Below, one piece after another: positions 1 through 46,566 of a stretch of 46,566 nt of DNA. Source of the stretch: Actinomycetes bacterium (lineage in GTDB: Bacteria > Actinomycetota > Acidimicrobiia > Acidimicrobiales > Ilumatobacteraceae). The position numbers and the translations under genes are program-made. The DNA lies in NCBI GenBank assembly GCA_025359865.1, contig JANYDH010000064.1, forward strand, positions 1 through 46,566, written 5' to 3'. Below the pieces are notes generated by a model. The model had not been told where the DNA came from. It ran no database searches and was given only the letters and a program-made list of their open reading frames with translations. Every line of letters starts with the position of its first letter. Position 1 is the first letter of the stretch.

Positions 1-71
1 TCATGCAACGAACATTCACGCTGCAGCGCGACCGCACCGCCGGGGCCGGGACCGGGACCGGGTACCGCCAA

Positions 72-123
72 CCCCACCCACATTTTGCGACAACCTGCCA
101 ATAACAGCCAAACGCCAAACGTC
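72..123 (+). repeat. Dispersed intergenic repeat, copy A
   Basis: This 52-bp stretch matches 26869-26920 at 42 of 52 positions by eye, including a shared CCCCACCC start, TTTGCGACA and the AACGCCAAA core near the end. The AACGCCAAA core also forms the right arm of palindromes at 14238-14285 and 26471-26510. It lies just upstream of a broken SMP-30-like gene. The rest of 1-211 shows no convincing gene, apart from a short GGGACC direct repeat at about 50-62. Confidence 0.6.
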
Positions 124-211
124 ACGAGATTCTGCCTGCAATCCATCGGAGAGAGTCTTTTGGAACCCAGTCGACCCCGACGTTCAGCCAACTTCTGCGC
201 GGCAGCACTAG

Positions 212-676
212 GACGGTCGCCACGAGACGGTCGCCGAGATCGAGTGTGGCCCCAATGGAATCGGACTGTCGCCGGACGGGTCCCGGTTGTACTGGGCCGA
301 GACGCACACCGGTCGAGTGTTCCAACGCTGGATTTCCGAGCCCGGTGTCTTGGTGCAAGCCTCGCCCGGCGACCGAAGTGTGTGTTTGGCTGGCGTTGCC
401 GGGCATCAACTGCTCGACTCGCTCGCCGTCGACGGCGACGCCGACGGCGACGGCAACGTGTGCGTGGCCACGCTCATCAACGGCGGTATCACGGTGGTGT
501 CGCCCGCCGGTGAAACGAGCCACATCGAGATGGGCGACCTGCTCACCACCAACATCTGCTTCGGCGACACCGATGGCAGTGGCCACTATCGCGATGCCTA
601 CATCACGGCTTCGGGCACTGGACGGCTGTTGCACATGCGCTGGCCGAACAACGGGCTGCGGCTGAACTACCAGTAA
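212..676 (+). pseudogene. C-terminal fragment of SMP-30/gluconolactonase-like protein
   Basis: The frame is open from just after an in-frame TAG at 209-211 to the TAA at 674-676. It encodes about 154 residues that look like the second half of an SMP-30/gluconolactonase/LRE-like beta-propeller: GPNGIGLSPDGSRLYWAET is the family's typical blade motif, followed by VVSPAGE and YITASGTGRLLHM. Family members are usually near 290 residues, so the N-terminal half is missing. No ATG or GTG with a ribosome site starts the frame; the earliest plausible start is a TTG at 287 inside the conserved motif. The other two frames upstream do not supply the missing half. I read it as a decayed remnant; a short expressed protein is less likely. 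Confidence 0.6.
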
Positions 677-697
677 CGCCCGGTGGGGCACGCTCGG

Positions 698-703
698 TAG
701 CCT
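698..703 (+). promoter_or_regulatory. -10 box TAGCCT of rimO (leaderless)
   Basis: TAGCCT ends 7 nt before the ATG at 711, which would place transcription start on or next to the start codon. There is no Shine-Dalgarno sequence before this ATG. Confidence 0.5.
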
Positions 704-710
704 GTACGAC

Positions 711-2006
711 ATGGGGCAGCATTTCTACGTCGAAACCTTGGGCTGCCCCAAGAACCAAGTCGACAGCGACAAAATCATTGGGACGTTGATCGCTGACGGA
801 ATGACCGCGACCGGCGATGCTTCGCTTGCCGATCTGGTCGTTGTCAACACCTGCGCGTTCATCGACGAGGCCCGTAAGGAGTCGATCGACACCATTCTGG
901 CGCTCGACGAGCGGCGCAAGGCCGGCGCCCGCCTGGTGGTCACGGGATGCATGGCCGAGCGCTACGGCGCCGAACTCAGCGAGGCATTACCCGAAGTCGA
1001 TCAGGTCGCAGGGTTTGGTGTACCCGTCAACCTCGGTGTGACGGTCGCGGGCCGGAAGTCCATTCCGGTCAGCGCCGTTCAGGTTCCAACACTCGATCTG
1101 TTGAACCTGCCACGGCCGCGCTCCACCAGCCCGTGGGCCTACGTCAAGATTGCCGAGGGGTGCGACCGTTCTTGCGGGTTCTGTGCCATCCCATCATTCC
1201 GCGGGCCGCAGCGCAGCCGCGATGTGGCGTCGATTCTTCGTGAGGTCGATGAGTTGCAGGTCCGCGAGATCGTGTTGGTAGCCCAAGACCTGGCCAGCTA
1301 CGGCAAGGATCGCCCCGATGAGCTCGGTGCGGGATCGATCGTGCCGTTGGTTCGTTCGGTAGCGGCCGCAGTCGATTGGCTGCGACTGTTGTACCTCTAC
1401 CCGAGCGACCTCACCGATGAGCTGATCGATGCCATTTGCGACACGGGCGTGCCGTACTTCGATCTCTCGCTACAACATGTCAGCAAGCCTCTCTTGCGGC
1501 GAATGCGTCGGTGGGGCGACGGCGACCGCTTCCTGCGCCGCATCGTCGACATCCGTGACCGCGAGCCTCAGGCCGCGTTCCGCAGCAACTTCATCGTCGG
1601 TTACCCAGGCGAGACCGAAGCAGATCACGACCAACTCCTGCGGTTCGTCGAAGAGGCCGAACTCGACTGGTGTGGATTCTTTTCGTACTCGTCCGAGGAC
1701 GGCACGTACGCAGCCACGTTGGACGGTGCCGTCGATAAGCGGCTGATGAACGATCGCCTGGCCGAACTGCGCGAGATGCAAGACGACATCACAGCGCGGC
1801 GGCGCGACAGTTTGATCGGCGAGGTGATCACGGTGTTGGTCGACGAGCCGGGGGTTGGTCGCAGCCACCGTGAAGCCCCCGAGATTGACGGCGTGGTCGA
1901 AGTACCCGTCCATCTCCCCATCGGAGAGTTTGCGCAAGTGCAAGTGATCGACGCGATGGGTCCCGATCTTGTCGCGGCAGCAGTCGTTGCGCAGGTGGAT
2001 GCGTAG
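711..2006 (+). CDS. rimO: Ribosomal protein S12 methylthiotransferase RimO
   Basis: A radical-SAM enzyme that adds a methylthio group to the conserved aspartate of ribosomal protein S12. The N-terminal UPF0004 domain carries the three auxiliary-cluster cysteines C12 (LGCPKNQVDSD), C48 (NTCAFID) and C80 (TGCMAERY). The radical-SAM domain has the CxxxCxxC cluster C151, C155, C158 in EGCDRSCGFCAIPSFRGP. A TRAM-like C-terminal region follows (about 360-431). At 431 residues it is full length. LGCPKNQVDSD and FRGPQRSR favour RimO over the tRNA enzyme MiaB. The ATG at 711 follows a -10 box by 7 nt. The TAG stop is directly abutted by the pgsA ATG, so the two are probably co-transcribed and translationally coupled. 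Confidence 0.93.
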   Translation: MGQHFYVETLGCPKNQVDSDKIIGTLIADGMTATGDASLADLVVVNTCAFIDEARKESIDTILALDERRKAGARLVVTGCMAERYGAELSEALPEVDQVAGFGVPVNLGVTVAGRKSIPVSAVQVPTLDLLNLPRPRSTSPWAYVKIAEGCDRSCGFCAIPSFRGPQRSRDVASILREVDELQVREIVLVAQDLASYGKDRPDELGAGSIVPLVRSVAAAVDWLRLLYLYPSDLTDELIDAICDTGVPYFDLSLQHVSKPLLRRMRRWGDGDRFLRRIVDIRDREPQAAFRSNFIVGYPGETEADHDQLLRFVEEAELDWCGFFSYSSEDGTYAATLDGAVDKRLMNDRLAELREMQDDITARRRDSLIGEVITVLVDEPGVGRSHREAPEIDGVVEVPVHLPIGEFAQVQVIDAMGPDLVAAAVVAQVDA

Positions 2007-2594
2007 ATGCCGGTCGACTCATCCGCTATTGCCACATGGGCCAATTTGGTCACGGTGACGCGCGTGCTCGTTGCCCCGTTGGTGTTCTGGTTGATCCCCG
2101 ACGACAAGGGTGGCGCTTGGCTGGCGTTCGCGCTGTGGTTCATCCTGTGCGCCAGTGACGGGATCGACGGCTACCTGGCCCGCCGGCATGGCACGACCAC
2201 ACTCGGTGCGTTCCTCGATCCTCTGGCCGACAAGGTGCTGGTGCTCGGCGCGATGTTCACGCTCGTCACCCGCGATGTGTTCTGGATCCTTCCAGTGGTC
2301 ATCATCGCCGTTCGCGAGCTCGGCATCAGCCTGTACCGAACGTTCGTCGGTGCCAAGGGCATCAGCATGCCGGCCAGCAAGATCGCGAAATGGAAGACCG
2401 TGACGCAGCAGTTGTCGGTCGGTTTTGCCATTGCTCCCCTTACTGCCGTCGACGCCCAGTGGCTCTGGAACGGCCTGCTGTGGGTATCGGTTGCGCTGGC
2501 GCTCATCAGCGGTGGGCAGTACCTCTGGCGGGCACACGCGGCCAGTCGGGCAGCCGAACTCACCAGGTCCGCTCCCTCTCGTTCCGTTCCATGA
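2007..2594 (+). CDS. pgsA: CDP-diacylglycerol--glycerol-3-phosphate phosphatidyltransferase
   Basis: A membrane CDP-alcohol phosphatidyltransferase that makes phosphatidylglycerol phosphate, the first committed step to phosphatidylglycerol and cardiolipin. The signature DGxxAR-x8-GxxxDxxxD is complete in DGYLARRHG and GAFLDPLADK (about residues 54-75). Several hydrophobic segments flank it (about 27-47, 85-105, 145-170). The length of 195 residues is usual. It begins at the base after the rimO stop. The rimO-pgsA-cinA order is common in Actinobacteria, which supports PgsA over other family members such as a phosphatidylinositol phosphate synthase. The last codons lie in an imperfect 15-bp tandem repeat, so the extreme C-terminus may vary between strains. 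Confidence 0.88.
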   Translation: MPVDSSAIATWANLVTVTRVLVAPLVFWLIPDDKGGAWLAFALWFILCASDGIDGYLARRHGTTTLGAFLDPLADKVLVLGAMFTLVTRDVFWILPVVIIAVRELGISLYRTFVGAKGISMPASKIAKWKTVTQQLSVGFAIAPLTAVDAQWLWNGLLWVSVALALISGGQYLWRAHAASRAAELTRSAPSRSVP

Positions 2595-2620
2595 CCGGTT
2601 GTTCCATGACCCGTTGTTCC
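2586..2620. repeat. Imperfect 15-bp tandem repeat at the pgsA-cinA junction
   Basis: GTTCCATGACCGGTT is followed directly by GTTCCATGACCCGTT and a partial third unit GTTCC. It spans the pgsA stop codon and the gap before cinA. It looks like replication slippage; no function is evident. Confidence 0.7.
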
Positions 2621-2645
2621 GGCATCGATGACGCAGGCGGTACCT

Positions 2646-3902
2646 ATGCGCTGTGATGTTCTGGCGATCGGCACCGAGCTCTTACTCGGGCAGATCATCG
2701 ATACGAACTCCTCGTGGATCGGCGAGCAGTTGGCTGCCAACGGTCTCGATTCGCTCTTGCAGGTCAAAGTTGGTGACAATCTCGAACGGATCGAGGCCGT
2801 ACTGCGGCGCATGCTTATCGACGCAGACGCCGTCATCATCTGCGGCGGCCTCGGACCAACGCACGACGACCTCACCCGCGAGGCGGTCGCTGCGGTGATG
2901 GGCGCAACACTTGTTCCGAACGACGAGGTGGCCATCGTCATCACGCAACTGTTTGCGGCCCGCGACCGATACATGGCACCGAACAATCTGCGCCAAGCAT
3001 TGGTGCCCGACGGTGCTTCGATCATCGCGCAGACCCGTGGTACTGCTCCCGGTCTGATCTGCCCGGTTGTGGTGGATGGTGTCGACAAGGTGGTGTACGC
3101 GGTACCTGGGGTTCCGCACGAGATGAAAGAGATGCTCGAACGCGCGGTGTTGCCGCACCTTCGCGAGCGCAGTGGCCAGGCGGCGGTCATCGTCAGTCGC
3201 ACGTTACGCACCTGGGGTGAGAGCGAAAGCGGGCTCAATGAGCGGCTCGATCCGGTGATCGACCAACTCGAATCCGTCGGGAACCCGACGCTCGCGTTTC
3301 TGGCAAGCGGTTGGGAGGGCATGAAGGTGCGCCTCACCGCAAAGGCCGAATCCGAGGAGGCTGCCGCCGCATTGCTGCAGCCGTTCGAACTGCAGATCCG
3401 TGCGATCGTTGGCGGGCAGGTGTTCGGTGTCGACGATGACACGATGGAGTCGGTAGTACTCGACCTGTTACGAGGGCGCGGCTGGTCGTTGGCGTTGGCC
3501 GAGTCCGTCACCGGTGGCCTGGTCGCCGGCCGCATCACCGCGGTGCCGGGTGCGAGCGAGGTGTTCCGAGGTGGGGTGGTCAGCTATGCGAGCGACGTGA
3601 AGTTCAGGCTGCTTGGTGTCCCCGAGGGGCCCGTCGTCAGCGAACCGGCAGCAGCGGCCATGGCCGAAGGGGTGCGGCGCCTACTCGGCAGCGACGTTGC
3701 GCTGGCGCTCACCGGTGTTGCGGGGCCGACCGAACAAGACGGCATGCCGGTCGGCACGCTGTGCGTGGGGCTGGCGCTGCCGGATACGACGCTCACGCGT
3801 ACCTTCCGCCTGCCGGGCCAGCGCGATCAGATGCGCCAGATGAGCGTCATCACTGCGCTCGATCTGCTGCGCCGTGAACTACAGGCTCTACCCGCTTCGT
3901 GA
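2646..3902 (+). CDS. cinA: CinA family protein (MoCF domain plus nicotinamide-nucleotide amidase domain)
   Basis: A two-domain CinA protein. The N-terminal molybdopterin-binding-like (COG1058) domain covers about residues 1-170 with AIGTELLLGQIIDTNSSW and GGLGPTHDDLTRE. The C-terminal CinA/PncC domain covers about 255-415 with ESVTGGLVAGRIT, GGVVSYASDVK and TGVAGPT. In other bacteria the C-terminal domain deamidates nicotinamide mononucleotide in pyridine-nucleotide salvage, while the N-terminal domain has been linked to ADP-ribose hydrolysis. I chose the ATG at 2646, which begins MRCDVLAIGTELLLGQ like family members; an in-frame ATG at 2628 would add six residues, and neither has a strong ribosome site. 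It follows rimO and pgsA in probable operon order. Confidence 0.88.
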   Translation: MRCDVLAIGTELLLGQIIDTNSSWIGEQLAANGLDSLLQVKVGDNLERIEAVLRRMLIDADAVIICGGLGPTHDDLTREAVAAVMGATLVPNDEVAIVITQLFAARDRYMAPNNLRQALVPDGASIIAQTRGTAPGLICPVVVDGVDKVVYAVPGVPHEMKEMLERAVLPHLRERSGQAAVIVSRTLRTWGESESGLNERLDPVIDQLESVGNPTLAFLASGWEGMKVRLTAKAESEEAAAALLQPFELQIRAIVGGQVFGVDDDTMESVVLDLLRGRGWSLALAESVTGGLVAGRITAVPGASEVFRGGVVSYASDVKFRLLGVPEGPVVSEPAAAAMAEGVRRLLGSDVALALTGVAGPTEQDGMPVGTLCVGLALPDTTLTRTFRLPGQRDQMRQMSVITALDLLRRELQALPAS

Positions 3903-3957
3903 TCTCGTAGACTGCGTTGATCGGCTACACCTGGTGCGCGTCGCATCATCAGTGCCG

Positions 3958-4030
3958 GCCTCTGTAGCTCAATGGATAGAGCAGCCGGTTTCTACCCGGT
4001 CGGTTGGGGGTTCGAGTCCCTCCGGAGGCG
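3958..4030 (+). tRNA. tRNA-Arg (anticodon TCT)
   Basis: A complete cloverleaf folds by hand. The acceptor stem is GCCTCTG with CGGAGGC (one G-T wobble), the D stem GCTC/GAGC, and the anticodon stem GCCGG/CCGGT with loop TTTCTAC, so the anticodon is TCT (reads AGA). The T arm is GGGGG-TTCGAGT-CCCTC. The discriminator base is G at 4030 and CCA is not encoded. The 73-nt length is standard. It serves a codon that is rare in this GC-rich genome. Confidence 0.95.
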
Positions 4031-4151
4031 CTCTAGATGGTACGCAACGTGAGGGATTCCGGGGTCCGCGGCCTACCCTGTATCAGTTCGTTCGTGCCAT
4101 CCGCTTCGTGCCGTCCCGGCCGTGCTGTGCGTCCACATTGTGAGGTTCTGC

Positions 4152-4700
4152 GTGAAGTTCAAGAAGGGCGAAACCGTCATCTATCCCCAGCACGGCGCTT
4201 GCATCGTCGTCGCTACGAAGAAGATGGAGGCGTTCGGTCAGACGCAGGAGTATCTGATCCTCGAGACCGTCATCAATCAGATGAGGCTTTCGGTGCCCAC
4301 GTCCAAGATCGGTGAAGTCGGCGTGCGCCCCCCGGTGTCCAGCGACGAACTCGAAGACCTTGTGTCTGTACTCTCCAAGGCCGACCCGCGGGTGCCGAGC
4401 AACTGGAGTCGGCGGTTCAAGAACCACCAGGAAAAGCTGAAGAGCGGCGACGTTTACCAGGTAGCCGAAGTAGTTCGTAACCTGGCGGCCCGTAACCGCG
4501 ATGCGTCGTTGTCGGCTGCCGAGCGCACCATGTACGACCGGGCACGGATCAACCTCATCAGCGAAATCGCTCCTGCGTTGAAGGTCAGCGCCGAAGAGGC
4601 CGAGAAGTACCTCGATGAAGCGCTGGCCAAGGGTGTGCTCAAGCCTGCCAAGGAGACCGCTACCAAGAAGGCCTCCCCCGGGGTCATTCAGGCCGTCTAG
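4152..4700 (+). CDS. carD: CarD-family transcriptional regulator
   Basis: CarD binds the RNA polymerase beta subunit and stabilises open promoter complexes, especially at rRNA promoters. The N-terminal Tudor-like RNAP-interaction domain is clear (KFKKGETVIYPQHGACIVV, residues 2-20), and the helical C-terminal DNA-binding region includes NWSRRFKNHQEKLKSGD, NLAARNRD and SEIAPALKVS. About 182 residues is slightly longer than mycobacterial CarD (about 162), the excess being a Lys/Ala-rich tail. The GTG at 4152 is chosen because GAGG (4142-4145) sits 6 nt upstream and the family motif begins at once; longer frames from 4122 would lack family similarity. A possible -10 box TACCCT is at 4074-4079. 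The stop codon overlaps the -10 box of the next gene. Confidence 0.92.
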   Translation: MKFKKGETVIYPQHGACIVVATKKMEAFGQTQEYLILETVINQMRLSVPTSKIGEVGVRPPVSSDELEDLVSVLSKADPRVPSNWSRRFKNHQEKLKSGDVYQVAEVVRNLAARNRDASLSAAERTMYDRARINLISEIAPALKVSAEEAEKYLDEALAKGVLKPAKETATKKASPGVIQAV

Positions 4701-4703
4701 AGT
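4698..4703 (+). promoter_or_regulatory. -10 box TAGAGT of the glutamine-synthetase-like gene
   Basis: TAGAGT ends 8 nt before the ATG at 4712. Its first three bases are the carD stop codon. No Shine-Dalgarno sequence is present. Confidence 0.4.
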
Positions 4704-4711
4704 CTCGGACT

Positions 4712-6091
4712 ATGTCTGCCCGAGCCCACGTCACCAGAGAAGACCTCGAAGCCAAGATCCGCTCCGGCGAGATCGACACGGTGGTGATGGCATTCCCGGA
4801 TCTGCAGGGTCGACTCGTCGGCAAGCGCACCACCGGCCGGTTCTTTCTCGACAACGTCGCCGATGCCGGAACCGAGAACTGCGATTACCTCATCGCCTGC
4901 GACATGGACAACAATCCGGTGCCCGGTTACCGGTTCACCAGTTACGAGCAGGGCTACGGCGACATGTTGGCCCGCGCGGATTGGGACACGGTCCGCATCA
5001 TCCCGTGGGTCGACCGTACGGCGATGATCATGTGCGACCTGTTCGATGTCGATTCCGGCGAACTGATCGAGGTGGCGCCGCGTACCATCTTGCGCCGCCA
5101 GGCCGAGGCGGCCGAGGCCGCAGGCTTTTTGCCGATGGTGGCCAGCGAGATCGAGTTCTACCTGTTCAACGACACCTACGACGAAGCCCATGCAAAGGGT
5201 TACCGCGACCTGCGTCCCCATAGCCCTTGGCTGGAGGACTACCACGTTCTGCAGACCACCAAGGACGAGTACATTCTCGGCCAGATCCGCCGCGGTCTCG
5301 AAGCAGCCGGGGTGCCGGTGGAGTTCAGCAAGGGCGAGGCCGGTCGCGGCCAGCACGAGATCAACCTCGACTACACCACGGCTGTCGAAATGGCCGACCG
5401 CAACAGCGTGTACAAGAACGCAGCCAAGGAGATCGCCCATTTCAATGGCCGCTCGGTGAGCTTCATGGCCAAGTACGACTTCGCCGATACCGGGTCGTCG
5501 TGTCACATCCACAGCAGCCTGTGGTCGCTCGATGGGGCTGTGGCGCTGTTTCAGGGCGGACACGACGATCCGCATCACATGAGTCCGCTGTTCCAGCACT
5601 ACCTTGCAGGCCTCATTGCCACCGCGCGGGAGTTCAGCTTGTTGTGGGCGCCGACCATCAACAGCTACAAGCGATTTCAGCTCGGATCGTGGGCACCCAC
5701 TGGCATCGGCTGGGGTGTCGACAACCGCACCCTCGGCTACCGACTTGTCGGCCATGGCAAGGGCACCCGTGTCGAATGCCGCATCCCGGGTAGCGATGCC
5801 AACAGCTACTTTGCGTTCGCAGGCACCCTCGCCGGCGGTTTGTACGGCATCCGTCACGAACTTCCGCTCGGCGCTCCGTTCGAGGGCAACGGCTACGAGG
5901 CACCAGAAATCGACCGCATCCCGTGGAATCTGCCCGACGCGATCGCGCTGTGGGAGTCGTCGAGCATTGCGCGCGAGTGCTTCGGCGACGACGTCCATCA
6001 CCACATCCTCACCATGGCCAAAGCCGAATGGCAGGCGTTCAACCAAACGGTCACCGATTGGGAGATGCGTCGCTACTGGGAACGCATCTAG
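4712..6091 (+). CDS. Glutamine synthetase family ligase (gamma-glutamyl-amine synthetase-like)
   Basis: An ATP-dependent glutamate-amine ligase of the GS-I fold, 459 residues. Visible catalytic blocks are the N-terminal beta-grasp (DLQGRLVGKRTTG), the metal-site glutamates of SEIEFYLF (about 150) and EAGRGQHEINLDY, the nucleotide and metal site HIHSSLW, and the substrate loop NSYKRFQLGSWAPTGIGWG. Where adenylylated GS has the NLYDLP tyrosine motif, this protein has IPWNLPDAIALWESS, as in polyamine or methylamide gamma-glutamylating relatives (PuuA/GlnA3/GMAS type). It is therefore more likely to glutamylate an amine than to be the main ammonia-assimilating enzyme; the amine cannot be deduced. 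It converges on the next gene with 6 bp between stops. Confidence 0.85.
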   Translation: MSARAHVTREDLEAKIRSGEIDTVVMAFPDLQGRLVGKRTTGRFFLDNVADAGTENCDYLIACDMDNNPVPGYRFTSYEQGYGDMLARADWDTVRIIPWVDRTAMIMCDLFDVDSGELIEVAPRTILRRQAEAAEAAGFLPMVASEIEFYLFNDTYDEAHAKGYRDLRPHSPWLEDYHVLQTTKDEYILGQIRRGLEAAGVPVEFSKGEAGRGQHEINLDYTTAVEMADRNSVYKNAAKEIAHFNGRSVSFMAKYDFADTGSSCHIHSSLWSLDGAVALFQGGHDDPHHMSPLFQHYLAGLIATAREFSLLWAPTINSYKRFQLGSWAPTGIGWGVDNRTLGYRLVGHGKGTRVECRIPGSDANSYFAFAGTLAGGLYGIRHELPLGAPFEGNGYEAPEIDRIPWNLPDAIALWESSSIARECFGDDVHHHILTMAKAEWQAFNQTVTDWEMRRYWERI

Positions 6092-6097
6092 CCGCCG

Positions 6098-7095
6098 TCA
6101 CGGTTGTAGTTGAAGGATCCGCCCGGTGAGATGTTCGCTGACCCACAGTGTGCCGTTCGACCTTGCGAGCACGGTGTGCGGACCCTGCAAACCATCGGCC
6201 ACAACGACAGGCTTTACGGATCCGTCGCCCTGCGTCCAACCGTTGATCGAGACACGAACCAGTTGGCCCGTCACGAACAGCGCGACGTACACGTCGGTAC
6301 CGACCACCGCCACCCCGGTCGGGGTCGCCGATGGGGGGAAGAGTGCGAGGGGGCGCACGACGCCCGCGCAGTCGTGATCGCCGGGACAGGTAGGCCAGCC
6401 GAGATCGGCCGACGCGCCCTCCAACGACACCACGTCGAGTTCGTCGACTGGAGGGTTGGTGATGTTGTCGCCGATGTCTCCGGTAACGATGCGCCCGTCC
6501 GGCAACACGGCGTGGGCTAGGCGTTCTTCACCGCTGTTGCCACGGGCGTCGAGAGCCGAGTGGCCGGATCAAATGCCCACAGTGTTCCGCTTCCGTCGAC
6601 GACCTTGCCGTCGACCAGACCACCGGTGGTCTCGTAGAGGAATCGCCCATCGTCTAGAGCGGTCAGCGTGCCTTCGCTGCGTCCATTGTTGGGCAGGTCG
6701 TCGAGTACCACCTCGACCGGTCCGGCTGCGGCATCTCCGCCCGGCCATTCGGCGCGCACCAGACCGCGACGAACCATGACCCACAGTGCTCCGTTCTGCC
6801 ACAGCACGCCCGTCGGCTTGTCGAGTCCGGTGAGCAGCACTCGGCGCTGGCCCGAGTCGACATCGAGTGCGAGAACCTGACCCGTAGCGGCCGCCTCTTC
6901 GCCGGCAAGTTGGGCGACGAGCACGACGCCATCGGTGATCTGGGTTGGGCCGATGAAGCCATCGGCTATCACGGTCCGGCCTCCGGCTGTAGTCGTAGTC
7001 GCTCTGGCTGTAGTCGTAGACGTAGCGGTCCCGGTGCCGGTGGTGCAACTGGAAGCGATCAGCAGTGCAGCAATGATCAGCGACCGGCGGAGCAT
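6098..7095 (-). pseudogene. Frameshifted NHL/sorbosone-dehydrogenase-like beta-propeller lipoprotein
   Basis: Two reverse-strand frames read as one exported beta-propeller protein of about 330 residues. The first part (7095 down to 6517) starts MLRRSLIIAALLIASSC, a lipoprotein signal with lipobox cysteine C17, then a Thr/Ala-rich linker and propeller blades (GPTQITDGVVLV, GLDKPTGVLWQNGALWV). It ends abruptly ...ATAVKNA-stop. The second part (6508 down to 6098) continues the fold: AHAVLPDGRIVTGDIGDN, PTGVAVVGTDVYVAL and GRILQLQP. Reading the second frame back across the break gives NSGEERLAHAVLPDGR, so a single-base indel at about 6520-6545 would restore one gene. It is either a real pseudogene or an assembly error. 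Related proteins are periplasmic sugar-dehydrogenase-like or scaffolding propellers. Confidence 0.65.
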
Positions 7096-7128
7096 CGCGC
7101 ATTGCAGCGCTCGCTCAGGTATTGCGGC

Positions 7129-7194
7129 CCAGGCGCAGCGTTTGGTAGGTCGAGCCCCCTGGAGGGGGCCGCACCTACCAAACGCTGCGCCTGG
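7129..7194. repeat. Large perfect inverted repeat with nested stem
   Basis: Two perfect 22-bp arms (7129-7150 and 7173-7194; the right one begins ACCTACCAAACGCTGCGCC) enclose a 22-nt centre. The centre holds its own 7-bp stem, GCCCCCT/AGGGGGC. It lies between the divergent starts of the propeller lipoprotein and an SDR gene, so it is not placed as an ordinary terminator. It may be an extruding cruciform, a REP-like element or a regulatory RNA structure. Confidence 0.9.
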
Positions 7195-7241
7195 CGGGCA
7201 GTTGGCGCAAAGTCCAACGTGGTTCAGTCTGTCTGGTCAGC

Positions 7242-7247
7242 TACCGT
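7242..7247 (+). promoter_or_regulatory. -10 box TACCGT of the SDR gene (leaderless)
   Basis: TACCGT ends 7 nt before the ATG at 7255. No ribosome-binding site is seen. Confidence 0.5.
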
Positions 7248-7254
7248 CTCGCTG

Positions 7255-8040
7255 ATGAGTCGTCTTACGGGCAAAGTTGCCCTCATCACTGGTGCATCAT
7301 CGGGTCTTGGTCGCGTTGGCGCCGAGCGGTTCGCGGCGGAAGGCGCTCAGGTGGTCATCGCTGACATGGCTGATGGCGACGAGGTGGTTGAAGCGATCGC
7401 TGCCGCCGGTGGCGAAGCGACGTATGTGAGCTGTGATGTCACCGACGAGCAGTCCGTCGAGGCTGCGGTGCAGCACGCTGTCGAGACCTTCGGTGGCCTC
7501 CACGTGCTCTACAACAACGCAGGCGTGATGCTCGGCGACGACGACAATCCGGTCACCACCAGCGTCGCCACCTACCAAAAGACCATGGACATCAATGTGC
7601 TCGGTGTGCTGCTCGGCTGCAAGTACGCCATCCCCGAGATGTTGAAGAGCGCCGCTGCGTGCGGCGAGGCTGCTTCCATCGTCAACGTTGCCTCGTTCGT
7701 GGCGCACATGGGTGCGGCCACTCCGCAGGTCGCCTACACCGCCTCGAAGGGCGCGGTGCTCGCGATGACACGTGAGATCGCCACGATCTACGCCCGCCAG
7801 GGTCTGCGCGCCAACGCGTTGTGCCCTGGACCGATCATGACGCCGCTTCTCGCCAAGTTCCTCAGTGATGATGCCAAGCGCAACCGACGACTCGTTCACA
7901 TCCCGATGGGCCGATTCGGTGAGCCATCCGAGATTGCCAACGGAGCGCTGTTCCTCGCCAGCAACGAGTCGAGTTGGATGACCGGCCAGTCGCTGATCAT
8001 CGATGGCGGCATCACGGCTGCTTACGTCACGCCTGAATGA
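7255..8040 (+). CDS. SDR-family NAD(P)-dependent oxidoreductase
   Basis: A classical short-chain dehydrogenase of 261 residues. It has the Rossmann motif TGASSGLG (about residues 12-19), NNAG (about 88), the catalytic serine in VNVASFVAHMG, the catalytic YTASK, and the PGPIMTPL loop. It ends in the family's SLIIDGGITAAY. The ATG at 7255 begins the conserved SRLTGKVALITG motif and follows a -10 box by 7 nt; the longer upstream reading would run through a large hairpin and is rejected. Its stop overlaps the decarboxylase start by ATGA, so the two are translationally coupled and may act on the same metabolite. The substrate is unknown. Confidence 0.9.
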   Translation: MSRLTGKVALITGASSGLGRVGAERFAAEGAQVVIADMADGDEVVEAIAAAGGEATYVSCDVTDEQSVEAAVQHAVETFGGLHVLYNNAGVMLGDDDNPVTTSVATYQKTMDINVLGVLLGCKYAIPEMLKSAAACGEAASIVNVASFVAHMGAATPQVAYTASKGAVLAMTREIATIYARQGLRANALCPGPIMTPLLAKFLSDDAKRNRRLVHIPMGRFGEPSEIANGALFLASNESSWMTGQSLIIDGGITAAYVTPE

Positions 8041-9380
8041 TGCATGGGCAACATGCCCAGGTCGGCAATCTCGCCGACCTTGCCACAGCATGGATTCGTG
8101 ATCGCCTCACACATGCACCTCTTGGTGTGGTGGGGGACAAGCTGCAACTCGACGCGCTGCTGTGCGGGAGCATCACCGAGGCGGGGTTGGGTCCAGAAGC
8201 GGCGTGGACCACCTTCACCGATGTGGTCGCGCCCAACAACGTCGGCCTCGACAGTGAGCGGTTCCTGGCGTTTATCCCCATGTCGCCATCCGTCGCTGCA
8301 TCGTGGATGGATGCCATGGTGGGCACGGCCAGCTTTTCTGCTGAGTCGTGGCTCGAGGCGGCCGGTGCTGTCGACGCCGAGTTGCAGGTGATCGAGTTGC
8401 TAGCGCGTACGGCGGGATTCCCGCCGACGTCATCAGGCGCGTTCATGAGCGGCGGCTCGATCGGTAACCTCTCGGCCCTTGCGGTGGCCCGCGACCAGGC
8501 CGGTCCGCGGGCAGTCGTGGCTGTCGCCGACACGGCGCATGCATCCATCGACAATGCCCTGCATCTGCTCGGACTCGAGTCGGTCGTGGTGCCGACTGGC
8601 CCCGATGCCCGGCTGACCGGCGATGCGCTCCGCTCGGTAGTCGGCGGTCGGGATGACGTTGGAGTCATTGTCGCGGCAGGCGGATCAACGAACGCCGGTG
8701 TCATCGACGACCTCGCCGGCTGTGCCGATGTGGCCGGCGAACTCGGAGCGTGGTTCCACGTCGATGGCGCATACGGGCTAGCGGCGATGTTGCTGCCTGA
8801 ACTGCGGCAGCGGTTCATCGGTATCGAGCGCGCCGACAGCTTCATCGTCGACCCGCACAAGTGGATGTTTGCCACCGCAGGCTCGTGTGCGTTGGTCTAC
8901 CGCCGGCCCGAGTTGGCCCGTGCGGTACACACCCAGCACGGGCCGTACATCGATGTGCTCCGTATAGGTCAGGGCGATGGGGACGGCACTGGCATCGCAT
9001 ACAACCCATGTGATCTCGGCTATCAGTTGACGCGACGGGCGAGCGGTCTGCCGATCTGGTTCGCCCTCGCGGTACACGGGCTTGAGGCGCATCGCCACGC
9101 CATCCGACATGGCATACGACTGGCCGAAAAGATGGCCGACGCGCTCGATGCCTTGCCGGTAACGGAACTCGTCACGCGCCCAGATCTTGGCGTGGTGCTG
9201 TTCCGTCGTCATGGGTGGAGCCTCGCCGAGTGGCGCAACTGGGCGGACCGGTTGCTCCGCGACGGCATCGCGTTCGTCGCCCCATCCACCTATCGCAGCC
9301 AGGTTGTGGGCCGGTTGGTGTTCATGCACCCGCGCACGCCGGATTCGATCATCGACGAACTCGTCGACAGTCTCCGCTGA
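8037..9380 (+). CDS. Pyridoxal-dependent decarboxylase (group II)
   Basis: A PLP enzyme of the aromatic-L-amino-acid/glutamate/tyrosine decarboxylase family. Visible motifs are the SGGSIGNLSALAVARD cofactor-phosphate region (about 138-153), HASID (the His stacking on PLP), WFHVDGAYG (the PLP-binding Asp) and the Schiff-base lysine K275 in VDPHKWMF. At 447 residues it is slightly shorter than the usual 470-490. The start codon overlaps the stop of the preceding SDR (ATGA), and a second ATG follows immediately. The fold is sure but the amino acid decarboxylated is not; some homologues are decarboxylation-dependent aldehyde synthases. The coupled SDR could reduce or oxidise a product (inference). 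Confidence 0.88.
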   Translation: MMHGQHAQVGNLADLATAWIRDRLTHAPLGVVGDKLQLDALLCGSITEAGLGPEAAWTTFTDVVAPNNVGLDSERFLAFIPMSPSVAASWMDAMVGTASFSAESWLEAAGAVDAELQVIELLARTAGFPPTSSGAFMSGGSIGNLSALAVARDQAGPRAVVAVADTAHASIDNALHLLGLESVVVPTGPDARLTGDALRSVVGGRDDVGVIVAAGGSTNAGVIDDLAGCADVAGELGAWFHVDGAYGLAAMLLPELRQRFIGIERADSFIVDPHKWMFATAGSCALVYRRPELARAVHTQHGPYIDVLRIGQGDGDGTGIAYNPCDLGYQLTRRASGLPIWFALAVHGLEAHRHAIRHGIRLAEKMADALDALPVTELVTRPDLGVVLFRRHGWSLAEWRNWADRLLRDGIAFVAPSTYRSQVVGRLVFMHPRTPDSIIDELVDSLR

Positions 9381-9381
9381 G

Positions 9382-9921
9382 CTAGTCGGCCGAACGGGCC
9401 TGCTGGTGGCGAACGCGGATCATGTCGTAGAACCCCAGCAGTCGGGCTGACGGTTCGTACCACTCCCAGTAGTGACCATGGGTTTCCCAGGCATCGACGA
9501 AGGCAAACCGGGTGTCGCCGGCACGAGCGGTCATCGCGACGGCGCTGCCTGCTGCCACCAGCGCGGCGTCGAGGTCGGGTACGAAGCAGGCCACGTGGTG
9601 CAGTCCGGTTCGTCCTGCGTCAAACCGTTCGGTGACCGCGCTCGGCACGGTGTCGTGTTGACAGAACAGTTCGATCATCACGTCGCCCCACCAGCCGTAT
9701 GCCGAGGTGTGGTCGAATGTGGTCGGCTGGCCGCGATGGATCACGTCGGTGACCGGGATGTGGTCGGCCACGACGAATGGTCCGGCGCCATAGGTGCGCT
9801 CCCACACGGCGGCCGCACGATGCGGATCGTCGACCACATACGCGAGTTGCACCGGTCGTCCGAACACAGTGCCAGTGGCACATGCGGTGACGGATTCGGT
9901 GACGGATTCGGTAGGGGTCAC
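9382..9921 (-). CDS. VOC-family (glyoxalase/dioxygenase-like) protein
   Basis: A vicinal-oxygen-chelate protein of about 179 residues. The N-terminal half has QLAYVVDDPHRAAAVWERTYG and the C-terminal half has GLHHVACFVPDLDAAL and WEWYEPSA. The HH and E residues sit where VOC proteins bind a metal. The family covers glyoxalases, epimerases and lyases acting on CoA esters; FGRPVQLAYVV resembles methylmalonyl-CoA-epimerase-like and steroid-pathway VOC proteins, but no activity can be assigned. The GTG at 9921 is preferred because TAGTTT ends 6 nt upstream of it; a GTG at 9927 would add two residues. It converges on the decarboxylase with one base between stops. Confidence 0.8.
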   Translation of the reverse strand: MTPTESVTESVTACATGTVFGRPVQLAYVVDDPHRAAAVWERTYGAGPFVVADHIPVTDVIHRGQPTTFDHTSAYGWWGDVMIELFCQHDTVPSAVTERFDAGRTGLHHVACFVPDLDAALVAAGSAVAMTARAGDTRFAFVDAWETHGHYWEWYEPSARLLGFYDMIRVRHQQARSAD

Positions 9922-9927
9922 GACCAC

Positions 9928-9933
9928 AAACTA
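9928..9933 (-). promoter_or_regulatory. -10 box TAGTTT of the VOC gene
   Basis: On the reverse strand TAGTTT is followed after 6 nt by the GTG at 9921, the spacing expected for a leaderless start. Confidence 0.4.
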
Positions 9934-9988
9934 GAGAAAAGTCCGGGTGTGTTCGTCGTGCGTGCTCGTGACCGGCAAGACTGAGGCG

Positions 9989-10861
9989 GTGAGTTCTATC
10001 GCCTTCATCGGTCTCGGGGTCATGGGTACCCCGATGGCACGTCACCTGGCGGCCGCCGGCCACCAGGTAACCATCTACAACCGGACACCCGAAAAGGCGC
10101 TTGCCTGGGTCGCTCTCTACGGCAACCGTGCAGCTCCCACACCGCGCGAAGCGGCCGAGGGGGCAGAATTCGTACTGCTGTGCGTCGGTAACGACAACGA
10201 CGTCCGCGAGGTGCTCTACGGCCCCGACGGTGCGCTGTCCGGTGCCGCTGCCGGTGCTGTGCTTGTGGACCACACCACGGCATCGGCTCAGGTTGCACGT
10301 GAGATCGCCGAGGCCTGTGCTGAGTTCGGCGTCGGGTTCGTCGATGCACCCGTATCGGGTGGCCAGGCTGGGGCGGAGAACGGCCAGCTGACCATCATGT
10401 GCGGTAGCGATGATGAGGCGTACTACAGGTTGGCCGAGCCGGTGATGGCGGCGTATGCGAAGGCGTGTTCGCTGATGGGCCCAGCGGGTGCTGGGCAGCT
10501 CACCAAGATGGTCAACCAGATCTGTATCGCTGGCGTTGTCCAAGGCCTTGCCGAAGGCATCAATTTCGCGATGAAGGCCGGACTCGACCCCGATGCGGTG
10601 ATCGACGTCATCCGCTTCGGCGCAGCGCAGAGTTGGCAGATGGAAAACCGTGGGCACACCATGTCGCGCGACGAATACGACTTCGGGTTCGCTGTGGAGT
10701 GGATGCGCAAAGACCTTGGGATCGTGCTTGCCGAAGGCAACCGCAACGGTGCCCGGTTACCGGTAACCGCGCTGGTAGACCAGTTCTACGCGCAGGTGGT
10801 TGCCCGTGGTGGGCGTCGCTGGGATACCAGCAGTCTGATCCAATTGCTCGCCAACGACTGA
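9989..10861 (+). CDS. NAD(P)-dependent beta-hydroxyacid dehydrogenase (HIBADH/GarR family)
   Basis: A 3-hydroxyisobutyrate dehydrogenase/tartronate semialdehyde reductase family protein of 290 residues. The N-terminal Rossmann motif is IAFIGLGVMGTPMARHL. The substrate motif DAPVSGGQAGAENGQL and the catalytic lysine region GAGQLTKMVNQ are intact, followed by the helical C-terminal dimerisation domain. The GTG at 9989 puts the nucleotide-binding strand right after the start, as in the family; a GTG at 9947 would add 14 unrelated residues. No good ribosome site is visible, so the start is the least certain part. It fits valine or glyoxylate metabolism, or reduction of another beta-hydroxyacid. 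Confidence 0.88.
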   Translation: MSSIAFIGLGVMGTPMARHLAAAGHQVTIYNRTPEKALAWVALYGNRAAPTPREAAEGAEFVLLCVGNDNDVREVLYGPDGALSGAAAGAVLVDHTTASAQVAREIAEACAEFGVGFVDAPVSGGQAGAENGQLTIMCGSDDEAYYRLAEPVMAAYAKACSLMGPAGAGQLTKMVNQICIAGVVQGLAEGINFAMKAGLDPDAVIDVIRFGAAQSWQMENRGHTMSRDEYDFGFAVEWMRKDLGIVLAEGNRNGARLPVTALVDQFYAQVVARGGRRWDTSSLIQLLAND

Positions 10862-10867
10862 GGGCGA

Positions 10868-12082
10868 TCAGGCGAGGGCAATCGGTAGGTGGTCGACGCC
10901 GCGGATGGTGAGGCGGTCACGCCATCGTGGAACGCCGGCAAGATGCATGTCGGGGAACCGCCGCACGAGTGAACCGATCGCGATCTGTGCTTCGAGTTTG
11001 GCCAGACTCGATCCGAGGCAATAGTGCACTCCCGCCGCAAACGCCAGGTGACGGTTCGCGTTCGGCCGATCGAGTCGTAGCGTATGAGGATCGTCGAACA
11101 TCGCAGGGTCGTGGTTCGCGGCACCTAGTACGGTGGTGACGATCGTGTTCGCCGGTACCTCGACCGCAGTGTCGCCAGTTCCATAGGTGACCGGTACGAG
11201 CGGCACCCGCACGGTGAGTTGCACGGGTCCGTCGAAGCGGAGGAGTTCGTCGACGGCATTGGCATCGAGCGAAGGATCATCGTGCCAGCGACGCAGTTGC
11301 GCGGGCTCGCGCAACAGGGCGAGTGTGCCGTTACCGATCAGGTTGACAGTGGTTTCATGCCCAGCCACGTAGAGCAGCACCACGAAGGCGATGAGTTCTT
11401 CGATGCTCAGCCGGTCGCCGGATTCTTCCGCGAGGATCAGCCCCGACAGCAGATCATCGCCCAGATGGGTGCGACGGTGCTCGATGATCTGAACGAGATA
11501 GGGCAGCAGTTGGCCGATTGCCTCGTCGGCGCGCGTCAACGTGGATTCGTCAGCCGTAGGTTCGAGTGAGGCAGTGATGTGCTGCGACCATGAGCGCAGT
11601 TCCTCGGCACGCTCGGTGGGCATGTCGAGCAGATCGCTGATGACCTGGAACGGCACCGGGAAGGCGAGCTCGTCGACGAGTTCCATCGATCCGCGTTCGG
11701 CGGCCACGTCGAGCACGTCGTCGACGAGTTGTTGGATGCGCGGCCGCAGCGACTCGATCGCCGATGGGGTGAACGCCTTGGTGACGATTCTCCGGAGTCG
11801 GGTGTGATCGGGCGGGTCGAGATTGAGGATGCTCTTGGTGCGTAGCTTCGCTCGCTCGCGGCGCTGCTTCGCGAAGTCGGTGGCGGGCTCTGCCGCATGT
11901 GCTTCGATGTCGCGTGAGAAGTCGTTGCTACGCAAGGTGAACGCGATGTCTTCGTAGCGCGTGAGCACGAACGTACCGAACGGTGTCGGGTAGACCGGCG
12001 CCTCGGTACGAAGGCGGTCATAGAACGGGTACGGGTTGGCCCGGAATGCGGGATCGAATGGATTGAACAGCAGTTCGCTCAT
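10868..12082 (-). CDS. Cytochrome P450
   Basis: A soluble bacterial class I P450 monooxygenase of 404 residues. The I-helix oxygen-activation motif is AGHETTVN, the K-helix ExxR is in DELLRF, and the haem loop FAAGVHYCLGSSLAKLEAQ supplies the axial thiolate C355. The C-helix NLDPPDHTRLRRIVTKAF motif is typical of CYP families in mycobacteria and other actinobacteria. It needs an external ferredoxin and reductase, and none is encoded nearby. The start overlaps the stop of the upstream SDR (ATGA), making it the last gene of a luciferase-like monooxygenase-SDR-P450 operon. The substrate is not deducible; hydrophobic terpenoids, steroids or fatty acids are common for such enzymes. Confidence 0.93.
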   Translation of the reverse strand: MSELLFNPFDPAFRANPYPFYDRLRTEAPVYPTPFGTFVLTRYEDIAFTLRSNDFSRDIEAHAAEPATDFAKQRRERAKLRTKSILNLDPPDHTRLRRIVTKAFTPSAIESLRPRIQQLVDDVLDVAAERGSMELVDELAFPVPFQVISDLLDMPTERAEELRSWSQHITASLEPTADESTLTRADEAIGQLLPYLVQIIEHRRTHLGDDLLSGLILAEESGDRLSIEELIAFVVLLYVAGHETTVNLIGNGTLALLREPAQLRRWHDDPSLDANAVDELLRFDGPVQLTVRVPLVPVTYGTGDTAVEVPANTIVTTVLGAANHDPAMFDDPHTLRLDRPNANRHLAFAAGVHYCLGSSLAKLEAQIAIGSLVRRFPDMHLAGVPRWRDRLTIRGVDHLPIALA

Positions 12083-12816
12083 ACGAGGCCGAGGTCGGGT
12101 GCTAGGTATTGCTTGATCTGCTCGCCCCAGATGATCCACTGAGAGCCGTGCGACCTGGCGGCGATGGCCTGCATCGCCGCTTCGGCCACCCGTGACGGCT
12201 CGATGACCGGCAAGCCCATCTCTTTGGTGATGAACTCGCGCGCCTCGACCGGAACCAGGGGGGTGGCGACGAAGCCCGGGCACAGCGCGCTGATGCAGAC
12301 TCCGAACTGCTGGAGGCTGGCCCCGAGCGAGCGGACCAGGCCGACCACGGCATGTTTCGTGGCGGTGTATGCCACGTCGCCCGGCATGCCTCCCAGCCCA
12401 GCCATCGATGCGGTGACGAGTATGTGCCCACCGCCTTGCTCGACCATCCCCGGCAGCACTGCGCGGACACCGAAGAACACTCCGTCGAGGTTGACCCCGG
12501 TGATTGCCCGGTATGCCTCGTCGGTGACATCACTCAACGGGATCACCGATGGATCGCCCTGGGTGCGCCCGGGGGTGACGATGCCGGCGTTGAGGTGTAC
12601 GACGTCGAGCGGAGGAAGCGAGGCGATGAGGGCGGTCCAGGCCGCGGAGTCGCTGACATCGAGTTGGATCTCATCGGATGATGTGGGGTTGATGTCGGCC
12701 ACGAACACGGTGGCCCCCTCGGCGCGGTACCGGGCGGCGCACGCCTTGCCGATGCCGCTCGCTCCGCCAGTCACCAGAACGTGCTTGCCATGCAGAGCAC
12801 CACTGTGCATGCTCAT
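12079..12816 (-). CDS. SDR-family oxidoreductase
   Basis: A short-chain dehydrogenase of 245 residues with cofactor motif TGGASGIG, LNAG, a catalytic serine in VTASMAGLGG and the catalytic YTATK. The TLVP-like substrate loop reads CPGFVATPLVP. The C-terminus GSQWIIWGEQIKQY departs from the usual DGG ending, which suggests a distinct subfamily. It overlaps the upstream luciferase-like monooxygenase gene and the downstream P450 gene by ATGA at both ends, so all three should be translated at coupled rates and probably act in one oxidation pathway. Confidence 0.9.
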   Translation of the reverse strand: MSMHSGALHGKHVLVTGGASGIGKACAARYRAEGATVFVADINPTSSDEIQLDVSDSAAWTALIASLPPLDVVHLNAGIVTPGRTQGDPSVIPLSDVTDEAYRAITGVNLDGVFFGVRAVLPGMVEQGGGHILVTASMAGLGGMPGDVAYTATKHAVVGLVRSLGASLQQFGVCISALCPGFVATPLVPVEAREFITKEMGLPVIEPSRVAEAAMQAIAARSHGSQWIIWGEQIKQYLAPDLGLV

Positions 12817-14180
12817 GCTCCGGTGATTCCCTGTGATGCGGGGTCGCGCTTACCCGCTGCACGATCGTCGGCGAATTGTTGCAACTGGTCCTCCAACTCT
12901 TTCGATCCGGTGGCCGCAGCCCATTGCTTCGGTAGGGCGGGGAACGAGTAGTCACCGAGATCGCGCGGTTGGTACACGGCTGCCTTACGAGCCATCGCTG
13001 CTTCGATCGCCGGGGCCAGTCGCGCGGCCTTGGCGTTCACCTGGGCCTCGTCGCGTTCCAAGAACTCGGGGAACACCTCGGTACCGAACAGTTCGATCGA
13101 CTCCATGATGTGCTCGTGCTTGTTGCGGCCCGCCTGAAGCACGAAGATCACCTGGTCGACACCGGCTTCTTCGAACCGCTTGAGGTATTCGCGGACCTGC
13201 GCGGGTGTTCCGACGCTGCCGCGTAGCCCGGTGGAGTCGCCCGCGGACTGTTTGGCCCCGAGTGTCTCGCTTTCCAATGCGGCAGCGATGGCTTCCGGAT
13301 CGAACCCTTGGCCGGATCGCCGTTCGGTGTATTCGGCCCACACGTCGGTCTTGCCGGGGCGATGGTGGCCGAACACGTAGAAGTGGCCGAGGGAATACCC
13401 GAAGAAGTTCGATCCTTCTGCACCGCGGCGGATGGCCTCGTCCTCGTCGGGGTGCATCATCATCGGGCTGACGCAGGCCACCTGCGGGTTGACGGCGAAC
13501 CCGACCGGAACGCATCGCTCGGTGAAGGTGCGTTCGTACTCCGTTACCCAGTTCACCGCCTCTTCGGGGTCGATGAATGCGAACGTGAGCGCGCCCATGC
13601 CCTTTTCGGCAGCAGTGATGATGGTGTCGCGGCGGCTGCACGCAACCCACAACGGCGGGTGCGGTTGTTGGAGTGGTTTGGGGATCACGTTGCGCGGCGG
13701 CATCTGCACGTACTTACCGTCGACGCCGGTGAACGGCGTCTCGGCGAGACAGCGGACTGCCACCTCGAGACCCTCCAGCCACTGCTCTTTCTTCTCGAGC
13801 GGATTGACACCGAAGCCGGCCAGCTCGGCCTCGCTGGCGGACTCGCCGCTGCCGAACTCGACCCGTCCGCCGCTGACGAGATCGAGCATGGCGACGCGTT
13901 CCGCGGTGCGTGCTGGGTGGTTGAACTTCGGCGAGGTGAGGATGATGCCATGGCCGAGGCGCATGTTCTTGGTGCGCTGGCTGCATGCCGCGAGGAACAC
14001 CTCGGGCGCCGACGAGTGGCTGTACTCCTCGAGGAAGTGGTGCTCAACCTCCCACACGTACTGGATGCCCAGCTTGTCGGCGAATTCGACCTGTTCGAGA
14101 GCATCTTGGATGAGCTGGTACTCGCCACCGTTGTCCCACGGACGACCCATCTGGTGTTCGTAGAAGATTCCGAATTTCAT
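12813..14180 (-). CDS. Luciferase-like monooxygenase (LLM class, FMN- or F420-dependent)
   Basis: A TIM-barrel flavin enzyme of 455 residues, longer than the usual 300-400. It begins MKFGIFYEHQMGRPW; EVEHHFLEEYSHSSAPEVFL and LGHGIILTSPKFNHPARTAE match the bacterial luciferase alpha-like group, followed by SGGRVEFGSGES and PPLWVACS. A roughly 70-residue C-terminal extension rich in Ala, Gln and Asp is unusual. The ATG at 14180 starts the conserved beta-strand; a longer start at 14264 would place a palindromic repeat inside the gene. It heads an operon with an SDR and a P450, all joined by ATGA overlaps. The substrate is unknown. Confidence 0.87.
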   Translation of the reverse strand: MKFGIFYEHQMGRPWDNGGEYQLIQDALEQVEFADKLGIQYVWEVEHHFLEEYSHSSAPEVFLAACSQRTKNMRLGHGIILTSPKFNHPARTAERVAMLDLVSGGRVEFGSGESASEAELAGFGVNPLEKKEQWLEGLEVAVRCLAETPFTGVDGKYVQMPPRNVIPKPLQQPHPPLWVACSRRDTIITAAEKGMGALTFAFIDPEEAVNWVTEYERTFTERCVPVGFAVNPQVACVSPMMMHPDEDEAIRRGAEGSNFFGYSLGHFYVFGHHRPGKTDVWAEYTERRSGQGFDPEAIAAALESETLGAKQSAGDSTGLRGSVGTPAQVREYLKRFEEAGVDQVIFVLQAGRNKHEHIMESIELFGTEVFPEFLERDEAQVNAKAARLAPAIEAAMARKAAVYQPRDLGDYSFPALPKQWAAATGSKELEDQLQQFADDRAAGKRDPASQGITGA

Positions 14181-14237
14181 AGAAGTCGATGTAACCAGAC
14201 AAGCACCAAGACGTTCGAGTCGAAGCCGGCGCTCGGT

Positions 14238-14285
14238 GACCTTTGGCGTTGCGCTGTTGTCCACGACAGCCCAACGCCAAAGGTC
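14238..14285. repeat. Dispersed palindromic repeat, copy B
   Basis: Left arm GACCTTTGGCGTTG (14238-14251) pairs perfectly with CAACGCCAAAGGTC (14272-14285), and after one mismatch GCTGT pairs with ACAGC. The sequence from 14266 through the following GGGC matches the end of copy D (26906-26924) and is close to copies A and C. It lies between two divergent genes, so it is not simply a terminator. Confidence 0.85.
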
Positions 14286-14324
14286 GGGCGATTCGGGCGA
14301 TGGTGGTCCGGGTGGGCAATGAAC

Positions 14325-14330
14325 TACCGT
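14325..14330 (+). promoter_or_regulatory. -10 box TACCGT of the metallophosphoesterase gene
   Basis: TACCGT ends 7 nt before the GTG at 14338, a leaderless arrangement. Confidence 0.45.
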
Positions 14331-14337
14331 TGCATGA

Positions 14338-16236
14338 GTGGCCGAGCGAGCACGTTCCGTGAGCAGCGGGTGGCTTGCGCTCGGCGTACTGGCACTGTTC
14401 GGCGGATTTGCTGCGGCCGGTCCGCTCGAATCGGTCCAAGTAGTCGGGCCGGCGACGAATCATCTCGTGATCGTCGCTTCTGCGGCGCAGACGATCGCAT
14501 TGGCAACCGGACCAGATCCCGCCCTGTTGGTGGTGGACGGCTCGCCGCAGAGTGAGGCATTCGTGCTCGTCGACCTTCGGGCTGTCACGGGGATGATCTC
14601 TGTTGCCCGGTTGCGATTGCACGTTTCGGCGGCGGCGAACTCGGCAAGCCCGGTCGGTGGCACAGTGCTGAGCTCAGACGATGCCGAATGGACGGTCGCA
14701 ACGACATGGTCGGCACGGCCTCTCGCGAATGGTCGGCGGGTAGGCGACCTTCCACGGGCCGTAGCGGACACCTGGGTCGACATCGACGTGTCGAGGATGG
14801 TTCGTGCCGGCGAGCGTGTCACGTTCGTGGTGCGGTCGACGTCCGGCGACGCGGCGCGCTACGACTCCGTCGCCGGAGGTGATGCGGTGGCACCCCGGGT
14901 GGAACTCACGATCGCGCCGGCAATGGCCGAGCGCATCCTGGCCGTGCCAGCCTCCGCCGACGTCACCATCGACAGTGCGTCGCCAACGCCGGCTGCCGGT
15001 GCCGACACCACCCTCGTGGTGTCCTCGTCGCCCCAACGTGCCGTGGTGTTGCGGTTCGACCTCACCGGGGTGACGGCGTGGTCGTCACCGGAGATGCGGA
15101 TCCATCCGGTGGACCACCTCGCTGCCGGTGCCGCTATACCGCTCGGCATCGCGTGGATTTCGGATGGCACATGGACCGAGGCATCGACAACCTGGGATCA
15201 CCCGCCACAGTTCGATGCCACTGCTGTCGCCCGCGTCGGTGTGGTCGGCAACGATGGCTGGTTGATCTATGACCTCACAGGGCTGATCGCACCCGGTGCG
15301 GTTGTGAGCCTGGAACTGCGCGCAGTCGGCGGTGATTCCAGGGTCGCGTTCGACAGCCGCGAGCAGGGACGGGCACCGCAGTTGCGCGGCCGAATCGGAA
15401 ATTCGATACCCGCGGATCGTCCGATTCGGGCCTGGGCCGTCGGCGACATCGCCTGCCCGGGAAACGAGTCCGTCACGTCGGAAGCGTGCCATATGCGCGC
15501 GACGTCGAACCTCGTGGTAGCCGACGCATCGTTCGACACGTTTCTTGCGCTCGGCGACCTGCAGTATCCGGCGGGCAGCCAGGCCGATTTTCTCACTGGC
15601 TACGCCCCCAGTTTCGGGCGGGTCCTTGACCGGACCGTGCCGTCTCCGGGTAACCATGAGTACGCCACGCTGGCCGCTTCGGGCTACCTCGCCTATTTCG
15701 GTGCCGCTGCTCATCCGCAGAGCGCCGGTTACTACAGCGTCGACCTCGGCAGCACGTGGCACGTGGTGGTACTCAACTCGAACTGTTCGATGGTGTCGTG
15801 CTCCGTCGGTTCGTCCCAGGAAATGTGGCTGCGGGCTGACCTGGCCGCTTCTACTCGTCCATGCACGCTCGCGATCTGGCATCATCCACGGTTCTCGTCG
15901 GGAATCCGCGTGCGACTCGAGCCCTCCGTGTTGCCGTTCTGGGACGACCTTGCGGTCGATGGCGCCGAATTGGTACTCAACGGACATGAGCACCAATACG
16001 AACGGTTCGCTCCGCAGACGCCGATGGGTGTGTCCGACGCGACCGGTCTCCGCGAAATCGTCGCCGGTTCGGGCGGTCGAAGTCTGTACGTCTTCGGTGC
16101 ACCGTTGCCGATGAGTGAGTTTCGCACCGCCACATTCGGGGCGCTGCGTCTGGATCTGGACGAGCTCGGTTACTCGTGGAGCTTCGTCGATGACAACGCG
16201 ACGGTACTCGACACCGGGCATGGAGTTTGCCGCTGA
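14338..16236 (+). CDS. Exported metallophosphoesterase with N-terminal DNRLRE-like repeats
   Basis: About 632 residues with three parts. A signal-peptide-like N-terminus (about 1-28, GWLALGVLALFGGFAAA) implies export. Two beta-rich modules of about 150 residues each follow (about 45-190 and 200-350); each has a DATTWS/STTWD-type WTVATTW or WTEASTTWDH core and a VDIDVSRMV or IYDLTGLI strand, typical of DNRLRE/CBM96-like surface modules. The C-terminal calcineurin-like phosphoesterase (about 366-610) has GDIAC, LGDLQY, PGNHEY, HHPRF and NGHEHQYER, so all metal ligands are present. It probably acts outside the cell on phosphoesters, perhaps purple-acid-phosphatase-like. The GTG at 14338 follows a -10 box; GTG 14359 is an alternative that also keeps the signal peptide. 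Confidence 0.85.
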   Translation: MAERARSVSSGWLALGVLALFGGFAAAGPLESVQVVGPATNHLVIVASAAQTIALATGPDPALLVVDGSPQSEAFVLVDLRAVTGMISVARLRLHVSAAANSASPVGGTVLSSDDAEWTVATTWSARPLANGRRVGDLPRAVADTWVDIDVSRMVRAGERVTFVVRSTSGDAARYDSVAGGDAVAPRVELTIAPAMAERILAVPASADVTIDSASPTPAAGADTTLVVSSSPQRAVVLRFDLTGVTAWSSPEMRIHPVDHLAAGAAIPLGIAWISDGTWTEASTTWDHPPQFDATAVARVGVVGNDGWLIYDLTGLIAPGAVVSLELRAVGGDSRVAFDSREQGRAPQLRGRIGNSIPADRPIRAWAVGDIACPGNESVTSEACHMRATSNLVVADASFDTFLALGDLQYPAGSQADFLTGYAPSFGRVLDRTVPSPGNHEYATLAASGYLAYFGAAAHPQSAGYYSVDLGSTWHVVVLNSNCSMVSCSVGSSQEMWLRADLAASTRPCTLAIWHHPRFSSGIRVRLEPSVLPFWDDLAVDGAELVLNGHEHQYERFAPQTPMGVSDATGLREIVAGSGGRSLYVFGAPLPMSEFRTATFGALRLDLDELGYSWSFVDDNATVLDTGHGVCR

Positions 16237-16263
16237 CTGAGCAACGTCGGGACGTTCGCCGGT

Positions 16264-17475
16264 TCAGCGAGTGGCTGCGGCAAGGGCGTCGATGATCTGG
16301 TCGATCTGCAGATCGGTGATGACGAGCGGGGGACAGAACGTGACGGAGTCGGCGTTGATCGCACGAGTGATCACTCCGTTGGCAAGCATCGCATCACGCA
16401 CGGTCATCGAGTTCTGATGGGGATGCAAGCCGGCGGCCCACATCGCGCCGACACCGCGGGCATGGTGGATCGTGCCGTCGGACGCCAGTGCCTCCAGGCC
16501 ATTGCGTAGGCGAGCACCAACGTGAGTGGCCCGCTCGACGAGACCTTCGCGGCGGATGATCGCCAGGTTGGCCAGACCCGCAGCGCACGCGGTCGGGTGT
16601 CCCGAGTATGTGAACCCATGGCGGAGGAAGAAGTCGGGGTCGGCCTCGAGCCCGGCACGAACAGCCGGCCCGACCAACACTCCTCCGAGGGGTTGGTACC
16701 CCGAAGTGACGGCCTTTGCGAACGTGACCATGTCGGGCCGCACATCGTAGTGGTGGGCGGCGAACCACGAACCGAGGCGTCCGAATCCGGTGATCACCTC
16801 ATCGAAGATGAGGAATGCGCCGTGCTGGTCGCACAACTTGCGCAGCGATGCCAAGTAGCCGTCCGTCGGGGGGTGGATGCCCCCGGCACCCTGCACGGGT
16901 TCGGTGAGCACAGCGGCGATCTCGTTGCCATGTTCGCTCATCAGCGTGGCCAGCGCTTCGATGTCGTCGGCCGGTACTTGCACCACGTCGCCGACGAATG
17001 GCCCGAAGTTCTCCCTGTTCGGAGCGATTCCCTGGGCGCTGGTGCCTCCGTAGGCAACGCCGTGATAGCCGCGTATGCGGGAGATGATCAGCTTGCGCTG
17101 CGGCTGCCCGGCCTGAACATGGGCGATGCGGGCCAGCTTCATCGCCGAGTCGATCGACTCGGATCCGGACGAGCAGAAGAACACCCGTGCATCGACCATC
17201 GGCGCAATCTCGTGTAACTCAGCGGCCAGTTGTTCGGCAGGTTCGTTGGTGAACGGGTCGAAACAGCTGTAGGCCTCGAGCTGGAGCATCTGCCGAGAGA
17301 CTGCATCGGCCATCTCTGCCCGGCCATGGCCGATCGCGCAGTACCACAAGCTGGCCATGCCGTCGACCAGCGCGTTGCCGTCGGCGTCCCACACCATGGC
17401 ACCGTCGCCCCGAACGATCCGGATGAACGACTCGCGAGTCGGCTTGGCAAAGGGATGCAGAAAGGCAGATGGCAC
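16264..17475 (-). CDS. Class III aminotransferase (omega-amino acid/DAPA type)
   Basis: A PLP fold-type I aminotransferase of 403 residues. It shows DGMASLWYCAIGHG, the cofactor-phosphate loop CSSGSESIDSAMKLAR, YHGVAYGG, the PLP-nitrogen aspartate in FDEVITGFGRLG, and the Schiff-base lysine in TFAKAVTSGYQPLGG. The SLWY and GFGRLG forms resemble beta-alanine:pyruvate/omega-aminotransferases and DAPA aminotransferase; no biotin genes lie nearby, so an omega-aminotransferase is likelier. It is somewhat short (relatives are 430-460), mostly at the N-terminus. The GTG at 17475 follows a reverse-strand TACCGT by 7 nt. Confidence 0.87.
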   Translation of the reverse strand: MPSAFLHPFAKPTRESFIRIVRGDGAMVWDADGNALVDGMASLWYCAIGHGRAEMADAVSRQMLQLEAYSCFDPFTNEPAEQLAAELHEIAPMVDARVFFCSSGSESIDSAMKLARIAHVQAGQPQRKLIISRIRGYHGVAYGGTSAQGIAPNRENFGPFVGDVVQVPADDIEALATLMSEHGNEIAAVLTEPVQGAGGIHPPTDGYLASLRKLCDQHGAFLIFDEVITGFGRLGSWFAAHHYDVRPDMVTFAKAVTSGYQPLGGVLVGPAVRAGLEADPDFFLRHGFTYSGHPTACAAGLANLAIIRREGLVERATHVGARLRNGLEALASDGTIHHARGVGAMWAAGLHPHQNSMTVRDAMLANGVITRAINADSVTFCPPLVITDLQIDQIIDALAAATR

Positions 17476-17482
17476 AACAGCG

Positions 17483-17488
17483 ACGGTA
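17483..17488 (-). promoter_or_regulatory. -10 box TACCGT of the aminotransferase gene
   Basis: On the reverse strand TACCGT ends 7 nt before the GTG at 17475. It lies next to the 8-bp tandem repeat at 17503-17533, which would overlap the region upstream of this -10 box. Confidence 0.5.
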
Positions 17489-17502
17489 CCGCCTTAGCGT
17501 AT

Positions 17503-17533
17503 CGGCTACTCGGCTACTCGGCTACTCGGCTAC
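17503..17533. repeat. 8-bp tandem repeat (CGGCTACT, about 3.9 units)
   Basis: CGGCTACT is repeated head to tail three times and followed by CGGCTAC. It sits in the divergent promoter region between the aminotransferase and the PknG operon, about 40 bp upstream of the operon's -10 box and 15 bp upstream of the aminotransferase -10 box. Changes in copy number could alter promoter spacing. Confidence 0.9.
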
Positions 17534-17574
17534 GACATCCGCACACCAGCGGTCGTACCCGTTGCCATATCGCC

Positions 17575-17580
17575 TACACT
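17575..17580 (+). promoter_or_regulatory. -10 box TACACT of the PknG-type operon
   Basis: TACACT ends 9 nt before the ATG at 17590, giving a leaderless or nearly leaderless mRNA. It is the only promoter-like site seen ahead of the seven tightly packed genes to 26452. No good -35 match was found. Confidence 0.4.
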
Positions 17581-17589
17581 GGCCCGACG

Positions 17590-18915
17590 ATGCAGCGGCT
17601 CGGAACCACGGCAACCACGCCCAGCGGTGAACCCGCTGTGTCGCTCGCCTCGCGGTTGGGTCGCGCGCTCTCGTGGAAGTCTGCGGAATCGCCAACACGG
17701 CTCAAGGCGGTCATTGCCGTCACGGTGGTGCTTGCCGCGCTGCTGTCACTCGGCGGGTGGTACTCGGTCGACCGGCGGGCGAATGCCATCGACGATGCTG
17801 CCGCGGCCGCCGAGCAGCTGATCCAGGTGCAAGATGTACGGGTGCTCGCAGTGCAGGCCGACGCGATCGCCTCGAACGCGTACCTTGCCGTCGGGCAAGA
17901 AACCACGGCACAGCGCGCTGAATACGACGACCGGATTGCAGGTGTCGCCACCGGACTCGTTCGGGTGTCGCAAGCAGCCACCATCATCGATGCCGTGTTG
18001 CTGCGACAGGCCAACGCCCACTTCAGCACCTACGTGGGACTCGTCGAGCAGGCTCGGGCCAACAACCGACAGGGGTTCCCGGTCGGAGCGGCGTACCAGA
18101 AGCAGGCTCGCGAGGTGAGCAGACAGTTGGTCGATGATTTGCGCCAGGTGGAGTCGAACTCTCGGGAAGGCGTCGACGCAAGCATGGAACGCGCCCACCG
18201 CGCCAGTTGGGCGCTCGCCGTTGCTGCATTGTTGTTGTTCGCCGCACTGGTCGTGGGATGCCTGTGGTTGGCGCTGCGGTGGCGACGGCTCTTCAACGTG
18301 CCGCTCGCGATCGCCACGATTATCACGCTCACCGTGCTCACCGTTGGATTGGGTGTCAACGCCAACGCGATAGGAACCGCAGACGATGTGGTCACCGGGC
18401 CGTTGTCCACCGCCGACCTGGTGGCCCAGGCCCGAGCGGCGGGCTTCGATGCCAGGTCGAACGAGGCGCTCACGCTCATCGCTCGTGGTAACGGTGCCGA
18501 CTACCAGATCGGCTGGCAGCGTGCCTCCAACATTGTCGACACAGCGTTGGGCGCGGCCTGTAGCCAGTTCGGCGAGGGCTGCTCGGCGATCGACGCCTAT
18601 CGCGGGTACACGGGCACCCACGAGGCAATCCGTGAGCTCGACGAGGGAGGCAACTGGGACGCTGCCGTACAGCTCGCGACCACCGGGTCGAGTCCCGATG
18701 CCCCAACCGGCACCGACGATCCGAACGTCACCTTCGATCAGTTCGCCGCCGACACTGGCCTCGTGGTCGAGGCCCAATCGAGCTTGGCGGCGATCGGCTT
18801 CAGCGATGCCGTCTCGTCCTTGGGTGCGCTTCGGCTGTTCATGCTCCTCGCCGGCGCCGCCGTGGCGATCCTCGCGGTCATCGGGTACGGCCAGCGAATC
18901 AAGGAGTACCGGTGA
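17590..18915 (+). CDS. glnX: GlnX-like four-helix membrane sensor of the PknG operon
   Basis: A 441-residue membrane protein with four predicted transmembrane segments at about 39-58, 207-230, 237-258 and 414-434. They leave two extracytoplasmic helical domains (about 59-206 and 259-413), each Ala/Gln-rich like sensor four-helix bundles. This topology and the position before a GlnH-like lipoprotein and a PknG-like kinase match mycobacterial GlnX, which relays GlnH-bound amino acid status across the membrane to PknG. There is no kinase, HAMP or other cytoplasmic domain, so the signal must pass by protein contact. The ATG at 17590 follows a -10 box; the reading frame is open further upstream but crosses the tandem repeat. 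Its TGA overlaps the next GTG. The assignment rests on context and topology more than on motifs. Confidence 0.75.
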   Translation: MQRLGTTATTPSGEPAVSLASRLGRALSWKSAESPTRLKAVIAVTVVLAALLSLGGWYSVDRRANAIDDAAAAAEQLIQVQDVRVLAVQADAIASNAYLAVGQETTAQRAEYDDRIAGVATGLVRVSQAATIIDAVLLRQANAHFSTYVGLVEQARANNRQGFPVGAAYQKQAREVSRQLVDDLRQVESNSREGVDASMERAHRASWALAVAALLLFAALVVGCLWLALRWRRLFNVPLAIATIITLTVLTVGLGVNANAIGTADDVVTGPLSTADLVAQARAAGFDARSNEALTLIARGNGADYQIGWQRASNIVDTALGAACSQFGEGCSAIDAYRGYTGTHEAIRELDEGGNWDAAVQLATTGSSPDAPTGTDDPNVTFDQFAADTGLVVEAQSSLAAIGFSDAVSSLGALRLFMLLAGAAVAILAVIGYGQRIKEYR

Positions 18916-19973
18916 ACCTGCTCCACAGTCACTCAGCACCAGAGCGACCTGGCCGTGCGCGTCGTACGCGTCGTGCCGTTCACGGCGTGTTGGCGGCAGG
19001 TGTCGCGCTGTTGGTGGCGGCCTGCTCTGGGTCGGCGACCCTGCCGAGCGAGATCACCGGCGGTGTCGCCACCACTGAGGCGCCTTCCACCCCTGCGCCG
19101 AGGGAGTGTACCCCCGCTCAGAATTCGCAGGAGGATGCCACCCGGTCGTACCCGAGGCTCGACCCGCTTCCGGCACCGGCGAACTTGCCCGCTGGTTCGA
19201 CGATGGCGGCGATTCGTCAGAGCGGTCGCCTACGCGTGGGCGTCTCGGCCGACACATTGCTGTTCGGGGCGCGCAACGCGCTCACTGGGCAGATCGAGGG
19301 CTTCGACATCGACATGCTGAAGGAGGTCGCCAAGGCAATCTTCGGTCCTGACGGCGCTGCCAAGATCGAGTTCCACGTCATCCGCTACGACCAGCGTCTG
19401 CCACAACTCGAGGCCAACGATGTCGACATCGTGGCTCACACGATGACGATCAACTGCAAGCGGTGGTTGCGCATCGCATTCTCCACCGAGTACTTCCATG
19501 CGGGCCAGAAGGTGTTGGTCAAGAAGGGCTCCGGCTTCACCGAGGTCGAAGATCTGGTCGTCGCTGCCGCCACTGTGTGTGCGCCCGAGGGCAGTACCAA
19601 CATCGACGAGATCACCAAACCGGAGTACACCGGCATCGTCGTGGTCGGCAAGGCCGACATCAGCGATTGTCTCGTCGCGATGCAACAAGGCGATGTCGAC
19701 GCGATCACCGGTGACGACACGGTCCTGGCCGGCTTTGCCGCCCAGGACCCGAGCACCGAGGTGGTCGGCCGACAGTTCACCGGCGAGCCGTACGGACTGG
19801 GGATGAATGCCAAGGCCGTCGACTTCGTGCAGTTCGTCAACGCCGTGTTGGCCGACGTGCGTACGTCGGGACGATGGGGCGAGATCTACAAGACCTGGCT
19901 GATCGATACCGGGGCGTTGCAAGGCACGGTGATCGACCCGCCCGTGCCAAACGAGCAGCGGCCGGCGCCATGA
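18912..19973 (+). CDS. glnH: GlnH-like amino-acid-binding lipoprotein
   Basis: A periplasmic solute-binding protein (SBP_bac_3 family) of 353 residues. The lipoprotein signal ends LLVAAC with C38 as the lipidation site, followed by a Thr/Pro-rich tether. The binding domain starts near residue 98 with RLRVGVSADTLLFG and has GFDIDMLKEVAKAIFG, ANDVDIVAHTMTIN, RIAFSTEYFHAGQKVLV and a C-terminal SGRWGEIYKTWL. No ABC permease or ATPase is adjacent, so it looks like a sensor and not a transporter component. In mycobacteria the corresponding GlnH binds aspartate and glutamate and controls PknG. The GTG start has AAGGAG (18901-18906) 5 nt upstream and overlaps the GlnX stop. Confidence 0.88.
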   Translation: MNLLHSHSAPERPGRARRTRRAVHGVLAAGVALLVAACSGSATLPSEITGGVATTEAPSTPAPRECTPAQNSQEDATRSYPRLDPLPAPANLPAGSTMAAIRQSGRLRVGVSADTLLFGARNALTGQIEGFDIDMLKEVAKAIFGPDGAAKIEFHVIRYDQRLPQLEANDVDIVAHTMTINCKRWLRIAFSTEYFHAGQKVLVKKGSGFTEVEDLVVAAATVCAPEGSTNIDEITKPEYTGIVVVGKADISDCLVAMQQGDVDAITGDDTVLAGFAAQDPSTEVVGRQFTGEPYGLGMNAKAVDFVQFVNAVLADVRTSGRWGEIYKTWLIDTGALQGTVIDPPVPNEQRPAP

Positions 19974-21052
19974 GCACCACGGGAGCTGCCCAGCGGGCTG
20001 GCGAGGTGCTCGCCCAGTGGGACGACTGGTCTGCGCGTTGTACCGACCAACTGTTCGATCTCGACACGCGTGCCACATCGGTCGGAACCGACGCGGATCG
20101 TTTGGATGTCGCCGCAGCGTTTCTCTGCCGCAAGGCGATCTTCGATCGAATCGAACAGTTGCGGGTCGCTGTTCAGCGGGGCGGCAGCGATGTGGCTGCG
20201 CTGTCCACTCGTCCACTCGTCGACGGTCAGGGCGGCCTCGTGGCCGACAACTTGTCCAGCGCCGCAAACCTGGTCGATGCCATCATTGCCAAGGTCGACC
20301 AGCGGCTCACGGCCATCGAGCAGGCTGACGCGACGGTCGAACGGTCGGTTGTAGCTATTGTCCACGACCTGGCCGAAGCCGACCGATTGGTCGAGCAACT
20401 CGGTATACACGCAGGCCGGGTTGCGAAGTTGCATACACGAGCAGCTACCACCGACCGCACAGCGGTATCGCTGACCGCTTTGGCGACCGACGTGATGTCG
20501 ATGGTGACCGTGCTTCGATCCGCCGACAGCGACCGGTTGCGGATCGTTGCCGCGTTGCCCGGTATCCCGGCGAAGCTGGAGCAACTCGTTGCACGCGAGG
20601 TGGCGGTACGAGCCGTCGTCGCCCGGTGCCGCGACAAGGTGTTGCCGCTGCCCAATCTTGCGGTTCCAGCCGTGGCCGCGATCGAACCGCTGGATGCCGC
20701 TGTTGTGTTGTCGTCCATGCCATGGCCGGCCGCATTCGCGAAACTTCAGCCGTATCTCGATCGACTCGACCGCCTTGGTGCTGCGCTGGACGAGGTCGAT
20801 CGCCGGTTCTCCCTCGTGTTGTCCCGTCGAGATGACTTACGTGGTCTTCTGCAGGCATACCGTGACAAGGCGGGGGCCCATGGCCTTGCCGAGGATCCGC
20901 TGCTCGAGCCCGCCTACCGGGTCGCCGAGGCGGTGTTGTGGTCCGCGCCGTGCAACGTCGACGTAGCCGAGCCGCTGGTGGATGTGTACACCGACGCCGT
21001 CAACAACGCCGTCGTGTTGCGTTCGACGCCGCGAGACTCAGGAGAACGCTGA
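19970..21052 (+). CDS. Uncharacterised helical protein between GlnH and PknG
   Basis: A 360-residue soluble protein with no signal peptide, transmembrane segment or recognisable enzyme motif. It is almost wholly helical by composition, rich in Ala, Val, Leu, Asp and Arg, with heptad-like stretches at about 85-150 (NLVDAIIAKVDQRLTAIEQ) and 255-310 (LQPYLDRLDRLGAALDEVD), so coiled coils or helical bundles are likely. Its start overlaps the glnH stop (ATGA) and its TGA shares a base with the pknG ATG (TGATG), so it is locked into the signalling operon between sensor and kinase. It could be an adaptor linking GlnX to the kinase or a kinase substrate; this is inference from position. Confidence 0.75.
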   Translation: MSTTGAAQRAGEVLAQWDDWSARCTDQLFDLDTRATSVGTDADRLDVAAAFLCRKAIFDRIEQLRVAVQRGGSDVAALSTRPLVDGQGGLVADNLSSAANLVDAIIAKVDQRLTAIEQADATVERSVVAIVHDLAEADRLVEQLGIHAGRVAKLHTRAATTDRTAVSLTALATDVMSMVTVLRSADSDRLRIVAALPGIPAKLEQLVAREVAVRAVVARCRDKVLPLPNLAVPAVAAIEPLDAAVVLSSMPWPAAFAKLQPYLDRLDRLGAALDEVDRRFSLVLSRRDDLRGLLQAYRDKAGAHGLAEDPLLEPAYRVAEAVLWSAPCNVDVAEPLVDVYTDAVNNAVVLRSTPRDSGER

Positions 21053-23289
21053 TGCACTGTGTGCAACCCGGCTGCGGCGGTTCGATCGCCGACGGATACT
21101 GCGACGTGTGCGGCCTTGCCGCGGACAGCCCCGCCGCTCGCGTAGTAGCGGCAAGTGGGCGCTCGGCTGAGTCGGGTTCGCCGCGCTCTACGCGTGCTAG
21201 TTCGGTCACCAATCGGCTCGGTACGGTGCCGCTCGGTTCGGCGCGTTCCACCACTGCGAGTCGCGCCACCAAGCGGCTCGATCGGCAACGTGGCGTGTCA
21301 CGTCTCGGTGCCGGTCTCACCGAGATTCCGTCGGTGCCGATTCTCGACCCGCGCCAGGCGTTGATGGATCCGGCGGTGGTTTCCGAAGAGAAGCGGTTCT
21401 GTTCGGTCTGCCAGAGCGTCGTCGGGAGAGCCCGCGACGGCTCACCCGGGCGTACGAAGGGGTTCTGCCCGAAGTGCCGCACCCCGTTCGATTTCGAGCC
21501 GAAGCTGACCGCCGGGACGATGTTGGGTGGGCAGTACGAAATCATGGGTTGTCTCGCCCACGGCGGCATGGGCTGGATCTATCTCGCGCGTGACCGCAAT
21601 GTAAACGACCGGTGGGTGGTCGTAAAGGGATTACTCAACGCCGGTGATCCCGATGCGTACCGTGCCGCGGTAGCCGAAAAGCAGTTCTTGGCAGAAGTGG
21701 AACATCCGATCATCGTCGAGATCTACAACTTCGTCGCCGGAGCGGACGGCTCGTCGTACATCGTCATGGAATACGTCGGTGGACAGTCGTTGAACAACTT
21801 GTTGAAGTCTCGGATGAAGGCGGCCAGTGGGCGCTTTTCGCCGCTGCCGCTCGATCAAGCGGTCGCGTTCATGATCGAGGTCCTGCCGGCGTTTTCGTAC
21901 CTCCACGGGTTGGGCTTGCTCTACTGCGACTTCAAGCCAGCCAACGTGATTCAAGTCGGAGATGGCATCAAGCTGATCGACCTCGGCGGCGTACGCCGCA
22001 TCGACGATGATGCATCACCGATTTACGGCACGGTTGGATTCCAGGCCCCAGAGGTGGCAACTGATGGCACGTCAGTCCCGAGCGACCTGTACACCATCGC
22101 CCGCACGCTCGCCGTGCTGGTGTTCGAGTTCCGGGGCTACCAGAACCAGTACGTCGATTCACTACCGCCGCCCGACGAAGCACCGATCCTGGCCGAGCAC
22201 GACTCGCTGTACCGACTGCTGCAGAGGGGCACCGCACTTCGACCCGAAGACCGGTTCCAGACGGCCGAGGAGATGCGCGTGCAACTACTCGGTGTGCTGC
22301 GCGAGATTGCTGCACACGACAGCAAAGGCGACGTCACCCGCAGCACACCCTCGTCGATCTTCGACGCGCCGACTGTGGCCAGTGATCGTCTGGATTGGCA
22401 CGACCTTCCCCGGTTGGGGCCCGATGTCGATGATCCGTTACACGCCTGGCTGCAGAGCGTCACCACCGATGATCCCGTAACCCGTCGTCAGTTATTGGAC
22501 GGAGCGCCGGGTAGCAGCGTGGGACTGTCGATCGAGATCGGTTACGCCGATCTCGCCCTCGGCCACTGCGACGCGGTCGACGCGACGGCCCGTGCCCTCT
22601 TGCAGGCCGACCCGTGGGAGTGGCGGGCGGTGTGGATGCAGGGTTTGGCGGCACTCCAGACCGGTCGTGCCGGCGACGCCGTGGGGGCGTTCAACACGGT
22701 CTACGGTCAACTGCCTGGTGAGCTGGCCCCGAAGCTCGCTCTGGCGCTCGCATGTGAGCAGTCTGGCGACCTCGATGTAGCCGAGCGCACCTACGCCGTC
22801 TGCGCTCGAAGTGATGCTGCCTATGTAGCGGCAGCCCAGTTCGGGTTGGCACGAGTGGCAGCAGCGGGTGGTCGACGCGGTGATGCACTCGCCGCACTCG
22901 ACCGCATTCCCACTACCAGCCGCGCCTATGGCGACTCACGTCGCAAGCGTGCATTGATCCTCGCCGCGGCCGACGGGGCTATCCATCGTCTCGTCGATCT
23001 GGACGCAGCTGCCCACGAACTCGAACAGGCAACCATGGACGAGGCACAGCGCGCCCAGGTACGTGTACAGATCTACGAGTCTGCACTGCGCCAGGTGCTG
23101 TCGGCCGGCTCCGGTTCGGCGGGTCCAGACGGTGACGGCACGGTCGGGGGGGTTGCCGCGAGCGAAGTGCCACTGCGGCGGGCCCTCGAACGTGCATACC
23201 GCGCAGCTGCTACGTACCAGAGTGATCGAACGGCGCGGGTGCAGCTTGTTGACCTTGCCAATCAGGTGAGGACGAGAACGCTCACATGA
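21052..23289 (+). CDS. pknG: PknG-like serine/threonine protein kinase
   Basis: A soluble kinase of 745 residues, close to mycobacterial PknG (750). In order: an N-terminal zinc ribbon (CVQPGCGG...YCDVCG, about 3-20), a Ser/Thr/Arg-rich linker, a rubredoxin-like module with C117, C120, C139 and C142, the kinase domain (about 160-430) and a TPR-like helical C-terminus (about 445-745). Kinase motifs are CLAHGGMGWIYLARD, catalytic K192, YCDFKPANVI with catalytic D293, and DLG (D310) in place of DFG. HRD replaced by YCD and the CLAHGG loop are PknG hallmarks. PknG is regulated by its rubredoxin and TPR domains and controls glutamate metabolism through an FHA protein. AGGAG (21040-21044) precedes the ATG. 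The TGA overlaps the PP2C start. Confidence 0.95.
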   Translation: MHCVQPGCGGSIADGYCDVCGLAADSPAARVVAASGRSAESGSPRSTRASSVTNRLGTVPLGSARSTTASRATKRLDRQRGVSRLGAGLTEIPSVPILDPRQALMDPAVVSEEKRFCSVCQSVVGRARDGSPGRTKGFCPKCRTPFDFEPKLTAGTMLGGQYEIMGCLAHGGMGWIYLARDRNVNDRWVVVKGLLNAGDPDAYRAAVAEKQFLAEVEHPIIVEIYNFVAGADGSSYIVMEYVGGQSLNNLLKSRMKAASGRFSPLPLDQAVAFMIEVLPAFSYLHGLGLLYCDFKPANVIQVGDGIKLIDLGGVRRIDDDASPIYGTVGFQAPEVATDGTSVPSDLYTIARTLAVLVFEFRGYQNQYVDSLPPPDEAPILAEHDSLYRLLQRGTALRPEDRFQTAEEMRVQLLGVLREIAAHDSKGDVTRSTPSSIFDAPTVASDRLDWHDLPRLGPDVDDPLHAWLQSVTTDDPVTRRQLLDGAPGSSVGLSIEIGYADLALGHCDAVDATARALLQADPWEWRAVWMQGLAALQTGRAGDAVGAFNTVYGQLPGELAPKLALALACEQSGDLDVAERTYAVCARSDAAYVAAAQFGLARVAAAGGRRGDALAALDRIPTTSRAYGDSRRKRALILAAADGAIHRLVDLDAAAHELEQATMDEAQRAQVRVQIYESALRQVLSAGSGSAGPDGDGTVGGVAASEVPLRRALERAYRAAATYQSDRTARVQLVDLANQVRTRTLT

Positions 23290-24395
23290 GTTCCACGGGG
23301 GTGGGTGACGTGGCCTGCCCGCAGTGCGGCGCCGCCATCGCATCAGGCGACACCTTTTGCGAGGCGTGCGGTACCGCGCTGGTCGCCGACGCGGTGGCTG
23401 CGGCTGCGGTCGCTGCGGTCTTGGCTGCTGCTGCGGCGCCGGTCGATCCGGACCGGGCTGGCGCGGGAGCCAACGTGTCGGTGCCGGGACCGTGCGTGGT
23501 GTGCGGCGGCGTGATCGACGACGACGGGTTCTGTGGTACGTGCGGTCAGAAGGCTCGCACCGAGCGCGATCACTGGATTGAATCGCCGGCAGTCTGGGTT
23601 GGAGGAGTGTGCGACAAGGGCATCGTTCATTCCGGTAACGAAGATGCGATGGCGTTGGCCGCCACGCCGTTCGGTGACCGAACCGATGCGCGTGCGGTGC
23701 TCGTGGTCTGCGACGGCGTCACCTCTGCTCCACACAGCGACCGCGCGAGCATCGCCGCGGTTCGTGCTGCGTGCGCTGCGCTGGTAGCTGCGCCACCGCC
23801 CGCAGCCGATGATCCGTTTCCGGCCCAACTCGATCACTGGCAACGCCACCTCGGTGTCGCGTGCGCCGCCGCAAACGTTGAAGCGGTCGCCGTGGCGCGC
23901 GTGTTGGGTGATCCGCCCGAGCCTCCATCGTGCACCTTCGTAGCAGCCATCGTGGCGCAGCACCTGGTGTCTGTTGCCTGGTGCGGCGACTCGCGGGCCT
24001 ACTGGATTCCTGATGCGGGCGAGGGCGAGGAACTCTCCACCGATCACTCGATCGGCACTGAACTCATGCGTGCCGGTGCCACCCGCGAGATCGCAGAAGC
24101 CGACCCCGCATCTCACACGATCACCAGGTGGCTCGGGGCCGACTCGGTCGATCCCACGCCCGAGTACGTCACCCGCCGCCTCGATGACGCCGGATGGGTG
24201 GTGGTGTGTTCTGACGGAATGTGGAACTACGCGTCCACGCCGCAGGCACTTGGGGCGCTGCTCACGGAGGCCGGGGCCGATGGGGCCACCGGTCCAACAG
24301 CGCTGGCGGAATCGTTGGCCGCATGGGCAAACGATCAGGGTGGCCACGACAACATCACCGTCGCCCTTGCCCGTCACGAGCGCCAAGTACCATGA
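23286..24395 (+). CDS. PP2C-type Ser/Thr phosphatase with two zinc ribbons
   Basis: A 369-residue metal-dependent phosphatase likely to oppose the neighbouring kinase. Two zinc ribbons come first: CPQCG...CEACG (about 11-29) and CVVCG...CGTCG (about 70-87), separated by an Ala-rich linker. The PP2C domain (about 105-365) keeps the metal and catalytic motifs GNEDAMA, VVCDGVTSAP, CGDSRAY, CSDGMWNY and GGHDNITV. The start overlaps the pknG stop (ATGA). Mycobacteria have PstP elsewhere in the genome and not in the pknG locus, so a dedicated operon phosphatase is a notable difference. The zinc ribbons resemble those of PknG and the FHA protein and could dock the partners together (inference). Confidence 0.92.
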   Translation: MSSTGVGDVACPQCGAAIASGDTFCEACGTALVADAVAAAAVAAVLAAAAAPVDPDRAGAGANVSVPGPCVVCGGVIDDDGFCGTCGQKARTERDHWIESPAVWVGGVCDKGIVHSGNEDAMALAATPFGDRTDARAVLVVCDGVTSAPHSDRASIAAVRAACAALVAAPPPAADDPFPAQLDHWQRHLGVACAAANVEAVAVARVLGDPPEPPSCTFVAAIVAQHLVSVAWCGDSRAYWIPDAGEGEELSTDHSIGTELMRAGATREIAEADPASHTITRWLGADSVDPTPEYVTRRLDDAGWVVVCSDGMWNYASTPQALGALLTEAGADGATGPTALAESLAAWANDQGGHDNITVALARHERQVP

Positions 24396-24425
24396 CCGAC
24401 ACGTCAAACCGAGTGGAGGAGACGC

Positions 24426-25706
24426 GTGGCTGAGTTCACCGCCGAGGTTTTCCAGAATGAGTACCTGAGTGATGGCGCGACCGATGTTCACGCTGTCGTG
24501 TCGATCACCTGCTCGGGCGCCGGCGTAGCGGGCCAAACCGGCTCTGGCGAGGCGGCCGAGGTCATCATCATCGACACATCAGGCTCGATGGACATGCCCC
24601 CCAACAAGATCGCTTCGGCACGTCGAGCGGCCAAGGCTGCGTTGAACGAATTGATCGACGGCACGTGGTTCGCTGTCGTTTCGGGCCACAGTTTGGCGCA
24701 GATGGTTTATCCCACACATCCCGGACTTGCCCGGTCGAGCGAGGTCACCCGTGGCGAGGCCGGCGCGGCAATCGATCGACTACGCAGTGGCGGCGCAACA
24801 GCGATCGGCAGTTGGATCGACGCAGCGACGGAGTTGTTCCAGCAGGCGCCATCGAGTCAGCGGCACGCGATTCTGCTGACGGACGGCAAGATCGAAGGCG
24901 AGGCTTCCGGAGCACTTGACGAGGCGCTCCAGCGCGCGCGAGGGGTGTTCCAATGCGACTGCCGCGGCGTTGGCGACGGTTGGGTGGTCAGCGAGTTGCG
25001 CAAGATCGCCGACACCCTGCTGGGTACGGTCGACATCATCGCCAGCCCGGAAGATCTCGAGGCAGATTTCGAGTCGATGATCCGTACCTCAATGAGCCGT
25101 GGCGTTGCCGATGCACGATTGCGGGTGTGGGCTCCGCAGGGCAGTCAGGTGATGTTCGTCCGTCAGGTCGCGCCAACCGTGGAAGATCTCACTCCGCGGG
25201 CAGTGCAGATCAGCCCGCTGGTCGTCGAGTTCCCCACCGGGGGGTGGAGCGACGAGTCACGCGACTACCACGTCGCCGTCAGGGTGCCGGCAGCGCCAGT
25301 TGGTAACGAACGTCTCGCGGCTCGGGTCGAAACTGTGGTCAACGATCAGGTACTGGCAAAGGCGTTGGTCAAGGCGATCTGGAGCATCGACACCGACCTC
25401 ACCACCCGCATCGACCCGGCGGTTGCCCACTACACCGGCCAGGCGCAATTGGCCGATGTCATCCAGCGCGGTCTCGCCGCAAAGTCCGCTGGTGATGATC
25501 GTACGGCCACGGTGTTGTTGGGCGAGGCCGCGAAGTTGGCCCATGACAGTGGCAACGAGTCCACCACCCGGCTGCTGGCCAAGGTCGTCGACGTGGTCGA
25601 TGTCGATGCGGGCACCGTACGCCTGAAGGCCAAGATCGACAAGAGTGACGAGATGGCGCTCGATACCCGGTCGACCAAGACCACGCGGGTCAACCGTCAG
25701 CCATGA
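24426..25706 (+). CDS. von Willebrand factor A domain protein of the PknG operon
   Basis: A 426-residue cytoplasmic protein with a vWA domain from about 40 to 220. The metal-ion-dependent adhesion site is complete: DTSGSM (D50-M55), GGATAIGSWI supplying the threonine, and LLTDGK supplying the aspartate. A beta-rich middle (about 230-320) and helical C-terminus (about 325-426, AQLADVIQRGLAAKSAGDD) follow, as in vWA proteins linked to Ser/Thr kinase systems. The GTG start has GGAGGAG (24415-24421) 4 nt upstream. A 13-codon frame starting in the PP2C overlap (24392) ends just inside this gene and may help coupling. Its stop overlaps the FHA gene start. It may be a metal-dependent scaffold or a kinase substrate. 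Confidence 0.9.
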   Translation: MAEFTAEVFQNEYLSDGATDVHAVVSITCSGAGVAGQTGSGEAAEVIIIDTSGSMDMPPNKIASARRAAKAALNELIDGTWFAVVSGHSLAQMVYPTHPGLARSSEVTRGEAGAAIDRLRSGGATAIGSWIDAATELFQQAPSSQRHAILLTDGKIEGEASGALDEALQRARGVFQCDCRGVGDGWVVSELRKIADTLLGTVDIIASPEDLEADFESMIRTSMSRGVADARLRVWAPQGSQVMFVRQVAPTVEDLTPRAVQISPLVVEFPTGGWSDESRDYHVAVRVPAAPVGNERLAARVETVVNDQVLAKALVKAIWSIDTDLTTRIDPAVAHYTGQAQLADVIQRGLAAKSAGDDRTATVLLGEAAKLAHDSGNESTTRLLAKVVDVVDVDAGTVRLKAKIDKSDEMALDTRSTKTTRVNRQP

Positions 25707-26452
25707 GTACGGTCGCCTGCCCGAACGGCCACCAGTCCGGCGATCCAGAGTGGTGCGACACATGCGGTGCCCCCATCGGCGGGCCATCAGCGGCCGACCC
25801 CGCGGCCGCCTCGCTCCCCGCCGGCTCGACACCGGCGACGTCTACCCCGGCCACGTCTACCCCGGCCACGTCTTTTGGTGTCGCCGGTGCTGTTGCACCC
25901 GTTGCCTGCCCGCATTGCGGGGCGATGAACAGCGCGGACAACTTGTTCTGCGAGTCGTGCGGCTACGACTTCACGACGGGCCAGACGCCCGATCCGGTGG
26001 TTGTTGCGGGTCCCGTGGCGGTCGATCCGAGTGCGGCACCCGTCGAGGCCGCTGGGTCACCGTGGATCGTCGTTGTCGAGGTCGATCCCGGATGGTTCGC
26101 GCTCAAGGGTGAGCTGGCCGGTGAGGCGTGTCCGCCACCGTCTACGTTCACCGTGACCATCAGCGGTCATGCGTCATTGATCGGGCGCACCAGTCAGTCG
26201 CAGGCGCTGCATCCGGAGCTAGCGCTCGACAACGACACAGCCGTGTCACGGCGCCATGCCCAACTGGTGATCGATGGGCCGGTGCTGAGCGTGGTCGATC
26301 TCTCGTCGACCAATGGTACGTACGTACACACAGCAGCCGAGCAGCCATCCGATGCCTCGCAGCCGCTCGCGTCGGGAGTGGCCACGGTGCTGCGCGATGG
26401 TGACCGTGTGTACGTGGGTGCATGGTCGCGTCTCACCGTGCGCGCCGGTTGA
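25703..26452 (+). CDS. FHA-domain protein with two zinc ribbons
   Basis: A 249-residue phosphothreonine-reading protein. Two zinc ribbons, CPNGH...CDTCG (about 6-22) and CPHCG...CESCG (about 69-87), flank a linker of three five-residue repeats (STPAT-type). The FHA domain (about 150-245) has SLIGRTSQ, SRRHAQLVI and DLSSTNGTYV, so the phosphate-binding Arg, Ser and Asn are present. In mycobacteria PknG acts on the FHA protein GarA through an N-terminal ETTS motif; no such motif is visible here, so it is a positional rather than proven GarA counterpart. Threonines in the linker repeats are possible kinase sites. The start overlaps the vWA stop (ATGA). It is the last operon gene and a palindrome follows 18 bp downstream. 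Confidence 0.9.
   Translation: MSTVACPNGHQSGDPEWCDTCGAPIGGPSAADPAAASLPAGSTPATSTPATSTPATSFGVAGAVAPVACPHCGAMNSADNLFCESCGYDFTTGQTPDPVVVAGPVAVDPSAAPVEAAGSPWIVVVEVDPGWFALKGELAGEACPPPSTFTVTISGHASLIGRTSQSQALHPELALDNDTAVSRRHAQLVIDGPVLSVVDLSSTNGTYVHTAAEQPSDASQPLASGVATVLRDGDRVYVGAWSRLTVRAG
25826..25870 (+). repeat. 15-bp in-frame tandem repeat in the FHA gene
   Basis: Two identical units TCTACCCCGGCCACG (25841-25855, 25856-25870) are preceded by a diverged unit (25826-25840). They encode a Thr/Pro/Ser linker repeat. Because the unit is a multiple of three, copy changes would lengthen the linker without breaking the frame. Confidence 0.9.
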
Positions 26453-26470
26453 CTTCGGTCACCCCGGACT

Positions 26471-26510
26471 TTTGGCGTTGGGCTGTCATTGACAACAACC
26501 CAACGCCAAA
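26471..26510. terminator. Dispersed palindromic repeat, copy C, behind the PknG operon
   Basis: TTTGGCGTTGGG (26471-26482) pairs perfectly with CCCAACGCCAAA (26499-26510) around a 16-nt loop that can pair partly. It starts 18 bp after the FHA stop codon, so it can serve as a terminator although no T-run follows. Its arms match copies A, B and D. Confidence 0.65.
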
Positions 26511-26720
26511 GCTCAGCCCTCGTGTTGAGTTGGAGCGCCGGATGCGTTCGCTCACGGTGCCGCGTTGTGATCGTCGGCGGGCTGAGGTGGTGTGACGCGC
26601 GGCAGAGGGCAGTCGGGCAAGGCGATCTCGGAGTTGATTGGGATGTCGGAACAATCGGTGTGTACGTGGTGGCTGGGGTTCTGGTCTCCGCCGTGGCGAG
26701 TTCGAATCGTTGATCTTGGT

Positions 26721-26770
26721 GACACGTGGAGGCACGTGTTGTTACGTAGGCACACGTGCCTCCACGTGTC
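26721..26770. repeat. Perfect 19-bp inverted repeat with CACGTG cores
   Basis: GACACGTGGAGGCACGTGT (26721-26739) pairs perfectly with its complement at 26752-26770 around a 12-nt loop. Each arm contains two CACGTG or ACGTGG-type elements, so the arms are themselves repetitive. It is a strong hairpin, 270 bp after the FHA gene, and could be a second terminator, a mobile-element end or a protein-binding site. Confidence 0.9.
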
Positions 26771-26868
26771 GATCGCTTGTGGCGACGAACCCGTGGCCGA
26801 GATGATCAAATTCGCCGAGCACTCATACACCATTCACATCGGTGAGGTCGGGTCGGGATGCCGCCACA

Positions 26869-26920
26869 CCCCACCCGCAATTTGCGACAGCCTGTTGGCA
26901 ACAGCCCAACGCCAAAGGTC
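26869..26920 (+). repeat. Dispersed intergenic repeat, copy D
   Basis: It matches copy A (72-123) at 42 of 52 positions with no gap, and its last 19 bases, CAGCCCAACGCCAAAGGTC, are identical to the right arm region of copy B. CTGTTGGCAACAG within it is a small palindrome. Confidence 0.8.
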
Positions 26921-27054
26921 GGGCTCGTACTGCGTCGCGTGAGAGGTAGTCGATTTGGCGTCGTCTCGTGGTTCGGTGATGATCGCTGCGGCGGGGTCGA
27001 CGTGACCGGCTCACCACATCTCAGCTTTGGACCCTCGAGCCCAAACCAGAAGCT

Positions 27055-27095
27055 CTGTGAGTTTGCGGCAGTCCAGCCGTCACTGAAACTCACGG
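27055..27095 (-). terminator. Stem-loop behind mycothione reductase
   Basis: GTGAGTTT (27057-27064) pairs with AAACTCAC (27086-27093), and inside it CGGC (27066-27069) pairs with GCCG (27076-27079). It begins about 47 bp past the reverse-strand mtr stop. There is no T-run, which is common in high-GC actinobacteria. Confidence 0.5.
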
Positions 27096-27141
27096 ACCGG
27101 TTGGTTTGTGAGGTGGATCTCATGACGGTGCTTGACTGCGG

Positions 27142-28521
27142 TCAGCGCGGCGGAAACCCCAGGAGGGCGTTCTCGACCAACTCACCGAGAGCCGGGTGGA
27201 TGTAGTACTGGCCCGACCCCAGTTCATCGATGGTGTGGCCAAACCGCATTCCCTGCACGAGTTGCTGGATCAGGCTTGATGCCTGTGGGCCGATGATGTG
27301 GGCGCCGACCAGCTTGCGGGTCGCGCGGTCGGCGATCAGTTTGCAGAAGCTGGTGGTGTCTTCGAGCGCCCAGCCGTATGCGATGTCGCCGTAGCGCTGC
27401 ATCGACACCATCACGTCGATGCCGGCAGAGCGGGCCTCCATCTCGGTGAAGCCCACAGCGGCAATTTGCGGGTTGGTGAACACCGCGTGCGGAACGACCG
27501 TGTGGTCGGTGAAGCGCAGATCGTCGGGGTGGCTGATGTTGTGTGCCACCACTCGCGCCTCGTGGTTGGCGACATGCTTGAGCATGTATGGCGAGCTGAT
27601 GTCGCCGAGCGCCCACACGCCGGGCACGCTGGTGCGCTGTGCGTGGTCGGCGATGATCCGACCGTCAGCGTGCAGGTCCAACCCGCCTGCGCTCGCGTCG
27701 ATGAGGTCAGCGTTGGGGATTCGGCCCGTCGCGACCAGCAGATGGCTGCCGGTCACCGTTGTTCCATCGGCGAGCAGCACGCGCACACCGCCGTCTGAGG
27801 TGGCGGAGACCCGTTCGATGTGGCTACCTGTTCGTACGTCGAACCGCCGAGCGAAGCTGGCCGTGATCGCTGCTGATACGTCGTGGTCCTCGGCCTTCAG
27901 GAGGTTCATGCCGCGTTGAATCATGGTCACCTGAGCGCCGAGCGCACCGAACACGTGGGCGAGTTCGCAGGCGATGAAGCCGCCACCGATCACGATGAGG
28001 TGCTGGGGTACCTGCTCGATGCGCATGATGTCGTCGCTGGTGTGAACCGTGACGTCGCCGATACCGGGCAGGTCGGGGATCATCGGTCGGGCGCCCGCTG
28101 CTACCACCACCTGTCGACCTTCGATCAGCGCTTCGTGTCCACCTTCGCCGTGCACGACGAACTGGCGCGGCGCGATGAACTTCGCATGCCCGCGGTGAAC
28201 AGTAACGTTGGTGCAGTCGACGGCTCGGTACCGCTCGCCGCCGACAGCAATCGGGTCGATCCGGCCGAACACACGGCCCCGAATCGCTGGCCAGTCCACA
28301 ATGTCGAGCTGGGCACTGATGCCGTAGCGGCCCGAATGCCGGATCACGTCGGCCACATCGGCGGTGTGGACGAACATCTTGGTGGGGATGCATCCGCGGT
28401 TCATACAGGTCCCACCGAAATCCCACTCCTCGATCATCGCGATCGACCAGTCGTCGTGAGCGGGACCGATGACCGAATTGCCGCTGCCGGCGCCCAGGAT
28501 GACGAGATCGTACTTCTGCAT
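27142..28521 (-). CDS. mtr: Mycothione reductase
   Basis: A FAD/NADPH disulfide reductase of 459 residues that reduces mycothiol disulfide, the actinobacterial counterpart of glutathione reductase. The FAD motif is ILGAGSGNSVIG; the redox pair C39 and C44 lies in GGTCMNRGCIPTKMF; the NAD(P)H motif is VIGGGFIACELAHVFGALG; FALGDISS-type WALGDISSPYMLKHVANHE and the C-terminal HPALGELVENALLG complete the fold. AGSGNSV, FGRIDPIA and SSPYLLKHVANHEARV-like stretches match mycobacterial Mtr better than lipoamide dehydrogenase. It shows that the organism makes mycothiol, and so is an actinobacterium. The ATG at 28521 follows a TACCGT box by 7 nt. Confidence 0.92.
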   Translation of the reverse strand: MQKYDLVILGAGSGNSVIGPAHDDWSIAMIEEWDFGGTCMNRGCIPTKMFVHTADVADVIRHSGRYGISAQLDIVDWPAIRGRVFGRIDPIAVGGERYRAVDCTNVTVHRGHAKFIAPRQFVVHGEGGHEALIEGRQVVVAAGARPMIPDLPGIGDVTVHTSDDIMRIEQVPQHLIVIGGGFIACELAHVFGALGAQVTMIQRGMNLLKAEDHDVSAAITASFARRFDVRTGSHIERVSATSDGGVRVLLADGTTVTGSHLLVATGRIPNADLIDASAGGLDLHADGRIIADHAQRTSVPGVWALGDISSPYMLKHVANHEARVVAHNISHPDDLRFTDHTVVPHAVFTNPQIAAVGFTEMEARSAGIDVMVSMQRYGDIAYGWALEDTTSFCKLIADRATRKLVGAHIIGPQASSLIQQLVQGMRFGHTIDELGSGQYYIHPALGELVENALLGFPPR

Positions 28522-28528
28522 TCGGGCA

Positions 28529-28534
28529 ACGGTA
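28529..28534 (-). promoter_or_regulatory. -10 box TACCGT of mtr (leaderless)
   Basis: On the reverse strand TACCGT is followed by TGCCCGA and the ATG at 28521, a 7-nt gap. Confidence 0.5.
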
Positions 28535-28562
28535 TCTGCAGGTGGGCCGGGCACCCTCCAGA

Positions 28563-29240
28563 TCAGATCATGACGGGCGGTTGATTGGTCACTGCGTGGA
28601 GCATCGCTTCATCGGGAGCACCCAGCATCGAGCGATAGACCGGACCGGGATAGACGAGATGCGGCTTGGCGGGGTCGTAGGCGGGTTGAGCGACGGGTGT
28701 CGCTGGCCGATCGAACGCAGCGGGCCGAGTGAAGCGGGTCATCTCATCGGCGCTGATGCCTGCGAGCGCCTGCACCTCTGGGTCGATCCATGCTCGCTCG
28801 TCGATGCTTGCACCGGTGGCGACCTCCAATGCCAGTCCTTCCGGACCGGCGAAGTACACCGAGTGACACATGCCGTGATCCATCGGGCCCAGTACGGGTA
28901 TACCCCGGCTACGAATACGGTCGCGCAACGCAAGCAGGTCGTCCAAGGTGTCGACGTTGAACGCCAGATGCTGCATTGTTCCGGCGGTGACCTGTCCGCC
29001 GGCGTTACCCGCATGGGTTACGCCGATGATCTGCTCGGCCCGGTTGTCGGGGTGCTGCTGGAACGCGACGTAGCAGGTGGGGCTGAGTTCGACGAACCCG
29101 TGGAATGTTTTGTCCACCCCGTGCATCCAGTACAGCGCCTTCAGTTCACCGCCGAGCACATCGGTGAAGAACTCGATTTGCGCCTTGATGTCACGTGTCG
29201 CGATGGCGAGGTGGTGGATGCCGTTCGGATGCAGTGCCAT
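28563..29240 (-). CDS. VOC-family protein (extradiol-dioxygenase-like)
   Basis: A vicinal-oxygen-chelate protein of 225 residues. The first module begins HPNGIHHLAIATRDIKAQIEFF with a candidate metal histidine. The second has TMQHLAFNVDTLDDLLALRD and ends GPEGLALEVATG with the expected glutamate. A roughly 65-residue tail with many prolines (PATPVAQPAYDPAKP) follows and has no motif I know. Such proteins cleave aromatic rings, detoxify or isomerise; the exact activity cannot be assigned. The ATG at 29240 follows TACCAT by 6 nt; a TTG at 29258 would add six residues across that box. It stands between mtr and the glycosidase with its own promoter-like box. Confidence 0.82.
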   Translation of the reverse strand: MALHPNGIHHLAIATRDIKAQIEFFTDVLGGELKALYWMHGVDKTFHGFVELSPTCYVAFQQHPDNRAEQIIGVTHAGNAGGQVTAGTMQHLAFNVDTLDDLLALRDRIRSRGIPVLGPMDHGMCHSVYFAGPEGLALEVATGASIDERAWIDPEVQALAGISADEMTRFTRPAAFDRPATPVAQPAYDPAKPHLVYPGPVYRSMLGAPDEAMLHAVTNQPPVMI

Positions 29241-29246
29241 CGACAG

Positions 29247-29252
29247 ATGGTA
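29247..29252 (-). promoter_or_regulatory. -10 box TACCAT of the VOC gene
   Basis: On the reverse strand TACCAT ends 6 nt before the ATG at 29240. Confidence 0.45.
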
Positions 29253-29263
29253 TGCCAAGCTAG

Positions 29264-31495
29264 TCAGCGAGCAGCAGACCGGGCTGGGGAGACTTCAGCC
29301 GGTAAGGCATGGATGATCTCGATGCCGGAGGAGTCGCTCGAATGTTGGCCGACGATGAAGCGGTAGTCGCCACCCTCTTGCACCCACTGGTCGCCGAGGC
29401 GCAGATGGAGTTGACGGATGTCGAGCGGTACGTCGGTGGTGACGGTGCCGCCCGCCTGCACGGTGACGCGGGCGAAGCCGATCAACCGCAAGGCCGGTCG
29501 TTCGTGCACCGAATCGGGAAGGCCAGCGTAGACCTGGACGACCATCGCGCCATCCCGTTGGCCGCAATTGGTGACCGTGACCGTGACTCTGGCCGCATCG
29601 TCGTGACGGCTCAGTACCGCGGCGTCGATCGAGAACTCGGTGTAGGACAGACCGAACCCGAAGGGGTAGGCGGGCACGTTGCCATCACGGTGCAGCTTCC
29701 AGTATCCATGCCACAGGTCGTACGTCTCGGTTGCGGCATCGGGGTCGAAGTGGGGTAGGTGGGCCTCGTCGGTGGGGATCGTGAATGGAAGATGACCGCT
29801 CGGATTGGCGACGCCGAGCAGCACATCTGCGAGCGCGTGTCCGCCTTCGATACCTGGATACCACAGCAGCAGAATTCCTGGCACGGCGAGTCGCCATGAT
29901 TCCATCATCGTGGCGCTGCCACCCATCACCACGACGATCGTTCGCGGATTGGCAGCGACGGCCGCGCTGATCAGCGCCGTGTCGTCAGACGAGAGTTGCA
30001 AGGTGCGTCTGTCGCCGCCTGGAGCGAATGCCGCTTGTTCCTGTGTGGCAGTGCTCGTCGAACCCTCAGCATCGGCCGGCTTCGGGGGAGCGATCTTCGC
30101 GATCTCGACACGGTCCTTGTCAGACATCGGTGGGAACACTTGGGTTTGCAGCGCGGCCGTTCCTGCGGCGTCGATGAACTCTCCTTCGTCGGCATGGGTG
30201 AATCCCACCACTACGACAACTGCATCGGCGTCCTCACCAAGGGACGCGTCTCGATCGGTGTGTACCACTTCGACTCCGTATGGGGCGAGGGCAGCGCGCA
30301 ACCCGTCCAACGGCGTGACCGCATCGCTGACGATGACCTCGCTCGAACCCCGGTCGCCAAGGTTGCGAACCGCAGCGAGGCGACCCACCATGGCGACTCG
30401 TTTGAGTGTTGTGGGGTCGAGGGGAAGGACGCCCTCGTTGCGCAGCATCACGATCGAGGCGGTGGCTGCCTCGCGGGCGAGCGATCGATGCTGCGGACCA
30501 AGGACTACTGAAGCGTCGCCAGCACGGGCCAGTACCGGAGCGAACCGCAGGAGCGTCGCAACAGTTCTGACGACACTGCGGTCGATGATCTCGATCGGCA
30601 GGGTGCCGTTGGACACTGCTGCAGGCAGATGCATCGCCCGTTGCTGACGGAACGGCATCTCGATGTCCAACCCGGCTACGACCGACCGGACCGCATCGCG
30701 CAGGCCGAAGATGAAGTCGGAAATGACGAATCCATCGAATCCCCACTCGTCGCGCAAGATGCCGGTGAGCAACGCCTCGTTGTCGCCGCAGAACGTGCCG
30801 TTGAGCGAGTTGTACGCGCTCATCACGCTGGCCACACCGGCTTCTACGATCCGCCGGAAATGCGGTAGGTACACCTCGTGTAACGCTCGGTCGTCCGCAA
30901 TCACGTCGACCTTGAATCGCGCGTTCTCTATCGAGTTCACCGCAAAGTGCTTCACACAAGCCATCACCCATCGCTGGGCACCGAGCGTGAGCGCACGACC
31001 CATTTCGCCAACCAGGTACGGGTCTTCGCCGTAGGTCTCCTGGGCGCGACCCCAGCCGGGGTGGCGCAAGACATTGACGCACACGCCGCCGTAGAAGGTG
31101 GCGCCGACGGAACGGAGTTCGGCACCGATTGCGTCGCCAATCCGTTCCTCGAGCACCGGATCCCAGCTGGCACCGCGGGCCATGCTCACCGGGAACGCAG
31201 TCTTTTCTCCGATCACGCAGCCACGTGGCCCATCGCTGAACTCGATGCCCGGGATGCCGAGGCGGGGTACCGCTGCGGCGGGAAACGTTCGCCGGTGGTA
31301 GCTCCCGAACATCATCGCGAACAGGCCGGGCCAGGCTTCGAGGTCGCCGTCGAGACAGCCGAGCTTCTCGTCGAGCGACATCGCTTCGACCAGCCGGATG
31401 GCTTCATCGACAGCGGTGGTCCGGCCGTCGCTTATGCGCTCGACGGCTTGAGCGAAGACCGATGCGTCGCTTCCGGAATCGTTGAGCGAGGTCAT
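29264..31495 (-). CDS. Glycoside hydrolase family 3 (beta-glucosidase-like)
   Basis: A 743-residue GH3 enzyme. The N-terminal barrel (about 30-320) has EFSDGPRG, NVLRHPGWGRAQETYGEDP, KHFAVNS and SAYNSLNG, with nucleophile D260 in GFVISDFIFG (the usual following Trp is Phe). The alpha/beta sandwich (about 345-600) has RNEGVLPL and YPGIEGGHALADVLLG, and the C-terminal FnIII-like domain ends the protein. No signal peptide is visible, so it is probably cytoplasmic and hydrolyses imported beta-glucosides or glycosylated natural products. The ATG at 31495 overlaps the amidase stop by ATGA, which fixes the start; an upstream frame to 31531 would extend into the amidase gene. Confidence 0.92.
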   Translation of the reverse strand: MTSLNDSGSDASVFAQAVERISDGRTTAVDEAIRLVEAMSLDEKLGCLDGDLEAWPGLFAMMFGSYHRRTFPAAAVPRLGIPGIEFSDGPRGCVIGEKTAFPVSMARGASWDPVLEERIGDAIGAELRSVGATFYGGVCVNVLRHPGWGRAQETYGEDPYLVGEMGRALTLGAQRWVMACVKHFAVNSIENARFKVDVIADDRALHEVYLPHFRRIVEAGVASVMSAYNSLNGTFCGDNEALLTGILRDEWGFDGFVISDFIFGLRDAVRSVVAGLDIEMPFRQQRAMHLPAAVSNGTLPIEIIDRSVVRTVATLLRFAPVLARAGDASVVLGPQHRSLAREAATASIVMLRNEGVLPLDPTTLKRVAMVGRLAAVRNLGDRGSSEVIVSDAVTPLDGLRAALAPYGVEVVHTDRDASLGEDADAVVVVVGFTHADEGEFIDAAGTAALQTQVFPPMSDKDRVEIAKIAPPKPADAEGSTSTATQEQAAFAPGGDRRTLQLSSDDTALISAAVAANPRTIVVVMGGSATMMESWRLAVPGILLLWYPGIEGGHALADVLLGVANPSGHLPFTIPTDEAHLPHFDPDAATETYDLWHGYWKLHRDGNVPAYPFGFGLSYTEFSIDAAVLSRHDDAARVTVTVTNCGQRDGAMVVQVYAGLPDSVHERPALRLIGFARVTVQAGGTVTTDVPLDIRQLHLRLGDQWVQEGGDYRFIVGQHSSDSSGIEIIHALPAEVSPARSAAR

Positions 31496-32910
31496 CCCGG
31501 GACGGTCGTGCGTGGGGCGTGTCGCGGCCATGGGTAGGCTCGCTCGTACCGTGCGGCGGCCGCCAGGAGCAGGTCCTCACGGTGGCGGGGCGCGATCACC
31601 TGGAGACCGATCGGGAGCCCACCGGTGGTGAGTCCTGCGGGAAGGCTGATCGCCGGAAGATTGGCCAGATTGGCGAGCATGCCGTGAATGACAGCCATTC
31701 CGCCGTGCACGGTGTGTCCGTTGATCAAGGTGGGCATTGGCCCTTCTGCTGTGAACGCAGGGATGCCGGTCATCGGAGTGAGCAGCAGATCGACCCGTTC
31801 AAACACCTCGGCCATCTGTTGCACGAGCGCCCGCCGGCGCTCCTCGGCCTGTGAGAGCTCAGGAACGAGGGTGCGTTGCATGGCCACCCAACCTGGCGCG
31901 ACGAGCGGGTCGAGACGGTCGAGATGGTGTTGCCACAGATCGGGGTCGATACCGACGAACTGATCGACACCTTCGATGCGGATGTAGGTGCCGATGAAAT
32001 CGCGTAGCGCCACGCCGGGTGCGGTGGTGGTGCCGCCCGTCGCCTCGATGAACCGACTCGCAGCCGATTCGCAGATCGAGGCCACCTCAGGGTCGACGAC
32101 AGCGAATCCGAGATCGAGTGACCACCCGACCCGGAGTTGTCGGGTGTCGATGGAGTCGATCGCATCGGTGTACCGCAGGCCAGGTGGTGGAAGGCACGTG
32201 CGGTCACGTGGATCGGGCCCCGCCATCAGATCGAGGAGTAGAGCGGTATCGGCAATGGTGGTGGCCAGGGCAAAGTTGACCGCGTTCTGCGCCACATGAG
32301 TGACTCCGAACGTGGGTACTCGGCCGTAGGTCGGCTTCAGGCCGGCAAGGCCGGTAAAGGCTGCGGGCGTGCGGATCGAACCACCACCATCACTCGCCGT
32401 GCAGAACGGAACAAGCCCTGCCGAGACGGCTGCGCTGGACCCACCGCTCGATCCGCCTGGGGTGCGCGAACGGTCCCACGGGTTGCGTGTCACGCCAAGG
32501 GCGGGGCTGGCGGTGTAGGCCCAGGCGCCGAACTCGGGTGCTGCGGTCTTGCCGATCGGGATGGCTCCCGCCGCTCGCAGTCTGGCCACGTGCAGGTCGT
32601 CACGTGTCGCCGGTGGACCTCCAAGGAACCACCGTGAGCCACGGGTGGTGGGCATTCCGGCGCAGTCCTCCAGATCTTTCACTCCGAAGGGCACACCGGC
32701 CAGCGGAGGGAGTTGTCCGCCGTGCCCGGATGACACCTGCTGGTCGACCGCTGCGGCCGATCGACGCGCCGCGTCGGCGTCGACGTGCACGAACGCTCCA
32801 AGCGCAGCTGCACTGTCTATCGCTGCGAGACACGTCTCGACCAGGTCGGATGCGGTCGATTCACCTGTGCGAATACTGAGTGCGGCCTCATGTACGGTGG
32901 GCATTTCCAT
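31492..32910 (-). CDS. Amidase signature family hydrolase
   Basis: A 472-residue amidase with the Ser-cisSer-Lys triad: K78 in [14 protein letters not shown], the cis-serine in the [11 protein letters not shown] loop (about S154), and nucleophile S178 in [11 protein letters not shown]. The family hydrolyses amides, nitrile-derived carboxamides and amide bonds in xenobiotics; GatA is excluded because no GatB or GatC is nearby and the C-terminal region differs. It precedes the GH3 gene with a 4-bp overlap, an unusual pairing suggesting that one substrate carries both an amide and a sugar (inference). The ATG at 32910 follows TACGGT by 6 nt. Confidence 0.9.
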
Positions 32911-32916
32911 CTCCGG

Positions 32917-32922
32917 ACCGTA
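32917..32922 (-). promoter_or_regulatory. -10 box TACGGT of the amidase-GH3 operon
   Basis: On the reverse strand TACGGT ends 6 nt before the amidase ATG at 32910. Confidence 0.45.
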
Positions 32923-32952
32923 GCCGTCGGCGGCACAGGGATGCTGGTAAGT

Positions 32953-32970
32953 ACCCCTAAATGAGGGGGT
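32953..32970. promoter_or_regulatory. Inverted-repeat operator candidate ACCCCT-N5-AGGGGGT
   Basis: CCCCT (32954-32958) and AGGGG (32964-32968) form a perfect dyad with spacer AAATG, flanked by A and T. It ends 9 bp before the -10 box of the GGDEF gene, so a bound protein would cover the -35 region; it is also 31 bp from the divergent amidase -10 box. The shape resembles sites of NarL/LuxR-type response regulators, but the binder is unknown. Confidence 0.4.
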
Positions 32971-32979
32971 GACATCGCG

Positions 32980-32985
32980 TATAGT
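32980..32985 (+). promoter_or_regulatory. -10 box TATAGT of the GGDEF gene
   Basis: TATAGT is the best -10 match in this intergenic region. It implies a leader of about 65 nt before the ATG at 33059. Confidence 0.45.
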
Positions 32986-33058
32986 GTCTGCCTTACTACT
33001 CGTAGTGAATATTCATGACGCTGGCGGGCGTCGACACAGTTCCGGTGGATTCGATCCG

Positions 33059-34339
33059 ATGAGCGGCACGTGGCCGCTGATCTTCTTCGACGTACTGGCC
33101 GTACTGGGTCTGACGGGACTGTGCAGCATGGCTGCGCGGGCGTGGGCCGGTACCGGCACCTCGTACTGGCTTGCATATGCAGGCATCGGCATCGTTGCTC
33201 TTACGTTGGTCATCGCGATTCCATTGCGGTACTTCTTGATTCGGCAGCGTCGCGAGGCCGATGGTCGCGAAGCGATCCTGGTCCACGAGGGTGAACGCCG
33301 AGAGTTTGCGGCGCGCCTGTCTCGTGCGCTGGAAATGGCTGATACCGAATCGGCCGCGTTCTCCGTGGCGGCGCGTGCGTTCGGCGAGTTGGCCCCGACC
33401 ACGATGATCGAGGTGCTGCTCGCCGACTCGAGCCAGGCTCATCTGGTTCGTGCCGTCGCTCACGAACCGGTCGGTGCGCTCCACGGTTGCGGGGTCGCCA
33501 CACCGAAGGGATGCCCAGCGGTCCGTAACGGCCATGCATTGAGCTTTGCCAATGGCTCCGACCTCGACGCATGTCCACACCTCAGCGATCGCGGTGACCC
33601 GCAGTGCGGTGCCGTCTGCGTACCAGTGAGCATCATGGGATCGTCGGTTGGTGTGCTGCATGCGGTTCACCGCTCTACAGAGAAGTTCGAGTTGCGCGAG
33701 ACGGATGCGCTCGAGATCGTCGCTCAGCAACTCGGCGGCAGAGTTGGCCTGCTGTCCGCGATGTCGCAGAGTCAGATTCAAGCGAACACCGATCCGCTGA
33801 CCGGCCTACTGAACCGGCGGAGCCTGGAAAACGAGGTACGGGTACTGATGCGCCGCGATATCCCATTTTCGTTGGTGCTCGCCGATCTCGACCACTTCAA
33901 ACGGCTGAACGACACCTACGGTCACGACACCGGCGACAGGGCATTGCGACTGTTCGCGCGTACGATGCGGCGAGTGATGCGCGACGGAGACATCGTCGCC
34001 CGATACGGCGGCGAGGAGTTCATCGTCGTCATGCCCGAGATCGAAGCGGGCGCTGCGCTGGTCGCGTTCGACCGGGTACGCACTGAACTCGAGATCGCGC
34101 TGTCCGACGGTCGGATCCCCGGTTTCACCGTCTCGGCCGGTGTGGTCGACACCACCGAATCGCTGTCGCTCGATGAGCTGATCACGATGGCCGATCAGCT
34201 GCTCTTGACGGCCAAGCGCAACGGACGTAACCAGATCCTGCACACCGGAATGGTTGAACAGCCCGCGACCACGCGTGTGCCGACGCTCACCGATGTGAAC
34301 GCCGGCGCCCGGCCGGTGGTTGTGAACGACGTCGCCTGA
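33059..34339 (+). CDS. Membrane diguanylate cyclase with Cys-rich GAF-like domain
   Basis: A 426-residue protein predicted to make cyclic di-GMP. Two transmembrane segments (about 4-25 and 34-60) lead to a GAF-like domain (about 85-245) holding five cysteines, C144, C152, C172, C183 and C187. The GGDEF domain (about 255-405) has DPLTGLLNRR, LADLDHFKRLNDTYGHDTGD and an active GGEEF near residue 317. The product-inhibition I-site RDGD lies five residues before GGEEF, so the enzyme should be feedback-inhibited. The cysteine cluster could bind a metal or sense redox state. The ATG at 33059 precedes the first transmembrane segment; the frame is open upstream but runs through the promoter. Confidence 0.9.
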   Translation: MSGTWPLIFFDVLAVLGLTGLCSMAARAWAGTGTSYWLAYAGIGIVALTLVIAIPLRYFLIRQRREADGREAILVHEGERREFAARLSRALEMADTESAAFSVAARAFGELAPTTMIEVLLADSSQAHLVRAVAHEPVGALHGCGVATPKGCPAVRNGHALSFANGSDLDACPHLSDRGDPQCGAVCVPVSIMGSSVGVLHAVHRSTEKFELRETDALEIVAQQLGGRVGLLSAMSQSQIQANTDPLTGLLNRRSLENEVRVLMRRDIPFSLVLADLDHFKRLNDTYGHDTGDRALRLFARTMRRVMRDGDIVARYGGEEFIVVMPEIEAGAALVAFDRVRTELEIALSDGRIPGFTVSAGVVDTTESLSLDELITMADQLLLTAKRNGRNQILHTGMVEQPATTRVPTLTDVNAGARPVVVNDVA

Positions 34340-34377
34340 TCAGCCAGGATCAAGATCCGCCCGGCACCAACTCGGCC

Positions 34378-35400
34378 TTACCCGAGACGATGACCATGGT
34401 GGGTAGTCCGAAGGTACTTCGATAGCAGGTGCGGGCCGGCCACCACTGATGGATGCGCCGGGGTGGCACCCGGAGCAAGACACGTCGGTAGGCACTCGAC
34501 GAGGCAGTGGTAGTTCGCGTTGTGGAAGAACGCCATGCTCTGGCGGCGGGTTGATCTGGTGGCGTCGTGCGCAGGATTGACCACGCGGTGCAGGGTGGAA
34601 CGCCACCGGTCGTTGGTCCACCACGCCAACAAATCGCCGATGTTGACAACGAATGCTCCGGGCACATGGGGCACTGGTACCCAGGTCTCACTGTGGTGGT
34701 CGAACACCTGCAACCCGCCCGGAGCATCGTCTTGCAGCAGTACCGTCAACGTGCCGTAGTCGGTGTGGGCACCGGCTCGCAAGGTGCCCGGCGGTGGCGT
34801 GGTGTCCTGGTGCGGGTAGTTGATCGCTCGGAGAGCACTCGGTGATTCGTCGATCATTGAATCGAAGAAGTGCTCGGGCAGGGCGAGGGCGAGCGCGAAC
34901 AGCCGCATCAGTCGGGCGCTCAGATCGAGCATCGCCTGGAAGTACCCGGTCCAGGCCGGTTGCATCGCGGGCAGCATCATCGGCCACTCGGAACGGGCAA
35001 ACGCCCAACGCTCACCGTCGTCGGTGTACGGCCTGATGAGAGCGTCGACCGGACCGACGTTGAATGTCTCTTTCAGATCAGCGTCGTCGTATGCCACGCC
35101 GTCCGGCCTGCTCGTCGGCGGCACGAGTGAATGGCTCAGCGCCTCGGATTGCATCGGCACGTAGCCGTACGCATCACCCGTCGAACGGCGCTGTACCGAC
35201 ATCCGGTCGGCGAGGTCCAGGTCGAAGAATGCTGTTGCCGTCGACCATGCCCCGTCGATCACCGTTTCGTCGACGCCGTGACCGATGATCTGGAAGAACC
35301 CGACGTCGCGACAGACGCGGTCGAGCGAGACGGCCAGCTCGGCTGGCGCGAGACCGAGGTCGATGATCGGGATAGGCGTCACACCTCGATTCTGGCGCAT
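34378..35400 (-). CDS. 2-oxoglutarate/Fe(II)-dependent oxygenase (isopenicillin N synthase-like)
   Basis: A 340-residue non-haem iron oxygenase. The N-terminal DIOX_N part has PIPIIDLG and GFFQIIGHGVDE. The jelly-roll core supplies the iron ligands His and Asp of GAHTDYGTL and the His of RSTLHRVVNP, with RQSMAFFHN giving the arginine and serine that bind 2-oxoglutarate. GGLQVF is also typical. The family includes IPNS, DAOCS and plant hormone oxidases; bacterial members often hydroxylate amino acids or small metabolites. Because the RxS motif is present it probably uses 2-oxoglutarate, unlike true IPNS. No biosynthetic partner genes are nearby. The ATG at 35400 is chosen; GTG 35382 is possible. 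Confidence 0.88.
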   Translation of the reverse strand: MRQNRGVTPIPIIDLGLAPAELAVSLDRVCRDVGFFQIIGHGVDETVIDGAWSTATAFFDLDLADRMSVQRRSTGDAYGYVPMQSEALSHSLVPPTSRPDGVAYDDADLKETFNVGPVDALIRPYTDDGERWAFARSEWPMMLPAMQPAWTGYFQAMLDLSARLMRLFALALALPEHFFDSMIDESPSALRAINYPHQDTTPPPGTLRAGAHTDYGTLTVLLQDDAPGGLQVFDHHSETWVPVPHVPGAFVVNIGDLLAWWTNDRWRSTLHRVVNPAHDATRSTRRQSMAFFHNANYHCLVECLPTCLAPGATPAHPSVVAGPHLLSKYLRTTHHGHRLG

Positions 35401-35532
35401 CCCGCTAGTCTTTCTGGGGCGGTCGTGCACATCTGCGCGCCGCGGTCGAGTGCCAGCGCCTCAGAAGCGCACGACAACCCCGTTCCGGGTGGGTCGGCCA
35501 GTGCATCACCGGCCACCAATCGGAAGGAATTC

Positions 35533-37023
35533 ATGAATACCCCTGACTCCACGTCACATGACGCGCGCAGCCGCTCACGTCGTCGCCCTCGCGCGGCAGC
35601 ACCTCGTACCACTGCTCATAGCGGAGATTTTCGCACGGCTTCGACGTCCGAGCTGACCCATGCGACTCGCCCGGCCCCGGCCTCCTCAGTCCCAGCTGCC
35701 GCAGTCCCGGCGCGCAGCGATGCCAGCTTCGCCGAACTTGGCGTACCGGCGGCGCTCGTAGCTTCGCTTCAGGCATCTGGGGTCACCTCCCCGTTCCCGA
35801 TCCAGACGGCCACCCTGCCCGACTCGCTCGCCGGTCGTGATGTGCTCGGCCGCGGCAAGACCGGTAGCGGCAAGACCATCGCGTTCGCCCTGCCGATCGT
35901 CGCCCGGCTCGCCGCTTCGGCCAAGCCGCGCACACCCGGTCGTCCTCGTGCCCTCATCCTGGTACCTACGCGCGAGCTGGCCAACCAGGTGGCCGAAACC
36001 CTCGCCCCGCTGGCCAAGGCGATGTCGTTGCGCACTACCACGATCTTCGGTGGCGTCGGCCAGAACCCCCAGGTCAACGCGCTTCGTGCCGGTGTCGACA
36101 TTGTTGTTGCATGCCCGGGCCGGCTCGAAGATCTCATCCAGCAGCGTCATTGCCGGCTCGACCAGGTCGAAGTCACGGTGCTGGACGAAGCAGATCACAT
36201 GGCTGATCTCGGATTTCTTCCGGGTGTCAAACGCCTCCTCGATGCCACGCCGATGGGCACCCAGCGCCTGCTGTTTTCGGCAACGCTCGACAACGGCATC
36301 GATGTTCTGGTGCGCCGCTACCTCCAGCATCCGGTCACGCATTCCGTTGACCCCGAGGTAGCCCCTGTGTCGACGATGACCCATCATGTGTTTGCGGTTC
36401 ATCCCGAGCACAAGCTCGGCGTCATCCACGACCTGGCCTCTGGGCATGGCCGCACCTTGATGTTCACCCGCACCAAGCACGGTGCGAAGAAGTTGGCGAA
36501 GCAACTCACCGCCAGCGGCATTCCTGCGGTGGAGTTGCACGGCAACCTGTCCCAGAACGCCCGCGAACGTAACCTCGACGCGTTCTCCAACGGTGGCACG
36601 CGGGTCTTGGTCGCCACCGACATCGCTGCCCGTGGCATCCACGTCGACGACATCACGCTCGTGGTCCACGTCGATCCTCCGGCCGAACACAAGGCATATC
36701 TGCACCGCTCCGGGCGTACGGCTCGCGCCGGCGCCGAGGGTGTCGTTGTCACGATGATGACGCCCGATCAGGCTGGCGACGTGCGCTCACTCGCAAAGGC
36801 CGCCGGAATTCGTCCGTCGATCACGGCCGTCAGCACCGGGCATCCCGCCGTCGCTGCGCTCGTCGGCCCCTCGGCGCCGTTGGTCACCCCGCCCGTTGTG
36901 GCCCAGCCGCCCGCTGGTTCGTCGGCTGGCCGGTCGTCAACGTCGACGTCGCGCGGCGGGCCTCGCGCAGGGGCACGACCCGCGCGAACAGCGTCTTCAG
37001 ATAGGCGCCCTCGGCGAAGGTAA
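35533..37023 (+). CDS. DEAD/DEAH-box RNA helicase
   Basis: A 496-residue ATP-dependent RNA helicase. A basic, disordered N-terminus (1-65) leads to the Q motif, then GRGKTGSGKT (Walker A), PTRELANQV, FGGVGQN, PGRLEDL, LDEADHM (motif II), FSATL (motif III), FTRTKHGAKKLA, ATDIAARGI and HRSGRTARAG (motif VI). The tail (about 430-496) is low-complexity and Arg/Ser/Gly-rich, suited to RNA binding. AAGGA (35524-35528) precedes the ATG by 4 nt. The last 140 bp overlap the 3' end of the convergent methyltransferase gene, so the basic tail is read from the antisense strand of that gene. It is likely to act in ribosome assembly or cold-adapted RNA unwinding. Confidence 0.92.
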   Translation: MNTPDSTSHDARSRSRRRPRAAAPRTTAHSGDFRTASTSELTHATRPAPASSVPAAAVPARSDASFAELGVPAALVASLQASGVTSPFPIQTATLPDSLAGRDVLGRGKTGSGKTIAFALPIVARLAASAKPRTPGRPRALILVPTRELANQVAETLAPLAKAMSLRTTTIFGGVGQNPQVNALRAGVDIVVACPGRLEDLIQQRHCRLDQVEVTVLDEADHMADLGFLPGVKRLLDATPMGTQRLLFSATLDNGIDVLVRRYLQHPVTHSVDPEVAPVSTMTHHVFAVHPEHKLGVIHDLASGHGRTLMFTRTKHGAKKLAKQLTASGIPAVELHGNLSQNARERNLDAFSNGGTRVLVATDIAARGIHVDDITLVVHVDPPAEHKAYLHRSGRTARAGAEGVVVTMMTPDQAGDVRSLAKAAGIRPSITAVSTGHPAVAALVGPSAPLVTPPVVAQPPAGSSAGRSSTSTSRGGPRAGARPARTASSDRRPRRR

Positions 37024-38218
37024 CGGGGTGATCGAGCGCATGACCTGTGCGCTCGATCTCGTCCAGATCGACGCCGGCCCGGGCTGCCGCAAGGTGCACC
37101 GTGCGGAAGAAGTCGGCCTCGCTGACGCGGCTCGAACACGATGCTTGTACCAACGTGCCGCCGCGGTCCAACAGTGCGATGCCCAATGTGGTCAGCCGCT
37201 CGTATGCGGCCAAGGCGCGCGGCACACTCGCCGCGTTCTGGGCGAACGACGGCGGGTCGATCACAACCACGTCGAACCGGCGCCGTGCCTCGATCAGTCG
37301 CTCCATCTCGCCGTACGCCTCAGCGCACACCGTCTCGTGATGGCACGCCTTCAGCAGGGGAACGTGAGCATTGAGCGTGAAGTTGTGCTTCGCGCTCGCG
37401 AGGGCGCCAGGACTGCTGTCGATGCCAAGCACTGCGTGGGCTCCTCCGGCCGCTGCGTGCACCGAGAAGCCGCCGGTACAACAGAACACGTCGAGCACGC
37501 GTGAACGTGCGGCAAGCTCGCCGACACGGGCGCGATTGTCGCGCTGGTCCAAGAAGTGACCGGTCTTTTGCCCTCGCACCACGTCCGCCTCGAACATCAA
37601 TCCGGTTTCGCGGAACCGAACCGGCTCGGTGACGTCCGGGCCGAACAGTGAGGCGCCCTCGACGAGTCCATGCAGTGGGATTTCACGCATGTTTCTGGCA
37701 AGCCGCAACACGATCGAAGTCGGATTCAACAACGCCACGAGCTCAGACACCAGTGCGGCGAGGTGGGGGATCCACGCGGCGCTGTAGAGCTTCATCACGA
37801 CGACGTCGGAGTAGCGATCGATCACCATCGAGGGGAGGCCGTCGCTCTCGCCGTTGACGACGCGGTAGGCGGTGGTTTCCTTCTCCGTGCCGATGCTGGT
37901 GACCAGTGGATGACGCCTGGCGAGCGCTGCTTCGAGGACGCCTCGAAACCATGTGCCGTCGATCGTTATGGGGTTACCGCAATGCAGCACCTTGACACGG
38001 ATCGGGGAAAGCGGATCCCACAGACCGATTGCTGCGAAACGACGATCATCATCGAACACCACAGCGAGGTCGCCGGGTGCGCCCTCGCGGCTGACCGAAC
38101 GGATCGAGCCTTCATACAGCCAGGGGTGGCCGGACCGAATTTGGCGGAGCGCATCGGGGGTCACCCGTATCGCCAGCCGCGAACTGCTGGGCTGGGGAAG
38201 GTTGTCGATGACACTCAT
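36884..38218 (-). CDS. rlmI: Class I SAM-dependent 23S rRNA methyltransferase (RlmI-like)
   Basis: A 444-residue cytosine-C5 rRNA methyltransferase relative. The N-terminal PUA domain (about 15-95) has VTPDALRQIRSGHPWLYEGSI; an EEHD-like middle domain has GESDGLPSMVIDRY; the catalytic domain has KTGHFLDQRDNR, VLDVFCCTGGFSVHAAAGGA (SAM motif I) and VVIDPPSFAQ (motif IV), with a cysteine in QASCSSRV. Conserved sequence ends near YLKTLFARVVP; the last 40 residues are variable. The final 140 bp overlap the helicase gene tail to tail. RlmI modifies C1962 of E. coli 23S rRNA; the exact site here is inferred. The neighbouring RNA helicase suggests a shared role in ribosome maturation. Confidence 0.88.
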   Translation of the reverse strand: MSVIDNLPQPSSSRLAIRVTPDALRQIRSGHPWLYEGSIRSVSREGAPGDLAVVFDDDRRFAAIGLWDPLSPIRVKVLHCGNPITIDGTWFRGVLEAALARRHPLVTSIGTEKETTAYRVVNGESDGLPSMVIDRYSDVVVMKLYSAAWIPHLAALVSELVALLNPTSIVLRLARNMREIPLHGLVEGASLFGPDVTEPVRFRETGLMFEADVVRGQKTGHFLDQRDNRARVGELAARSRVLDVFCCTGGFSVHAAAGGAHAVLGIDSSPGALASAKHNFTLNAHVPLLKACHHETVCAEAYGEMERLIEARRRFDVVVIDPPSFAQNAASVPRALAAYERLTTLGIALLDRGGTLVQASCSSRVSEADFFRTVHLAAARAGVDLDEIERTGHALDHPVTFAEGAYLKTLFARVVPLREARRATSTLTTGQPTNQRAAGPQRAG

Positions 38219-38302
38219 GTCATCATCTTGCCGCCGCTTGTGCTTCTTCCGTCGCTCTCGTCGGGCCGTAGCTCTCAGAGCGAATTACGCGAGGATGGCG
38301 TG

Positions 38303-39127
38303 ATGCGCATCCTTTTGACCAACGACGACGGCATCGACTCTGTGGGCCTGCACGTGCTTGCTCGGGCGATGCGTCCCCATGGTGAGGTCGTGATCATCGC
38401 TCCGGACCGTGAATACTCCGGTGCTGGCGCGGCACTCGGGGCATTGCACATCATCCAGCCGGAGGTCCATCGCTCCAGGGTCGATGGGATCGATGAGGCA
38501 TGGGCGGTCGTCGGCCCACCTGCGCTGTGTGTGATGTTCGCTCGACTCGGTGCCTTCGGGCAGCCGTTCGATCTCGTCGTGTCCGGCATCAACCCCGGAG
38601 CCAACGTCGGGCGATCCGTCTACCACTCGGGCACCATCGGTGCCACTCTCAGCGCCCGCAACGGTGCGATTTCCGGCGTGGCCGTCAGCCAGGCGGTCAC
38701 GGGGTTCGGCATCGAGGGCCAGGGCTGGGACGAGATGCTCGTCGGCCAGCGGTGGGAGACAGCGGCAGAGGTCGCCTCGGCGTTCGTCGGTGGACTGGTC
38801 GCGAACATGCCGACCGAGCCGGTGGTCGTGAACCTCAACGTTCCCAACTGCGCGACCTCAGACATCAAAGGGTGGCGCCATGCCCGAGTCGGCACCGAGC
38901 CGCCGCGCAAGATGGCCAAAGCAGTACTCGAGCCGAAACTCGGCCACGACGAGACCTACCACGTGAGAATGACGTGGGGTGATGCTCTCGAACTACCGGC
39001 CGACACCGACGGTGGTCTGGTCGAGCGCGATTTCATTGCCGTCTCCTACCTCACCCGGCTCGAGGCGGAGACTCGCGATGACATGGCAGCGGTCGAGGCG
39101 TCATTCGCCGCGACCCTCGGACACTGA
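38303..39127 (+). CDS. surE: 5'/3'-nucleotidase SurE
   Basis: A metal-dependent nucleoside monophosphatase of 274 residues. The N-terminal MRILLTNDDGIDS carries the two metal-binding aspartates; DREYSGAGAA supplies the metal-site serine, and SGINPGANVGRSVYHSGT the conserved asparagine and the nucleotide-binding loop. VGPPALCV stands in for the common GTPADCV. The length is usual. GAGG (38291-38294) sits 8 nt before the ATG. SurE trims nucleotides in stationary phase and stress. It is divergent from the methyltransferase with an 84-bp gap. Confidence 0.92.
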   Translation: MRILLTNDDGIDSVGLHVLARAMRPHGEVVIIAPDREYSGAGAALGALHIIQPEVHRSRVDGIDEAWAVVGPPALCVMFARLGAFGQPFDLVVSGINPGANVGRSVYHSGTIGATLSARNGAISGVAVSQAVTGFGIEGQGWDEMLVGQRWETAAEVASAFVGGLVANMPTEPVVVNLNVPNCATSDIKGWRHARVGTEPPRKMAKAVLEPKLGHDETYHVRMTWGDALELPADTDGGLVERDFIAVSYLTRLEAETRDDMAAVEASFAATLGH

Positions 39128-39203
39128 TGTCGACGATCTGAGGTCTGGCACCGTCACGGGGTGCCGCCTGGTATCCGATACGTGCCGGTCGTTCGCTCCG
39201 GTC

Positions 39204-39209
39204 TACGGT
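39204..39209 (+). promoter_or_regulatory. -10 box TACGGT of the crotonase gene
   Basis: TACGGT ends 7 nt before the ATG at 39217; no ribosome site is seen. Confidence 0.5.
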
Positions 39210-39216
39210 GCCGGTC

Positions 39217-39999
39217 ATGGGGGAGTTCATCAGATACGAGACCGACGGGCGTGTCGGCACGATCACGATCGACCGTCCGCAGAAGCGCAATGCGATGACG
39301 TTCGCGATGCTCGGGGATTTCATCGAGACGGTCGCCGCCGCTGACGCTGATCCCGCTACGTCGGTGCTCATCGTCACGGGAGTGCCTGGGGCGTTTTGCG
39401 CTGGTACCGACCTGGCCGACCTCGCCACAATTCCCGGTGAATCGCGCGGGCTGCGCGGCACCGCCGAAGACAACCATCGGTGGTGGCCAATCACCTCGTG
39501 CACCAAACCGACGATCTGCGCGATCGATGGCCCGGCCGTCGGGATGGGTGCCGAGTTCACGTCGCAGTGCGATCTGCGGATCGCCAGCACGAACGCCCGA
39601 TTCGCCTGGAACTTCGTGCACCGCGGGCTGGTTCCCGACACCGGTGCCGGCACGTGGATGCTGCCGCGTATCGTGGGTGTTCAGCAGGCGCTGCGGCTGC
39701 TGTACACCGGGGCGATGATCGAGTCGGCTGAGGCACTGTCGATCGGATATCTGCTCGCGGTAGTGGAACCCGAGGAGTTGGCCGGCCGGGTACAAGCGCT
39801 GGCGCAGTCGATCGCCGCCGGCTCGCCGCACAGCCTGCAGTTGATCAAACAACTCGTACATCAAGGGCTCACGGCACCGATGGGTGAGCACATGCAGCGC
39901 CACACGGCTGCCATGGCGGCGTGCTTCAACAGCGATGACCACCGTGAGGGTGTCGCCTCGTTCCTCGAGCGCCGTCCAGCGGTCTTCACCGGCCGCTGA
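39217..39999 (+). CDS. Enoyl-CoA hydratase/isomerase (crotonase) family protein
   Basis: A 260-residue crotonase-fold protein acting on acyl-CoA thioesters. TITIDRPQKRNAM opens the fold; the oxyanion hole is formed by GAFCAGTDLADL and GPAVGMGAEF. E113 aligns with hydratase Glu144, but the position of the second catalytic glutamate, exactly 20 residues later (Glu164), is F133 in AWNFVHRG. The enzyme may therefore not be a classical hydratase and could be an isomerase, hydrolase or lyase. The ATG at 39217 begins the family's start and follows a -10 box by 7 nt. An acyl-CoA dehydrogenase lies two genes downstream. Confidence 0.9.
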   Translation: MGEFIRYETDGRVGTITIDRPQKRNAMTFAMLGDFIETVAAADADPATSVLIVTGVPGAFCAGTDLADLATIPGESRGLRGTAEDNHRWWPITSCTKPTICAIDGPAVGMGAEFTSQCDLRIASTNARFAWNFVHRGLVPDTGAGTWMLPRIVGVQQALRLLYTGAMIESAEALSIGYLLAVVEPEELAGRVQALAQSIAAGSPHSLQLIKQLVHQGLTAPMGEHMQRHTAAMAACFNSDDHREGVASFLERRPAVFTGR

Positions 40000-40056
40000 C
40001 TGTCCGCTCGGTCGGGCCGGAACGCGAGCCGGAACCCAGACCCGCAGCGCAGGCCG

Positions 40057-40062
40057 TAGGGT
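40057..40062 (+). promoter_or_regulatory. -10 box TAGGGT of the second luciferase-like gene
   Basis: TAGGGT ends 7 nt before the ATG at 40070. Confidence 0.5.
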
Positions 40063-40069
40063 TCCGACA

Positions 40070-40963
40070 ATGACGAGCAAGGTGAAGATCGGCGTGCAGT
40101 TGCCCGAGGTCGAGCGAGTCGTGCGGTGGCCAGAGATCAAGCAGATGGCGATCGCGGCCGAAGCTGGCGGGCTGGATTCGCTGTGGGTCGGCGACCACTA
40201 CCAGTACGGCCATGGCGACAACGTACGCGGGCCGTGGGAGGCGTGGACCCAACTCGCCGCGCTGGCAGCGGTCACCGAGCGGATCGCGCTGGGCCCGTTC
40301 GTCGCATCCCTCACGTTCCACAACCCTGCCGTCATCGCCAAGATGGCCTCGACGGTCGATGAGATCTCCGGTGGCCGGCTGATGCTCGGCGTTGGCGCAG
40401 GTTGGAACCAGACTGAGTACTGCGCATTCGGTTTTCCCTACGAGCGCCGCGTGGACCGGTTCGAGGAAGCCTTCGGGGTGGTCCGCCGGTTACTCGCGGG
40501 CGACGAGGTCAGCCTTGATGGGGAGTTTATTCGGCTGGAGAGTTGCGTGCTGCACCCACCGACCGCAGACGGACGCGTTGTGCCGTTGATGATCGGATCG
40601 AGTGGGAGGCGAATGCTCGATATCACGCTGCCGCATGTGGCGGCATGGAATGCCTGGTTCGTCGACTACGACAACCAGCCAGATCAGGTAGGGCGGGCGA
40701 TGCGGCCGCTGCTCGACGCCTGTGAGCGCATCGGTCGTGACCCGAACTCGATCGAGAAGTCTGTCGCGCTCCTTGTCGACTTCGGATCGACCGAGCCGCG
40801 GGCTCACAGCATCAATCCGGTCCGAGGTGGCCGCCAACAGATTGCCGATGCGATCCACACATTGAGCGATGCGGGGATCGATCATGTGCAGTTGGTGCTC
40901 GACCCGATCACCGAGGCAACGATCGAGGAGAGTGCCGAAGTGGCTCGCCTCGTACGCGCCTGA
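40070..40963 (+). CDS. LLM-class F420-dependent oxidoreductase
   Basis: A luciferase-like TIM-barrel enzyme of 297 residues. KIGVQLPEVERVVRWPEI, GLDSLWVGDHYQY, FVASLTFHNPAVIAKMA, DEISGGRLMLGVGAGWN and the later PLMIGSSGRRMLDI follow the actinobacterial F420-dependent group pattern, in which GDH and GxGAGW contact the deazaflavin. Use of F420 instead of FMN is inferred from the group and cannot be read from single residues. It is compact, unlike the 455-residue homologue at 12813-14180. Its neighbours are acyl-CoA enzymes, so a CoA-linked or xenobiotic oxidation is possible. Confidence 0.87.
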   Translation: MTSKVKIGVQLPEVERVVRWPEIKQMAIAAEAGGLDSLWVGDHYQYGHGDNVRGPWEAWTQLAALAAVTERIALGPFVASLTFHNPAVIAKMASTVDEISGGRLMLGVGAGWNQTEYCAFGFPYERRVDRFEEAFGVVRRLLAGDEVSLDGEFIRLESCVLHPPTADGRVVPLMIGSSGRRMLDITLPHVAAWNAWFVDYDNQPDQVGRAMRPLLDACERIGRDPNSIEKSVALLVDFGSTEPRAHSINPVRGGRQQIADAIHTLSDAGIDHVQLVLDPITEATIEESAEVARLVRA

Positions 40964-41109
40964 CAACTTCGCTTCAGTCTTCGGGTGGATCCTCCTAGGC
41001 GGAACGGTATCGCAGGGTTTGGATCACTGGCCGGTGAAGCGGAAGACTTGCTTCGCACCGAGCATCGTTTGTCGTGCCAGCAGAACGGCGACAACGACGG
41101 GGAGTGGCG

Positions 41110-42396
41110 ATGACCGAAAGCGTGTTGAAAGAGCTCACCACCATGACGATGAACTGCAAGCCGATCGAGACGATCGATCAGAGGATCAATGACATCCGGA
41201 TGCGTACTGCCGAGATCGTCAACAACGACATCCTTCCGAACGAATCGCGGTTGTGGGCGGAACGTCGCGAGGACGAGTCGTGGTCGCATCGCAACGAGGT
41301 GCTCGAACTTCGTGCCCAGATCAAGGAAAAGGTCAAGCAGGCCGGCCTCTGGGCGCCACACCTGCCGGCAGACTACGGCGGGATGGGCCTCGACTTCCTG
41401 GCGCACGCGTACATGAACGAAGTGCTGGCCTATGCGATCGGAGCGTCGTCGCTGTTCGGTGTGGTCGCACCCAACTCCGGCAACCAGTCGGTGCTGGTGA
41501 AGTACGGCACCGAGGAGCAGAAGCAGAAGTGGTTGCTGCCGTTGATCGACGGCACACTCGAGTCCGGGTTCTCGATGACCGAGCCGCACAATCCGGGGTC
41601 CGATCCGCGTTCGCTCGACACCTCGGCGGTGATCGAGGGCGACGAGTTCGTGATCAACGGGCACAAGTGGTTCACCTCGAACGGCATCGACGCCGATTTC
41701 TTCATCGTCATGTGTCGTGTCGTCGAGGCCGGCGCGACCGACCTCAAGACCGGTCCGATGGTGCAGATCATCGTCCCGACGGCTACCAGGGGTGTCAACA
41801 TCGTGCGTGGAATCGGCGTCTGGGGGCGCAAGGAGAGCGACCACTGCGAGATCAAGTATGAAGATGTTCGCGTGCCTGTCGCCAACGCGCTCGGCCGCGT
41901 CGGTGACGGCCACCAGGCGGCGCAGGACCGACTCGGTGCCGGGAGGATCTACCACTGCATGAACTCCGTCGGCCAGATGTGGCGAGCGTTCGATCTGATG
42001 GTGCAGCGCGCCGCCAGTCGTGATGTGCACGGTGGCAAGTTGCAGGACAAGCAGTTCATCCAAGGGTTCATCGCCGACAGTTACATCGACATCCAGTCGG
42101 CGCGGTTGATGACCATTCACGCCGCCGAAAAGATCGATCAAGGGTTGCAGGCGGCGCGTACCGACATCTCGGCGATCAAGGTGTATGTGCCCGCCGCCTA
42201 CAGCCGTGTTGTCGATCGGGCGATCCAGGTCTGGGGAGCGGCTGGCGTTTCGAACGACCTACCGTTGGCCGGCATGTACATGGGGGCGCGCACGTTGCGG
42301 ATCGCTGATGGTCCCGACGAAGTGCACAAGATCCTCATTGCCAAGCACGTTCTCGGGCAATACGCCAAGGGTGAGGGGTGGGACTTCGGCAACTGA
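41110..42396 (+). CDS. Acyl-CoA dehydrogenase
   Basis: A FAD-dependent acyl-CoA dehydrogenase of 428 residues. The N-terminal helical domain has GLWAPHLPADYGGMGLDF; the middle beta domain has GFSMTEPHNPGSDPRSL and NGHKWFTSNG (flavin contacts); the C-terminal helical domain has QDKQFIQGFIADSYIDIQ and IQVWGAAGVSNDLPLAGMY. ADGPDEVHKILIAKHVLG near the end carries the probable catalytic glutamate in the ACAD11-like position. The ATG at 41110 has GGGGAG (41099-41104) 5 nt upstream. The similarity is to ACAD10/11-like bacterial proteins, which dehydrogenate long or hydroxylated acyl-CoAs. It probably works with the crotonase at 39217. Confidence 0.92.
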   Translation: MTESVLKELTTMTMNCKPIETIDQRINDIRMRTAEIVNNDILPNESRLWAERREDESWSHRNEVLELRAQIKEKVKQAGLWAPHLPADYGGMGLDFLAHAYMNEVLAYAIGASSLFGVVAPNSGNQSVLVKYGTEEQKQKWLLPLIDGTLESGFSMTEPHNPGSDPRSLDTSAVIEGDEFVINGHKWFTSNGIDADFFIVMCRVVEAGATDLKTGPMVQIIVPTATRGVNIVRGIGVWGRKESDHCEIKYEDVRVPVANALGRVGDGHQAAQDRLGAGRIYHCMNSVGQMWRAFDLMVQRAASRDVHGGKLQDKQFIQGFIADSYIDIQSARLMTIHAAEKIDQGLQAARTDISAIKVYVPAAYSRVVDRAIQVWGAAGVSNDLPLAGMYMGARTLRIADGPDEVHKILIAKHVLGQYAKGEGWDFGN

Positions 42397-42429
42397 TCGA
42401 CCGACTTGCATGGGCGTTCAGGATCTGGC

Positions 42430-42458
42430 TTGACTCGGCGCATACACATGCCGATAGA
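42430..42458 (+). promoter_or_regulatory. Promoter TTGACT-N17-GATAGA
   Basis: TTGACT (42430-42435) and GATAGA (42453-42458) are 17 bp apart. Transcription would start at about 42464-42466, on the GTG codon that can begin the GGDEF gene. Confidence 0.5.
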
Positions 42459-42463
42459 CGTCC

Positions 42464-44146
42464 GTGCGGATGCGGCGGCTTCTTCCTTGGTTCTTGATTC
42501 CTGGGTTGATCGTGGTGGCCGCTGCGTGCCTGATCTTGTCGCAAGCCTCGCAACGTGGACGATCGGAGGCGGTCCACCTTGCGCTCGCGAGCCAACGAGC
42601 ACAGCTGATCACTCATGCCGATCAGTTGATCTCCGCGCGCAACGCTCAGTTGCTCGAACTCGACGCGTTCGCGACGGTGCCACCGCCGTTCAAGGGGCTT
42701 CGGCACGCCGCCGCGCCATATGCGCCGAAGACCGATCGTGTCGAGGTGTTGTCCGGCCTCAAGTCTGACGAGGGTCCAGCGTCCGACGCGGCTCACGCGT
42801 TGCGTTCCGTCGATGGCGTGCCGATTGCTGTGGTCGATGCGTTGCGACCGCTCGACGAATCGGTGCGAGATCAGCTTCAGCAGGGTGCCGTACGTTTCCT
42901 CGAGCCGGGAGTGTATGCCGAAGCCCAATCGTGGGCGAACCAGCAGCGGCCGGAGGCGGAACGATTGACCAATGAGACCACCGCTGCGCTACTGGCTCTC
43001 GCTGATCGTCCGCCGTATTGGCAGACGCGTGAATTTCTTGCCTTTGCCGCTGTCCTCGCGGTCGTGTCGATCGGCGGAGGGCTCCTCGGCGTGTGGCGTG
43101 TATCCACCGCCACTCGCAAGCTGGGAGACCAAACGAGTGAGGCCAAGCGTGAGGCCGACCGCATGAGCGAACGCGCCGAGCATCTGCGCCTGCTGATCTC
43201 ACTAGGCCGTCGCCTATCGAGCGATGCCGAGCCTGGCACGGTTGCCGCGTCGCTGGTGGCCGAAACTCGACAGTTGTTGGTGCCAGATTCGGCAATTCTT
43301 GCGCTGATGCGCGAAGGCCGATTGGTTCCGGTGGCCGCTCAGGGGTCGCTCGTGCCGGCATCGGTCGCTCTCCAGGAAGGCGTCGGGGGCAGGGCTGCCG
43401 AGACCGGGGTGCCCGTTCGGATGGTCGTTCAATCAGACCCGATGTTTCCCGCCGCTACAGGGCCGTTGTCGTTGTTGGCGGTACCGCTCGTGCACGACGG
43501 CAGAGTGGCCGGCGTCTTGGTGGCAGGCTCGCCCGGCTCGCAGCCGTTCGACCAGGACGACGAGGTGGTGTTGGGACTCGTCGCAATGATGGGTGCTGGA
43601 GCCTTGCGCGTTGCCGAGCGATATGGAACGACGCTTGCCCTCGCGATGCACGACCCACTGACCGGCCTGGGCAATCGGCGCCGACTTGACCACGATCTCG
43701 GTGCGCTGTCGCCCGCATCCTCGGCCGCGCCGGCCTCATTTTTGATGATCGACATCGATCACTTCAAGATGTTCAACGATCGATTCGGGCATCCCGCCGG
43801 CGACGAACTGCTGCGCTCGGTTGGCGGCGCCATCGCCGGGGCGTTACGTCGTGCCGATGTGGCATACCGGTTCGGCGGTGAGGAGTTCAGCGTGCTCCTC
43901 CCCGACACAGAGGTCCACACGGCGACTGCGGTCGCCGAACGGGTTCGCCTGGCCGTGCGTTCAGTCGTGCCCGCCAGCGGAGGCCCACCGGTCACTGTTT
44001 CGGTCGGCGTTTCGACAGTGCAGGGGATCGTCGTGCCGGCAGAGCTGGTCGGATCGGCTGACCGGGCGCTGTTCGAGGCAAAGCGTGGTGGTCGCGATCG
44101 GGTTGTCGTCGCCGGCCTCCATGCGAAGCTGAGCGCCACCGGTTGA
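42464..44146 (+). CDS. Membrane diguanylate cyclase with periplasmic sensor and GAF domain
   Basis: A 560-residue c-di-GMP synthase. A transmembrane segment (about 8-26), an extracytoplasmic helical sensor (about 27-187, with many Glu/Gln/Arg) and a second transmembrane segment (about 192-212) are followed by a short coiled coil (EAKREADRMSERAEHLR), a GAF domain (about 240-385) and the GGDEF domain (about 395-550). The last has DPLTGLGNRRRLDHD, IDIDHFKMFNDRFGHPAGD and active-site GGEEF. The I-site RRAD lies five residues before GGEEF. Unlike the other cyclase in this window its GAF region has no cysteine cluster. Start is GTG 42464 on a likely leaderless transcript, or ATG 42470. Confidence 0.9.
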   Translation: MRMRRLLPWFLIPGLIVVAAACLILSQASQRGRSEAVHLALASQRAQLITHADQLISARNAQLLELDAFATVPPPFKGLRHAAAPYAPKTDRVEVLSGLKSDEGPASDAAHALRSVDGVPIAVVDALRPLDESVRDQLQQGAVRFLEPGVYAEAQSWANQQRPEAERLTNETTAALLALADRPPYWQTREFLAFAAVLAVVSIGGGLLGVWRVSTATRKLGDQTSEAKREADRMSERAEHLRLLISLGRRLSSDAEPGTVAASLVAETRQLLVPDSAILALMREGRLVPVAAQGSLVPASVALQEGVGGRAAETGVPVRMVVQSDPMFPAATGPLSLLAVPLVHDGRVAGVLVAGSPGSQPFDQDDEVVLGLVAMMGAGALRVAERYGTTLALAMHDPLTGLGNRRRLDHDLGALSPASSAAPASFLMIDIDHFKMFNDRFGHPAGDELLRSVGGAIAGALRRADVAYRFGGEEFSVLLPDTEVHTATAVAERVRLAVRSVVPASGGPPVTVSVGVSTVQGIVVPAELVGSADRALFEAKRGGRDRVVVAGLHAKLSATG

Positions 44147-44259
44147 GGTTCAGCGCCGCTCGCCCGCGGTGAGCCATCAGCGCGGAGTGACGCGAGTACG
44201 TGATGGCGTGCCGACATGAACCGTGCTGTGATTGCAGCGGCAAGGTCTGGAACCTCGTC

Positions 44260-44289
44260 TTGAACGTGCATCCACGGTACGGCTGTCAT
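44260..44289 (+). promoter_or_regulatory. Promoter candidate TTGAAC-N18-TGTCAT
   Basis: TTGAAC (44260-44265) and TGTCAT (44284-44289) lie 28 bp before the ATG at 44317, which has a strong ribosome site. Otherwise 44147-44316 holds only a weak inverted repeat, GCCATCA (44173) with TGATGGC (44202). Confidence 0.35.
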
Positions 44290-44316
44290 GCTGTGTAGGC
44301 GCAGCAAGGGGGAGAC

Positions 44317-44490
44317 ATGACCGACTACTCGAACAACGCAACACGTCGCGACCGACGTGAAGCAGTACTCCGTGAACACATGGAGTCCGAGAACCGCCAC
44401 GACTTGGATGCAACCATTGGGACATTCTCGCACCCCCGCTACGAACTGATGGCCGACCGTCGCCAGGTGCTGGGCGGGGAGGCATCATGA
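44317..44490 (+). CDS. Short NTF2/SnoaL-like protein, probably truncated
   Basis: A 57-residue open frame with a strong ribosome site (GGGGGAG at 44307-44313). Its core, EHMESENRHDLDATIGTFSH followed by PRYELMA, is the recognisable N-terminus of NTF2-like/SnoaL-like proteins, which are normally about 140 residues or more. After this point the sequence changes to DRRQVLGGEAS and stops, and the rest of the fold is absent. The stop overlaps the next SDR start (ATGA), so translation is coupled. Either a deletion fused a remnant to the SDR gene, or a small leader-like protein has been kept to drive SDR translation. Confidence 0.6.
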   Translation: MTDYSNNATRRDRREAVLREHMESENRHDLDATIGTFSHPRYELMADRRQVLGGEAS

Positions 44491-45317
44491 CCGAGCGTCA
44501 CGCACGCGCGCTGTCGGCCGAATCTGCAGGAGATGCCCCGGGGCGGTCGAGGCTGGATGGGCGGCGAATCCTCGTGGTCGGCGGAGGACAGCGGGTGGTT
44601 GATCCCGTCACAGACCCAGTCGGCAACGGCCGGGCGATGTCGTTGTTGTTTGCACGCGAAGGCGCACACGTGGTCGTGGCCGACCGGGATGTCCTCAGCG
44701 CAGAGCAGACCGTCGCGATGATCACCGCCGCGGGTGGTCTCGCGCACGCGATCCAGGCCGACATCTCGCGTGAAGACGACGTACAAGCAATGGTAGAGGA
44801 GGCTCGGGTCGCGCTCGGCGGATTGGACGGGCTGATGTTGAACGTCGGTATCGGCGTCGGCGACCTGAACCTGGAGGGCACCCGCGTACCCGATTGGGAC
44901 ACCACCATGGCGGTCAATCTTCGCGGACCGATGCTGTGCTGTCGCGAGGCGTTGCCAGTGCTCGACGATGGGGCGGCGGTGGTATTCGTGTCGTCGATCG
45001 CGGGGCTGCAGGCCGGATCACGACTCGTCGCCTACGACGCGTCGAAGGCTGGGCTGGCTGGCCTGATGCGCCATGTGGCGTTGGAGGGTAGCCGACGCGG
45101 CATTCGGGCCAACACGGTGGTGCCCGGCCTCGTCGACACGCCACTCGGGCGTGCCGCGAGTGGTGGCCGACCATCGCGCGATCGCACGCGGATCCCATTT
45201 GGACGGATGGCGACCGGCTGGGAGGTGGCGTACGCCGCGTTGTTCTTCATGTCCGACGAGAGCGTGTACATCACCGCTCAAACACTCGCAGTGGACAGTG
45301 GCCTGAGCGGCATCTGA
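44487..45317 (+). CDS. SDR-family oxidoreductase with atypical cofactor loop
   Basis: A 276-residue short-chain dehydrogenase. The usual TGxxxGxG motif is replaced by a longer loop, VVGGGQRVV-x6-VGNGRAMS (about 31-50). It is followed by the NAD(P) aspartate strand VVVADRD, NVGIG in place of NNAG, catalytic serine VSSIAGLQAG, YDASK and VPGLVDTPLG. The C-terminus has MSDESVYITAQTLAVDSG. About 20 extra N-terminal residues precede the Rossmann fold. The start overlaps the small NTF2-like gene by ATGA. Related SDRs with this GNG loop occur next to NTF2-like proteins in actinobacterial degradation clusters (from memory). Substrate unknown. Confidence 0.87.
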   Translation: MTERHARALSAESAGDAPGRSRLDGRRILVVGGGQRVVDPVTDPVGNGRAMSLLFAREGAHVVVADRDVLSAEQTVAMITAAGGLAHAIQADISREDDVQAMVEEARVALGGLDGLMLNVGIGVGDLNLEGTRVPDWDTTMAVNLRGPMLCCREALPVLDDGAAVVFVSSIAGLQAGSRLVAYDASKAGLAGLMRHVALEGSRRGIRANTVVPGLVDTPLGRAASGGRPSRDRTRIPFGRMATGWEVAYAALFFMSDESVYITAQTLAVDSGLSGI

Positions 45318-45397
45318 CTCTGCCTTGCGACCACAGTTGTGCTCGGTCAGTTCGGCTCTGCGCGTAGTGTGCTCAGAGGCGAAACCAGGAGGTACTC

Positions 45398-46186
45398 GTG
45401 GAACGAATTGCGTGTTCGTGGTGCCAGGTTCAAAACGAGACGAGCCGCACCAGTTGCGAAACGTGCGGTGCTCCTCTCGACGTTGCCGCGCTGGTCACCG
45501 ACTCGGGGTGGCGAGAAGCTCCCCGGTTGCGCGACATGGCCGAGTTCACATTCGGAACCTCCACCTGCCAGGTCGAGGGCGAGATCGTGCCGGTGGCCGA
45601 GGTCAACCTCGGGCAAGGCGATGCGATCTTCTTCGAGCATCACGTCCTGCTGTGGAAGGAGGAGAACGTTCCGATCACGGCGATGAACACGGCGAACAGG
45701 TCCTTCGGCGGGATGCCGTTTGTCGTGACGATCGCTCAAGGACCGGGCCGTGTTGCTGTGTCTCGCGATGCTCCCGGCGAGATGGTCGTGCTGCCGCTGC
45801 ACCCGTCGATGGAGATCGACGTGCGTGAACATGCGTTCCTGGCAGCATCGTCGTCGATCAGTTTTTCCTTCATGCGGATCAAGGGATTGGCCAATCTTCT
45901 GCATGGTGGCAATGGCATGTACATGGACCGGTTCATCACCCAAGGAGTGCCCGGGCTGCTGTTGCTGCACGGCAACGGCAACGTGTTCGAGCGGCTGCTT
46001 GCTCCCGGCGAGAAGATCTTGCTCGAGCCCGGCGCGTTCTTGTTCAAAGACTCGACGGTGCAGATGAACGCGGTGCAGCTGCCCGTCAAGGTCGGCCTCC
46101 TGCGTCGTGGCATGTACCTCGCAGAGATGGTCGGTCCGGGGCGAATCGGGATTCAATCGATGTACGTTCATCACGGGAGCGACTGA
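45398..46186 (+). CDS. AIM24-family protein with N-terminal zinc ribbon
   Basis: A 262-residue protein. A zinc ribbon (CSWCQVQNETSRTSCETCG, about 6-24) is followed by an AIM24/TIGR00266-like beta-sandwich (about 45-258), recognised by FGTSTCQVEGEIVPVAEVNL, the glycine-rich repeats and IKGLANLLHGGNGMYMDRF. The family's molecular function is not established; the human-yeast name giver affects mitochondrial inner-membrane organisation. The GTG has AGGAGG (45387-45392) 5 nt upstream. Its TGA shares a base with the next ATG (TGATG), and that gene is a paralogue. The zinc ribbon resembles those on the PP2C and FHA proteins of the PknG operon. Confidence 0.85.
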   Translation: MERIACSWCQVQNETSRTSCETCGAPLDVAALVTDSGWREAPRLRDMAEFTFGTSTCQVEGEIVPVAEVNLGQGDAIFFEHHVLLWKEENVPITAMNTANRSFGGMPFVVTIAQGPGRVAVSRDAPGEMVVLPLHPSMEIDVREHAFLAASSSISFSFMRIKGLANLLHGGNGMYMDRFITQGVPGLLLLHGNGNVFERLLAPGEKILLEPGAFLFKDSTVQMNAVQLPVKVGLLRRGMYLAEMVGPGRIGIQSMYVHHGSD

Positions 46187-46566
46187 TGTCGATGCTGCCT
46201 CCTCCCACGCTGGCCGACTTGCCTACCTCGAGTTACGCCTGCCCATATTGTCGCCTTGCCAGTGATGCAACAGCCCGGTCGTGTCCGCATTGCGGAGCGC
46301 CGATCGACATCAGAGAGCACGTCAGCCGCTCGGGCTGGGAGAGCCAGCCCGCGATCAAGGACATGGCCCGCATCCAGTTCGGCCAGAGTGTCTGCCAGGT
46401 TTCCGGCAAGTACGTACCGGCGGCTGAAGTACGCCTTGGGGCTGGTGAGGGCATTTACTTCTCGCATCACCAACTCTTATGGGCAGACACCCAGGTGACA
46501 CTCGGCAACCAGCCGTTGAAGGGCGCGTGGAACCGAAAGATGGCAGGGCTGGATGTTGTCATGATG
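46186..46566 (+). CDS. Second AIM24-like zinc-ribbon protein, cut by window end
   Basis: An open frame of 127 codons without stop runs off the window. It has a zinc ribbon (CPYCRLASDATARSCPHCG, about 19-37) and then the same order as the preceding gene: SGWESQPAIKDMARIQFG against SGWREAPRLRDMAEFTFG, VCQVSGKYVPAAEVRLGAGE against TCQVEGEIVPVAEVNLGQGD, and SHHQLLW against EHHVLLW. It is therefore a tandem paralogue, translationally coupled through TGATG. More copies may follow outside the window. Confidence 0.8.
   Translation, partial: MSMLPPPTLADLPTSSYACPYCRLASDATARSCPHCGAPIDIREHVSRSGWESQPAIKDMARIQFGQSVCQVSGKYVPAAEVRLGAGEGIYFSHHQLLWADTQVTLGNQPLKGAWNRKMAGLDVVMM

Follow-up and report, generated by a model that had tools for sequence, protein, structure and literature searches.

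What does a PknG-type kinase control when its operon encodes, next to an amino-acid receptor, a phosphatase, a vWA protein and an FHA protein? In the papers cited here, PknG signalling is treated as the work of a three-gene operon together with GarA (PMC6069109, PMC8546545, PMC9769921). The DNA analysed here, hereafter the window, is a stretch of 46,566 nucleotides from an actinomycete (contig JANYDH010000064.1), in which an earlier note had claimed a series of seven genes with overlaps at five of six junctions. All seven frames were located as claimed, on the same strand (+) between 17590 and 26452:

17590..18915, + strand: GlnX, a GlnX-family membrane receptor with about four membrane-spanning stretches by hydropathy (NF058618, positions 2-413 of 413, E 8.7e-67)
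18912..19973, + strand: GlnH, a GlnH-type amino-acid-binding lipoprotein (SBP_bac_3 match; VAAC lipobox; GlnH structure 6h2t, E 4.9e-52; pocket residues)
19970..21052, + strand: HEL, a conserved helical protein of no known family (all-helical model, pLDDT 95; conserved position in the locus)
21052..23289, + strand: PknG-type kinase with Cys4 N-terminus, rubredoxin domain, kinase domain and TPR (PF16919, PknG_rubred; PF00069, Pkinase; PF16918, PknG_TPR; all above cut-off; 2pzi, E 4e-124)
23286..24395, + strand: PP2C phosphatase with two N-terminal zinc ribbons (PF13672, PP2C_2, and DZR; metal-binding motifs retained)
24426..25706, + strand: three-domain vWA protein of ArnB-like build with a Thr-rich C-terminus (VWA_3 and VWA_3_C; model; ArnB 8s05_B, Z 31.7)
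25653..25694, + strand: codons of vWA residues 410-423, including the tail LDTRSTKTTRV (residues 410-421 are the most conserved twelve-residue window, rank 1 of 415, among the best 80 of at least 582 loci)
25703..26452, + strand: zinc-ribbon/FHA protein of ArnA-like build (DZR and FHA; pThr-binding residues retained)

The five overlaps measure 4, 4, 1, 4 and 4 bases, and the sole intergenic gap, between the PP2C and vWA genes, is 30 bases long. For GlnX, HEL and PknG, the ATGs at 17590, 19970 and 21052 were used as starts; the list of open reading frames gives longer frames, from 17230, 19874 and 20938, respectively. The kinase, phosphatase, MIDAS and FHA motifs were recovered in the window's proteins. 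A promoter scan of 17400-27200 returned no sigma-70-type site (1.0 expected by chance), leaving a single transcript neither proven nor disproven, and the one terminator-like site found by the terminator scan, inside the PP2C gene (4.6 expected), says nothing for or against it. A strong hairpin (z -3.04) lies 3′ of the FHA gene, at a place with no match in the terminator scan.

We read this operon as an amino-acid-controlled phosphorylation switch, in which the logic of the archaeal ArnA-ArnB pair is placed under an amino-acid receptor, and give this reading a probability of roughly 0.55. The extracellular lipoprotein GlnH would bind an amino acid and signal through GlnX to the cytoplasmic PknG, a step that follows a proposal made from genetics and binding data on the mycobacterial and corynebacterial relatives. 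HEL would probably connect GlnX with PknG or with PknG's partners, which is the weakest step of the scheme. Active PknG would then phosphorylate the vWA protein on threonines of its C-terminal tail, and the zinc-ribbon/FHA protein, held loosely beforehand by its ribbon, would lock onto that tail through its FHA domain; the operon's PP2C would loosen this locked complex by stripping the phosphates. In the archaeal system the corresponding enzymes are ArnC and PP2A. PknG may have a second target in GarA, whose gene lies at another place in the genome.

A database search found at least 582 relatives of the vWA protein, and the best 80 of these provided the loci for comparison; for the gene-order counts, 15 loci whose vWA gene is preceded by under 8.3 kb of sequence were set aside. 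All seven genes stand in order in 54 of the remaining 65 loci, 7 lack GlnH only, and 4 are split, three of them (L134, L193 and L196) by metabolic or DNA-polymerase genes. HEL, encoded in 61 of the 65, belongs to the conserved unit. Taking the best 80 of at least 582 loci over-represents close relatives in the counts of loci, tails and pockets; one locus (L121) apparently lies on the same contig as another (L055). The gene-order comparison around pknG that the earlier note had proposed shows an order that recurs beyond chance, and the note's view that receptor, kinase, phosphatase and phospho-reader are encoded at one locus is borne out by this conserved linkage. The same comparison confirmed that several parts are absent from the mycobacterial-type locus. 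What did not hold is the suggestion that the arrangement is special to the window's genome: the seven-gene operon is widespread in actinobacteria, and the mycobacterial version is the shorter form. Among the papers listed by searches of an open-licence library, none was found to describe the seven-gene unit.

The linkage also appeared in genome-wide counts. Among 216 actinomycete genomes, 64 encode PknG, 41 of which also encode the vWA family. These 216 genomes hold 52 VWA_3_C matches, 38 of them on the same strand as PknG_TPR and within 10 kb of it (29 of 29 outside one family); the 14 matches that are not near PknG_TPR, of which 7 regions were inspected, count against the switch reading. Across the phylum (198 genomes), PknG_TPR was found in 14 genomes, namely 13 with GlnX above cut-off and the window's own, and VWA_3_C in 9, every one among those 14; with the GlnX cut-off loosened to E 0.001, 24 of the 198 genomes matched, the extra matches being weak and partial. 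The window's GlnX scores 226 bits against a curated cut-off of 250, within the range of 178 to 320 bits given by untruncated NF058618 matches in its class. Of the 9 other genomes in that search, 8 contributed sequence to the further analysis (all but G404).

In the model of the vWA protein, a vWA domain is inserted in a beta-sandwich and followed by a C-terminal helical bundle, which is the build of ArnB. All three domains aligned with ArnB 8s05_B (364 residues, rmsd 3.3, 14% identity), the ArnB paralogue 5a8j came next (Z 27.1, 351 residues aligned), and the remaining structures, bar 4fx5, reached Z 24.2 at most. Two points count against the switch reading: the three-domain build is common also to the inter-alpha-inhibitor heavy chain (Z 24.0, 332 residues aligned) and in part to Sec23/24, and at the sequence level the match of the vWA profile to ArnB is confined to the vWA domain (45-217, E 2.3e-6). 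The closest structure is the full-length match 4FX5 of Catenulispora acidiphila (Caci_2163; Z 51.3, 49% identity). The two papers here that cite it assign it no role, and its likeness to ArnB is already given in PMC6509490 and PMC12852372; new beyond that likeness are the gene context, the build of the partner and the conserved tail.

The MIDAS is intact, with D50, S52, S54, T125 and D153 invariant in the aligned rows, including the best 80 of at least 582 loci. The tail motif L-D-T-x-S-T-K/R-T is present in 80 of these 80 loci and, with D or E allowed, in all 13 further aligned rows, the window among them. Its first Thr is not universal, as 4fx5 reads LDVVSTKTVRA and a PknG-linked copy in L213 reads LDAGSTLTVPA, both keeping S-T-x-T. 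The conservation may be structural, given that the model has a helix at residues 406-415 and that the alignment with 4fx5 extends to model residue 422. A likeness of the tail to two short motifs, ETTS of GarA/OdhI and SIETT of ArnB, was noticed post hoc. In ArnB, phosphorylation reaches Thr353 of the SIETT motif in the first 5 min, and with T353A/T354A the pull-down of ArnA is weaker when phosphorylation times are short (PMC12852372). We counted against the switch reading that pairwise Thr-to-Ala changes in ArnB had no effect on motility (PMC6509490) and that ArnB-like proteins elsewhere are described as "mostly not" involved in such processes (PMC12852372).

The FHA gene lies directly downstream of the vWA gene, and its product joins zinc ribbons to an FHA domain that retains the pThr-binding residues. 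A whole-protein profile ranked ArnA first (E 4.2e-13, against 5.8e-9 for GarA). This lead is due to the ribbon and linker, since ArnA tied with the FHA domain of plant KAPP and with GarA when the FHA domain was used alone (E 2e-9 to 3e-9), and with the window's protein as a single query GarA came top and ArnA ranked eleventh. These comparisons did not bear out a specific relationship between the FHA domain and ArnA, and they slightly lowered the probability given to the switch reading. The protein is not GarA/OdhI itself, scoring 28.6 bits with NF041660 against a cut-off of 200, with a GarA orthologue encoded elsewhere, and the ETTS motif is absent from its sequence.

We also considered whether the PP2C is degenerate. 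An Arg usually stands before NED in PP2C phosphatases. In the alignment, 12 of 13 rows, the window's among them, carry His at this position, and the remaining row, L054, carries Lys. The other motifs are intact, and the missing Arg was not taken as inactivating. The window's PP2C alone has Gly directly before NED, where the 12 other aligned rows have Arg, and this was counted against the switch reading.

For the receptor side, the earlier note had pointed to the sensing of aspartate and glutamate in mycobacteria. The ligand residues of GlnH named in PMC6069109 include side-chain contacts by Arg147, Thr162 and Trp232 and a water-mediated contact by Lys161. The window's GlnH keeps Arg147, Thr162, Arg169 and Asp250 and has Thr for Ser164; Ile stands at the Trp232 position and His at the Lys161 position, so that aspartate/glutamate should not be assumed as the ligand unchecked. 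Among the loci compared, including the best 80 of at least 582, Trp at position 232 occurs in only five, which we take to be of mycobacterial type. HEL gave no match to Pfam or NCBIfam models, and Foldseek found none for its fold at E 0.001 or below; in VIA, EzrA ranked highest at Z 11.7, which lies inside the usual range for helical models, and no function was assigned from it.

A rather unlikely alternative is that in this organism, too, PknG has its true output in GarA, with the FHA protein docking on autophosphorylated PknG and the PP2C, vWA and FHA proteins doing no more than tuning or placing the kinase. The window's genome does encode, elsewhere, a separate GarA orthologue (127 bits, in the usual gcvH-merR setting) and oxoglutarate dehydrogenase; in mycobacteria and Corynebacterium an FHA substrate docks on the phosphorylated N-terminus of PknG (PMC8546545), and that N-terminus is Ser/Thr-rich in the window's PknG. 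However, a search for GarA was positive in 34 of 34 genomes, of which 16 lack PknG, and the GarA of the window's genome reads DHTITL where ETTS, the PknG site in GarA/OdhI (PMC8546545), stands elsewhere; for these reasons there is no fixed tie between GarA and PknG. Conservation of the vWA tail, described above, likewise speaks against this alternative. We had also considered ETTS in GarA as a marker for loss of the vWA pair and dropped it, as genomes that we assign to the Streptomyces type have both.

The switch reading can be extended, tentatively and with the odds against it, to the history of the pathway: an ArnA-ArnB-type vWA-FHA switch, sharing its build with a starvation switch of archaea, would be the older and wider output of PknG, with extracellular amino acids setting the locked or loose state, and mycobacteria would have lost the pair and the phosphatase and come to rely on GarA.

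It is improbable that the locus is a kinase-PP2C-vWA module like TerY-P, serving stress, metal or defence functions and having adopted the amino-acid receptor as one input. Triads of this kind join a vWA protein, a PP2C and a Ser/Thr kinase with a zinc ribbon (PMC11090510), an actinobacterial kinase-PP2C-vWA set is reported (PMC7159879), and PP2C-vWA-FHA sets without a nearby PknG occur among the 7 inspected PknG-distant regions. Against this stand the tight linkage to GlnX and the build of the vWA protein, which is that of ArnB. A defence system was not supported either, PADLOC giving generic kinase matches (PD-T4-6, mad6), one weak phosphatase match and none to the vWA or FHA proteins. There is equally little to recommend a peptide- or protein-binding vWA/FHA scaffold that assembles independently of phosphorylation and shares the operon for expression timing: ArnB-like builds without phosphorylation are common and the ribbon of ArnA binds ArnB in the unphosphorylated state (PMC12852372), but the FHA domain retains its pThr-binding residues, and in most of the 65 loci used for gene order the pair has kinase and phosphatase genes as neighbours.

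If the wider form of the operon has its own phosphatase along with an ArnA/ArnB-like pair, a large share of what PknG signalling does in soil actinobacteria and antibiotic producers has been overlooked, and if the vWA-FHA pair is the older output, the model organisms display only a trimmed pathway. On the first of these conditions, 4FX5, a structure without an assigned role, would gain a testable gene context, and the archaeal nutrient switch would have a counterpart in bacteria whose receptor, kinase and phosphatase are already named.

Among known systems, the threonine-phosphorylation pathway of type VI secretion is PpkA-PppA-Fha. It resembles the window's operon in its kinase, phosphatase, FHA protein and vWA domain, but differs in the arrangement of kinase and vWA, the latter being carried on the kinase PpkA (PMC1262709). 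TerY-P triads likewise encode a vWA protein, a PP2C and a Ser/Thr kinase together, whereas the description in the excerpt of PMC11090510 includes neither the receptor nor the FHA protein that the window's operon has. The protein 4FX5 resembles the window's vWA protein over its full length and differs in its tail. With GlnH-GlnX-PknG-GarA/OdhI of mycobacteria and Corynebacterium glutamicum, the window shares homologues of GlnX, GlnH and PknG, arranged alike; it has four extra genes, HEL between GlnH and PknG and PP2C-vWA-FHA after PknG, and it differs in the Trp232-to-Ile change in GlnH and in a GarA, encoded elsewhere, that lacks ETTS. ArnA-ArnB of Sulfolobus is an archaeal switch that follows nutrient state; a kinase sets it and a phosphatase reverses it (PMC6509490, PMC7472852, PMC12852372). 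In contrast to it, the window's system is bacterial, uses PknG instead of ArnC and PP2C instead of PP2A, and has its amino-acid receptor in the operon; identity in the vWA structural alignment is the low value given above, and the FHA domain is not specifically ArnA-like. The likeness is that a three-domain vWA protein and a zinc-ribbon/FHA protein are encoded side by side, that the former has a Thr-rich C-terminus, and that a kinase and a phosphatase accompany them.

We rate the operon as a variant of GlnH-GlnX-PknG signalling; its proposed vWA/FHA output was not found joined to PknG in our literature searches. The earlier note had read seven genes in one series with overlaps at five of six junctions, which the gene coordinates confirmed, the sixth junction being a gap of 30 bases. 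Motifs of the kinase, the phosphatase, MIDAS and FHA were all found in the products, together with a lipobox in GlnH. The operon and neighboring features are as follows:

17590-26452, + strand: operon, in the order GlnX (GlnX family), GlnH (SBP_bac_3 lipoprotein), HEL (helical, unassigned to a family), PknG, PP2C, vWA, FHA
16264-17475: class-III aminotransferase gene adjoining the operon
17502-17533: TCGGCTAC four times in tandem, just 5′ of the GlnX start
26471-26510: strong hairpin within 26464-26923, the region 3′ of the FHA gene
26721-26770: perfect 19-base inverted repeat, 3′ of the FHA gene
26901-26923: second, related arm, 3′ of the FHA gene

Another class-III aminotransferase gene lies at L196:5458-6819, within a split locus; its presence there and beside the operon in the window is possibly a coincidence.

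Among 198 genomes spread over the phylum, the PknG marker PknG_TPR was found in 14. GlnX exceeded its cut-off in 13 of these, the fourteenth being the window's genome (226 bits versus a cut-off of 250), and the vWA marker VWA_3_C was present in 9 of the 14 and absent from all others of the sample. Comparison of gene order around pknG across Actinobacteria, which the earlier note had proposed, revealed that the seven-gene order recurs: of the 13 other GlnX regions inspected, 7 have matches to every one of the seven genes, with order and strand unchanged (the HEL match in L030 being a short frame), L041 contains the full set with its GlnX-GlnH pair on the strand opposite to the remainder, and 5 show the shorter form, glnX-glnH-pknG alone. 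Within the window's class, GlnX was detected at E 1e-20 or better in 10 of 296 genomes, the window's included, and 4 of 8 other GlnX regions fetched hold all seven genes, with 3 cut off by contig ends; the locus is thus patchy in its own class yet not unique. L053, from this class, carries a GlnX-GlnH pair alone, with neither PknG nor another partner in the next 10 kb.

A scan of named genomes with the vWA alignment gave at least 582 relatives, of which the best 80 were used (including Nocardioides, Kribbella, Cellulomonas, Terrabacter, Kineosporia, Rathayibacter and a Streptomyces); gene order was counted in the 65 of these whose vWA gene is preceded by 8.3 kb or more of sequence. All seven genes stand in order in 54 of the 65, six in 7 (GlnH missing at 80 bits or more, GlnX diverged in some), and the operon is interrupted in 4. 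Loci that keep a GlnX-like gene and lack a clear GlnH (L154, L165, L171, L176, L178, L195 and L197, some of them Propionibacteriaceae) suggest that the receptor may work without GlnH. In the class of G193, a genome taken as Streptomyces-type (such group names are inferred labels), PknG_TPR occurs in 64 of 216 genomes, VWA_3_C in 45 and both in 41, and 38 of 52 VWA_3_C matches lie at most 10 kb from PknG_TPR on the same strand. The 14 matches away from it all belong to one family, f116. Seven of these exceptional regions were fetched: PP2C-vWA-FHA are together in five (L206-L210, the vWA match in L209 and L210 lying within a short frame), with a diverged PknG-like and HEL-like pair upstream in L208, and in L211 and L212 PP2C and FHA were seen and the vWA match was missing. 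These counts indicate that PP2C-vWA-FHA is the tightest unit and that GlnH is most often absent. The conserved linkage supports the self-contained module described in the earlier note; the unit is widespread, however, and not special to this genome. G509 holds a PknG-linked copy (L213, with a diverged vWA tail) in addition to a PP2C-vWA-FHA set not near PknG_TPR, and a weak, partial GlnX-like match directly follows the second PknG_TPR match of a Streptomyces-type genome (L026 and L075; G161:C26:50376-52015).

As to the ligand, pocket residues were numbered following PMC6069109. Each of the GlnH residues Arg147, Arg169 and Asp250 is retained by 56 of the 57 sequences from the window and 56 named loci, as well as by all 19 others, and Ser164 is replaced by Thr in most. 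Among the sequences compared, Trp232 is confined to 5 mycobacterial-type loci; the window has Ile there, the 7 Streptomyces-type loci have Gln, and His occupies the position in 39 of the 57. Judged from these residues, an amino acid would be a plausible ligand; aspartate itself is not established, given Ile in place of Trp232.

The HEL gene separates the receptor genes from PknG in 61 of the 65 named loci, from which we infer that HEL is probably a connector; its model consists of long helices (pLDDT 95), and structural comparison of the model gave no clear relative. The window's genome also encodes oxoglutarate dehydrogenase (a 1238-aa frame) and an orthologue of GarA, in a setting that we read as gcvH-garA-merR. 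GarA-family matches at E 1e-15 or better occur in 34 of 34 genomes (3 over the curated cut-off), 16 of them without PknG_TPR; GarA is therefore not tied to PknG, whereas the vWA family mostly is in these samples. In the 30 GarA loci returned, 3 mycobacterial-type proteins have ETTS and lack the N-terminal Cys4 ribbon, 4 Streptomyces-type proteins have ribbon and ETTS, and the protein of the window's genome has the ribbon and DHTITL. In GarA of the window's genome (L060:3426-4037, G000:C4) and of the non-mycobacterial genomes seen, this ribbon resembles that of the operon's FHA protein.

The last two products of the operon are built like ArnB and ArnA of the archaeal nutrient switch. In the vWA model (pLDDT 88), the vWA domain is inserted in a beta-sandwich, and the C-terminal part is helical. 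The actinobacterial protein 4fx5 is the top structural match of the model (Z 51.3), followed by the ArnB chain of 8s05, the ArnAB complex (Z 31.7 over 364 residues, rmsd 3.3), and an ArnB paralogue, 5a8j (Z 27.1, 351 residues). Later matches reach Z 24.2 or less and mostly cover roughly the vWA domain alone, but inter-alpha-inhibitor heavy chain aligns over 332 residues (Z 24.0), and Sec23/24 is among the Foldseek matches. The partner consists of ribbons and an FHA domain, the same build as ArnA, and among solved structures a whole-protein profile made from 19 such partners matched ArnA best (E 4.2e-13 and 8.1e-13; GarA, 5.8e-9). With the FHA domain alone as a control, ArnA, a plant FHA domain and GarA tied (E 1.8e-9 to 3.2e-9), and the window's FHA protein as a single query ranked GarA first and ArnA eleventh. 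The partner thus shares ArnA's build, and a particular relationship to ArnA was not borne out for the FHA domain on its own.

Across 33 sequences, residues 410-421 are the most conserved 12-residue stretch of the vWA protein (mean identity 0.972, rank 1 of 415; 0.736 for the whole protein). The motif L-D-T-x-S-T-K/R-T is present in all 80 of the best named loci and, allowing D or E, in every one of the 13 rows (the window's among them) of the first alignment; 4fx5 and the PknG-linked L213 copy have lost the first threonine and kept S-T-x-T. The tail resembles ETTS of GarA and SIETT and LIETT of ArnB, a likeness seen post hoc and thus a lead rather than a test. A structural reason for the conservation is possible, since the tail, judging from the model, need not be disordered.

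In Sulfolobus, according to PMC6509490, PMC7472852 and PMC12852372, the C-terminal helical domain of ArnB is the target of the kinase ArnC, and the FHA domain of ArnA binds once this domain has been phosphorylated; PP2A reverses this, and the interaction tracks nutrient state. Replacing single pairs of ArnB threonines left motility unaffected (PMC6509490), but ArnA bound less strongly when phosphorylation times were short (PMC12852372). These two articles already note 4fx5 as a relative of ArnB, and the latter describes such proteins as mostly not part of multi-phosphorylation processes; the gene context of the operon argues that the actinobacterial vWA family may take part in one. The likeness to ArnB and ArnA is the most useful addition of this analysis, offering a concrete mechanism open to test.
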